A DNA stretch of 50,184 bases from Gammaproteobacteria bacterium (lineage in GTDB: Bacteria > Pseudomonadota > Gammaproteobacteria > Chromatiales > Chromatiaceae): assembly GCA_030065815.1 (NCBI GenBank), contig JASJCU010000006.1:1-50184 (forward strand), written 5' to 3'. Each line of letters opens with the position of its first letter. The stretch's first letter is position 1. The position numbers were made by a program, and so were the translations under genes. Shown here in pieces: positions 1 to 50,184 of the stretch. Below the pieces are notes generated by a model. That model was not told the DNA's origin. It ran no database searches and saw only the letters and a program-made list of their open reading frames with translations.

Positions 1-81
1 CAATCGCTGGTTCAACGGGCGAAAATTCTGCGAAACTGCCATCGTGGTAGCCGGCATCTTACGCGTTGCCGGGTTTTCAGA

Positions 82-122
82 CATCCTTAAGGATGAAACG
101 CTGCCGGGCGCCAGTTTCATCC
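82..122. repeat. Overlapping palindromes upstream of the ECF sigma gene
   Basis: Two inverted repeats share one arm. CATCC-TTAA-GGATG (82-95) is a perfect 14-base palindrome. GGATGAAAC (91-99) is also perfectly complementary to GTTTCATCC (114-122) across a 14-base loop. The two hairpins cannot form together. This could be an operator or an alternative-pairing leader. No gene product or T-tract is tied to it, so the function is unknown. Confidence 0.5.
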
Positions 123-144
123 CCGTGCATGCGCCATTTCTCGG

Positions 145-172
145 CGAAACGACCCGGTGTTTCGATATTTTT
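145..172 (+). terminator. Possible rho-independent terminator of a gene to the left
   Basis: CGAAAC (145-150) pairs with GTTTCG (159-164), and a T-rich run (ATATTTTT, 165-172) follows directly. The stem is short and the upstream gene is outside the window, so this is a tentative call. Confidence 0.4.
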
Positions 173-252
173 GCGATCGGCAGGGGATCAAAACCGGTGT
201 CGAGACCGTTTAAATCAATGACGAGGCGCACGACGAATGCGCGGATGGGAAC

Positions 253-774
253 GTGCGGCAGGATCTGAGCGAAAAACTGGTCGAGCTGATCCCGCGCATG
301 CGACGGTTTGCCGCTGGTCTGACCGGCAGCACGGATGCCGGAGACGAGCTGGTGCAGGGTGCTTGCGAGCGCCTGTTGCGCAACCGCGACAAATTGCGCC
401 CTGATACGCAGCTCGACAGGTGGCTGTACCGGGTGATTCGTAACCTGCACGTCGATGGGATACGTGCGCATGCGACCCGGGATCGGCATCTGCAGGAGAT
501 AGGACGGACGGCGGAACTGCATCTGGTGACGAACAACACGCTCGAAGACCGGGTGCACGTCAGCGAGGTTGACCGGGCGATGCGACAGCTGTCCGACGAG
601 CACCGCGCGGTGCTGATGCTGATCGCCGTCGAAGGGCTGACGTATCGAGAGGCCGCGGGTGTGCTGGACGTACCGATCGGCACGGTCACGAGCCGGCTGG
701 CGCGCGCACGCGGTGCGCTGATGGACAAATTGCAGGCGGGGCGGGACGACGACCCCGTAGGAGCCGCAGGATGA
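253..774 (+). CDS. ECF-family RNA polymerase sigma factor
   Basis: A 173-residue sigma-70 family protein with only regions 2 and 4, as in extracytoplasmic function (ECF) sigma factors. Region 2 covers about residues 12-78 (RWLYRVIRNLHVDGIR is typical of region 2.4). Region 4 covers about 108-160, with the helix-turn-helix LTYREAAGVLDVPIGTVTSR. It should direct RNA polymerase to a small stress regulon. The start is the GTG at 253; an in-frame TAA at 211 limits upstream extension and there is no in-frame ATG between them. Its stop overlaps the next gene by four bases (ATGA), so sigma and anti-sigma are translationally coupled. The inducing signal cannot be read from the sequence. Confidence 0.88.
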   Translation: MRQDLSEKLVELIPRMRRFAAGLTGSTDAGDELVQGACERLLRNRDKLRPDTQLDRWLYRVIRNLHVDGIRAHATRDRHLQEIGRTAELHLVTNNTLEDRVHVSEVDRAMRQLSDEHRAVLMLIAVEGLTYREAAGVLDVPIGTVTSRLARARGALMDKLQAGRDDDPVGAAG

Positions 775-1409
775 ACGAAGAACAGCGTTTGCTTATCAAT
801 GCGTACAGCGACGGCGAGACCGATCGGCTGTCGACGGCGCGGGCACGTGAGCTGATTCACGCCGATGCCGACGCGCATGCCTACTGGCAATCCCTGCAAC
901 ACACCGACGAGCTGCTGCGCGATGCATTTGCGCCGATCGCCGACGCCGCCGTGCCGGCACGATTCGATGCGGTGATCGACGCGGCGCGACCGCGCTGGCG
1001 CATGCGTCAGTTCGCGCCACTCGCCGCCGCCGCGTCGCTGGCGCTGGTCGTCGTAATGCTGGCGCGCGAACACAGCGTGACCGAGCAGATGGACGCGCAG
1101 CTGGCGCAGATGCGTGGCGAACTCGCGGCGCTGAAGAATCACACGCTCGAGAACAAGCCCAGCGGTTCGCCGGGTTCGTGGATCGCGCCGGTGGGGTTCG
1201 CGCGCGCCGAGGTCACGCCGCTGCAGACCTACCGCACGCGGGACAACCGTTTCTGCCGCGAGTACGAGGAGCGTGTCGAGGACGCCAGTGGTGTCGAGAT
1301 CCGCCGCGGCATCGCCTGCCGCGTCGGCAAGGGCGATTGGCCAGACGTTGCGGACGCACCGTCGCTGCCGGCCGATCCCGCTGCCGCGGGCCGCGATGTC
1401 CGCCTCTGA
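771..1409 (+). CDS. Membrane anti-sigma factor with C-terminal surface-antigen-like domain
   Basis: A 212-residue partner of the preceding ECF sigma. Residues 1-75 resemble an anti-sigma N-domain (NAYSDGETDRLSTARARELI, then TDELLRDAF) but have no HxxxCxxC zinc motif. One transmembrane helix lies at about 82-99 (LAAAASLALVVVMLA), followed by a short coiled-coil-like stretch. The periplasmic C-terminus (about 145-200) contains RFCREYEERV and GIACRVGKGDW, resembling the C-terminal domain of 17 kDa / RT0821-type surface antigens. Expected role: hold the sigma factor at the inner membrane until a periplasmic signal releases it. The fold assignments come from pattern recognition; the pairing with the sigma gene is strong. 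Confidence 0.75.
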   Translation: MNEEQRLLINAYSDGETDRLSTARARELIHADADAHAYWQSLQHTDELLRDAFAPIADAAVPARFDAVIDAARPRWRMRQFAPLAAAASLALVVVMLAREHSVTEQMDAQLAQMRGELAALKNHTLENKPSGSPGSWIAPVGFARAEVTPLQTYRTRDNRFCREYEERVEDASGVEIRRGIACRVGKGDWPDVADAPSLPADPAAAGRDVRL

Positions 1410-1450
1410 CGTAAAATAACCCCACCACAGCCGGGTGAATATCCCGCTTC

Positions 1451-1503
1451 GCAGCGGCCGGTGTCCGCTGCCTGCGCCGGTCCGATCGCGGACCCACGGA
1501 CAC
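1451..1503. repeat. Cluster of hairpins in the spacer before hemN
   Basis: The 272-base gap between the anti-sigma gene and hemN holds three overlapping inverted repeats. GCAGCGG (1451-1457) pairs with CCGCTGC (1465-1471). GTGTCCG (1461-1467) pairs with CGGACAC (1497-1503). GGTCCG (1479-1484) pairs with CGGACC (1489-1494), nested in the second. There is no T-tract. They may end the sigma operon in a rho-dependent way or form an mRNA 3' structure. The rest of the gap shows no gene and no Anr box. Confidence 0.45.
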
Positions 1504-1681
1504 AATTGCGCCTAGAATTGACCTGAGGCATGGCGCGCCGTTGCGGCGTCGCTAAGCTGGCGGTCCTTGCGTCGCTGAGCAAGGCTGCGCAGTTGCGTGC
1601 CGGATGTCATGCGCAGCTTGCGCAAAATCCTGAAAAACATAAAGATTTGCGTACGCCGCAGATGGGGTTTAGGGTCGCACC

Positions 1682-3067
1682 ATGCAACAGACGCTCGTTC
1701 TCGATCAGCAGCTGATCAGTCGCTACGACCAGTCGGGTCCGCGCTACACGTCGTACCCGACCGCGGTTCAGTTCCACGACGGCTTCGGCCCCGACGACTA
1801 CCGGCGCGCGGCGCGTGCGACCAACGCCAGCGGCCGGCCGCTGTCGCTGTATTTCCACATCCCGTTCTGCGACACGGTGTGCTTCTACTGCGCCTGCAAC
1901 AAGATCGCGACCAAGGACCGCACGCGTGCCCAGCCCTACCTCGACCGCGTCTATCGCGAGATCGCGATGCAGGGCGAACTGTTCGACCGCAGCCGGCCGG
2001 TCGAGCAGCTGCACTGGGGCGGCGGCACGCCGACCTTCATCAGCGCCGCGCAGATGCGCGAGCTGATGGCCGTGACCGGCCGCCACTTTCGACTGCTCGA
2101 CGACGACAGCGGCGAGTACTCGATCGAGATCGACCCGCGCGAGGTCACCGATGAGACCATCGGCCTGCTGCGCGAGATCGGCTTCAACCGCATGAGCCTC
2201 GGCCTGCAGGACCTCGACGCCAAGGTGCAGAAGGCGGTCAACCGTATCCAGACCGCCGAGGAAACGTTTGCGGCGCTCGACGCCGCGCGTCGCGAGGGCT
2301 TCCGCTCGATCAGCATGGACCTGATCTACGGACTGCCGCTGCAGACCCCGGACGGCTTCATCGCGACGCTCGACCGGGTGCTCGACGCCGAACCGGATCG
2401 CCTGTCGGTGTTCAACTACGCCCACCTGCCGGAGCGTTTCAAGCCGCAGCGTCGGATCAACGAGGCCGAACTGCCGACACCGGACCAGAAACTCGAGATC
2501 CTGCAACGCGTCGGCGAACACCTGTCGGCGGCGGGTTATGTCTATATCGGCATGGACCATTTCGCGCGCCCCGACGACGAACTCGCGGTCGCGCAGCGCG
2601 ACGGCCAGCTGTACCGCAACTTCCAGGGCTACTCGACCCACGCCCACTGCGACCTCGTCGCGCTGGGCGTCACGTCGATCGGTATGGTCGGTAACACCTA
2701 CGCGCAGAACGTGCGCACGCTCGACGACTACTACGCTCGCATCGACGCCGGCGAACTGGCGGTGTTTCGCGGCATCGAGCTGTCGCATGACGACGAGCTG
2801 CGCCGCGACGTCATCACCCAGCTGATCTGCAACTTCGCGCTCGACATGCAGCGCATCGACGCGGCATGGGACATCCGCTTCGAGGACTACTTCGCCGCCG
2901 AACTGGAGCGCCTGCGCGTCATGGTCGACGATGGCCTGCTGACGATCGACGGCCGCACCATCACGGTGCTGCCGCGCGGGCGGCTGCTGATCCGCAACGT
3001 CTGCATGGTCTTCGATCGCTATCTCGGCGCCGACGGCCAGACCACGCGTTTCTCGAAGGTCATCTGA
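1682..3067 (+). CDS. hemN: Oxygen-independent coproporphyrinogen III dehydrogenase
   Basis: A 461-residue radical-SAM enzyme that converts coproporphyrinogen III to protoporphyrinogen IX without oxygen, a cytoplasmic step of haem synthesis. The N-terminus (SGPRYTSYPTAVQF) and the cluster motif IPFCDTVCFYCACNK (Cys63, Cys67, Cys70, plus Cys72) match HemN rather than the HemW-type paralogues. The length equals the family norm. The ATG at 1682 gives the usual N-terminus. It fits the cbb3 oxidase and FNR genes further along as part of low-oxygen metabolism. Upstream I see no convincing Anr box, unlike many HemN genes. Confidence 0.95.
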   Translation: MQQTLVLDQQLISRYDQSGPRYTSYPTAVQFHDGFGPDDYRRAARATNASGRPLSLYFHIPFCDTVCFYCACNKIATKDRTRAQPYLDRVYREIAMQGELFDRSRPVEQLHWGGGTPTFISAAQMRELMAVTGRHFRLLDDDSGEYSIEIDPREVTDETIGLLREIGFNRMSLGLQDLDAKVQKAVNRIQTAEETFAALDAARREGFRSISMDLIYGLPLQTPDGFIATLDRVLDAEPDRLSVFNYAHLPERFKPQRRINEAELPTPDQKLEILQRVGEHLSAAGYVYIGMDHFARPDDELAVAQRDGQLYRNFQGYSTHAHCDLVALGVTSIGMVGNTYAQNVRTLDDYYARIDAGELAVFRGIELSHDDELRRDVITQLICNFALDMQRIDAAWDIRFEDYFAAELERLRVMVDDGLLTIDGRTITVLPRGRLLIRNVCMVFDRYLGADGQTTRFSKVI

Positions 3068-3142
3068 CCGCGCCCGGACCTGGCCGCTGTCACCGGCGGC
3101 GGGGTAAGCTGTGGCGCTCGTCAACCGACCCGGAGGCGTGCC

Positions 3143-4705
3143 ATGTCGCGCGCAGCACTGTCCATCCCGCAGGCCTTCGGCGCGGCCGTCGCGCGTTTCG
3201 CCGCCGACCCGCTGGTCGTGTTGCCCGAGTACTCGCTGAGCTTCGCCGACATCGACGGCCAGTCGAACGGTATAGCACGCGGGCTCGCAGCCGCAGGCAT
3301 TGCGAGCGGCGATCGCGTCGCGCTGTACTGCCCGAACGTCCCGGAGTTCGTCAGCGCCTACCTCGGCATCGTCAAGGCCGGGGCGGTGGTCGTGCCGGTC
3401 AACCTGCTGATACAGCCTGGCGAGATCGCGTTCATCCTTGGCGATGCCGCTGTCCGCGGCCTGATCTACCACGCGGCCCTGGCCGACAAGGTGGCCGCGG
3501 TCCGCGCGCCGCTCGGTGACGACCTGTTCGGCATCGTGATCGGCGACCAGGGCCTGTCACCGGGCGATGCGACGTTCGCCGAGCTCGCCGTCGACCCGGC
3601 ACCGGTCGCTGCGCCGGCGCTCGATCCCTGCGCCGACCTGGCCGCGATCCTGTACACCTCGGGCACCACGGGGCGCCCGAAGGGCGCGATGCTGACCCAC
3701 GACAACCTGGTGTCGAACACGTACAGCGTGGTCGCCGGACTGCACCTGCGACCGCGCGAGGACCGCCTGCTGGTCGTGCTGCCGATGTTCCATTCCTTTG
3801 CCGCGACGGTCGGCATGCTGACCCCGGCGCTGCACGGCCTGGCGCTGGTCCCGGTGCCGCGCTTCGACCCGCAGCTGGTCAGCGACGGCATCGCGCGCGC
3901 CGGCGCCACGGTCTTTCTCGGCGTGCCGTCGATGTACAACCTGATCCTGCGCGTCGACGACACCCAGGCGGCGCAGTGGGCCGGGATCCGTTTCGGCGTG
4001 GCCGGCGGTGCGGCGATGCCGGTGGAGCTGCTGCAGCGCTTCGAGGCGCGCTTCGGCTTCCCGGTCCTCGAGGGCGACGGGCCGACCGAGTGTTCGCCGG
4101 TGACCTGCGTCAACCCGCTCGACGGCGAGCGCAAGCCGGGCTCGGTCGGACTGCCGGTGCCGGACGTCGAGATCCGCATCCTCGACGCCGCCGGGGCGGA
4201 GCTGCCGGTCGGCGAGATCGGCGAGATCGGCGTGCACGGACCGAACGTCATGAAGGGCTACTGGGGGCTGCCGGACGCGACCGCCGAGACCTTTGCCGGC
4301 GACTGGTTGCGCACCGGCGACCTCGGCTACGTCGACGACGACGGCTACATCTTCATCGTCGATCGCAAGAAGGACATGGTCATCGTCAACGGCATGAACG
4401 TCTATCCGCGCATGATCGAGGAGGTGCTGTACCGCTACCCGGCGATCCTCGAGGCGGCCGTGGTCGGCGAACCGCACGGCTCCCACGGCGAGATCGTCGT
4501 CGCCTACGTCGTCGCCCGCGACGGCGAGTCGATCGACGACCGCGAGCTGCGCGGCTTCTGCCGCGAGCACCTCGGCCAGCACCAGATGCCGCGGCGGTTC
4601 GAGATCCGTGACAGCCTGCCGAAGAATGCGACCGGCAAGATCTTGAAGCGCGAGCTGAGAAAGACCGGCGAGATCGAGCGCGGCATCGATTCACGCTCCG
4701 GGTAG
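3143..4705 (+). CDS. AMP-dependent acyl-CoA ligase (long-chain fatty acid type)
   Basis: A 520-residue adenylate-forming enzyme that activates a carboxylic acid as acyl-AMP and then acyl-CoA. The P-loop motif YTSGTTGRPKGAML lies near residue 171. Motif A5 reads GDGPTECSPVT, where most relatives have GYGMTE or GYGLTE. The hinge region WLRTGDLGYVDDDGYIFIVD and the C-terminal lysine motif PKNATGKILKRELR are present, so all catalytic elements are there. GGAGG lies just before the ATG at 3143. Substrate chain length cannot be read, but the general layout is that of long-chain fatty acyl-CoA synthetases. It follows hemN by 75 bases; co-transcription is possible. Confidence 0.85.
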   Translation: MSRAALSIPQAFGAAVARFAADPLVVLPEYSLSFADIDGQSNGIARGLAAAGIASGDRVALYCPNVPEFVSAYLGIVKAGAVVVPVNLLIQPGEIAFILGDAAVRGLIYHAALADKVAAVRAPLGDDLFGIVIGDQGLSPGDATFAELAVDPAPVAAPALDPCADLAAILYTSGTTGRPKGAMLTHDNLVSNTYSVVAGLHLRPREDRLLVVLPMFHSFAATVGMLTPALHGLALVPVPRFDPQLVSDGIARAGATVFLGVPSMYNLILRVDDTQAAQWAGIRFGVAGGAAMPVELLQRFEARFGFPVLEGDGPTECSPVTCVNPLDGERKPGSVGLPVPDVEIRILDAAGAELPVGEIGEIGVHGPNVMKGYWGLPDATAETFAGDWLRTGDLGYVDDDGYIFIVDRKKDMVIVNGMNVYPRMIEEVLYRYPAILEAAVVGEPHGSHGEIVVAYVVARDGESIDDRELRGFCREHLGQHQMPRRFEIRDSLPKNATGKILKRELRKTGEIERGIDSRSG

Positions 4706-4721
4706 GGCTCCCCGGAAGGGA

Positions 4722-4758
4722 CGCAGAGATCGCAGAGCAGCGCAGAGTTCGCCGAGAT
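4722..4758. repeat. Short tandem CGCAGAG repeat between convergent genes
   Basis: CGCAGAG occurs at 4722, 4731 and 4741, with a degenerate copy (CGCCGAGAT) near 4750, giving a 9-10 base period. It sits between the convergent acyl-CoA ligase and CPBP genes. Similar GCAGAG-type intergenic repeats occur in many bacteria. The units are too few and too close to be a CRISPR. Confidence 0.6.
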
Positions 4759-4798
4759 CTCCCGCGCATCAACCGCTGTGCTCCCAGCGCTTCTCTGC

Positions 4799-5692
4799 CT
4801 ACTCCGCGTCCTTGCGAGCGGGCCTGGAAACGCACCAGTAAACACCCATGATCGCGACCAGCCAGATCGTCGCCATCCAGCCGGTGATGTGGTCGTAACC
4901 CGCAGCGACCCAGAATGACGCCCTGCCGTCGACGAGCGTCGGGTCGGTCAGGTACTTCATCAGCTTGATGATCATGACCCAGCCGGCATGGATGCCGATC
5001 GCCCACAGGACGTTGCCGGTGCGCTCACGGACCATGCTGAGAAACACCCCGACCACGACCAGCGTCACGAAGCTGTCGGCGATCGGTGCAAAATCGCCCG
5101 GGCGCGCCAGACCGTCGCCGATCATCCGGAACGCCTCGGCGGTCGTGAACGCGGCCGTTCCCAGTTCGGCCGGCTTGACGAAATGCAGTACCGCGTACAG
5201 CAGCGCGGTCAGCAGCGCGGTGGCCCAGAAGCCGAGCGTCCGGCGCATGCCGGTATGCATCAGGCCGCGGAACAGCGTTTCCTCGATGAAGCCGACGGCG
5301 AGACCGGACAGCAGGCCGGAGATCAGGGTCCTGGCGAAGTATTGCGGCGTCCAGCGGGATTCGCGGACGGCGAAGTGGTGGATGTCCAGCAGCCACTGTG
5401 CCGCCGTCAGCGCGAGCATGATCGCGATGCCGATCACCAGGCCCCGGGCGAGTGCCGACCAGGCCGCGTGCCGTGGCAGCGTGTATCCGGCCGCGCGCCA
5501 GCTGTCGAGCGCGACCACGCGCAGGAACAGCGGCAGCGCCAGTGCCGCCACCAGCATCGGCACGCGGTACAGGCTGCTCGCAGGCTCCAGGCCCAGGGCG
5601 TCCAGGTAGGGTGTCTGCAGCGTCGGCACGACGGCGGCGGCGAGCACCAGGAAGCCTGCCAGGTAGGCGAAAAACAACAGGAAGACGCGCAT
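4799..5692 (-). CDS. CPBP-family intramembrane glutamic protease
   Basis: A 297-residue polytopic membrane protein. The Abi/CPBP (Rce1-like) motifs are visible: GFIEETLFRGLMH (EExxxR, motif 1), LLYAVLHF (motif 2) and AIGIHAGW (motif 3), so the catalytic Glu-Glu-Arg and the two His are kept. About eight hydrophobic segments are present, beginning with MRVFLLFFAYLAGFLVLA. These proteins cleave or modify substrates inside the inner membrane; bacterial roles vary and none can be assigned here. The start at 5692 was chosen because the hydrophobic segment begins there. The reading frame stays open further upstream, but that extension is only antisense to the tRNA and tig. The gene diverges from tRNA-Leu. 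Confidence 0.85.
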   Translation of the reverse strand: MRVFLLFFAYLAGFLVLAAAVVPTLQTPYLDALGLEPASSLYRVPMLVAALALPLFLRVVALDSWRAAGYTLPRHAAWSALARGLVIGIAIMLALTAAQWLLDIHHFAVRESRWTPQYFARTLISGLLSGLAVGFIEETLFRGLMHTGMRRTLGFWATALLTALLYAVLHFVKPAELGTAAFTTAEAFRMIGDGLARPGDFAPIADSFVTLVVVGVFLSMVRERTGNVLWAIGIHAGWVMIIKLMKYLTDPTLVDGRASFWVAAGYDHITGWMATIWLVAIMGVYWCVSRPARKDAE

Positions 5693-5723
5693 GTTCTCGG
5701 TCTTGCTCGGGGGCGCGGCGCGG

Positions 5724-5752
5724 TTTTTGGGGGCGCCAGGACTTGTTATAAT
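5724..5752 (+). promoter_or_regulatory. Promoter of tRNA-Leu
   Basis: A perfect -10 hexamer TATAAT (5747-5752) is followed by a GC-rich discriminator (GCGCG), typical of stable-RNA promoters, 20 bases before the tRNA. The -35 (TTTTTG, 5724-5729, spacer 17) is weak. Confidence 0.6.
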
Positions 5753-5772
5753 GCGCGATTCGGACCGAATTG

Positions 5773-5857
5773 GCGAAAGTGGCGGAACTGGTAGACGCGC
5801 TGGATTTAGGTTCCAGTGGGGCAACCCGTGAGAGTTCGAGTCTCTCCTTTCGCACCA
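5773..5857 (+). tRNA. tRNA-Leu (anticodon UAG)
   Basis: An 85-base class II tRNA. The acceptor GCGAAAG (5773-5779) pairs with CTTTCGC (5847-5853), followed by A and an encoded CCA (5855-5857). The anticodon stem CTGGA/TCCAG closes a loop TTTAGGT with anticodon TAG (5807-5809), which reads CUA and other CUN leucine codons. The long variable arm fits leucine. It lies 99 bases before tig. Confidence 0.97.
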
Positions 5858-5956
5858 GGCGGTCGCGGACACCGAACATAGCCGCTCCGGCCGGGTGCCG
5901 GAGGTTATCCAAACGACGACTATCAACGGGCAGCCGGGCTGCCGGAGAGTATTGGA

Positions 5957-7258
5957 ATGCAAGTCTCTGTCGAATCGGGCGAGGGTCTCGAGAAGCGTCT
6001 TCTGGTCGATCTGCCTGCCGAGCGCGTGTCGGCGCTGATGGACCGGAAGCTCAAGGACCTCGCGAAGCACGTTCGCCTGGACGGATTCCGTCCCGGCAAG
6101 GTGCCGATGCGGACCATTCGGCAGCGTTTCGGTGAGCAGGTACGCCAGGAGACCTACGGCACGCTGATCCAGGAGACGCTCTACGAGGCGGCGAGCCAGC
6201 AGAAGCTGATGCCGGCAGGCGAGCCCCAGGTCGAACTGCGCGAGGCCGCCGAAGAAGGCGGACTGGGTTATACGGCGACCTTCGAGATCATGCCCGAGAT
6301 CACGCTCGGCGACCTGTCCGGGCAGTCGGTGCAACGCGTCGTCGCCGAGGTCGCCGACAGCGACGTCGACGACATGATCGAAAAGCTGCGCAAGCAGCGG
6401 ACGACGTGGAACGACGTCGAGCGCGCCGCACAGGACGGCGACACCGTACACATGGACTTCAAAGGCATGATCGACGGCGAGCTGTTCGACGGCGGCAGCG
6501 CCGAGGACGTGCCGCTGGTACTGGGCTCGGGATCGATGATCGACGGCTTCGAGGCGGGGCTGCTCGGCGCCAAGGCCGGCGACGAGCGCACGCTGCAACT
6601 GACGTTCCCCGACGACTACCGTGCCGAGCACCTGGCCGGCAAGGACGTGACGTTCGACGTCAAGGTACAGCGCGTCTCCGAAGCGCAGCTGCCCGAGGTC
6701 GACGAGGAGTTCGTCAAGGCGTTCGGCGTCGAAGACGGCACGGTCGAGGGGCTGCGCGCCGATGTGGTCAAGAACATGCGCCACGAACTCAAGCAGAAGC
6801 TCGCTGCGCTGACCAAGGAAAAGGTCATGGACGCGTTGATCGCGGCCAACCCGATGGACATTCCCAAGGCGATGGTCGGTCAGGAGGCCGAGCGCATGAA
6901 ACAGCAGATGCTGCAGGACATGCAGCAGCGCGGCCAGCAGTCGAGCGTCGACCTGCCGGCGAGTGTGTTCGAGGAGCAGGCGAAGCGCCGCGTCCATCTC
7001 GGCCTGCTGGTCGCAGAGATCATCAACACGCAGGAACTCAAGGCCGACGAACGCAAGGTGCGCGAAACCATCGCCGAGTTCGCCGAGTCGTATGAGAACC
7101 CCGAGGAGGTCATCGATCACTACCTGCAGGATTCGACCGCCCGCAGCAGCATCGAGAACCTCGTGCTCGAGAATGGCGTCGTCGACTGGGTACTGACCCA
7201 GGTCAAGGTCGATGACGAAAACAAGACCTTCTCCGAGGTCATGGATAACGCCGGGTAA
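5957..7258 (+). CDS. tig: Trigger factor, ribosome-associated chaperone
   Basis: A 433-residue chaperone that binds nascent chains at the ribosomal exit tunnel and has peptidyl-prolyl isomerase activity. The ribosome-binding signature GFRPGKVP lies at residues 43-50. The FKBP-like domain covers about 150-245 ([29 protein letters not shown]), followed by the helical chaperone domain to the end. Length matches E. coli (432). GGAGAG (5944-5949) sits seven bases before the ATG. A small hairpin (GGCAGC/GCTGCC, 5929-5943) lies right before this ribosome-binding site. It heads the conserved tig-clpP-clpX-lon series. Confidence 0.97.
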
Positions 7259-7319
7259 AGCAGGCTTGCCCGGGTCGGTTTTTGCAGGTAGGTTCAAGGA
7301 ATCATTGGCTAACCCGATA

Positions 7320-7949
7320 ATGCAGCGTATGAACAAGCTGGAAACGACCAACCTCGGCCTGATCCCCATGGTGGTCGAGCAGAGTGCGCGGGGAGAGCGT
7401 GCGTACGACATCTACTCGCGGCTGCTCAAAGAGCGCGTGATCTTCTGCGTCGGTCCGGTCGAAGACAACATGGCGAATCTGATCGTCGCGCAGCTGCTGT
7501 TCCTGGAATCGGAGAACCCGGACAAGGACATCCACCTGTACATCAACTCCCCGGGCGGCTCGGTCACGGCCGGTCTCGCGATCTATGACACGATGCAGTT
7601 CATTCGCCCGCACGTGACGACGATGTGCATCGGCCAGGCGGCCAGCATGGGCGCGCTGCTGCTGGCTGGCGGCGAGAAGGGAAAACGCTACGCCCTGCCG
7701 CACTCGCGGATCATGATCCATCAACCGCTGGGCGGTTTTCAGGGCCAGGCGACCGACATCGAGATCCATGCCAAGGAAATCCTGCTGATTCGCGAGAAGC
7801 TGAACAAGATCCTGGCTCACCACACCGGCCAGGATCTGTCGCAGATCGAGCAGGACACCGATCGCGACAACTTCATGAGCGGCGAGCAGTCGGTGGCCTA
7901 CGGGCTGGTCGATCAGGTATTGGATAGACGTCCAGCCCGGGACGAATGA
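7320..7949 (+). CDS. clpP: ATP-dependent Clp protease proteolytic subunit
   Basis: A 209-residue serine protease subunit that forms the tetradecameric chamber used by ClpX. The catalytic triad is Ser109 (GQAASMGA), His134 (MIHQPLGG) and Asp183 (DTDRDNF). SPGGSVTAG and the processing-region motif LIPMVVEQ are typical. The ATG at 7320 brings the triad within two residues of E. coli numbering. It has no clear ribosome-binding site; an in-frame TTG at 7305 has AAGGA four bases upstream and is a real alternative start (214 residues). It lies 61 bases after tig. Confidence 0.95.
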
Positions 7950-7979
7950 GGGTCCGAAATGCCACGCGAACCGGGTGGC

Positions 7980-8007
7980 TTGTCATCCAGGACCTTTCAG
8001 ATATCAT
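7980..8007 (+). promoter_or_regulatory. Candidate sigma-70 promoter for clpX
   Basis: TTGTCA (7980-7985) and TATCAT (8002-8007) are separated by 16 bases in the 121-base gap between clpP and clpX. Each hexamer differs from consensus by one base. This suggests clpX can be transcribed independently of clpP. Confidence 0.55.
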
Positions 8008-8070
8008 CGGGTGCGAAAGCGCGGCCGTGGTCACGGCGACCCCCGGCGGCGCAGATGAGGGCTGAGTGCA

Positions 8071-9354
<1,284 letters not shown>

Positions 9355-9504
9355 CCCACCGTCTCGCCTGACGACCAGCGCGGCCTGCAACGGCCGTGCC
9401 TCAACCCGAGGCGTCGAGCGGCCGACCCGCGCGGCTTTGGCGCCATGCCGCTGCCACAACGCCCTCCTGCCCGGAAACCGACGAGTTTACGCAGCTTTTT
9501 GCCG

Positions 9505-9533
9505 GTTGAATTCTGCAACCGGAATCCGCATGT
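9505..9533 (+). promoter_or_regulatory. Candidate heat-shock (sigma-32) promoter of lon
   Basis: GTTGAAT (9505-9511), 14 bases, then CCGCATGT (9526-9533). The sigma-32 consensus is CTTGAAA, 11-16 bases, CCCCATNT, so five of seven and all but one of the defined -10 positions match. It lies about 90 bases before the lon start in a 267-base gap with no gene. An inverted repeat CCGGTTG/CAACCGG (9502-9522) overlaps the -35. E. coli lon is a known sigma-32 gene, which supports the reading. Confidence 0.5.
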
Positions 9534-9621
9534 TGCCGGTAGAGAATTGATTCGTTGACGCGTGCGGCGACCCTGTTGCCCGCTCAATCGCCGCTTCAAA
9601 CAGCGGCCGTGGAGGTTAGTG

Positions 9622-12072
<2,451 letters not shown>

Positions 12073-12111
12073 TCTCCGCTGGCAACGCTGGTAGAAGAAC
12101 ACCTATCGACG

Positions 12112-12135
12112 ACCGGCCCTGGAAAGGGCCGGTTT
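12112..12135 (+). terminator. Rho-independent terminator of lon
   Basis: ACCGGCCCT (12112-12120) pairs perfectly with AGGGCCGGT (12125-12133) around a GGAA (GNRA) tetraloop, followed by TT. The T-run is short and runs almost directly into the next promoter's -35. Confidence 0.8.
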
Positions 12136-12137
12136 AG

Positions 12138-12167
12138 TTGACAGTATTTTTCAGCGACTGCTATAAA
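12138..12167 (+). promoter_or_regulatory. Sigma-70 promoter of hupB
   Basis: A perfect -35 TTGACA (12138-12143) and a -10 TATAAA (12162-12167) with an 18-base spacer. It starts two bases after the lon terminator and points at hupB, about 110 bases on. One of the best promoters in the window, as expected for an abundant nucleoid protein. Confidence 0.85.
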
Positions 12168-12219
12168 GCGGCCCGCACCAAAAAACGGCCAGGCCAACTG
12201 GCGCTACTACACCACCAAG

Positions 12220-12249
12220 GCACAGCCGCAAACACGGACCCGGCTGTGC
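12220..12249 (+). promoter_or_regulatory. Leader hairpin in the hupB mRNA
   Basis: GCACAGCCG (12220-12228) pairs perfectly with CGGCTGTGC (12241-12249) across a 12-base loop, followed by TTCTTCTTC. It lies in the 5' leader, 29 bases before the HU start. It could stabilise the mRNA, act as a weak attenuator, or regulate initiation. There is no evidence for which. Confidence 0.55.
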
Positions 12250-12277
12250 TTCTTCTTCGAAAGGGGGCACCTACCTA

Positions 12278-12550
12278 ATGAACAAATCCGATCTTATCGA
12301 CGCCATGGCCGATTCGGCAGATATCTCCAAGGCGGCTGCCGGCCGCGCATTGGACGGGCTTCTGGACGCGATCACGGCTTCGGTCAAGAACAACGATCCC
12401 GTCTCGATAGTTGGCTTCGGTACCTTCCTGTTGCGCGAGCGCGCTGCCCGCACCGGTCGCAATCCCAAGACCGGCAAAACCATCGAGATCGCCGCGTCGA
12501 AAGCGCCCGCTTTCAAAGCTGGAAAAGCGTTCAAGGACGCTGTAAACTAA
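12278..12550 (+). CDS. hupB: DNA-binding protein HU (beta type)
   Basis: A 90-residue histone-like protein that bends and compacts DNA. The whole HU fold is visible: the helical body [20 protein letters not shown], the GFGTF turn, and the DNA-gripping arm around [15 protein letters not shown] with its intercalating Pro. Length is exactly that of E. coli HU. The position after lon and before ppiD is the conserved hupB site. An AAGGGGG ribosome-binding site lies 11 bases upstream. No terminator separates it from tRNA-Val, which begins 15 bases after the stop. Confidence 0.97.
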
Positions 12551-12565
12551 CGCGCCTCGCTCGCG

Positions 12566-12641
12566 GGGTGCTTAGCTCAGCTGGGAGAGCATCGCCCTTA
12601 CAAGGCGAGGGTCGCAGGTTCGATCCCTGCAGCACCCACCA
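12566..12641 (+). tRNA. tRNA-Val (anticodon UAC)
   Basis: 76 bases. The acceptor GGGTGCT (12566-12572) pairs with AGCACCC (12631-12637), with an encoded ACCA end. The anticodon stem TCGCC/GGCGA closes loop CTTACAA with anticodon TAC (12599-12601). D-loop and TTCGATC T-loop are standard. It has no promoter of its own that I can see. Confidence 0.97.
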
Positions 12642-12649
12642 CGAATTTC

Positions 12650-12726
12650 GGAGTGGTAGTTCAGTTGGTTAGAATACCGGCCTGTCACGCCGGGGGTCGC
12701 GGGTTCGAGTCCCGTCCACTCCGCCA
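12650..12726 (+). tRNA. tRNA-Asp (anticodon GUC)
   Basis: 77 bases. The acceptor GGAGTGG (12650-12656) pairs with CCACTCC (12716-12722), discriminator G, encoded CCA. The anticodon stem CCGGC/GCCGG closes loop CTGTCAC with anticodon GTC (12684-12686). It lies eight bases after tRNA-Val. Confidence 0.97.
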
Positions 12727-12739
12727 AATACCGGGTCAT

Positions 12740-12772
12740 ACGGGGTATCATTCGGTACCCCGTTCTTCTTTC
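12740..12772 (+). terminator. Terminator of the hupB-tRNA-Val-tRNA-Asp unit
   Basis: ACGGGGTA (12740-12747) pairs with TACCCCGT (12756-12763), extended by inner T-G and C-G pairs around ATTC, followed by TCTTCTTTC. It lies 14 bases after tRNA-Asp and 26 bases before ppiD. Confidence 0.75.
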
Positions 12773-12797
12773 ACGACTGCACGAAGCCGGAACCAAG

Positions 12798-14717
12798 ATG
12801 CTGCAGGCCATTCGAGATAAGGCGCAGGGCTGGATTGCCTGGGCAATCGTCATACTCATCAGCATTCCTTTCGCCCTATGGGGGATCCAGGAGTACCTCG
12901 GTGTCGGCAGCGAGCCGGAGGTTGCGATCGTCAACGGCGAACCGATCACCCAGCGCATGCTCGACCAGCGAACACGCGACTTCCGCGAGAGCATGCGCGA
13001 CACGCTGGGAAATGCATACGACCCCGACCTGTTCGAGGACAGTACGCTGAAGCCGCAGGTGCGCGACGCCATGATCGAGGAGCGCATCCTCGGCGACACC
13101 GCGCTCGACTGGAACCTGCGAACCAGCGATGTCCAGGCGCGCGGCTTCATCGCGTCGGTGCCGGCGTTTCAACGCGACGGTGGTTTCGACCAGCAGTCGT
13201 ACGAGGCCGCCGTGCGCAACCGTGGCATGAGCCGTGCCGGATTCGAACAAACGGTGCGCCAGGAGCTGGCCGTGTCGCAGTTACGCACCGGGATCAGCGA
13301 GTCCGCTTTTGTCACCGAGTCCGGCCTGGCTGCCCGCGTCCGCCTGTTCGAACAGACGCGCGACGTCAATTTCGCGCGCATACCGGCCGCCGCTTATGCC
13401 GACAGCGTCGAGGTCTCGCCCACGCTGCTGCGCGAGTTCTACGACGCGAACCCGGACCTGTTTCGCACGCCCGAACGCGTCAAGCTGGCGTACGTTATCC
13501 TCGATGCGACGTCGCTCGGTGGCCTGATCGAGGTAGACGAAGCGGCCCTGCGTCAGTATTTCGAGGACCATCGCAGCGAGTTCGTCGCGCGCGAGGAGCG
13601 CCAGATGCGGCACATACTGGTCGCCGTGAGCGCCGGTGCCGACGAGGCAACCAACGACGCCGCGCGTGACGAGGCACAGTCATTGCTGACGCGACTGCGT
13701 GACGGCGAAGATTTCGCCGAGTTGGCGCGGGCACACTCCGACGATCCCGGCTCCGCCAACAACGGCGGTGACCTCGGTTGGGTGGAGCGTGGCCTGATGG
13801 TGCCCGAGTTCGAGGAAGCGGGTTTCGCGCTCGCGCTGGAAGCGATCAGCGACGTCGTGCGTACGGACTTCGGTTACCACATCATCCAGGTAACCGGCGT
13901 GCGCGGCGGGTCCGACGCGGATTTCGCCGACGTGCGCGACCAGGTCGACGCCGCCTACCGCAAGTTCGAGGGCGAGAATCTGTACTTCGACTATGCCGAA
14001 CGACTCGCGGAGTCCGCTTACGAGAACGCCGACAGCCTGGCGCCCGCCGCCGAGGCGCTGGGCCTGCAGATCCGGCAGACCGACTGGGTGACGCGCGACA
14101 GTAGTCTCGACGGTGCGCTGGATTCGCCGAAGGTGTTGAATCTCGCGTTCTCCGACGACGTGCTGGTCGGTGGCAACAACAGTGAACTCATCGAAGTCGG
14201 TGCACAGCAGGCGATCGTGCTGCGCGTCGCCGAACAGGAGCCGGCCGGCATCAAGGACTTCGACCAGCACCTCGCGACAGTCGAGGAGTTGTACCGTCGC
14301 AGCAAAACCGCCGAGGCCGCGGCGAGCACCGGTGAGTCACTGCTTACGGAGCTGCGTGACGGTGGCAAGACGCTGGCGGACGTGGCCTCGACGCATGCCT
14401 GGAAGTTCGAACAGTTCGGTGATTTGGCGCGCAACGATTCCCGTGCACCGGCCGACGTGGTGCGCGCGGCATTTGCGTTGACGCCGCCGGCTGACGGGTC
14501 CGCGGCGCTTGCCGGTGAGCCGGCGGCCAACGGCGACTACTGGCTCATCGAGGTGGCGTCGGTCGAGGGCGGTTCAGTCGACGACATCGGCGCGGCCGAG
14601 CGGCCGCTGGTGTCGCAGCAGATGGCCGGCGACGTGGCCGCCGCGCAGTTGCGCTACCTGACCAGCAGCCTGCGCGAACGCGCCGACGTCGAACTGAAAC
14701 CGATAGCGGACGAGTAG
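12798..14717 (+). CDS. ppiD: PpiD-type periplasmic folding factor (parvulin domain)
   Basis: A 639-residue inner-membrane protein anchored by one N-terminal helix (about 12-32, [16 protein letters not shown]) with the rest in the periplasm. A SurA/PpiD-like N-domain ([16 protein letters not shown]) is followed by a parvulin domain at about 268-366 ([39 protein letters not shown]) and a second chaperone-like region. It helps newly exported outer-membrane and periplasmic proteins fold near the Sec channel. The order lon-hupB-ppiD is the conserved one. The length is near E. coli PpiD (623). It ends convergent with fabI. Confidence 0.92.
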
Positions 14718-14778
14718 CGGCCGCGCGCCACGCCGATCGAGTGGCCGCCCGGTCGTTGCGCAACGGTGGCCAGACGTG

Positions 14779-15555
14779 TCAGGCCATGCCAAGGATGTGG
14801 TAACCGGAATCGACGTACAGCACGTCGCCGGTGATGCCGGACGCGAGGTCAGAGCACAGGAAGGCAGTGGCATTGCCGACTTCGTCGATCGTGACGTTGC
14901 GGCGCAGCGGCGTCTTCTGTTCGGCCTCTGCCAGCATGCCACGGAATCCGCTGATTCCCGAGGCCGCGAGCGTGCGTATCGGCCCTGCGGAGACCGCATT
15001 GACCCGCGTGCCCTCCGGGCCCATGGCGTCGGCGAGGTAGCGCACGTTGGCCTCAAGCGCCGCCTTGGCGATGCCCATGACATTGTAGTTCGGCACGGTG
15101 CGGACCGCGCCGAGGTAGGTCATCGTAACGATCGCCGCGTTGCGGCCGCGCATCATCTCACGCCCGGCCTTGGCGAGTGCCGCGAGGCTGTATGCGCTGA
15201 TGTCGTGGGCGATACGGAAACCCTCGCGGGTTACCGCGTCGATGTAAGAGCCTTCGAGCTGATCGCGAGGCGCGAAACCGACCGAGTGGATCAGGCAATC
15301 CAGGCCGTCCCAGCGTTTGCCCAGTTCGGCGAACACGGCGTCGATCTGTTCGTCGCTGCCGACGTCCAGCGGCAGCACGATGTCCGAGCCGAACTCCTTG
15401 GCGAACCCGGTCACGCGGTCCTGCAGTTTCTCGCCCTGGTAGGTGAAGGCCAGTTCCGCACCCTCGCGGTGCATGGCCGCCGCGACGCCGTAGGCAATCG
15501 AGCGGTTGCTCGCAACACCAACGATGAGCGCGCGCTTGTTGTGCAGAAATCCCAT
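14779..15555 (-). CDS. fabI: Enoyl-[acyl-carrier-protein] reductase (NADH)
   Basis: A 258-residue short-chain dehydrogenase-like enzyme that performs the last reduction of each fatty acid elongation cycle. The cofactor motif [11 protein letters not shown] and the catalytic Tyr147, Tyr157 and Lys164 (YNVMGIAK, the Tyr-x6-Lys pattern) match FabI, the class inhibited by triclosan. GAGGAAC stands upstream of the start at 15555, which also gives the usual N-terminus [14 protein letters not shown]. The location beside ppiD and a peptide importer is the one known in Pseudomonas. It diverges from the transporter; the 99-base gap contains an inverted repeat CCGGCT/AGCCGG (15592-15612). Confidence 0.96.
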
Positions 15556-15654
15556 GAAAAGTTCCTCGAGTTGGCGGTTCAGGACAACAAACCGGCTGAC
15601 AGGGATAGCCGGCGGTGCCATCATCGACCGGCCGCAAGCCGTGCCCACAGCGTT

Positions 15655-17895
15655 ATGATTAAGATCGAAAGTTTGGCGCGTAAATTACCCGAAAGCCCGG
15701 GTGCGTTCAAAATACCGGGCAGTATCGGCCGCGTCGCGCTGTTCGCGTGCCTGCTGACCGTGACGATCGTGCTGTCCGGGTGCTCGCGGCAGGCGTGGAA
15801 CGATCCCTACCGCGCCGGTGAGGCGGCGGGCCCGATCTTCTACAGTTCGTTCTCGGAACGGCCGAAGCACCTCGATCCCGCCCGCTCCTACAGCGCCAAC
15901 GAATGGGCCTTCATCTCGCAGGTCTACGAACCGCCGCTGCAGTACCATTTCCTCAAGCGGCCTTACGAACTCGTGCCGCTGACGGCCGATGCGCTGCCCG
16001 AGATACGCCAGTATGCGTCGGACGGCACGCTGCTGCCGGATCACGCGCCGGCCAGCGACGTGGCCTATACCGACTACATCGTGCGCATCCGCCCTGGCAT
16101 TCGCTACCAGCCCCACCCGGCGCTGGCCCGCAACGATGACGGCAGTTTCGTCTACTGGCCGCTCGACGACGAGACCCTCGATCGGGTCGATGCCCTGGCA
16201 GATTTCGAACGCACCGGTTCACGTGAACTGGTCGCAGCGGACTACCTGTACCAGATCAAACGCCTCGCCTTCTCGCCCAACCATTCACCGGTCGCCAGCC
16301 TGATGGCCGAACATATCCGCGGTTTCGCCGATTTCAGCGAACGCGCGAAGGCCGCGCACGATGCGCTGCCGAGGCAGGGCGGCATGCGACCCTGGCTCGA
16401 CCTGCGAGGCCTGGACATGAGCGGGCTCGCTGAAATCGACCGCTACACCTACCGTGTGCGCATCGAGAACAAGTACCCACAGTTCATCTACTGGTTGGCG
16501 ATGAACTTCTTCGCACCGATGCCGTGGGAGGCGGAGCGTTTCTATCACCAGCCCGGCCTCGACGAGAAGAACATCAACCTGCACTGGTACCCGATCGGGA
16601 CCGGCCCGTTCATGCTGACCGAGAACAACCCGAATCTGCGCATGGTGCTGGTCCGCAATCCGAACTTCCACGGCGAGACCTACCCGGTCGAAGGCAGTGA
16701 CGAGGATCGCCGTATCGGCCTGCTCGACGACGCCGGCCGCGAGATGCCCTTCATCGAGCGCGCTGTTTACTCGCTCGAGAAAGAGGCGATCCCACGTTGG
16801 AACAAGTTCCTGCAGGGTTTCTACGACAACTCGGGGATCGGCTCGGACAGCTTCGACCAGGCCGTGCAGTTCGGCAGCGGCGGCGAGGCGACGCTGACCG
16901 AGGCGATGCGCGAACGCGGCATCCGCCTCAGCACGGCCGTCGAAACGTCGTTGTTCTACACCGGTTTCAACATGCGCGACCCGGTCGTCGGCGGTGACAG
17001 CGAACGCGCCCGCCTGCTGCGCCAGGCGATCGCGATTGCGATCGATTTCGAGGAGTTCATCTCGATATTTCGCAACGGCCGCGGAGAGGCCGCGCAGGGA
17101 CCGCTGCCGCCCGGGATCTTCGGCCATCGTAGCGGGGAATCCGGCGTCAATCCTGTCACCCACGAGTGGCGCAACGGCACGCCGCGACGTCGATCGATCG
17201 ACGATGCCAGGCAGCTCATGGTCGAAGCCGGCTATACGGATGGTCGTGATCCGGCGACCGGCGGGCCGTTGATCCTGTATTACGACACGCCGGCCGCAGG
17301 TCCCGACAGCAAGGCCATGCTGCAGTGGTACCGCAAGCAGTTGGCGAAGCTCGGTGTCGAGCTGGTGATCCGCGCGACCGACTACAACCGCTTCCAGGAC
17401 AAGATGCTCAAGGGCACGTCGCAGATCTTCAGCTGGGGCTGGAACGCGGATTACCCCGATCCGGAAAACTTCTTCTTCCTGCTGTATGGCCCGAACGGCA
17501 AGGTCGAGTCCAAAGGCGAGAATGCCGCGAACTTCCGACATCCAGAGTTCGACGCGCTGTTCGTCGAGATGAAAGACATGGAGAATGGCCCGGCGCGACA
17601 GCAGGTCATCGATCGCATGGTCGAGATCCTGCGTGTCGAATCGCCCTGGTTGTTCGGCTTCTATCCCAAGGCCTACAGTCTTCACCATAGCTGGTACCGC
17701 AACGCCAAGCCGCACCTGATGGCGAACAACACGCTGAAGTACAAAGGGGTCGACGGCACATCGCGGATCGAGGCCCAGAGCGCGTGGAACGACCCGGTGT
17801 TGTGGCCGTTGGGCGTGTTGCTCGCGATATTGATCGTATCGATCATCCCGGCGGTGCGCGGCTTCCGCGCCCGCGAGCGGAGTCGCGCCCTGTGA
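15655..17895 (+). CDS. Peptide-type ABC transporter substrate-binding lipoprotein
   Basis: A 746-residue member of the extracellular solute-binding family 5 (OppA/YejA type). The N-terminus is a lipoprotein signal with lipobox VLSGC (Cys43). Conserved family features include [14 protein letters not shown] near the start and [15 protein letters not shown] near the end. It is longer than E. coli YejA (about 604). The C-terminus holds a further hydrophobic segment (about residues 716-735, [19 protein letters not shown]) followed by basic residues, so the protein may be fixed at both ends. Neighbours suggest import of peptides or peptide-like compounds. The start at 15655 has no clear ribosome-binding site. 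Confidence 0.85.
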
Positions 17896-18869
17896 GCGCC
17901 TACATCATCAGGCGGCTGCTGTACGCGATCCCGATCCTGATCGGCGTAAACGCACTGACCTTCGTGCTGTTCTTCGTCGTCAACTCGCCGGACGACATGG
18001 CGCGGATGCACCTCGGCGGCAAGCGTGTCACCGACCAGGCGATCGAGGCCTGGAAAGAGGATCACGGCTACAACAAGCCGCTGTTGTTCAACGAGGCGGC
18101 CGCGGGCACGGCGGCGTTGACCGATACCATCCTGTACGAGAAGTCTATCAAGCTGTTCCTGTTCGAGTTCGGCCAGTCCGACAGCGGCCGCGACATCAGC
18201 GAGGACATCTCGCAGCGCATGTGGCCGAGCCTCGCGATCGCGGTGCCGACACTGCTGGTCGGCCTCGCGATCAATATCACCTTCGCGCTGCTGCTGGCAT
18301 TCTTTCGCGCCACCTACCTGGACTTCTGGGGCGTCGTCATCTGCGTCGCGATGATGTCGATTTCGTCACTGTTCTACATCATCGGCGGCCAGTTCCTGGT
18401 CGGCAAGCTCCTCAACCTCGTGCCGATCTCCGGTTACGACACCGGTCTGCACGCGTGGAAGTTCATGATCCTGCCGGTCATCGTCGGCGTCATCGGCGGT
18501 ATCGGTTCGGGGACGCGCTGGTACCGTACCCTGTTTCTCGAGGAGATACACCGCGACTACGTGCGCTCGGCGCGCGCCAAGGGCCTGTCCGAGCACTGGG
18601 TCCTGTTTCGGCACGTGTTGCGCAATGCGCTGATCCCGATCCTGACTGGCGTCGTCGTCGTGCTGCCGCTGCTGTTCATCGGCAGCCTGCTCGTCGAATC
18701 CTTCTTCGGCATACCCGGGCTCGGCAGCTACACGATCGATGCAATCAACAACCAGGATTTCGCGATCGTCCGGGCGATGGTGTTTCTCGGTGCCGTGCTG
18801 TACATCATCGGCCTGCTGCTGACCGACATCTCGTACACGATCGCCGATCCGCGCGTGAGGCTGGACTGA
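17892..18869 (+). CDS. ABC transporter permease, first subunit (YejB/DppB type)
   Basis: A 325-residue inner-membrane permease. It begins [18 protein letters not shown], typical of DppB/YejB subunits, and has about six membrane helices. The ATPase-coupling loop is visible near residue 220 (DYVRSARAKGLSEHWVLFRH). It overlaps the lipoprotein stop by four bases (GTGA), which sets the GTG start. Together with the next permease it forms the membrane channel of the importer. Confidence 0.9.
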   Translation: MSAYIIRRLLYAIPILIGVNALTFVLFFVVNSPDDMARMHLGGKRVTDQAIEAWKEDHGYNKPLLFNEAAAGTAALTDTILYEKSIKLFLFEFGQSDSGRDISEDISQRMWPSLAIAVPTLLVGLAINITFALLLAFFRATYLDFWGVVICVAMMSISSLFYIIGGQFLVGKLLNLVPISGYDTGLHAWKFMILPVIVGVIGGIGSGTRWYRTLFLEEIHRDYVRSARAKGLSEHWVLFRHVLRNALIPILTGVVVVLPLLFIGSLLVESFFGIPGLGSYTIDAINNQDFAIVRAMVFLGAVLYIIGLLLTDISYTIADPRVRLD

Positions 18870-20261
18870 GTGATGGCGTTCCAACCGGTGATTCTGTGGA
18901 CGGATGCGCTGGTCTACCTGCTGCTCGTGCTGATCGGCCTGATGGTTTGGTATACGCGCCGTCACGAGCACCTGCTGACGCCGTGGCGCCGCGTCAGCGG
19001 CAGCCGGACCGGGCAGGCGACGATGGTCGTGCTCGGTTTCTACATCGCCGTTGGCCTGATGGACACGCTGCATTTCAACCCGCAGACCGGTGTCGACGAT
19101 GCCGGCAAGCCGATCTATTCGACCGAGGTGCTGAGCGTTTTCGACGTCGTCGCCGGTCCGTTGCGCACCCAGCGCGAGAAGACCTATTCGGCACCCTTCG
19201 CAACCCACCTGTTCAGCAAGGAGAACGTACAAACGGCGGATGGCCGCATGGAAAGGATCTTTCCGCGCCTGCAGTATGGCGGCGCCCACCTCGATGCCAG
19301 CGGTGCCGGCAAGCTCGCGGATATCGTGCAGAAGGGGGCGATCGGCGCGGCTCAAGGCGTGGTGGCCTGGGCGCTGTTGATCCTGCTGTTGAACAAGTTA
19401 CGCATTGGCCGCATCCGCGATCTGCTGGCCGGTCGGCGGCCACAACCCTGGCACGTCGGTGCCTGGACGGCGCTCGCCATGTTCGCCTTTGTCGGCGCGT
19501 TGTGGGAGTTGTCCGGGTACTATCACGTGTTGGGCACCGACAAGGTCGGCGAGGACGTGTTCTTCCAGTCGCTGAAGAGTATCCGCACCGGCCTGATCAT
19601 CGGTACGCTGACGACCCTGGTCATGCTGCCGGCGGCGATCCTGCTCGGCATCATGGCCGGCTATTTCCGCGGTTGGGTCGATGACGTGATCCAGTATCTG
19701 TACACGACGTTGAACTCGATTCCCGGCGTGCTGTTGATCGCGGCGGCGGTGCTGATGATGCAGATCTACATGAGCAACAACGCCGACCAGTTCAACAGCC
19801 TGACCGAGCGGGCCGATCTGCGCCTGCTGTTCCTGTGCTTGATCCTCGGCGTGACCAGTTGGACCGGCCTGTGTCGGCTGTTGCGCGGCGAGGCACTGAA
19901 GCTGCGTGAACTGGAGTATGTCCAGGCCGCGCGCGCGTTCGGTGTCAACCATTTCCGCATCCTCGTGCGCCACGTGCTGCCGAACGTGATGCACATCGTC
20001 CTGATCACCGTGGTACTCGATTTCAGCGGCCTGGTCCTGGCCGAGGCGGTGCTGTCGTACATCAGCATCGGGGTCGATCCGGCGACCAACAGCTGGGGCA
20101 ACATGATCAACGGGGCCCGTCTCGAGCTGGCGCGCGAGCCGGTCGTCTGGTGGTCGCTGCTGGCGGCGTTCACGTTCATGTTCACGTTGGTTCTGGCGGC
20201 CAACCTGTTCTCCGACGTCGTACGGGACGCGTTCGACCCGCGCCTGAGGGAGCAGCGATGA
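18870..20261 (+). CDS. ABC transporter permease, second subunit (YejE/DppC type)
   Basis: A 463-residue permease, longer than most DppC proteins (about 300) because of an N-terminal extension with extra hydrophobic segments before the channel domain. The channel domain starts near residue 230 ([23 protein letters not shown]) and carries the coupling loop [25 protein letters not shown] at 18870 directly abuts the previous stop, and an ATG one codon later is an alternative start. Long YejE-type subunits are known, so the extension is not by itself abnormal. Confidence 0.88.
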
Positions 20262-22303
20262 GCTCGATAGAGGCCGCGATGCACAAGGTCCAGACGCCGG
20301 CCGAGCCACTGTTGGCGGTCGACGCGCTGACCACCCACCTGGGCAGCCAGGCCCACCCGGTGCGTGCCGTCGACGGTGTCAGCTTCGAGATCCGTCGTGG
20401 CGAGACCTTCGTGCTGCTCGGTGAGTCCGGCTGCGGCAAGTCGATGATCGCACTGTCGATCATGCGCCTGCTGCCGCACACCGGACGTATCGTCGGTGGC
20501 GACGTCAAGCTGGACGGCAAGTCACTGCGGGCCCTGTCAGAGGCGGACATGCGCGCCGAGCGCGGCGGTCGCGTCGGTATGATCTTCCAGGAACCGATGA
20601 CGTCGCTGAACCCGGTCATCACGGTCGGCGAACAGGTCGCCGAGGCGGTTCGCCTGCATGACCCCGACAGTCGCGAGCGGGTCGCCGCGCGGGTGGTCGA
20701 GCTGTTCCGGGCCGTAGGCATCCCGGACCCGGACAAACGGGTCGGGGAGTACCCGCACCAGCTCTCCGGTGGCATGAAGCAGCGGGTAATGATTGCGATG
20801 GCGCTGGCGGGGCGCCCGGAGGTGCTGATCGCCGACGAGCCGACCACGGCCCTGGACGTGACCATCCAGGCCCAGGTGCTCGACCTCCTGAAGGACCTGC
20901 AGCGCGAGACCGGGATGGGCATCCTGCTGATCACCCACGATCTCGGCGTCGTCGCCGAGATGGCCGACCGGGTCGGCGTCATGTATGCCGGCCAGATCCT
21001 CGAGACCAACGACGCCGAGCGCTTCTTCGACCGCCCAAGGCATCCCTACAGTCGCAAGCTGTTCCGCTCGTTGCCGAAGGCGGAGAAGCGCAGCGAGGGG
21101 CTGGACGTGATCGCCGGCATCGTACCGCCGCTCGACCAGGCGTTCACGCACTGCCGCTTCGCCGATCGCTGCGAACTCGCCTTCGATGCCTGCCGGACGA
21201 CGCTGCCGCCGTGGCGCGGCGGCGACGCGGACGGGTTCCGCTGCCATCTCGAGGCCGACGAGGTGCGCGACCAGGACGCACCGCTGGCGCCGGCCGCCAG
21301 CGACCGTCATGGCGACGACACCGCGTTGCTCGACGTCAGCGGACTGAAGATGCACTTCCCGATCCACAAAGGCGTGCTGCGCCGGGTGGTCGGCCACGTC
21401 AAGGCCGTGGATGGTCTCGATCTGAAGATCCCGACGGCGCGCACCGTCGCACTGGTCGGCGAGTCTGGCTGTGGCAAGACCACGGTCGGCAAGGCCATCC
21501 TGCAGCTGCATCGGCCGACTGCCGGCCGCGTCGAGTTCGACGGTGTCGACCTCGCGCACGTGCGCGGCGCGGAACTGCGCCGGCTGCGGCGCGACTTCCA
21601 GATCATCTTCCAGGATCCGGCCTCGTCGATGAACCCACGCATGCTGGTCGAAGACATCGTTGCCGAGGGCATGGTCGCACAGGGCATCGGCGGCAATCGC
21701 GCCGAGCGCCGGCGCAAAGTCGAGCAGCTGCTGGAACAGGTCGGCATGCAGGCGCAGGCCGCGAACCGCTACCCGCACGAGTTCTCAGGCGGCCAGCGGC
21801 AGCGCATCGCGATCGCCCGCGCCCTGGCCCTCGAGCCACGCCTGATAGTCTGTGACGAACCGACCAGCGCGCTGGATGTCTCGGTGCAGGCACAGGTACT
21901 CAACCTGTTGCGCGATCTGCAGCGCGAACTCGGCATCTCCTACCTGTTCATCACCCACAACATCTCGGTCGTCGCCTACCTCGCCCACGAGGTCGCCGTG
22001 ATGTACCTCGGCAGGATCGTCGAGTACGGCGCCGTCGAGGCGGTGCTGCAGCACCCCAAGCACCCGTATACCGAGGCATTGCTCAGTGCGGTGCCGGTGC
22101 CGGATCCGGACCACGAGCGCGCGGTCATCCGCCTCGAAGGCGATATGCCGTCGCCGGTCAATCCACCGTCCGGTTGCCATTTCCACCCACGCTGCCCGCA
22201 GGCGGTCGCGAAGTGCCGCGAGAGCTATCCCGATACGGTGACGCTGAGCTCCGGCCGGCGTGTCGCGTGCTGGCTGGCCAGCGAGGGTCAGCGCGGCGAC
22301 TGA
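20258..22303 (+). CDS. Double ATP-binding subunit of the peptide importer (YejF type)
   Basis: A 681-residue fusion of two ABC ATPase domains. Domain 1 has Walker A GESGCGKS at 55-62, signature LSGGMKQR and Walker B VLIADEP. Domain 2 has Walker A GESGCGKT near residue 405, signature FSGGQRQR and Walker B LIVCDEP. Each domain ends in an oligopeptide-transporter C-terminal segment with cysteines ([31 protein letters not shown]). This DppD-DppF fusion is characteristic of the Yej/Npp class of peptide importers. It overlaps the permease stop by four bases (ATGA), completing a tightly coupled four-gene operon. Confidence 0.93.
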
Positions 22304-22315
22304 GTCGCCGGCGGA

Positions 22316-23710
22316 TCAGGCGTCGGGGTCGACGAACACGGTCAGGCGCTCGCCCGGGCGGATGTAGCGGCCGACCCGGTTCCAGCGCTTGAGGTCCTTG
22401 ATCGAGACCTGAAAGCGGCGCGCTATCGCGTACAGGGAATCGCCCTTGCGCACCCGGTAGCGCAGGCGCTGGCGCGCCTGCCGGTTGCTCGAGGCGCTGG
22501 CGAGGGTCACGGCGTCGGACAACGGGATCAGCAGCGTCTCGCCGGCGCGGATGCGCGAGCCGCGCAGCCCGTTGGTGCGCCGGATCGCGTCGACCGTGAC
22601 CGCGTAGTCGCGCGCGATGCGGTTCAGGCTGTCACCGGGGCGGATCGTGTGGCGCTGCCAGCGCAGACGCTGCTCTGTGGTCAGCGCCGTGACGGCCCGT
22701 TCGAACTCGGCGACCTTGTCTGCCGGCAGCAGCAGTTCATGGGGGCCGTCCGGGGGCGTAGCCCAGCGGCGGTGCCCGGCGTTCAGGCCGAGCAGGTCTT
22801 CGACCGGCATGCCAGCGGCGCCGGCGGCGACGTTGAGATCGATCTGGCCGGCGGTCCGGGCGACCGCGAAATACGGCGCGTCGGCGATCTCCGGCAGCGA
22901 CAGGCCGTGGCGTTCGGGGTCGCCGAGGACCCGCGCCAATGCCAGCAGACGGGGCACGTAGCGGTCGGTTTCCCCGGGCAGGTCGAGCGACCAGAAGTCG
23001 GTCGGCTCGCGGCGTTTGCCGGCACGCCGGATGGCGCGCCCGACCTTGGCCGATCCGGCGTTGTAGGCGGCCAGCGTGTGCAGCCAGTCGCCGTCGAAGC
23101 GCGCGTTGAGGCGCTTGAGGTAGGCGATCGCCGCTGCCGTCGACGCGCGCACCGTGCGCCGGCTCTCGAACCACCAGTCCTGCTTCAGGCCCATCATGCG
23201 CCCGGTCGCCGGCATGAACTGCCACAGGCCGACGGCGCCGTCCGGTGAATAGGCGTGTGGACGAAAACCGCTCTCGATCGCCGGCAGCAGCGCCAGTTCG
23301 CCAGGGATGCCGGCGGATTCGACGGCGTCGACGATGTGATACAGGTAGGGCTCGGCGCGCGCCAACAGCGCGTACAGCGCGGCGGGCGAGCGCAGCAGGC
23401 GTCGCGTCTCGGTGTCGATGCGCGGGTGCTGGATGTCGGCGAGGCGGTAGCCGGCCGTCAGGCGCGGCCAGATCGGCTGCAGTGGCGGCGGCTCGACGGC
23501 CACCTGTGTCGCCGGGTCGTCCTCGTGCAGCGCGAGCGCCGGGTCGCCGTGCACCTGGGCCTCGGCGTCGCTGCCGTCGCTGGCGATGGCGGGGCGCGGG
23601 GCATGCGATGCACAGCCCGTGAACAGGGCGATCAGCAGCAGGGCCACGACGCCGTGGCAGAGAAAACGCGCATGTTGCCCACGAACGACGCTTTGTTCAG
23701 AATCGTGCAT
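22316..23710 (-). CDS. mltD: Membrane-bound lytic murein transglycosylase D
   Basis: A 464-residue cell-wall enzyme. The lipoprotein signal ends in lipobox LFTGC (Cys33). The transglycosylase domain covers about 115-240, with catalytic Glu146 in AIESGFRPHAYSPDG and the family motifs GLWQFMPATG and AYNAG. Two LysM peptidoglycan-binding repeats lie at about 353-396 and 417-460. It cleaves the glycan backbone to leave 1,6-anhydro ends. GGGGAG precedes the start at 23710. It faces the double ATPase gene (12-base gap) and diverges from the methyltransferase. Confidence 0.94.
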   Translation of the reverse strand: MHDSEQSVVRGQHARFLCHGVVALLLIALFTGCASHAPRPAIASDGSDAEAQVHGDPALALHEDDPATQVAVEPPPLQPIWPRLTAGYRLADIQHPRIDTETRRLLRSPAALYALLARAEPYLYHIVDAVESAGIPGELALLPAIESGFRPHAYSPDGAVGLWQFMPATGRMMGLKQDWWFESRRTVRASTAAAIAYLKRLNARFDGDWLHTLAAYNAGSAKVGRAIRRAGKRREPTDFWSLDLPGETDRYVPRLLALARVLGDPERHGLSLPEIADAPYFAVARTAGQIDLNVAAGAAGMPVEDLLGLNAGHRRWATPPDGPHELLLPADKVAEFERAVTALTTEQRLRWQRHTIRPGDSLNRIARDYAVTVDAIRRTNGLRGSRIRAGETLLIPLSDAVTLASASSNRQARQRLRYRVRKGDSLYAIARRFQVSIKDLKRWNRVGRYIRPGERLTVFVDPDA

Positions 23711-23780
23711 GCCGCTCCCCTGCGCCCATGGCGTGGCACTATACGAGAAGCCCCAAGGGCGTTCCAGCATTGCCGGGAAT

Positions 23781-24542
23781 ATGTCTCAATCGAAAGCATT
23801 GAATGACAAGAATAATGATATAAACCAGAAGTTTATAGACTGGTATTCAAGTGCTCTGGGAAGTCGTGTCGCGAACAGCGAGGGCGACGCCCTGGCGAGC
23901 ATGGTGCACGATCTGTTCGGCTACCAGCTGCTGCAACTCGGCGAACTCGGCAACGACGTCGACTTCCTCGCCAGCTGTCCGATCCGTCGACGTGTGCTGC
24001 TGTCGCACCGCGCGCCGGCGTTCACCGGCAGCGTCATCGTCGGCCAGGCGCAGCAGCTGCCAATCGCCGCCGACAGCATCGACGCCGCGATACTGGTGCA
24101 CACGCTGGATTTCTCGCCCGACCCCCACCAGGTGCTGCGCGAGGTCGAGCGCGTGCTGATCGCCGAGGGACGGGTCATCGTCGTCGGTTTCAATCCGTTC
24201 AGCCTGTGGGGCGTGTGGCGCCTGTTCGGGCGTTGGCGGGGGGCCGTGCCGTGGAGCGGGCATTTCCTGTCGTACCCGCGGCTCAACGACTGGCTGAGCC
24301 TGATGGGCTTCGCCGTCGAGCGCCTGGATGTCATGGAGTTCCGACCGCCGACGCGCGGTAGCGGCCTGCACGGCGTCGAACGCCTCGGGCGACAGGTATG
24401 GCCGATGCTGGCCGGCATCTACGTCGTCCGCGCGGTCAAGCGCGTCGCGCGCGTAACGCCGCTGCGCCAGCGCTGGGCGCGCCTGCGCGTGCGCGGTCCG
24501 AGGGTCATCGAACCGACGGTACGCGAGATCAACGATGTCTGA
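23781..24542 (+). CDS. yafS: YafS-like SAM-dependent methyltransferase
   Basis: A 253-residue class I methyltransferase-like protein, similar in layout to E. coli Yaf[13 protein letters not shown], then [27 protein letters not shown] and [11 protein letters not shown]. The glycine-rich SAM motif I is degenerate (LQLGELGND instead of DLGCGTG), which is also true of YafS. Its substrate is not known. The order mltD-(gloB)-yafS-rnhA-dnaQ is known from E. coli and Pseudomonas, but gloB is missing here. The first 80 bases are unusually AT-rich (about 35% GC). It overlaps rnhA by eight bases. Confidence 0.8.
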
Positions 24543-24975
24543 GCGCGTCGCACTATTCACAGACGGTGCCTGCAAAGGCAACCCTGGGCCCGGTGGCTGG
24601 GGCGTGGTCATGCGCTTCGGCGAGCACGAGAAGGAGCTGTTCGGTGGCGAGGTCGCGACGACCAACAACCGTATGGAGCTGATGGCGGTGATCCAGGGCC
24701 TGCAGTCGCTGAAACGACGCTGCGTCGTCGACGTGACGACCGATTCGCAATACGTCAGGAACGGCATCACGCAGTGGATACACAATTGGAAGCGCAACGG
24801 TTGGCGCACCGCGGCGAAGAAGCCGGTCAAGAACGCCGACCTGTGGCGGGAACTCGACGACGCGGTGCGCCGGCACGACGTCGCCTGGCACTGGGTCAAG
24901 GGTCACAGCGGTCACCCGGAGAACGAGCGTGCCGACGAACTGGCGAACCGGGCGATCAGGAATCTGGCGCGTTGA
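24535..24975 (+). CDS. rnhA: Ribonuclease HI
   Basis: A 146-residue endonuclease that cleaves the RNA of RNA-DNA hybrids during replication and repair. The catalytic Asp10, Glu48, Asp70 and Asp134, with His124, fall at exactly the E. coli positions ([45 protein letters not shown]). The basic helix region ([20 protein letters not shown]) is present. It overlaps the methyltransferase by eight bases and is followed by dnaQ in the same direction. Confidence 0.97.
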
Positions 24976-25050
24976 CGACACGGCGCCGTGGTCGTCGGCG
25001 GCATCGGTTATCATCGTTGTGACATCGAAACCACGAACCTCGAACCGCCC

Positions 25051-25767
25051 ATGCGACAGATCGTAGTGGACACCGAGACCACCGGTCTCGAACCCGAACA
25101 GGGACACCGGATCATCGAGATCGGCTGCGTAGAGATGGTCGAGCGGCGGCCGACCGGCGACAATTTTCACGTCTACCTGCAGCCGGACCGCGAGATCGAT
25201 GCCGCGGCGGTCGAGGTGCACGGCATCACCAACGCGTTTCTCGCCGACAAACCGCGTTTCGCCGATATCGCCAATGACCTGATCGCCTACCTGCGCGGTG
25301 CCGAACTGGTGATCCACAACGCGCCGTTCGACGTCGGATTCCTCGATGCCGAACTGGCGCGAGTCGCGGGCACGGTGCCGATCGCCGAGCAGTGCGGCGT
25401 CTTGGACACGCTGGTCATGGCGCGCAAGAAGCATCCCGGTCAGCGCAACTCGCTCGATGCACTGTGCGGCCGCTACGACGTCGACAACAGCCGCCGTGAC
25501 AAGCACGGCGCGCTGCTCGACGCGGAGATCCTCGCCGACGTGTACCTGGCGATGACCGGCGGACAGACCACGCTGTCGCTCGACGCCGGAGGCGGCGACG
25601 CGGACCAGGCATCGGTTTCGGGTCGTCGCGCGCTGGCGAGGGAGGGCCTGGCGCTGCGCGTCGTCGCCGCGACCGCCGACGAGGTCGCCGCGCATGAGGC
25701 GCGGCTCGACGCGATCGAGCAGGCGTCGGGTGCGCCGCCGGTCTGGCGCCGGCCGGGCGCGCCGTAG
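25051..25767 (+). CDS. dnaQ: DNA polymerase III epsilon subunit (proofreading exonuclease)
   Basis: A 238-residue DEDDh 3'-5' exonuclease that proofreads for the replicative polymerase. Exo I has Asp7 and Glu9 (VDTETTGL), Exo II includes Asp94 (NAPFDVGF) and Exo III has His152 and Asp157 (KHGALLDAEILADVYL). The C-terminal tail after about residue 185 is where the family contacts the alpha subunit. The ATG at 25051 gives the standard N-terminus. It ends nine bases from the convergent fixH. Confidence 0.95.
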   Translation: MRQIVVDTETTGLEPEQGHRIIEIGCVEMVERRPTGDNFHVYLQPDREIDAAAVEVHGITNAFLADKPRFADIANDLIAYLRGAELVIHNAPFDVGFLDAELARVAGTVPIAEQCGVLDTLVMARKKHPGQRNSLDALCGRYDVDNSRRDKHGALLDAEILADVYLAMTGGQTTLSLDAGGGDADQASVSGRRALAREGLALRVVAATADEVAAHEARLDAIEQASGAPPVWRRPGAP

Positions 25768-25776
25768 TCGGACGTT

Positions 25777-26277
25777 TCAGTCGACGGTCGTGCGTGTCGC
25801 CGCCGGTGCGTTGAGGCGGCCATCGATGCGCCACGAACCGTCGGCAGGGCGGATCTCCACCTGCCAATTGGCAATCGTCACGGGATCGACGCGCCCGGAG
25901 AAGCGGCGGTCGTCGAGCGGTGTCAATTGCGCGGTCTGGTCGCGGTTCGGTACGGTCGGGTGGGTCAATGTGAGCGTCAGCACACCGGCCTCGGCGGTCA
26001 GTGCCTTGGTCAGTTCCAGCATCACGGCGCCGGTATCGGCATCGTAGCTCAGGTCGCCGGTGATCCCGAGTGCCGTGGCGCGTGCCTTGCTGTCGGCATC
26101 CTTGTGGATTGCCAGGCCTTCCTTGTAGTAGTCGTCACTGACCAGACCGTCATTGGTCTGGATCGCGAGGTTGATCGTGTACATCGACGCGATCACGACG
26201 CTCAACGGCAGGCTGATCAGGAACCACGGCCAGAACTGCTTGTACCAGGGTTTGGTGTCTTCGCGGGGCGGTCTCAT
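25777..26277 (-). CDS. fixH: FixH family protein (cbb3 oxidase assembly)
   Basis: A 166-residue membrane-anchored protein. One helix at about 13-33 (FWPWFLISLPLSVVIASMY) is followed by the FixH signature NDGLVSDDYYKEGLAIHKD and an immunoglobulin-like periplasmic domain. FixH proteins take part in assembling cbb3-type cytochrome oxidase, probably in copper delivery. The start at 26277 is seven bases after the ccoG stop; an upstream in-frame start would overlap ccoG. No ccoI or ccoS follows, since dnaQ converges immediately. Confidence 0.88.
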   Translation of the reverse strand: MRPPREDTKPWYKQFWPWFLISLPLSVVIASMYTINLAIQTNDGLVSDDYYKEGLAIHKDADSKARATALGITGDLSYDADTGAVMLELTKALTAEAGVLTLTLTHPTVPNRDQTAQLTPLDDRRFSGRVDPVTIANWQVEIRPADGSWRIDGRLNAPAATRTTVD

Positions 26278-26284
26278 CGGCGGG

Positions 26285-27691
26285 TCACCGCAGCACCGGA
26301 CCGAGGAAGCGCGCACGCTCCTGGATCGAGATGTCGTCGGGGTTGATCTCGGATTCGATACGGAACATCACTTCGCTGCTCGATGTCTTGAGTTCGACCG
26401 GGTCCACCTGGACGCGCAGCGGCAGGTCGATGACGGCGCCGCTGGCGACTTCGATGCCTTCGGTCTGTCCGATCACCTGTAGACCCTCGATACCTGAAAC
26501 CGCAAGCCGGTAACGTTGCGGCTGGTCTTCCATGTTGATGATCTTGAGATTGTAGACGTTTTGCACCAAGCCCTCATCGGTCTCGGTGTACAGGACGTTG
26601 CGGTCGCGCAGGATGTTGAATTCCAGCGGCACGCGCGTGACCAGTGCGTAGACCAGCGCCGCACTGACGAATGTCAGGATGCCGACGTAGACCAGGATAC
26701 GCGGGCGGACCAGCTTGGTCGTCTTCCCCTGCAGCGTGTTCTCGGTCGTGTATTTGACCAGGCCGCGTGGGTAGCCCATCTTGTCCATGACATCGTCGCA
26801 GACGTCGATGCAGGCGGCGCAGCCGATGCACTGGTACTGCAGACCGTCGCGGATGTCGATACCGACTGGGCAGACCTGCACACACAGGCTGCAGTCGATG
26901 CAGTCCCCAAGGCCGACGTCGGCCGACGGCGTGCCACGCTTGCGCGAGCCGCGCGGGTCACCGCGTTTCTCGTCGTACGAGATGATCAGCGTGTCGTGGT
27001 CGAACATCACGCTCTGGAAACGCGCGTACGGGCACATGTAGATGCAGACCTGTTCGCGCATGAAGCCGGCGTTGCCGTAGGTCGCGAAGCCGTAGAAGAA
27101 GATCCAGAAGGTCTCCCAGGGACCGAGTTCCCAGGTCATGAAGTTGGTCCACAGCTCGGTAATCGGCGTGAAGTAGCCGACGAAGGTGAACCCGGTCCAC
27201 AGCGAGAACAGCAGCCACACGGCATGCTTGGTGATCTTGACGCGAAAGTACGCGGCGTTGCGCGGGCCCTGGTCACGCTTTCTTTGTTGCCGCGAGTTGC
27301 CCTCGATCTTCTGCTCGATCCACATGTAGATCTCGGTCCACACCGTTTGCGGACAGGCGTACCCGCACCACAGGCGCCCGGCCAGTGCCGTGAACATGAA
27401 CAGCGCGATGGCCGCGATGATCAGCAGCATCGACAGGTAGAAGAAATCCTGCGGCCAGAAGGTCAGACCGAAGATGTAGAACTTGCGTGCCGGCAGGTCG
27501 AACAGGACCGCCTGATGCCCGTCCCAGTTGACCCAGGGCAGGCCGTAGTAGATACCGAGCAGCGCCGCCACGGCGAGTAGGCGCAGTACCGCGAACACGC
27601 CGTGCACTTCACGCGGATAGAGCTTCTCGCGTTTCTTGTACAGTTCCTCTTCGATCGGCTGATCGTTCGGCGTGGCGGCGGGCTCGGACAT
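26285..27691 (-). CDS. ccoG: CcoG (RdxA/FixG), ferredoxin-like cbb3 oxidase accessory protein
   Basis: A 468-residue inner-membrane iron-sulfur protein with about five helices. A membrane-domain cysteine pair reads WCGYACPQTVW. The cytoplasmic ferredoxin domain carries two 4Fe-4S motifs around residues 265-305 (CIDCSLCVQVCP and CIGCAACIDVCD). A C-terminal Ig-like periplasmic domain follows. CcoG is a Cu(II) reductase that supports copper insertion into CcoN. The start at 27691 gives the usual N-terminus. It lies between the small membrane gene and fixH in one minus-strand unit. Confidence 0.94.
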   Translation of the reverse strand: MSEPAATPNDQPIEEELYKKREKLYPREVHGVFAVLRLLAVAALLGIYYGLPWVNWDGHQAVLFDLPARKFYIFGLTFWPQDFFYLSMLLIIAAIALFMFTALAGRLWCGYACPQTVWTEIYMWIEQKIEGNSRQQRKRDQGPRNAAYFRVKITKHAVWLLFSLWTGFTFVGYFTPITELWTNFMTWELGPWETFWIFFYGFATYGNAGFMREQVCIYMCPYARFQSVMFDHDTLIISYDEKRGDPRGSRKRGTPSADVGLGDCIDCSLCVQVCPVGIDIRDGLQYQCIGCAACIDVCDDVMDKMGYPRGLVKYTTENTLQGKTTKLVRPRILVYVGILTFVSAALVYALVTRVPLEFNILRDRNVLYTETDEGLVQNVYNLKIINMEDQPQRYRLAVSGIEGLQVIGQTEGIEVASGAVIDLPLRVQVDPVELKTSSSEVMFRIESEINPDDISIQERARFLGPVLR

Positions 27692-27708
27692 GGGCAGCAG
27701 TTCCGTGT

Positions 27709-28011
27709 TCAGGCGTTGGATGCCGTGTCGCTGTCGGGGTTGCGTCGATGTGTCGGGCGTCGGAAATAGCAGGTCATCGCACAGCTGATCGACGTGAGCA
27801 GCCAGAAGCAGAAGAAACCGATCGTGTAGCCGCCGGTGCGGGTCAGGTTGGGAAAGCCGCCGATCATCGCCAATTCGGTCGGGTCGAAGACCGTGAAGAA
27901 GACGATCGTCGCGGCACTCGCGGTGATGAACGATGGCCACATCACCGAGATGATCTGTTGGATGACCGGCAACTCGTTCTTGTCACGTTCGGTCACGGGT
28001 AGCGTGGACAT
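27709..28011 (-). CDS. Small membrane protein of the cco cluster, function unknown
   Basis: A 100-residue protein with two predicted membrane helices (about 21-42, SVMWPSFITASAATIVFFTVF, and about 62-84, TGGYTIGFFCFWLLTSISCAMTCYF) and a short charged tail. GGAGGAG precedes the start at 28011, so it is very likely translated. It sits 17 bases before ccoG in the same direction, which suggests a role with the cbb3 oxidase, but I recognise no family with known function. Confidence 0.75.
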   Translation of the reverse strand: MSTLPVTERDKNELPVIQQIISVMWPSFITASAATIVFFTVFDPTELAMIGGFPNLTRTGGYTIGFFCFWLLTSISCAMTCYFRRPTHRRNPDSDTASNA

Positions 28012-28148
28012 ACTGTGCTCCTCCGAATGGCGGGCCGCCGAACGGCCGCAGGTCGGTCGCGCAACAAAACTGGATTCCGCGTCAAATACGGCGCCGGCAA
28101 AGGCGCGACATGACGCAGTGACGAAATTTTAAACAGTCTGAAGCGAAA

Positions 28149-28197
28149 CCGGGCGGATGTCCTTGATAATTCGCACTATCAACAGACGTCCGCCCGG
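28149..28197 (-). terminator. Long hairpin after ccoP, probable terminator or mRNA stabiliser
   Basis: The 13-base arms 28149-28161 and 28185-28197 pair fully, with one G-T pair. Inside, TTGATA (28163-28168) pairs with TATCAA (28177-28182) around an eight-base loop. It starts 23 bases after the ccoP stop. On the minus strand it is followed by a moderately T-rich stretch (GTTTCGCTTC), so it may stop or reduce transcription between ccoNOQP and the small gene-ccoG-fixH unit, or protect the ccoNOQP 3' end. Confidence 0.65.
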
Positions 28198-28219
28198 GTC
28201 CGGGTCGGGGCTGGTGGGC

Positions 28220-29143
28220 CTACTGCTGCTTCGACAGGCTATAGACGTACGCGGTCAGCAGGTGCACCTTTTCGTCGCCAAGCAGGTCGCTGTGCGGCGG
28301 CATCACGCCGTTGCGGCCCTTGTTCAGGGTTTCCTTGATGGCGCCGGCGCTGCCACCGTACAGCCAGACCTTGTCGGTCAGGTTCGGGGCGCCCAGCATC
28401 TGGTTGCCGGTGCCGTCGAGCCCGTGGCAGCCGATACAACCGGACGTCATGAACACGTCTTTGCCGGCCTCGGCCTTGGCGGCGTCGACGTTGCGGCCCG
28501 ACAGGCTCAAGACGTAGGCGGTGACCTGGTCGATCTTGTCGTCGCCGAGGTGCGCGTGCGGCGGCATCACGCCGACCCGGCCGGCAGCGATAGAGACCTT
28601 GATCTGCTCCGGTGCACCGCCCCACAGCCATTCGCCGTCACGCAGGTTCGGGAAGCCGCGCGCACCGCCGGCATCGGAACCGTGACACTGCATGCAGTAG
28701 GTCAGGTACAGGCGTTTGCCCATGTCGCGGGCTTCCTCGTACTCCGGTTTGGCGGCCAGATCGGTGACCGCGACCGCGGCGTACTGCTGGAAGATCGGGT
28801 CGTACTTCTCGGCCGCCTTGGCCATCTCGGCCTGATACTGCGAGTCAACGGCGCCCAGGGTGTTGCCCGACGACCAGCCGAGGAAGCCCTGGAACTTGCC
28901 GAGACCCGGATACAGCGCCAGGTACACCGCAGCGAACACCAGCGTGATATAGAACAGCCACAGCCACCAGCGCGGCAGCGGATTGTTGTACTCCTGCAGG
29001 TCGCCGTCCCAGGTGTGGCCGGTCACGTCGCCCTGCGCAGACTCGCCGGCGCGTTTCTTCATGGTCCAGCGGATCAGCCAAAAGCAGCCCAGGATATTCG
29101 CTGCGGTGAGAACGATGATCCAAATACTCCAGAACTCGCTCAT
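28220..29143 (-). CDS. ccoP: cbb3 cytochrome c oxidase subunit III (di-haem)
   Basis: A 307-residue di-haem cytochrome c. Two N-terminal helices (about 5-26 and 58-79) anchor it. Haem sites are CMQCH (150-154) and CIGCH (236-240), with likely Met ligands in the two GVMPPH motifs (Met193, Met281). It passes electrons from soluble cytochromes to CcoO and CcoN. The two helices match the longer form of CcoP. The start overlaps the ccoQ stop by four bases. Confidence 0.96.
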   Translation of the reverse strand: MSEFWSIWIIVLTAANILGCFWLIRWTMKKRAGESAQGDVTGHTWDGDLQEYNNPLPRWWLWLFYITLVFAAVYLALYPGLGKFQGFLGWSSGNTLGAVDSQYQAEMAKAAEKYDPIFQQYAAVAVTDLAAKPEYEEARDMGKRLYLTYCMQCHGSDAGGARGFPNLRDGEWLWGGAPEQIKVSIAAGRVGVMPPHAHLGDDKIDQVTAYVLSLSGRNVDAAKAEAGKDVFMTSGCIGCHGLDGTGNQMLGAPNLTDKVWLYGGSAGAIKETLNKGRNGVMPPHSDLLGDEKVHLLTAYVYSLSKQQ

Positions 29144-29328
29144 GACATGTTCTCCTTCTTAATCGTCGCCTTGTGCTGTTCTTCGTCAGCAAACGGCAGG
29201 TTGGCGGCCTCGTCGAACGACTTCTTGCGACGCTTGCTGTAGGCCCAGAATACGATCCCGAGGAAAAGGATCAGCAATAACAGCGTGTGCCAGGCACGGA
29301 TGTCGTTGAGTTCCACGACGGTCACCAC
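29140..29328 (-). CDS. ccoQ: cbb3 oxidase small subunit CcoQ
   Basis: A 62-residue protein with one membrane helix ([19 protein letters not shown]) and a charged C-terminus ([19 protein letters not shown]), the classical CcoQ layout. It stabilises the oxidase complex. It overlaps ccoO by seven bases and ccoP by four, indicating coupled translation. Confidence 0.92.
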
Positions 29329-29948
29329 TGTTTGGAGGCGAGGCCCAGGCCCTGCAGGTAGGCAACCAGTGCCTCTGCCTCGGTCTTGCCTGCAACCTCT
29401 TTCTGGGCATTAGCCATTTCTTCTTCGCTGTAGAGTTCGCACTTCGGGCACGTGGCGCCGACCGCGATGTTCAGCGCCCGCATCTTCGCCGCCGTGTCCT
29501 CGCCGCTGAGCACGGTGTCGGACAGCCACGGATACGCCGGCATGTTCGACTCCGGCACGACATCACGTGGATTGATCAGGTGCACGTAGTGCCAGTCGTC
29601 ACTGTAGCGACCGCCAACGCGGGCGAGGTCCGGACCGGTGCGCTTCGAGCCCCACTGGAACGGATGGTCGTAGACCGACTCACCGGCGACCGAGTAGTGA
29701 CCGTAGCGCTCGGTCTCGGCACGGAACGGGCGGATCATCTGCGAGTGGCAGTTGTAGCAGCCTTCGCGGATGTAGACGTCGCGACCCTCGAGGTGCAGGG
29801 CGCTGTACTTATTGACACCCGGTGCCGGGGTCGTGGTCTCGGTCTGGAAGAACAGCGGTACGATCTCGACCAGGCCGCCGACACTGATCACGAGGATGAC
29901 CAATATCGCCAGCAGGCCGACGTTCTTTTCAACGACTTCATGTGACAT
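29322..29948 (-). CDS. ccoO: cbb3 cytochrome c oxidase subunit II (mono-haem)
   Basis: A 208-residue mono-haem cytochrome c with an N-terminal helix ([23 protein letters not shown]). The haem motif is CYNCH, in [28 protein letters not shown] provides the probable Met ligand. It takes electrons from CcoP to CcoN. Unusual: near the C-terminus a CPKC pair (Cys167, Cys170; codons at 29439-29450) sits in an insertion where typical CcoO reads LGVPYTDEDI. The pair could bind a metal or form a disulfide. Confidence 0.95.
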
Positions 29949-29967
29949 GGTTCGAGTCTCCTAACGA

Positions 29968-31401
29968 TCAGTGGGCTGCCGGGGCCGGGATGGCGTCGTC
30001 AGCCTCTTCAGAGCTGCCGGATGCCACCGTCTTCCAGGTGTTGTAGGCCATGAAGAACATGCCCAACAGGAACAGCGCCCCGCCCAGCAGGCGGACGTAG
30101 TAGAACGGATAGGTCCGTTCGACCGACTCGATGAACGAATAGGTCAGCGTGCCGTCCGCGTTGACAGCGCGCCACATCAGGCCCTGCATGACACCGGCGA
30201 TCCACATCGCGGCGATGTACAGCACGACGCCGATAGTCGCGGTCCAGAAGTGCAGCTCGACCAGCTTCATGCTGTACATATTGACCTTGCCGAACAATCG
30301 CGGGATCAGGTAATACAGCGAGCCGATCGAAACCATCGCGACCCAGCCGAGCGCGCCCGAGTGCACGTGGCCGACGGTCCAGTCGGTGTAGTGCGACAGT
30401 GCGTTGACGGTCTTGATCGACATCATCGGGCCCTCGAAGGTCGACATGCCATAGAACGACAGCGAGACGATCAGGAACTTCAGCACCGGGTCGGTGCGCA
30501 GCTTATGCCAGGCGCCCGACAGGGTCATGATGCCGTTGATCATGCCGCCCCACGACGGCGCGAGCAGGATCAGCGAGAAGATCATGCCGACCGACTGTGC
30601 CCAGTCAGGCAGCGCGGTGTAGTGCAGGTGGTGCGGGCCGGCCCACATGTAGGTCGAGACCAGTGCCCAGAAGTGCACGACCGACAGGCGGTAGGAGTAC
30701 ACCGGGCGCTCGGCCTGCTTCGGAATGAAGTAATACATCATGCCGAGGAACGCGGTGGTCAGGAAGAAGCCGACCGCGTTGTGGCCGTACCACCACTGGA
30801 TCATGGCGTCGATCGCGCCCGGGTAGAAGCTGTAGCCCTTGGTCAGCGTGACCGGGACGAATGCGCTGTTGACGATGTGCAGCACGGCGACGGTCAGGAT
30901 GAACGCGCCGAAGAACCAGTTCGCCACGTAGATGTGCTTGACCTTGCGCTTGACGATCGTGCCGAAGAACACGACCGCGTAGGCTACCCAGACCACGGCG
31001 ATCAGCAGGTCGATCGGCCACTCCAGCTCGGCGTATTCCTTACCGCTGGTGATGCCGAGCGGCAGCGTGATCGCGGCGAGCAGGATGATCAGGGTCCAGC
31101 CCCAGAACGTGAACGCGGCCAACGGACCACCGAACAACCGCGCCTGGTTGGTGCGCTGCACGATGTAGTACGAGGTCGCGAACAGCGCAGATCCGCCGAA
31201 GGCGAAGATCACGGCATTGGTGTGCAGCGGGCGCAGGCGGCCGTAGCTCAACCAGGAAATGCCGTCCCAAAGGAACAGATCCGGAAAGGCCAGCTGGGCT
31301 GCGACGATGACGCCGACGAGCATCCCGACGATGCCCCAAACGACAGTCATAATCGCAAACTGGCGCACGACCTTATAGTTGTACGTGGTCTGTGACTCCA
31401 T
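29968..31401 (-). CDS. ccoN: cbb3 cytochrome c oxidase subunit I (catalytic)
   Basis: A 477-residue haem-copper oxidase subunit with about twelve helices that reduces oxygen to water and pumps protons, with very high oxygen affinity. Ligands can be placed: His60 for low-spin haem b, His207, His257 and His258 for CuB, Tyr251 as the cross-linked tyrosine, and His345 and His347 (GHVHSG) for the haems. As I recall the Pseudomonas stutzeri enzyme, these numbers are the same. GGAG stands eight bases before the start at 31401, which excludes an upstream in-frame start at 31425. First gene of ccoNOQP. Confidence 0.97.
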
Positions 31402-31501
31402 TACGCGTCTCCGAGAGGTAACCAAAAAACGAGGTAGGGGCCCTGGCGGATGCAGGAGCCAATCTCAGAGCGGAGACTAATTAAACTGAAGGCGCGTGCT
31501 T

Positions 31502-31515
31502 TTGATCTGGGTCAA
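31502..31515 (-). promoter_or_regulatory. Anr/FNR box upstream of ccoN
   Basis: TTGAT-CTGG-GTCAA, a perfect match to the Anr consensus TTGATNNNNGTCAA. It lies about 100 bases before the ccoN start. If the box centre is at -41.5, the -10 would fall on TAGTCT (minus strand, 31474-31479), a fair match. This predicts activation of ccoNOQP by FNR at low oxygen. Confidence 0.82.
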
Positions 31516-31561
31516 ATTGAGCGAACGCTAATACGGCGCAATGCTTTTTGTCGCTTTTGAC

Positions 31562-31575
31562 TTGAGCCAGATCAA
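31562..31575 (-). promoter_or_regulatory. Second FNR-like box overlapping the fnr stop codon
   Basis: TTGAG-CCAG-ATCAA, one mismatch from the FNR consensus TTGATNNNNATCAA. Its centre is 60 bases upstream of the first box, and it overlaps the stop codon of fnr (31572-31574). Tandem boxes may give stronger or biphasic control of ccoN. Confidence 0.5.
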
Positions 31576-32336
31576 CTGGGTGGGGTTGCCTGATGCGGTT
31601 CGCAGCTTGCCGGATGGCCGACCATCGCGCGTAGCCGTTCGAGGTCGAGTATCTGCACGTGCTTGCGTTCGACCTTGAGGATGCCTTCGTCCTGGAAGCG
31701 CGTGAACAGGCGGCTCACGGTCTCCAGCGCCAGCCCGAGATAGCTGCCGATCTCCTGCCGCGACATGCTGAGGAAGAAATCGGTCGCGGAGAATCCGCGT
31801 CGCTTGAATCGTTCCGACAGGCTGATCAAAAACGACGCAACGCGCTCTTCGGCCGTGCTGCGACCGAGCAGTGCCATCATCTCGGCGTCGTGGCTGATCT
31901 CTTTGCTGAGCAGGCGGAACATCTGGTGCTGCAGGCTGGGGATGTTGGACGAAAGGTCTTCAAGCCGGTCGAAAGGCAGCTCGCAGATCGCCGTCGTCTC
32001 GAGCGCCCGGGCACCACAACCGTGCTGGCCGTCCTGGATCGCGTCGAGGCCAAGCACCTCGCCCGGCAGATGGAAGCCGACGACCTGCTCGTCGCCCTCG
32101 TTGGTCTGCGTAAACGTCTTAACGGCGCCGGTCTTGACGACATATAAATGGCGGAAAGCGTCGCCGGCACGGAACAGGTGATCGCCGCGCTGCAGCGGCC
32201 GATTGCGCTTGACGATGGCGTCGAGGCGGTCGACGTCTTCCGGGCGCAACCCCATGGGCAGGCACAGGGTCGAGAGGGTGCAGTCGCGACAGGCGACTTT
32301 GATCTTGTCGAGCGAAATCACATTCTTGCTAGGCAC
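31572..32336 (-). CDS. fnr: FNR/Anr-type oxygen-sensing transcription regulator
   Basis: A 254-residue CRP/FNR family regulator. Cys16, Cys19, Cys25 (CRDCTLSTLC) and Cys107 (QHGCGAR) match the four ligands of the oxygen-labile 4Fe-4S cluster. The C-terminal helix-turn-helix (SRQEIGSYLGLALETVSRLF) keeps Glu205, Ser208 and Arg209, the residues that read the TTGAT half-site. It becomes an active dimer without oxygen. The start is GTG at 32336. It lies just upstream of ccoNOQP in the same direction, and an Anr box precedes both. Confidence 0.95.
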   Translation of the reverse strand: MPSKNVISLDKIKVACRDCTLSTLCLPMGLRPEDVDRLDAIVKRNRPLQRGDHLFRAGDAFRHLYVVKTGAVKTFTQTNEGDEQVVGFHLPGEVLGLDAIQDGQHGCGARALETTAICELPFDRLEDLSSNIPSLQHQMFRLLSKEISHDAEMMALLGRSTAEERVASFLISLSERFKRRGFSATDFFLSMSRQEIGSYLGLALETVSRLFTRFQDEGILKVERKHVQILDLERLRAMVGHPASCEPHQATPPS

Positions 32337-32398
32337 GCCGGCTGTCCCAATACAGAGTATTCAGATTTCTGTCGCACAAGGGTATTGTGCGGCGAATT

Positions 32399-32412
32399 TT
32401 GACCTCGATCAA
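32399..32412 (-). promoter_or_regulatory. Anr box upstream of fnr (autoregulation)
   Basis: On the minus strand TTGAT-CGAG-GTCAA, a perfect Anr match, 62 bases before the fnr start. TTGATC can serve as a -35 with CACAAT 17 bases later, which would make the box repressive; a class II activator position is the alternative. An inverted repeat CGCACAA/TTGTGCG (32373-32391) covers that -10. Confidence 0.75.
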
Positions 32413-32430
32413 TAACCTTCGTTTAGGTGC

Positions 32431-32459
32431 AAAAAAAACCCGCCCTGTACAGGACGGGT
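32431..32459 (-). terminator. Rho-independent terminator of the sulfur globule-like gene
   Basis: On the minus strand a roughly 10-base-pair stem (ACCCGTCCTG/CAGGGCGGGT, one mismatch) is followed by eight T. It begins 18 bases after the stop of the gene at 32477 and ends 19 bases before the Anr box of fnr, so the two units are insulated. Confidence 0.9.
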
Positions 32460-32476
32460 CCTTGCGGCCGTGAGAC

Positions 32477-32917
32477 CTACTGGCCGGCGGCCGGTGCCTC
32501 CGGTGCCGGCGGCGGAGCCGGCGGCGCGCCATAACCGTATCCCGGACCGTAGCCGCCCCACGGGCCGCCGCCGTAGCCGTAACCCGGGCCGCCGTAGCCG
32601 CCCCAGTACGGTGCGCTGTAGTTGTAGCCACGGCCCCAGCCGTCGCCGGCGCCATAGCCGCTGCCGTAGCCGCGCATGTTGGTGTTGCCGCGGCCGCTCA
32701 TGTTCATGCTGAAATCGCCTCCACCGGCAGCGTCGCCCGAACCCCAGCCGTCACCCCAGCCCGACGTGTTGCCGTAGCCCAGGCCGCGGTTGTAGTTGTT
32801 GTCCCAGCCACTGCCACCCCAGGGACCGCCGCCCCACCAGGCGCTGGCCGAGGACATGGTTAATGCAGCGGCGCCAGCGATGGCCGCCGCGCCGAATGCT
32901 TTTGCGAACTTCCGCAT
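32477..32917 (-). CDS. Glycine-rich exported protein, putative sulfur globule protein
   Basis: A 146-residue secreted protein. Residues 1-26 are a clear Sec signal ending in SASA, with cleavage before WWGGGPWGG. The mature part is very rich in Gly, Tyr, Trp and Asn, has repeated GYG and GYGYGG units, a central [13 protein letters not shown] segment, and a Pro/Ala-rich tail ([15 protein letters not shown]). This pattern matches the small structural proteins that coat periplasmic sulfur globules in Chromatiaceae (Sgp family). AAGGAG stands nine bases before the start, and a strong terminator follows, as expected for an abundant product. A generic Gly-rich structural protein is the alternative. 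No other sulfur gene is in the window. Confidence 0.65.
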
Positions 32918-33015
32918 ATTGGATGACTCCTTAAGTGCGTTGTCGAGTAAGAGTGGTGTGCTTCCCTGCAGCGACGATACCCGCCTTGGTTACAAAGAGA
33001 GCAGTCGGCACAGAT

Positions 33016-33051
33016 CTCGGGTTCCATTGTTCCCGAGCACACCTCACTATA
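33016..33051 (-). promoter_or_regulatory. Candidate -10 and leader hairpin of the sulfur globule-like gene
   Basis: On the minus strand TATAGT (33046-33051) is a good -10 but has no good -35. About nine bases later CTCGGG (33032-33037) pairs with CCCGAG (33016-33021) around ten bases. If used, the leader would be roughly 120 bases and begin with a hairpin, a layout seen in stable mRNAs. Confidence 0.35.
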
Positions 33052-33090
33052 GACCAAGCGATAGGCAACCACTAGCAGAATTTGGTCGTC

Positions 33091-33148
33091 GCGACACCAG
33101 GTAAGGCGTTGGAACGTAAGATGTTCTAAATGTTGAGATCGGTGTCGC
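33091..33148. repeat. Long-range inverted repeat in the 352-base spacer before pyrG
   Basis: GCGACACC (33091-33098) is perfectly complementary to GGTGTCGC (33141-33148) across 42 bases, with a smaller GAAC/GTTC hairpin (33112-33126) inside. GGGGCC/GGCCCC (33151-33171) follows. It could be a structured RNA or an operator region. No ORF with coding features is present here. A possible pyrG promoter, TTGAGC-17-TACCTT, lies at 33199-33227 and is weak. Confidence 0.4.
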
Positions 33149-33257
33149 AGGGGGCCGTCGAAGCGGGCCCCGGGGCAGCGCCCGGCGGCGATTTCCGATT
33201 GAGCGCCAACAGGGCATCTGGTACCTTTTAGACCCGTCCGTAGCAACCCCATTTTGA

Positions 33258-35752
<2,495 letters not shown>

Positions 35753-35826
35753 GACCCGCTGCGGCCGCTATGCCGACTCCAAGGCGACACTCGCTGCGTC
35801 GGCGCGGTCCGCGAGCGCTAAGTTAA

Positions 35827-37119
<1,293 letters not shown>

Positions 37120-37136
37120 GCGCTGGCGGCGTCGGC

Positions 37137-37430
37137 GTGAACTGGAAACTGCAGATCGTCGTCGCGCTGCTGCTGCTCGTGCTGCTCGGTCTGCAGTTCC
37201 GTCTCTGGGTCGGCGACGGCAGCCTCGCCGAGGTCGCCAGCCTGAAGCGTCAGCTCGCGCAGCAGCGCAGCGAACTCAGTGACCTGCGCGAACGCAACGC
37301 GACCCTGCAGGCCGAGGTCGACGATCTCAAGCAGGGGCTGGCCGCGATCGAGGCGCGCGCGCGCAGCGAGCTCGGCCTGATCCGCGAGGGCGAGACCTAT
37401 TTCCAGCTGCTCGATCCGAAGCAGCAGTGA
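37137..37430 (+). CDS. ftsB: Cell division protein FtsB
   Basis: A 97-residue bitopic protein. One helix at about 5-22 (LQIVVALLLLVLLGLQFRLW) is followed by a periplasmic coiled coil (about 28-70, LKRQLAQQRSELSDLRERN) and the conserved end ARSELGLIREGETYFQLL. It joins FtsL and FtsQ at the division site. The start is GTG at 37137. It overlaps ispD by four bases (GTGA). Confidence 0.95.
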   Translation: MNWKLQIVVALLLLVLLGLQFRLWVGDGSLAEVASLKRQLAQQRSELSDLRERNATLQAEVDDLKQGLAAIEARARSELGLIREGETYFQLLDPKQQ

Positions 37431-38140
37431 GCGGACCGTCGTACTGGGCCGTGGTACCTGCCGCCGGCGTCGGCAAGCGCATGGGCAGCAGCGTGCCGAA
37501 GCAATATCTGCAGCTCGGCGGCCGCGCCGTCATCGATCACACTATCGAACGTCTGCTGCTGCATCCGTCGATCGACGGTCTCTACCTGGCGCTTAGCGAC
37601 GAAGACGGCTACTGGGGCGACACCGAGTTCGCCGGACACCCGGACCTCGTGACCGTACCGGGCGGCACCGAGCGCTGCTACTCGGTGTTCAACGCACTGC
37701 AGCGGCTGCGCGCGCGCACACATGCCGACGACTGGGTACTGGTACATGACGCCGCGCGTCCGTGCGTGCGACGCGGCGATATCGATCACCTGATAGCGAT
37801 GCTGCGCGGCCACGAGGTCGGCGGCCTGCTGGGCATGCCGGTGCGCGATACAATGAAGCGCACCGACCCGGCCGATCGCATCGTCGCGACCGTCGATCGC
37901 GGCCACCTGTGGCATGCCTTCACGCCACAGATGTTTCGGCTCGGGGTGTTGTATGAGGCGATGCGCAGCGCGCTCGATGCCGGCCAGCTGGTGACCGACG
38001 AGGCCGGCGCGATCGAACGCGCCGGCCGGCGCCCGATCATGGTCGAGAGCCACGCCGACAACCTGAAGATCACGCGCCCCGAGGATCTGCCGCTGGCCGC
38101 GTATTACCTCGAACGACAGGCGGCCAACACCGATGACTGA
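37427..38140 (+). CDS. ispD: 2-C-methyl-D-erythritol 4-phosphate cytidylyltransferase
   Basis: A 237-residue nucleotidyltransferase of the non-mevalonate isoprenoid pathway; it joins MEP and CTP. The nucleotide-binding motif is AVVPAAGVGKRMGSSVPKQY (residues 8-27), and VLVHDAARPCV and the TDEAGAIE region are typical. It starts with GTG overlapping the ftsB stop. IspF, often its direct neighbour, lies 1.7 kb downstream here because a tatD-like gene and spacers lie between. Confidence 0.96.
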   Translation: MSGPSYWAVVPAAGVGKRMGSSVPKQYLQLGGRAVIDHTIERLLLHPSIDGLYLALSDEDGYWGDTEFAGHPDLVTVPGGTERCYSVFNALQRLRARTHADDWVLVHDAARPCVRRGDIDHLIAMLRGHEVGGLLGMPVRDTMKRTDPADRIVATVDRGHLWHAFTPQMFRLGVLYEAMRSALDAGQLVTDEAGAIERAGRRPIMVESHADNLKITRPEDLPLAAYYLERQAANTDD

Positions 38141-38557
38141 GCGTTCGCACACGCACACAGGCGCCTGACTCGCGCGCCGCAGGCCCAGACGACACCAGGG
38201 TGTCGGTACGGCGCAGTGGCGTCGCCGCAAGCCACGCGGTAGAGCAACGGAGAGTCCGTCGCCACGGGCTATGAATGGCGCGCCCCGCGGGCGCTGCCTG
38301 CGGCGATGCCACCGAACCCGGTGAGATTGCCGGACTCGCCGATGCCGGGGCCGGCGACGGCGTGCCGGTATCCGTCGCGTGCGCCCGCGCGACGTCGCCG
38401 TTGTGCAGCGCGTCCGCGAGACCCGGCGCGTCAGGGCCACTGCGGCGGACCGGCGATTGACATCCGCATTGACGGCGCGTCTCGGCAGCGCGAGGGCTGC
38501 GACTCGACAGCTTGGCCGGCACGGTCGCAGCGCGGGCCGCGCGACCGCCAGCCGCGG
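38141..38557. other. Gene-poor spacer between ispD and the tatD-like gene
   Basis: 417 GC-rich bases. Open frames exist on both strands but their products are Arg/Ala/Pro-rich and low-complexity, with no signal, motif or ribosome-binding site. I see no terminator with a T-tract. Possibly decayed sequence. Confidence 0.5.
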
Positions 38558-39373
38558 CTAGCGGTCGGCAGCGCGCCGGGCGCCGTTCGGCCGCGGCCGC
38601 CGGTCGCCGACGGGCAGGCGCAGCACCTGCCGCGCATTGTCCGTGGTCGCCCGCGCGATCAGGTCGACGGCGTCGTTGCGCAGCGTCGCCAGCGTTTCCA
38701 GCACCTCGGGCAGGTAGGCCGGGCTGTTGCGCTGGTAGCGATGCGCCGCACCGGTCATGTCGGGGGCGTCGGTCTCGAGCACCAGGGCGTCAAGCGGCAG
38801 CGCGGCCGCGAGTGTGCGCAGGTGTGTCGACCGCTCGAACGTCAGCATGCCGCCGAAGCCGAGCCTGAAGCCGAGGTCGAGATAGCGCGACGCCTGCTGC
38901 AGGCTGCCGTTGAAGGCATGGCAGAAACCGCCGTTGAGGCGGTATCGGCGTAGCGTCGCGAGCATCGGTTCGTGCGCCTTGCGCACGTGCAGCACGACCG
39001 GCAGCCGGGTCTGTTCGGCGACCTCCAGCTGCGCATCCAGCAGCCGTTGCTGGCGGTCACGGTCGAGCGATCGCAGCTGCCAGTCGAGTCCGATCTCGCC
39101 GATCGCGACGGGTCGCGTCGCCGCGACCTGCTCGGCCAGCGCGGCGACATCGCCGTCGGCGTGCGACTGCAGGTAGACGGGGTGCAGTCCGAGAGCCGGA
39201 TACAGCTGCGGATCGGCGCCGCACAGCGCGAGCAGCTGCGGCCAGGTCGCGCGCTGCACCGCCGGCACCAGCATCTCGGCGACGCCGGCGGCGCGCGCGG
39301 CGTCGATCACGTCGCTCCGGTCGTCGTCGAACGCGTCGACGTCGATGTGGCAGTGTGAGTCGAACAACTCCAT
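38558..39373 (-). CDS. TatD-family metal-dependent hydrolase
   Basis: A 271-residue TIM-barrel hydrolase (TatD/YjjV type). The metal ligands are visible in order: FDSHCHIDV (HxH, His7 and His9), AIGEIGLDW (Glu), VVLHVRKAHEP (His), GFCHAFNGS (His) and VLETDAPDM (Asp). Such enzymes act as nucleases or deacylases; a substrate cannot be assigned. It lies antisense between ispD and ispF with long non-coding flanks on both sides (417 and 445 bases), so it is probably transcribed alone and may have been inserted there. Confidence 0.88.
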   Translation of the reverse strand: MELFDSHCHIDVDAFDDDRSDVIDAARAAGVAEMLVPAVQRATWPQLLALCGADPQLYPALGLHPVYLQSHADGDVAALAEQVAATRPVAIGEIGLDWQLRSLDRDRQQRLLDAQLEVAEQTRLPVVLHVRKAHEPMLATLRRYRLNGGFCHAFNGSLQQASRYLDLGFRLGFGGMLTFERSTHLRTLAAALPLDALVLETDAPDMTGAAHRYQRNSPAYLPEVLETLATLRNDAVDLIARATTDNARQVLRLPVGDRRPRPNGARRAADR

Positions 39374-39818
39374 GCGACCATCTTAGCCTGCCGGTCGTAT
39401 GAGCCGGACAACGCCAAGCCGGCGGAACCCGGTTGCGCCCGATGCCCGCCGCTGTCGTGTCGGGATCCCTGCGCGTTCGCGCTCGCTGTGGCCCGGCTCT
39501 CACGCAGCCCCGGCCCTGACCGTGGCGGGGACTCTCGCACCGGGCTGGCACCACGACGCCCGCGAAGACCACAGGCCCACCGAGGGCTTTTGCAACACAC
39601 GGGTCCGCGCGCGCGGCGGGTGCGGCGATGATGGCGCCGATCGCCGGCGCCGCCGTGGTCGTCCGGGGCGGGCCAGGCGGCGCGCCCGTGACGCTGGCGA
39701 TAACGAAGGCGCGACCGGCGTTCGCAGGCCACCCGGCCACGCCCAGGGGCGTCGCGTGGGGCGCGTACCGCCCGCGGTGCTACCATGCGCAGCCCGAAAC
39801 CCTCAGCGAGCGAGCGAT
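39374..39818. other. Gene-poor spacer between the tatD-like gene and ispF
   Basis: 445 GC-rich bases. A minus-strand frame gives a slightly hydrophobic Ala/Pro/Gly-rich peptide (about 39550-39740) that then turns Arg-rich; it has no recognisable family or ribosome-binding site. AGGCCC/GGGCTT near 39570 is a weak terminator-like hairpin. I call no gene here. Confidence 0.45.
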
Positions 39819-40292
39819 ATGCGCATTGGCCACGGCTACGATGCCCACCGTTTCGGCGATGGCGACTTCGTCACGATCGGCGGGGTGCGCATCGATCACG
39901 ATCGCGGCCTTGAGGCGCACTCCGACGGCGACGTCCTGATCCATGCGATATGCGATGCCGTGCTCGGAGCCGCCGGTCTCGGTGACATCGGTCGCCACTT
40001 CCCGGACAGCGATGCGCGGTTCAAGGACATCGACAGCCGGCTGTTGCTGCGCCGGGTCCGCGACCAGGCCGCCGCGTGCGGCTGGCGGGTCGAGAACCTC
40101 GATGCGACCGTGATCGCCCAGGCGCCGCGGCTGGGACCGCACATCGCCGCGATGGTCGCCGCGCTCGCCCCGGACCTGGGCGTCGACAACGGACGTGTCA
40201 ACATCAAGGCGACGACGACCGAGGGCATGGGGTTCACGGGCCGCGGCGAGGGCATCGCCGCGCATGCGGTGGTCCTGCTCGCGCCGCTCTGA
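39819..40292 (+). CDS. ispF: 2-C-methyl-D-erythritol 2,4-cyclodiphosphate synthase
   Basis: A 157-residue trimeric enzyme of the non-mevalonate pathway, acting two steps after IspD. Metal ligands Asp8, His10 (GYDAHRF) and His42 (DGDVLIHA) are in their E. coli places. TTTEGMGFTGRGEGIAA is the family end motif. The ATG at 39819 is chosen because the frame upstream has no family similarity. The last base of its stop is the first base of the truD start. Confidence 0.96.
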   Translation: MRIGHGYDAHRFGDGDFVTIGGVRIDHDRGLEAHSDGDVLIHAICDAVLGAAGLGDIGRHFPDSDARFKDIDSRLLLRRVRDQAAACGWRVENLDATVIAQAPRLGPHIAAMVAALAPDLGVDNGRVNIKATTTEGMGFTGRGEGIAAHAVVLLAPL

Positions 40293-41353
40293 TGCCGGTG
40301 ACGCTGGCGGACGGGGATCCGACCCGGGCGCTGAAGTGCGCCCACGGCGGTCCCGTGCTGCAGGGGCGCCTGCGTGCCAGCTGCGACGACTTCGTCGTCG
40401 AGGAGGTCCTCGGATACGCGCCGTCCGGTGCCGGTGAGCACGACTTCCTGACCGTGCGCAAGCGTGACCGCAACACCCACGACGTGGCGCGCATGCTGGC
40501 CCGCCACGCCGGCGTCGCGCAGCTCGCCGTCGGCTATGCCGGCCTCAAGGACCGCCGCGCGCTGACCACCCAGCATTTCACGGTGCAGCTGCCGGGTCGG
40601 GCGTCGCCGGACTGGCAGTCGCTGGACGACGCGACCCTGACGATCGTCGACGTCGCCCGGCACCACCGCAAGATCCGCCGCGGCGGGCTGCGCGGCAACC
40701 GCTTCGTGATCAGCGCGGTCGATGTCTACGGCGACCGCGACCTGGCCGAGTCGCGCCTCGCGCAAGTCGGCGAACACGGCGTGCCCAACTATTTCGGCAG
40801 TCAGCGCTTCGGCCGCGACGGCGGCAATCTGGTACAGGCGGACGCACTGTTCGCCGGGCGCGGCCGGCGGCCGAAGCGCGAGCTGCGCGGCCTGCTGCTG
40901 TCGGCGGCGCGGGCACAGCTGTTCAACCTCGTGCTCGCCGCCCGCGTCGCCGACGGCAGCTGGCTGCAGGCCCTGCCCGGCGACGTGCTGTCGCTGAACG
41001 GGGCGCAGCGCCAGTTCGCCAACGACCCCGACGACACCAGCATCGCGCCGCGGCTGGCCGCCGGCGACGTCCATGTCACCGGTCCGCTGTGCGGCCGCGA
41101 CAGTCGTGCGCTGCGTCCCGGCGGCGTGGCTGCGGCGCGCGAGGCCGCGGTGCTCGACGCGTGGTCGGATTGGCTCGACGGGCTCGCACGCTTCGGCCTC
41201 GACGCCGACCGGCGGCCGCTGCGCCTGCGGGTCGACGACCTCGAATGGCGCTGGCAGGGTTCGCGGCTGCAGCTGCGCTTCGGCCTCCCCGCCGGCGCCT
41301 ACGCGACCGCGGTACTGCGTGAACTGATCGACGAACGCGCGCCCGGGGGCTGA
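40292..41353 (+). CDS. truD: tRNA pseudouridine synthase D
   Basis: A 353-residue enzyme making pseudouridine 13 in tRNA. Catalytic Asp87 lies in GYAGLKDRRA; NYFGSQRFGRDG and the FDDFVVEE-like CDDFVVEEVLGY are family motifs. It overlaps ispF by one base, and a 17-base-pair hairpin begins in its stop codon. Confidence 0.95.
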   Translation: MPVTLADGDPTRALKCAHGGPVLQGRLRASCDDFVVEEVLGYAPSGAGEHDFLTVRKRDRNTHDVARMLARHAGVAQLAVGYAGLKDRRALTTQHFTVQLPGRASPDWQSLDDATLTIVDVARHHRKIRRGGLRGNRFVISAVDVYGDRDLAESRLAQVGEHGVPNYFGSQRFGRDGGNLVQADALFAGRGRRPKRELRGLLLSAARAQLFNLVLAARVADGSWLQALPGDVLSLNGAQRQFANDPDDTSIAPRLAAGDVHVTGPLCGRDSRALRPGGVAAAREAAVLDAWSDWLDGLARFGLDADRRPLRLRVDDLEWRWQGSRLQLRFGLPAGAYATAVLRELIDERAPGG

Positions 41354-41391
41354 CCGCGCCGACCCGCGGTGGGGCCGCGGGTCGGCGCGGT
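41353..41391 (+). terminator. Perfect 17-bp GC-rich hairpin at the truD stop
   Basis: Arms 41353-41369 and 41375-41391 are perfectly complementary, 17 base pairs nearly all G-C, with a TGGGG loop. The first arm base is the last base of the truD stop. No T-tract follows, so it may work as an mRNA 3' stabiliser or a pause element rather than a classical terminator. The remaining 240 bases up to the smr gene show no gene. Confidence 0.6.
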
Positions 41392-41630
41392 CGCGGGCGA
41401 CCCGCCTGGAGCGTCTGGCCGGCATGTCGCATGAGCCAAACAGCATCTCTGCGCGGAACCGGGCGATGCAGTCCGTACCCTGCGCCGTGCCACTCGAGTA
41501 ACCGGGGCTTCCGCTCGCCGCGGCTTGGCTTTCACTGAAGCCATAGCCACGGCCATCCCTTTCGCTCCGCGCCGGTGCCAGACCGGCGGCGAGAGCAGCA
41601 GCCTCTCCGAGCGCCCATGCGACTTGCCGG

Positions 41631-42167
41631 CTAGCCGAAACGCCGGTGCTTGCCGGACAGCAGCACGTAAACGGCGCCGCTGCCGCCGTCCCAGCGCGGT
41701 GTCGAGACGAACGCCAGCACCTCGTCGCGCTGGCGCAGCCACTGGTTGGTCTTCTGCTTCAGCACCGGCTGCGGCGCCCCGGATCCGCGGCCCTTGCCAT
41801 GGATGATGCGCACGCAGCGGCGCCCGGTGGCAAGACTGTGGCCGAGGAACCGTAGCAGCGCGGGCCTGGCCTCGTGGACGCGCAGGCCGTGCAGGTCGAG
41901 TGTGCCTTCCGGCTCGATGACACCACGCTGCAGGTCGCGAAACAGCCGGTTCTGGATACCCGGCCGCCGAAACTCGAGGAAATCGGGCGTGTCGATCGCG
42001 AGATCGGCGAGGCGCTCGTCGTCTTCATCGCCGACCGGCAGGTGCAGCGGTTCCGGGCGACGCCGTCGCCGGTACGGGTCGGCGCGCTGGTCGTCGATGG
42101 GCTCCACGTCCTCCATCGCGGCGCGGAATGCCGCGGCGTCGTCGTCAGGATCGCGGTTGCCGGTCAT
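41631..42167 (-). CDS. Smr-domain protein (SmrA-like)
   Basis: A 178-residue protein with a C-terminal Smr (small MutS-related) domain: LDLHGLRVHEARPALLRFL, then CVRIIHGKGRGSG and GAVYVLLSGKH. The LDxH and HGxG motifs, linked to nuclease activity, are intact. The N-terminal 70 residues are acidic and charged. Smr proteins act on DNA or on stalled ribosomes and mRNA; which applies here is open. It diverges from surE. The start at 42167 is the last plausible ATG before the domain; a longer N-terminus is possible. Confidence 0.87.
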   Translation of the reverse strand: MTGNRDPDDDAAAFRAAMEDVEPIDDQRADPYRRRRRPEPLHLPVGDEDDERLADLAIDTPDFLEFRRPGIQNRLFRDLQRGVIEPEGTLDLHGLRVHEARPALLRFLGHSLATGRRCVRIIHGKGRGSGAPQPVLKQKTNQWLRQRDEVLAFVSTPRWDGGSGAVYVLLSGKHRRFG

Positions 42168-42283
42168 AGCGTGATTGAAACGGCAATCCGGCGCCGCTTC
42201 AAGGTGAGGGCGCCCGGGGTTTTGCAGTATCATCGGCGTCCGCAGCAAGGGCTGCAGCAGGGCCGCGGTCGCAACCGGACTAC

Positions 42284-43033
42284 ATGCGCATTCTCCTCAG
42301 CAACGACGACGGCTATCTGGCCCCTGGCCTGCGTGCGCTGCACGATGCGGTCGCGACGATCGCCGACGTCGTCGTCGTGGCGCCGGACCGCGATCGCAGC
42401 GGCGCCAGCAATTCGCTGACGCTCGAGCAGCCGATCCGGGCGACCGAGGCCGACAACGGCTTCATCCGTGTCGAGGGCACGCCGACCGACTGCGTCCACC
42501 TGGCGATCACCGGCTTGCTGCACGACGAGCCGGACATGGTCGTGTCGGGCATCAATGCCGGCGCCAACATGGGCGACGACGTCCTGTATTCCGGCACCGT
42601 CGCGGCCGCGACCGAGGGTCGCTTCCTCGGTTACCCGGCGATCGCGCTGTCGCTGGCGTCGCACACGCCGCGCCATATCGACACCGCGGCACGCGTCGCG
42701 CTGCAGCTGGTGCAGCGCCTGCGCGACCGGCCGCTGGCGCCCGACTCGATCCTCAACGTCAACATCCCCGATCTGCCGTTCGACGAACTGCAGGGCATGC
42801 GCGCGACGCGACTCGGTCACCGCCACAAGGCCGAGCCGGTGGTCAGGGCCGAGGACCCGCGCGGTCGCCCGATCTACTGGGTCGGCCAGGCCGGGGCCGA
42901 GCAGGACGCCGGACCGGGCACCGATTTCCACGCGATACGCAACGGCTTCGTCTCGATCACGCCGCTGCAGGTCGATCTGACGCGCCATGCCGCCGTGCCG
43001 CAGTTGGCCGAGTGGCTAGGGGAAGACGCGTGA
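42284..43033 (+). CDS. surE: 5'/3'-nucleotidase SurE
   Basis: A 249-residue metal-dependent phosphatase for nucleoside monophosphates, linked to stationary-phase survival. Metal ligands Asp8 and Asp9 (LLSNDDGY), Ser39 (RDRSGASNS) and Asn91 ([10 protein letters not shown]) are present. TATCAT (42228-42233) upstream could be its -10, without a clear -35. It overlaps pcm by four bases. Confidence 0.96.
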
Positions 43034-43689
43034 CGCCCGGCCATATCGGCATCGGCATGACCTCGGCACGTACCCGCGAGCGCCTGATCCGGCGCCTGCG
43101 CGACGAGGGCATCCGCGATCGACGCGTGCTCGAGCGCATGCGCGAGACACCGCGTCACCTGTTCGTGGACGAGGCCCTGGCCAGCCGCGCCTACGAAGAC
43201 ACGGCATTGCCGATCGGCAATGGTCAGACGATCTCGCAGCCGTACATCGTCGCGCGCATGACGGCGGCATTGCTCGAGGCCGGGCCACTGCAGAGCGTGC
43301 TCGAGGTCGGCACCGGCTCGGGTTATCAGACCGCGGTGCTGGCACCGCTGGTGCGGCGCGTGTACACCGTCGAGCGGGTCAAGGTCCTGCTCGACCAGGC
43401 GCGGCGGCGCTTCCAGACGATAGGCATTCGCAATATCGTCACCAAGCATACCGATGGCGGCCTCGGCCTGCCCGAGTACGCGCCGTTCGACGCCATCATC
43501 GTCACGGCGGCGCCGGCTGGCATCCCGCTCGCGCTCGTCGAACAGCTGGAACCCGGCGGACGCATGGTATTGCCGATCGGCGAGCGCGAGGAACAGGCGC
43601 TGGTGCGTGTGACCCGTACCGCCGATGGCCACGAGCACGAGATACTCGAGCGGGTCAGCTTCGTGCCGTTGCTCGGCGGCGTCTGCTGA
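43030..43689 (+). CDS. pcm: Protein-L-isoaspartate O-methyltransferase
   Basis: A 219-residue repair enzyme that methylates isoaspartyl residues in aged proteins. Motifs are [20 protein letters not shown], the SAM site [15 protein letters not shown] and [10 protein letters not shown]. The GTG at 43030 overlaps the surE stop (GTGA); an ATG at 43057 giving [10 protein letters not shown] is an alternative start, close to the Pseudomonas protein. The surE-pcm pair is conserved. Confidence 0.95.
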
Positions 43690-43698
43690 GGCGATGCG

Positions 43699-44280
43699 GT
43701 GAAGCTGTTCTCACCGTTGTACGCACGGGCGATGCGCTGGGCCCGGCATCCGAAGGCGCCGTGGTACCTGGGTGGTCTGAGCTTCGCCGAGTCGTCGTTC
43801 TTTCCGATTCCGCCCGATGTCATGCTCGCGCCGATGAGCCTGGCAAGGCCGCCGCGCGCGCTGTGGTTTGCGACGCTGACGACGCTGACGTCGGTACTCG
43901 GCGGCATGTTCGGCTACCTGATCGGCATGTTCGCGTTCGAGCTGGTCGCGCCGCTGGTCGAGCCGGGTGGGCGCTACGCGGCGCCGTTCGCGCTGGCCCA
44001 GGCGTGGTTTGACGAGTGGGGCTTCTGGGCGGTGTTCGCGGCCGGATTCTCGCCGATCCCATACAAGGTGTTCACGATCACGGCGGGCGTGCTCGGTATG
44101 GCGTTCGTGCCGTTCGTGCTCGCGTCTTTCGTCGGCCGCGGGCTGCGCTTTTACCTGGTGGCGCTGCTGATGGCCTGGGGTGGTGAGGCCATGGAGCAGA
44201 AACTGCATCGTTGGATCGACTGGCTGGGCTGGTTGACGGTCGCGGCGCTGCTGCTCATAGTCGCGCTCTACAAGTTGTGA
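43699..44280 (+). CDS. YqaA/DedA-type inner-membrane protein
   Basis: A 193-residue protein with about four to five helices. The DedA (SNARE-associated) pattern is visible: SFFPIPPDVMLAP, then GMFGYLIGMFAFE, and AAGFSPIPYKVFTITAG followed by FVGRGLRFYLVALL. Relatives may act in lipid carrier transport across the membrane; the function of YqaA proteins is unproven. The start is GTG at 43699, nine bases after pcm. Its place between pcm and nlpD occurs in some relatives. Confidence 0.85.
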   Translation: MKLFSPLYARAMRWARHPKAPWYLGGLSFAESSFFPIPPDVMLAPMSLARPPRALWFATLTTLTSVLGGMFGYLIGMFAFELVAPLVEPGGRYAAPFALAQAWFDEWGFWAVFAAGFSPIPYKVFTITAGVLGMAFVPFVLASFVGRGLRFYLVALLMAWGGEAMEQKLHRWIDWLGWLTVAALLLIVALYKL

Positions 44281-44307
44281 AAGACAGGCGTTGAAAGAAG
44301 CGGGATC

Positions 44308-45162
44308 GTGAAGCCGCGCTGCGTCCGTACTGGGTCATGCAACCGGACGTCCCGCTGGGCGGGAAGGGTGCTGCGCCGCTGCGTGCCCGCGTGCGGCGTA
44401 CTGTTGCTGACGGCATGCACCGCGAGCTGGCAGGCCCCGGTGGAAACGCGCGGCAGCCAGCCACCACGGGCGGTACCGCGTCCGGCGCCGCCGCCGACCA
44501 CCCGCGCAGTGCGTCCGCCGGCGCCGCGGCTGGCGATAAGGCACGGCGAATACCGCGTGCAGCGCGGTGATACCCTGCACGGTATCGCGTGGCAGAGCGG
44601 CATCGATCACCGTTCGATCGCGCGCTGGAACGGCCTGCGCCCGCCGTACCGGATCTACACCGGGCAGACGCTGCGCCTGAAGCCGCCGCCGGCGCGGCGC
44701 GCGCCGCCGCCGGCACAACCCGTTGCCAAGGCGCGCGCACAGGCCCCGCGCCCGCCCACGCGCCCGTCAGCGGTCGCCGAAGGCAAGCGCAGCCTGAACT
44801 GGCGCTGGCCCGTCAACGGCAGCGTGGTGTCGCGATTCAAAGCCACCGATCCGCTGCGCAGTGGCATCAAGATCGCCGGTTCGGCAGGAAAGCAGATCCG
44901 CTCGGCGGAGTCCGGCAAGGTCGTGTACAGCGGGAGTGGACTGATCGGATACGGCCGGCTTATCATCGTGAAACATAATGAAAATTATCTGAGTGCCTAC
45001 GGGCACAATAGAAAAATCCTGGTGGCGGAAGGCGACCGGGTCACCAAAGGGCAAAAGATTGCGGAGATGGGAACCGCCAACAACGGCGATCCCGTTCTGC
45101 ATTTCGAGATCCGGCGCGACGGCAAACCCGTAGACCCGCTACGCCTGCTGCCTCGTCGTTGA
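44308..45162 (+). CDS. nlpD: Murein hydrolase activator NlpD (LysM and degenerate M23)
   Basis: A 284-residue lipoprotein. Lipobox LLTAC lies near residue 37. A Pro-rich linker precedes a LysM domain (about 82-126, [17 protein letters not shown]). A second Pro/Arg-rich linker leads to an M23 domain (about 165-280). The M23 zinc ligands are lost: where active enzymes have HxxxD it reads LRSGIKIAG, so it should be an activator of amidases, as for E. coli NlpD. An AT-rich patch at 44960-45020 could hold the rpoS promoter. The start is GTG at 44308; the long N-region before the lipobox leaves it uncertain. Confidence 0.9.
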
Positions 45163-45214
45163 ACGGCCGATGCGCGCGGCTGTGCGCAATGGTCAGGGGT
45201 TTTTGGGGGGACAG

Positions 45215-46228
45215 ATGCCGGCGAAGCGCGACGACACCGACACCGACGTCGAGATCGAAGAAATCGCTGAAGACATCGGCGACGACGCCGAACACGTCGA
45301 GCCCGAGGTCGAGACCGAGGAGATCGAGGCGGCAGACAGCTCGGACAGCGACAAGGACGGTGAACGTAAATATGCCGCCGGCGAGATCCCTGACAGCCAG
45401 CTCGATGCGACCCGCCTGTACCTGAACGAGATCGGCTTCTCCAAGCTGCTGACCGCCGAAGAGGAGGTCTACTACGCGCGCCTTGCGCAAAAGGGCGACG
45501 CGGCGGCGCGCCGGCGCATGATCGAGTGCAACCTGCGTCTCGTCGTCAAGATCGCGCGGCGTTACATGAACCGCGGTCTCGCGCTGCTCGATCTGATCGA
45601 AGAGGGCAACCTGGGCCTGATCCGCGCCGTCGAGAAGTTCGACCCCGAGCGCGGCTTCCGCTTCTCGACCTACGCGACCTGGTGGATCCGCCAGACCATC
45701 GAGCGCGCGATCATGAACCAGACGCGCACGATCCGGCTGCCGATCCACGTCGTCAAGGAGATCAACGTCTACCTGCGCGCGGCCCGCCAGCTGACCCAAT
45801 CGCTCGATCACGAGCCGACCGCCGAAGAGATCGCCGACCTGCTCGATCGACCGATCAGCGAGGTCAAGCGCATGCTCGGTCTGAACGAACGCGTCACATC
45901 GGTGGACACGCCGTACGGTAAGGACGCCGACAAGCCGTTGCTCGACACCATCGCCGACGAAAATGCCACCGATCCGACCGAGCACATCCAGGCCGATGAT
46001 CTGTCCGGCCACCTCGACGCGTGGCTCGGCAAGCTCAACGACAAGCAGCGCGAGGTCGTCGAACGCCGCTTTGGCCTGCACGGTTACGAGAACTCGACGC
46101 TCGAACAGGTCGCCAACGAGTTGGGTGTCACGCGCGAACGCGTACGCCAGATCCAGATGGACGCGCTCAAGCGCCTGCGCGGTATCCTCGAGCAGGACGG
46201 CTTCTCGATCGACGCAATCTTCAAGTAG
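45215..46228 (+). CDS. rpoS: Stationary-phase sigma factor RpoS
   Basis: A 337-residue sigma-70 family protein. An acidic N-terminus (about 1-50, Asp/Glu-rich) precedes region 1.2 ([21 protein letters not shown]), region 2 ([38 protein letters not shown]), region 3 and region 4 ([19 protein letters not shown]). The nlpD neighbour and length identify RpoS rather than RpoD. GGGG stands four bases before the ATG at 45215; an in-frame ATG at 45170 lacks a ribosome-binding site. Confidence 0.95.
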
Positions 46229-46319
46229 GCGCGACGGCAAAGTTTGCGCGCGCGGCGTGGATTAGGCGCGCCGGCATCGGGTATCCTGGTGTAGAAATTT
46301 CAGTCACGGGCCGACGCAG

Positions 46320-46613
46320 ATGTCAGACGACCCCAACCGCAAAGAACGCGAGATACTCATGGTCATGCGCAAAGTGCTCGCGCAGATCATCAAGGACACG
46401 ACACCGCCGAGCAAGGCGATGAAGCATCCGTTGTCGGAGCAGACCATCCAGGACGTGCGTCACTGTCTGGGCCTGATTTCGTCGCGTGAGCGCGAACTCG
46501 CCGACCTCGCCGGCGTCGCCGAGGAACGCCCTTACTTTGCCGACGAGCAGCGACCGGCCGATGTCGTGTCGATCAACCGCATCGGCAAGCCGGCCAAGGC
46601 CGACGACGACTGA
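46320..46613 (+). CDS. Small conserved-looking protein, function unknown
   Basis: A 97-residue soluble, charged protein (KEREILMVMRKVLAQIIKD, then LSEQTIQDVRHCLGLISSRERELADLAG). It is mostly helical in appearance, without signal or membrane segment. It lies 91 bases after rpoS in the same direction. TATCCT near 46283 could be a -10. I do not recognise the family. Codon use is like that of its neighbours, so I take it as a real gene. It converges with the hydrolase gene at a 14-base gap. Confidence 0.7.
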   Translation: MSDDPNRKEREILMVMRKVLAQIIKDTTPPSKAMKHPLSEQTIQDVRHCLGLISSRERELADLAGVAEERPYFADEQRPADVVSINRIGKPAKADDD

Positions 46614-46627
46614 CCGCGGGCGCCCGG

Positions 46628-48130
46628 TTACGGCGTCGGCCCGCCCCACCAGGTGCTCTCGCGCCAGAAACGCAGGTTGTCGAAATCACCGTGGCGCTGC
46701 GGCTCGCTGAACAGGCAGTCGGCGTCGCGCTTTCTGCCGTCGTCGTTGAGCCCGAAGATCTTGAAGCGCATCTTTGAGCGCGCCGACGACGGCACCAGCG
46801 GCAGCGCGCGGTCCATGTTCTCCCAGCGGCCGGAGCGGCGGTCAAGCACGGTCTCGGGAGTCGTGTACATGGAGTCGATCCACACCAACAGGCTGCCACT
46901 CGGCGTCAGCCCCAGCGCGCTGGCCTCGCGATCCTCGTTCTCCGGGTGCAGGCTGAGGCTGTAGAAACGCACGTGCGGCGCCGCCGTTTGCAGGTATGGG
47001 ACGACGCGTGCAAACAGGTTGCTGGTCGAGTCGGCCGAGGCCATGTGCACGACGTTGTGGATCGGCAGGTCGACGTCGAGGGTCAGGATGCGGTTGACGA
47101 TGATCGCCCCCATGCTGTGCCCGACCAGCGTAACGGCGATTCCGGGATCGCCGGGGCGTGACCTGAGGTCGGCGTTCAGTGCCGCGAGGTCGAGCAGGAA
47201 TCGGTACAGCGCGCCGTTGCCGTGGCGAACGCCGATCGCGGTCTGGTGGTTAACGTTCAGCAGGTCGGGTGGGGTGTAGAACGGCGTGTTGGTGCGGCGC
47301 AGCATGATGTCCCAGGCCGGCTTCGCCATCGTGTAGGTGAACGGCGTCGTGACCACCTTGGCCGGGCTCGTTGCCAGCCACAGCACGCTCCTGCCGAGCC
47401 GTGCGTAGGCGTTCTGGTTGCCGGTGAACCAGACGCCGTCGGTGCCCTGTCGAAACTGTTCGAGATAGCGGTCGTCGCGCAGGCCGGTGGTCTCGAACAT
47501 GTGCTCGCTGGTGACCAGCCACGACTTCGGCGTGTTGACGATGGCGTTGGCGATGTCGGTCAGCAGGTAGACCGGCGACGTCAGTTTCGCGCTGCCGCTG
47601 ATCTCGCCCTGACGTATCCGGCCGAGGTGTGCGCCGTAGGTCGCGAACGGACCGGAGCGCCAGTTGACGAACACCGGGTAGTGCGGCTGCAGGTTGTCGT
47701 TGCGGATCTTCTTGTACAGCATCTGGGCACGGCCCAGCGCGCCTGCCGACGAATTCAGGCCACCGTGCACGAATAGCAGCACCGGGATACGTCCCTGGGC
47801 GTCGCGCGGAAAGCGCCTGATACCGTCGAGGATGGGTTGGAACAGCGAGTTGCCCGCGGTCGGTGTCGCCGCGAGTCGCGCGAGGTAGGCGCCGGCGCCC
47901 GGATTCTCGGCAATCGCGAGCGTCCCGTCGGGCCGGGTGGTGAACGGTTCGTGTTCGCCGTCGCGGCCGATCGACAGGACATAGCCGGCCATCGCGCTGT
48001 CGATCGTCTTCGGCTCACGGCAGCTGCCCGCGCCGCCGCCCGCGCTGCCACCCGTGCTGCCACCCAGCGTCGTGCAGCCGCCGAGCGTTGTGAGCGTCGC
48101 GAGCACGAACCAGCGCGGTGTCGTGAGCAT
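46628..48130 (-). CDS. Lipoprotein alpha/beta hydrolase
   Basis: A 500-residue protein. The signal ends in lipobox TLGGC (Cys19), followed by a Gly/Ser-rich linker (TTLGGSTGGSAGGGAGS). The hydrolase part has the oxyanion region VLLFVHGGLNSS and the nucleophile elbow VGHSMG (Ser near residue 340), with later Asp and His candidates. GGGAGGAAC precedes the start at 48130. A lipase or esterase role in the envelope is likely; the substrate is unknown. Confidence 0.82.
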   Translation of the reverse strand: MLTTPRWFVLATLTTLGGCTTLGGSTGGSAGGGAGSCREPKTIDSAMAGYVLSIGRDGEHEPFTTRPDGTLAIAENPGAGAYLARLAATPTAGNSLFQPILDGIRRFPRDAQGRIPVLLFVHGGLNSSAGALGRAQMLYKKIRNDNLQPHYPVFVNWRSGPFATYGAHLGRIRQGEISGSAKLTSPVYLLTDIANAIVNTPKSWLVTSEHMFETTGLRDDRYLEQFRQGTDGVWFTGNQNAYARLGRSVLWLATSPAKVVTTPFTYTMAKPAWDIMLRRTNTPFYTPPDLLNVNHQTAIGVRHGNGALYRFLLDLAALNADLRSRPGDPGIAVTLVGHSMGAIIVNRILTLDVDLPIHNVVHMASADSTSNLFARVVPYLQTAAPHVRFYSLSLHPENEDREASALGLTPSGSLLVWIDSMYTTPETVLDRRSGRWENMDRALPLVPSSARSKMRFKIFGLNDDGRKRDADCLFSEPQRHGDFDNLRFWRESTWWGGPTP

Positions 48131-48506
48131 GTTCCTCCCTGGGCGCACCATCCCGTCGGGCGCAGTGACGACGCACCGTCGATAGCGGACCGAAAGACCG
48201 CGTTGGACCGGGTCCGATAGACGCATGCCGGTTTTCGTCAACTGTAGCCGACAACGCGGCGCCGCGCGCTGCAGGGCTGGTGGTGGTGGGGCGCGTCGAG
48301 ACATACGCGGACGTGCCGATGACGACGCCCCTCGCCACCGGCATGCGCAAGCCGGACCGTTGGCGTCCGCGATGCCGCCGCGTGTCCGGCGTCAGCGGCA
48401 GGCTCGGCGTGCAGCTGCGATCGTTCGGACCGGTGGGCGCCGCGCGGCAATGTCGGTCGCCGACGCCCGAGGCGAGTTCACGCCGGGTGTCGGCGGGCGA
48501 CGGGCG
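48131..48506. other. Gene-poor spacer between two minus-strand genes
   Basis: 376 GC-rich bases upstream of the hydrolase and downstream of the parvulin gene. Frames present are Arg-rich and low-complexity. I see no terminator with a T-tract and no tRNA. A promoter of the hydrolase must lie here but I cannot place it. Confidence 0.5.
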
Positions 48507-49331
48507 CTACGGACCTTCGCCGAGCTGGTGCACCTCGATGCTGGCATCTTCACGGATCTGCTGGATCAGCTCCGAGACGCGTTCCTGGCGGATCGCACTC
48601 TCCAGCTCGGCGCGCACCGTGTCGAACTCGGGCGTCGGAACCTCGCGGCTCTGCTCGCGCAGTATCACGTGCCAGCCGAACTGGGTCTTGACCGGTTCGC
48701 GCGAGTACTCGCCATCGCCGAGCTGGCGCGTCGCGTCGGCAAAGGCGGCCACCATCTGATCGGCCTCGAACCAGCCGAGGTCGCCACCGACCGACTTGCT
48801 CGGACCAATCGAGTGCTGGGTCGCGAGTTCGGCGAAGTCGCTGCCGTCGTTGAGCGCCTCGATCGCGGCAACCGCGGCATCGCGACTGTTCAGCAGAATG
48901 TGTCGCGCCTTGAATTCGCGCTGCGGCGGACCGCTGTATTGCTCGGCGTAGCGGGCCCGCATCGCGTCCTCGTCGACGTCCACACTGTCCAGTTCGTCGC
49001 GCACGAAGGCCTGGGCGAGCAGCCGGGCGCGCGCGACCTCGAGCGCCGCGGCCACATCCGGGTGTTGTGCCAGTGCCTTGCCGGCTGCCGAGTTGGCGAG
49101 CATGAAGTTGTTGGCCAGTTCGTTGAGCATGCGAATCTGCTCTTCGGCCTGCTCCGGGTTGCGCCCGGTCTGGCTCGCGAACAGCGCGAGATGCAACGTC
49201 GTGACGTCGAAGCCGTCGATCGTCACCAGGGGTCGCGCTGCCTGGTCGTCGTCGGAAAGGGTCGCGCCGGCCCAGGCCATCAGGGCCACGCAGGCAAGGC
49301 CGCGGGCCGCGGCGAATCGTTTTCTGATCAT
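48507..49331 (-). CDS. Periplasmic peptidyl-prolyl isomerase (parvulin/PpiC type)
   Basis: A 274-residue exported protein. A signal peptide covers about 1-26 ([20 protein letters not shown]). A SurA-like helical N-domain ([19 protein letters not shown]) leads to a parvulin domain at about 138-233 ([44 protein letters not shown]). It assists folding of exported proteins. It overlaps the YciI gene by four bases (ATGA), and follows yciB-yciI as the last gene of the operon. Confidence 0.92.
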
Positions 49332-49630
49332 GTCGGAAAGACCTGTTTGAACGGTTTTACACTGACGTCGGCGTATACGCCGGCGGCGAGATAGGGATCG
49401 GCATTGGCCCAGCCCGAGGCGTCGTCGAGGCTGGCGAACTCGGCGATGATGACGCTGCCGGTAAACCCGGCCTCGCCCGGCTCGTTGCTGTCGATCGCGG
49501 GGTTGGGTCCGGCCAGCACCAGCCGTCCCTGATCCTGCAGTGCCTGCAGGCGCTCGAGGTGGGCCGGCCTTGCCGACCGGCGCCGTTCGAGGCTGTTGTC
49601 GACGTCGGTGCAGACGATGGCATAGAGCAT
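49328..49630 (-). CDS. YciI family protein
   Basis: A 100-residue ferredoxin-like-fold protein ([27 protein letters not shown], then [28 protein letters not shown]). Family members contain a conserved His-Asp pair, here His in RPAHLERL and Asp in ADPYLAAG, but have no settled function. It is six bases after yciB and overlaps the parvulin gene. Confidence 0.92.
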
Positions 49631-49636
49631 GACGCG

Positions 49637-50184
49637 TTATTCCTCCGCGGCGGGTTCCTCGGCTTCCATGTGACGCGCCAGGTAGAAGCCCTGCGCTAGC
49701 AGGAACAGCAGCGTCAGCGCGAGAAAGCCGAACAACTTGAAGTTCACCCAGATCTCTTCCGAGAAACTGTAGGCGACGAACAGGTTCAACACGCCCATCG
49801 CGAAGAAGAAGGCGATCCACGCGACGTTGAGGCGCTTCCAGGCGTCGTCCGGCAGCGTTATCGCGTGGTCCATCATACGCTGCAGCAGGCTGCGTTGCAT
49901 GAACAGCTGCGAGCCGAGAAAGGCCACGGCGAACAGCCAGTTGACGACGGTCGGTTTCCATTTGATGAAGGTCGGGTCGCGCAGCGCCAAAGTCAGTCCG
50001 CCGAACAACACCAGCAGGCCCAGCGTCACCAGCTGCACGTTCTCGGCCTTGCCGTGGCGCACCTTGTAGTAGACGACCTGCGCCGCGGCGGCGATGATCG
50101 CGACCAGCGTCGCGACGTAGATGTCGTACAGCTGGTAGGCGATGAAGAACAGGATGACCGGGAACAGGTCGGCGAGCAGTTTCA
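49637..50184 (-). CDS. yciB: YciB, inner-membrane septation/envelope protein (5' end cut by window edge)
   Basis: A protein of about 182 residues with five helices, beginning KLLADLFPVILFFIAYQLYD and including the strongly conserved FGGLTLALRDPTFIKWKPTV and IWVNFKLFGFLALTLLF. It matches E. coli YciB along its length. The window ends inside the start codon: the last two bases give TG of ATG. YciB supports envelope synthesis and division. First visible gene of the yciB-yciI-parvulin unit. Confidence 0.95.
   Translation of the reverse strand, partial: KLLADLFPVILFFIAYQLYDIYVATLVAIIAAAAQVVYYKVRHGKAENVQLVTLGLLVLFGGLTLALRDPTFIKWKPTVVNWLFAVAFLGSQLFMQRSLLQRMMDHAITLPDDAWKRLNVAWIAFFFAMGVLNLFVAYSFSEEIWVNFKLFGFLALTLLFLLAQGFYLARHMEAEEPAAEE

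Follow-up and report, generated by a model that had tools for sequence, protein, structure and literature searches.

Among the closest known counterparts of the protein considered here are the sulfur globule proteins of Allochromatium vinosum, described as exported proteins that form a coat on periplasmic sulfur, with partial redundancy and in varying number (PMC10386293, PMC3368242, PMC10892978, PMC11267869); SgpA, SgpB, SgpC and SgpD are given as Alvin_1905, 0358, 1325 and 2515, respectively, in PMC10386293. The window, the whole 50,184-nucleotide stretch of DNA analysed here, comes from an uncultured gammaproteobacterium and contains a gene, sgp (32477..32917, minus strand). Its product is very probably an exported structural component of the envelope around sulfur globules, and the organism has several such Sgp-type proteins. 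This reading rests on homology, gene content, conserved location, co-occurrence with dsr genes and the joint absence of sgp and dsr from one congener. What the window protein would have in common with SgpA-D, as described in PMC10386293, is a role as an exported coat protein, specified by more than one gene in a gammaproteobacterium that carries dsr; it agrees with the A. vinosum picture in the respects examined here, its own Pfam score excepted. By analogy with A. vinosum, the signal peptide would carry Sgp to the periplasm, where its Gly/Tyr/Trp-rich and apparently unfolded mature chain would, together with its paralogs, coat sulfur formed from sulfide or thiosulfate; export, globule location and coat assembly are all transferred from that organism, and the reverse Dsr pathway would later oxidise the stored sulfur in the cytoplasm. 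This uncultured lineage thus likely stores sulfur as coated globules, although no report of globules in this organism was found among open papers. The kind of protein is known; what is new is a neighbourhood kept across much of the family, a probable scar of gene loss and a candidate regulated leader.

The sgp reading frame begins with ATG and encodes 146 amino acids. Its hydrophobic N-terminus ends in SASA|WWGG and, read by eye and in accord with the aligned N-termini of its relatives, is predicted to be a Sec signal peptide of about 26 residues that is cut after SASA (32840..32917, minus strand). The 120-residue mature protein contains no cysteine; glycine accounts for 35.8% of it, tyrosine for 10.8%, proline for 10.0%, alanine for 8.3%, tryptophan for 7.5% and asparagine for 6.7%. 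The sequence-only reading had called it almost entirely Gly, Tyr, Trp and Asn, which overstates the case, those four residues making up 61% of it. The ribosome-binding site and terminator that had also been claimed are both there, the first good and the second strong: TAAGGAG lies at 32927..32933 (minus strand), with its AAGGAG 9 nt ahead of the ATG, and an intrinsic terminator between sgp and fnr (32431..32460, minus strand) combines a hairpin of ten pairs with a tract of eight T, of which two pair within the stem, and has a predicted energy of -16.8 kcal/mol (z -4.18; none of 200 shuffles was equally stable). No confident fold is predicted for the protein (mean pLDDT 45.4, pTM 0.13), no PDB relative reached E 1, and an NCBIfam search gave no Sgp family match and a single irrelevant weak one. 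The presence of an SGP gene at the same site in 16 of 30 fnr loci (see below) and of six other matches in the same genome argues that this reading frame is not there by chance.

The sole Pfam match of the window protein is to the SGP family (PF17228), at 21.2 bits over residues 27-143, which is below the gathering score of 26.7 bits. Composition alone cannot account for this score, since none of ten shuffles of the mature sequence, each placed behind the unchanged signal, gave any Pfam match; low-complexity sequence does inflate similarity scores. The genome matches the window protein at seven places, counting the window gene itself, and one of the seven is truncated at a contig end. Four of these paralogs lie above the PF17228 cut-off (63.6, 63.4, 51.2 and 32.7 bits) and two others below it (18.5 bits, and 23.3 bits for the copy cut by the contig end), and the window protein is 64-69% identical to the paralogs that score 63 bits. 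The six relatives that occupy the same site in other members of the genus range from no match through 15.5, 16.2, 22.3 and 22.5 to 40.1 bits; the one that passes is from G008 and is 79% identical to the window protein. The SGP genes next to fnr in nine other genera are all above the cut-off (33.8-76.3 bits). Given the paralogs and the same-site relative that exceed the cut-off, and shuffles that score nothing, the window protein is, by sequence, a divergent member of the SGP family by descent, even though it falls under the curated score itself.

The features it shares with the Pfam family are a signal-like start with WWGG after it, the core GDF-x-M-x-M-S-G, a Gly/Tyr/Arg segment and a tail rich in Pro/Ala. 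It differs in a Gly/Trp N-terminal stretch that is longer than in most aligned rows and in a T-N-M-R-G-Y-G-x-G-Y-G segment, which is common to the window protein, its genus relatives and three of the four paralogs aligned. Glycine-rich exported proteins occur in many roles, and a protein that is Sgp-like in composition only could do another job, for example at the cell surface or in a biofilm matrix; the sub-cut-off score and the lack of a confident fold would be in keeping with this. We think it very unlikely, as shuffles of the same composition match nothing, the relative at the same site that is 79% identical to it does pass the cut-off, and SGP genes track dsrA across genomes, with one congener, G007, lacking both.

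The globule envelope reading is supported: the sequence-only reading would have been refuted by a lack of similarity to Sgp families together with a lack of sulfur-oxidation genes, and both the similarity and the genes are there. The genome contains a dsrA gene (516 bits) that is cut by the end of contig C92, and the end of contig C110 carries dsrB, dsrE, dsrF, dsrH, dsrC, dsrM, dsrK and a dsrL-like gene in one row; dsrB, truncated at the contig end, scores below its cut-off, as does dsrM, and the dsrL-like gene encodes an NAD(P)-binding protein that we take to be dsrL by its position. A soxB gene is present (716 bits, scored with its neighbours in the frame). The dsrEFH and dsrL genes mark the oxidative Dsr pathway, and the order of the row is that of A. 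vinosum. By its gene content this dsr cluster is of the oxidative type and should be able to oxidise stored sulfur.

The association between SGP and sulfur oxidation genes was examined in 56 genomes: the window's own, eight congeners, another 26 from the family and a single representative of each of 21 further families in the class. Of these genomes, 33 have PF17228 above cut-off and 32 have dsrA above cut-off; with both required to be strictly above cut-off, 29 genomes have both, four SGP only, three dsrA only and 20 neither. When dsr genes broken at contig ends and judged present by hand (G010, G019, G033 and G021) are counted, the table becomes 32 both, one SGP only, four dsr only and 19 neither. 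The corresponding numbers for SGP and soxB are 27, 6, 6 and 17 (Fisher p, uncorrected for kinship, 3.7e-10 for dsr with broken genes counted and 6.8e-5 for soxB). Restriction to the 44 genomes with completeness of 90% or more and contamination of 5% or less gives SGP/dsr tables of 23, 2, 3 and 16 by the strict count and 25, 0, 3 and 16 with broken genes counted. Within the family alone (35 genomes) the numbers are 30, 1, 1 and 3 for dsr with broken genes counted (p 0.0024) and 25, 6, 2 and 2 for soxB (p 0.22), again with kinship uncorrected. Three genomes, G007, G009 and G036, have soxB above cut-off and no dsrA, and none of them has SGP. Exceptions to the dsr association are G005 (80% complete), which has SGP and in which dsrA was not found, and four genomes with dsr and no SGP: G035, G048 and G053, one from each of three other families, with dsrA, and the 40%-complete G021. 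Across the 56 genomes sampled, then, SGP genes track dsrA closely and soxB loosely, and may serve as a marker that follows dsr more closely than sox.

The immediate surroundings of sgp are also conserved. Pfam confirms both flanks, so that the position between fnr and pyrG given by the sequence-only reading is real: fnr (31572..32336, minus strand) lies downstream on the same strand and encodes a CRP/FNR regulator with a C-x2-C-x5-C motif near its N-terminus, a cysteine spacing like that of E. coli FNR, and pyrG (33270..34922, plus strand) encodes CTP synthase and is divergent from sgp. Matches to fnr were found in 44 of the 56 genomes, and the 30 best of these 44, one per genome, were read. 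In 16 of the 30 loci, the gene immediately upstream of fnr, in the same orientation, is an SGP gene; these 16 represent ten genera (seven genomes of the window's genus, its own included, and nine further genera). The pyrG gene is on the other side of sgp in 15 of the 16, including all seven genus genomes in which fnr and SGP were both found and eight of the nine further genera; in the remaining one, G012, it was not found within 7 kb. The ninth member of the genus, G005, which is 80% complete, gave no fnr match. Nine of the 30 loci have pyrG adjoining fnr without an SGP gene in between, and in five neither pyrG nor SGP is near fnr, two of these being on contigs under 5 kb. Two of the reconstructed genomes have split genes here: fnr of G001 (L019/L096) and pyrG of G002 (L016/L063) are each in two overlapping pieces, which are either frameshifts or assembly errors in those MAGs.

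Among open papers, none was found that joins a sulfur globule protein with FNR or a sulfur globule with CTP synthase, and the matches listed, mostly titles and the starts of abstracts, include no description of the sgp-fnr neighbourhood.

For the history of this linkage, a tree was built from 116 distinct Sgp sequences from the fetched loci, a set smaller than all PF17228 matches, of which 111 remained after those shorter than 95 aa were dropped; it has few columns and many open forks. On it, the fnr-linked label requires seven changes against a mean of 15.2 when shuffled (none of 500 shuffles was as low), yet the starred branches force at least three changes, and on the FNR tree the label requires eight changes, which 65 of 500 shuffles match or better. 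The fnr-linked Sgp thus cluster in the Sgp tree, but the trees do not establish a single origin for them; paralogs may have been exchanged, or the linked gene lost or gained more than once. We give an even chance to the idea that pyrG, sgp and fnr stand together as a passive remnant of an ancestral arrangement, with no functional link between sgp and fnr. The nine loci where pyrG and fnr adjoin without sgp, the count of changes on the FNR tree and the terminator that separates sgp from fnr in the window speak for it. On the other side, gene orders without use tend to break, and this one is found in ten genera even though genomes of the family carry up to seven PF17228 matches, mostly elsewhere.

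The sequence-only reading suggested that proximity to fnr could couple sulfur storage to respiration. That idea is only half supported: the neighbourhood is conserved, but direct control by FNR finds no support. The window as a whole has ten FNR boxes (TTGAYNNNNRTCAA) with at most one mismatch, where 2.25 are expected (none of 100 shuffles had as many), and two of them are exact, at 31502-31515 and 32399-32412. The latter is the palindrome TTGACCTCGATCAA (32399..32412, listed on the plus strand), which lies in front of fnr and downstream of the sgp terminator. An additional one-mismatch box is at 31562-31575, so that boxes flank fnr on both sides, towards ccoNOP and towards fnr itself. All 16 linked loci have a box 62-433 nt after the sgp stop codon (14 exact and two with one mismatch), whereas the 450 nt upstream of sgp contain no exact box in any of them; in three of the 16 this stretch holds a one-mismatch site, at places that differ between the loci. 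These positions after the sgp stop suggest that FNR acts on its own gene rather than directly on sgp, and FNR probably controls both its own gene and the cco genes. That sgp is nonetheless a direct FNR target, with low oxygen switching on the coat protein together with the cbb3 oxidase, might be supposed from its place beside fnr in ten genera and from the exact boxes nearby; in view of where those boxes lie and of the intervening terminator we regard it as unlikely, and direct FNR control was rejected as the default.

For its own expression sgp has a putative promoter, a probably structured 5' leader and a terminator. Upstream of sgp the genus genomes share the order GCTAGTG, about 16 nt, TCTATAGT (TCTATATT in G006) and a leader of about 130-145 nt. 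The putative -10 element, CTATAGT (33046..33052, minus strand), is exact in six of the seven genus genomes that have the gene and is CTATATT in G006. The upstream element GCTAGTG (33070..33076, minus strand) is identical in all seven and is not a sigma-70 -35 box, and a sigma-70 scan found no promoter at these elements.

The leader (32958..33046, minus strand) is conserved and probably structured. An alignment of the seven genus leaders folds as two hairpins in which 97.3% of pair cells are standard (one of 500 shuffles was as high), compared with 35-45% when the partners are slid; the alignment was fitted to the structure, so these pair counts are flattered. Two of the 21 pairs are changed on both sides, a count reached by 56 of 500 shuffles; the covariation score is reached by nine of 500, and the covariation term of RNAalifold is small. 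Single full leaders are unremarkable against their shuffles (z -1.51 to +1.23 for the seven), and the trimmed window leader has z -2.64, with none of 200 shuffles as stable. The case for structure is accordingly made by the alignment and the trimmed window leader, not by folds of single full leaders. A model of the leader searched against 48 sources (from 178 loci, plus the window) gave convincing matches at this locus in the seven genus genomes and nowhere else, the best other match having E 0.76. An Rfam search at E values up to 5 yielded five matches, of which none came close to the gathering score of its family or overlapped the leader, so assignment to a known RNA family was rejected.

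CsrA recognises a GGA in a hairpin loop together with a second GGA at the ribosome-binding site. An A-N-GGA is present in the loop of the first hairpin in all seven leaders (for G001 this requires that an unpaired closing base be assigned to the loop), with a chance by shuffling of 0.06-0.33 per loop, the loops being delimited by hand and the sequences related and hence not independent. All seven also have GGA at the same place in the Shine-Dalgarno sequence of sgp, and csrA is present in the window's genome. In these features the sgp leader is like CsrA-controlled structured leaders; no Rfam family matches it at the gathering score. The loop motif, the GGA at the ribosome-binding site and the presence of csrA make translational control of sgp by CsrA through this leader a reasonable lead. 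Passages in open papers that treat both subjects gave no link between CsrA and sgp control. Together, the structured leader and the conserved place of sgp beside fnr open the regulation of the globule coat to testing.

The promoter also bears on the one congener that lacks the gene. G007, a member of the same genus with a 94% complete genome, matches neither of the two SGP models nor dsrA but has soxB. The gap between its pyrG and fnr is about 432 bases and retains a pyrG-side block (up to 82% identity, E 5e-13) together with a perfect 14-nt copy of the sgp promoter, CTTGGTCTATAGTC, including the -10 element; alone this copy reaches only E 0.04-0.13, but it is in the expected place and order. 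A further stretch aligns to the region after sgp; the best E is 7e-5, and with most genomes the alignment is weak. Both the sgp gene and GCTAGTG have disappeared from the gap, and the fnr frame is open, the flagged stop codon being at the very C-terminus. Loss of sgp at this locus, with a promoter scar still visible, is the probable explanation, and this apparently natural loss fits a loss of globule storage together with dsr; alternatively, the remnant could be a promoter that now serves something else. Complete thiosulfate oxidation without storage, by way of SoxC, was rejected as an explanation of the dsr-less state of G007, whose match to SoxC is only 178 bits against a cut-off of 420 and is similar to that of the window's genome (193.6 bits).

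The genus also encodes a long protein, apparently exported, that combines PDWV-type repeats with an SGP domain and, at its C-terminus, a domain of the OmpA family; it may be the most interesting item encountered here. In G006 (L076:5229-7172) both Pfam domains are above cut-off (SGP 35.1 and OmpA 89.1 bits), and in G002, G003, G004 and G005 (L190, L191, L192 and L193) the OmpA part matches on the strand and in the frame of the SGP part. The copy in the window's own genome (contig C142, L007:460-1824 and L194) ends just after the SGP domain; beyond it are fragmentary, weaker OmpA matches, one of which lies in a different frame, and this indicates either decay or an assembly error; the G001 copy (L189) has no OmpA match. 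Such a protein could tether globules to peptidoglycan. No description of an SGP-OmpA fusion was found among the open-paper matches listed, which are mostly titles and the beginnings of abstracts.

One may speculate, with the odds clearly against so complete a picture, that these elements belong together: sgp, though next to fnr, would be separately controlled, and its unusual promoter (GCTAGTG ... CTATAGT) and genus-specific two-hairpin leader would let CsrA, rather than FNR, set the amount of coat protein and so tie sulfur storage to carbon status, while the SGP-OmpA protein of the genus would pin the globules to the cell wall.

Other SGP-domain proteins in the loci read are of a different build. 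Paralogs at L015, L017, L020, L023, L030 and L074 have the SGP domain followed by a Gln/Ala/Glu-rich, coiled-coil-like tail, which recalls the coiled coil proposed for SgpD, and each of them adjoins a short SGP gene; the likely short partner in the window's own genome (L004) is cut by a contig end. Finally, an SGP match is present on a contig binned as an alphaproteobacterium of the Aestuariivirgaceae (JANQIR010000116.1, L022), with query residues and identity equal to those of the Chromatiales MAG PL25a (L023), and this contig is probably mis-binned.
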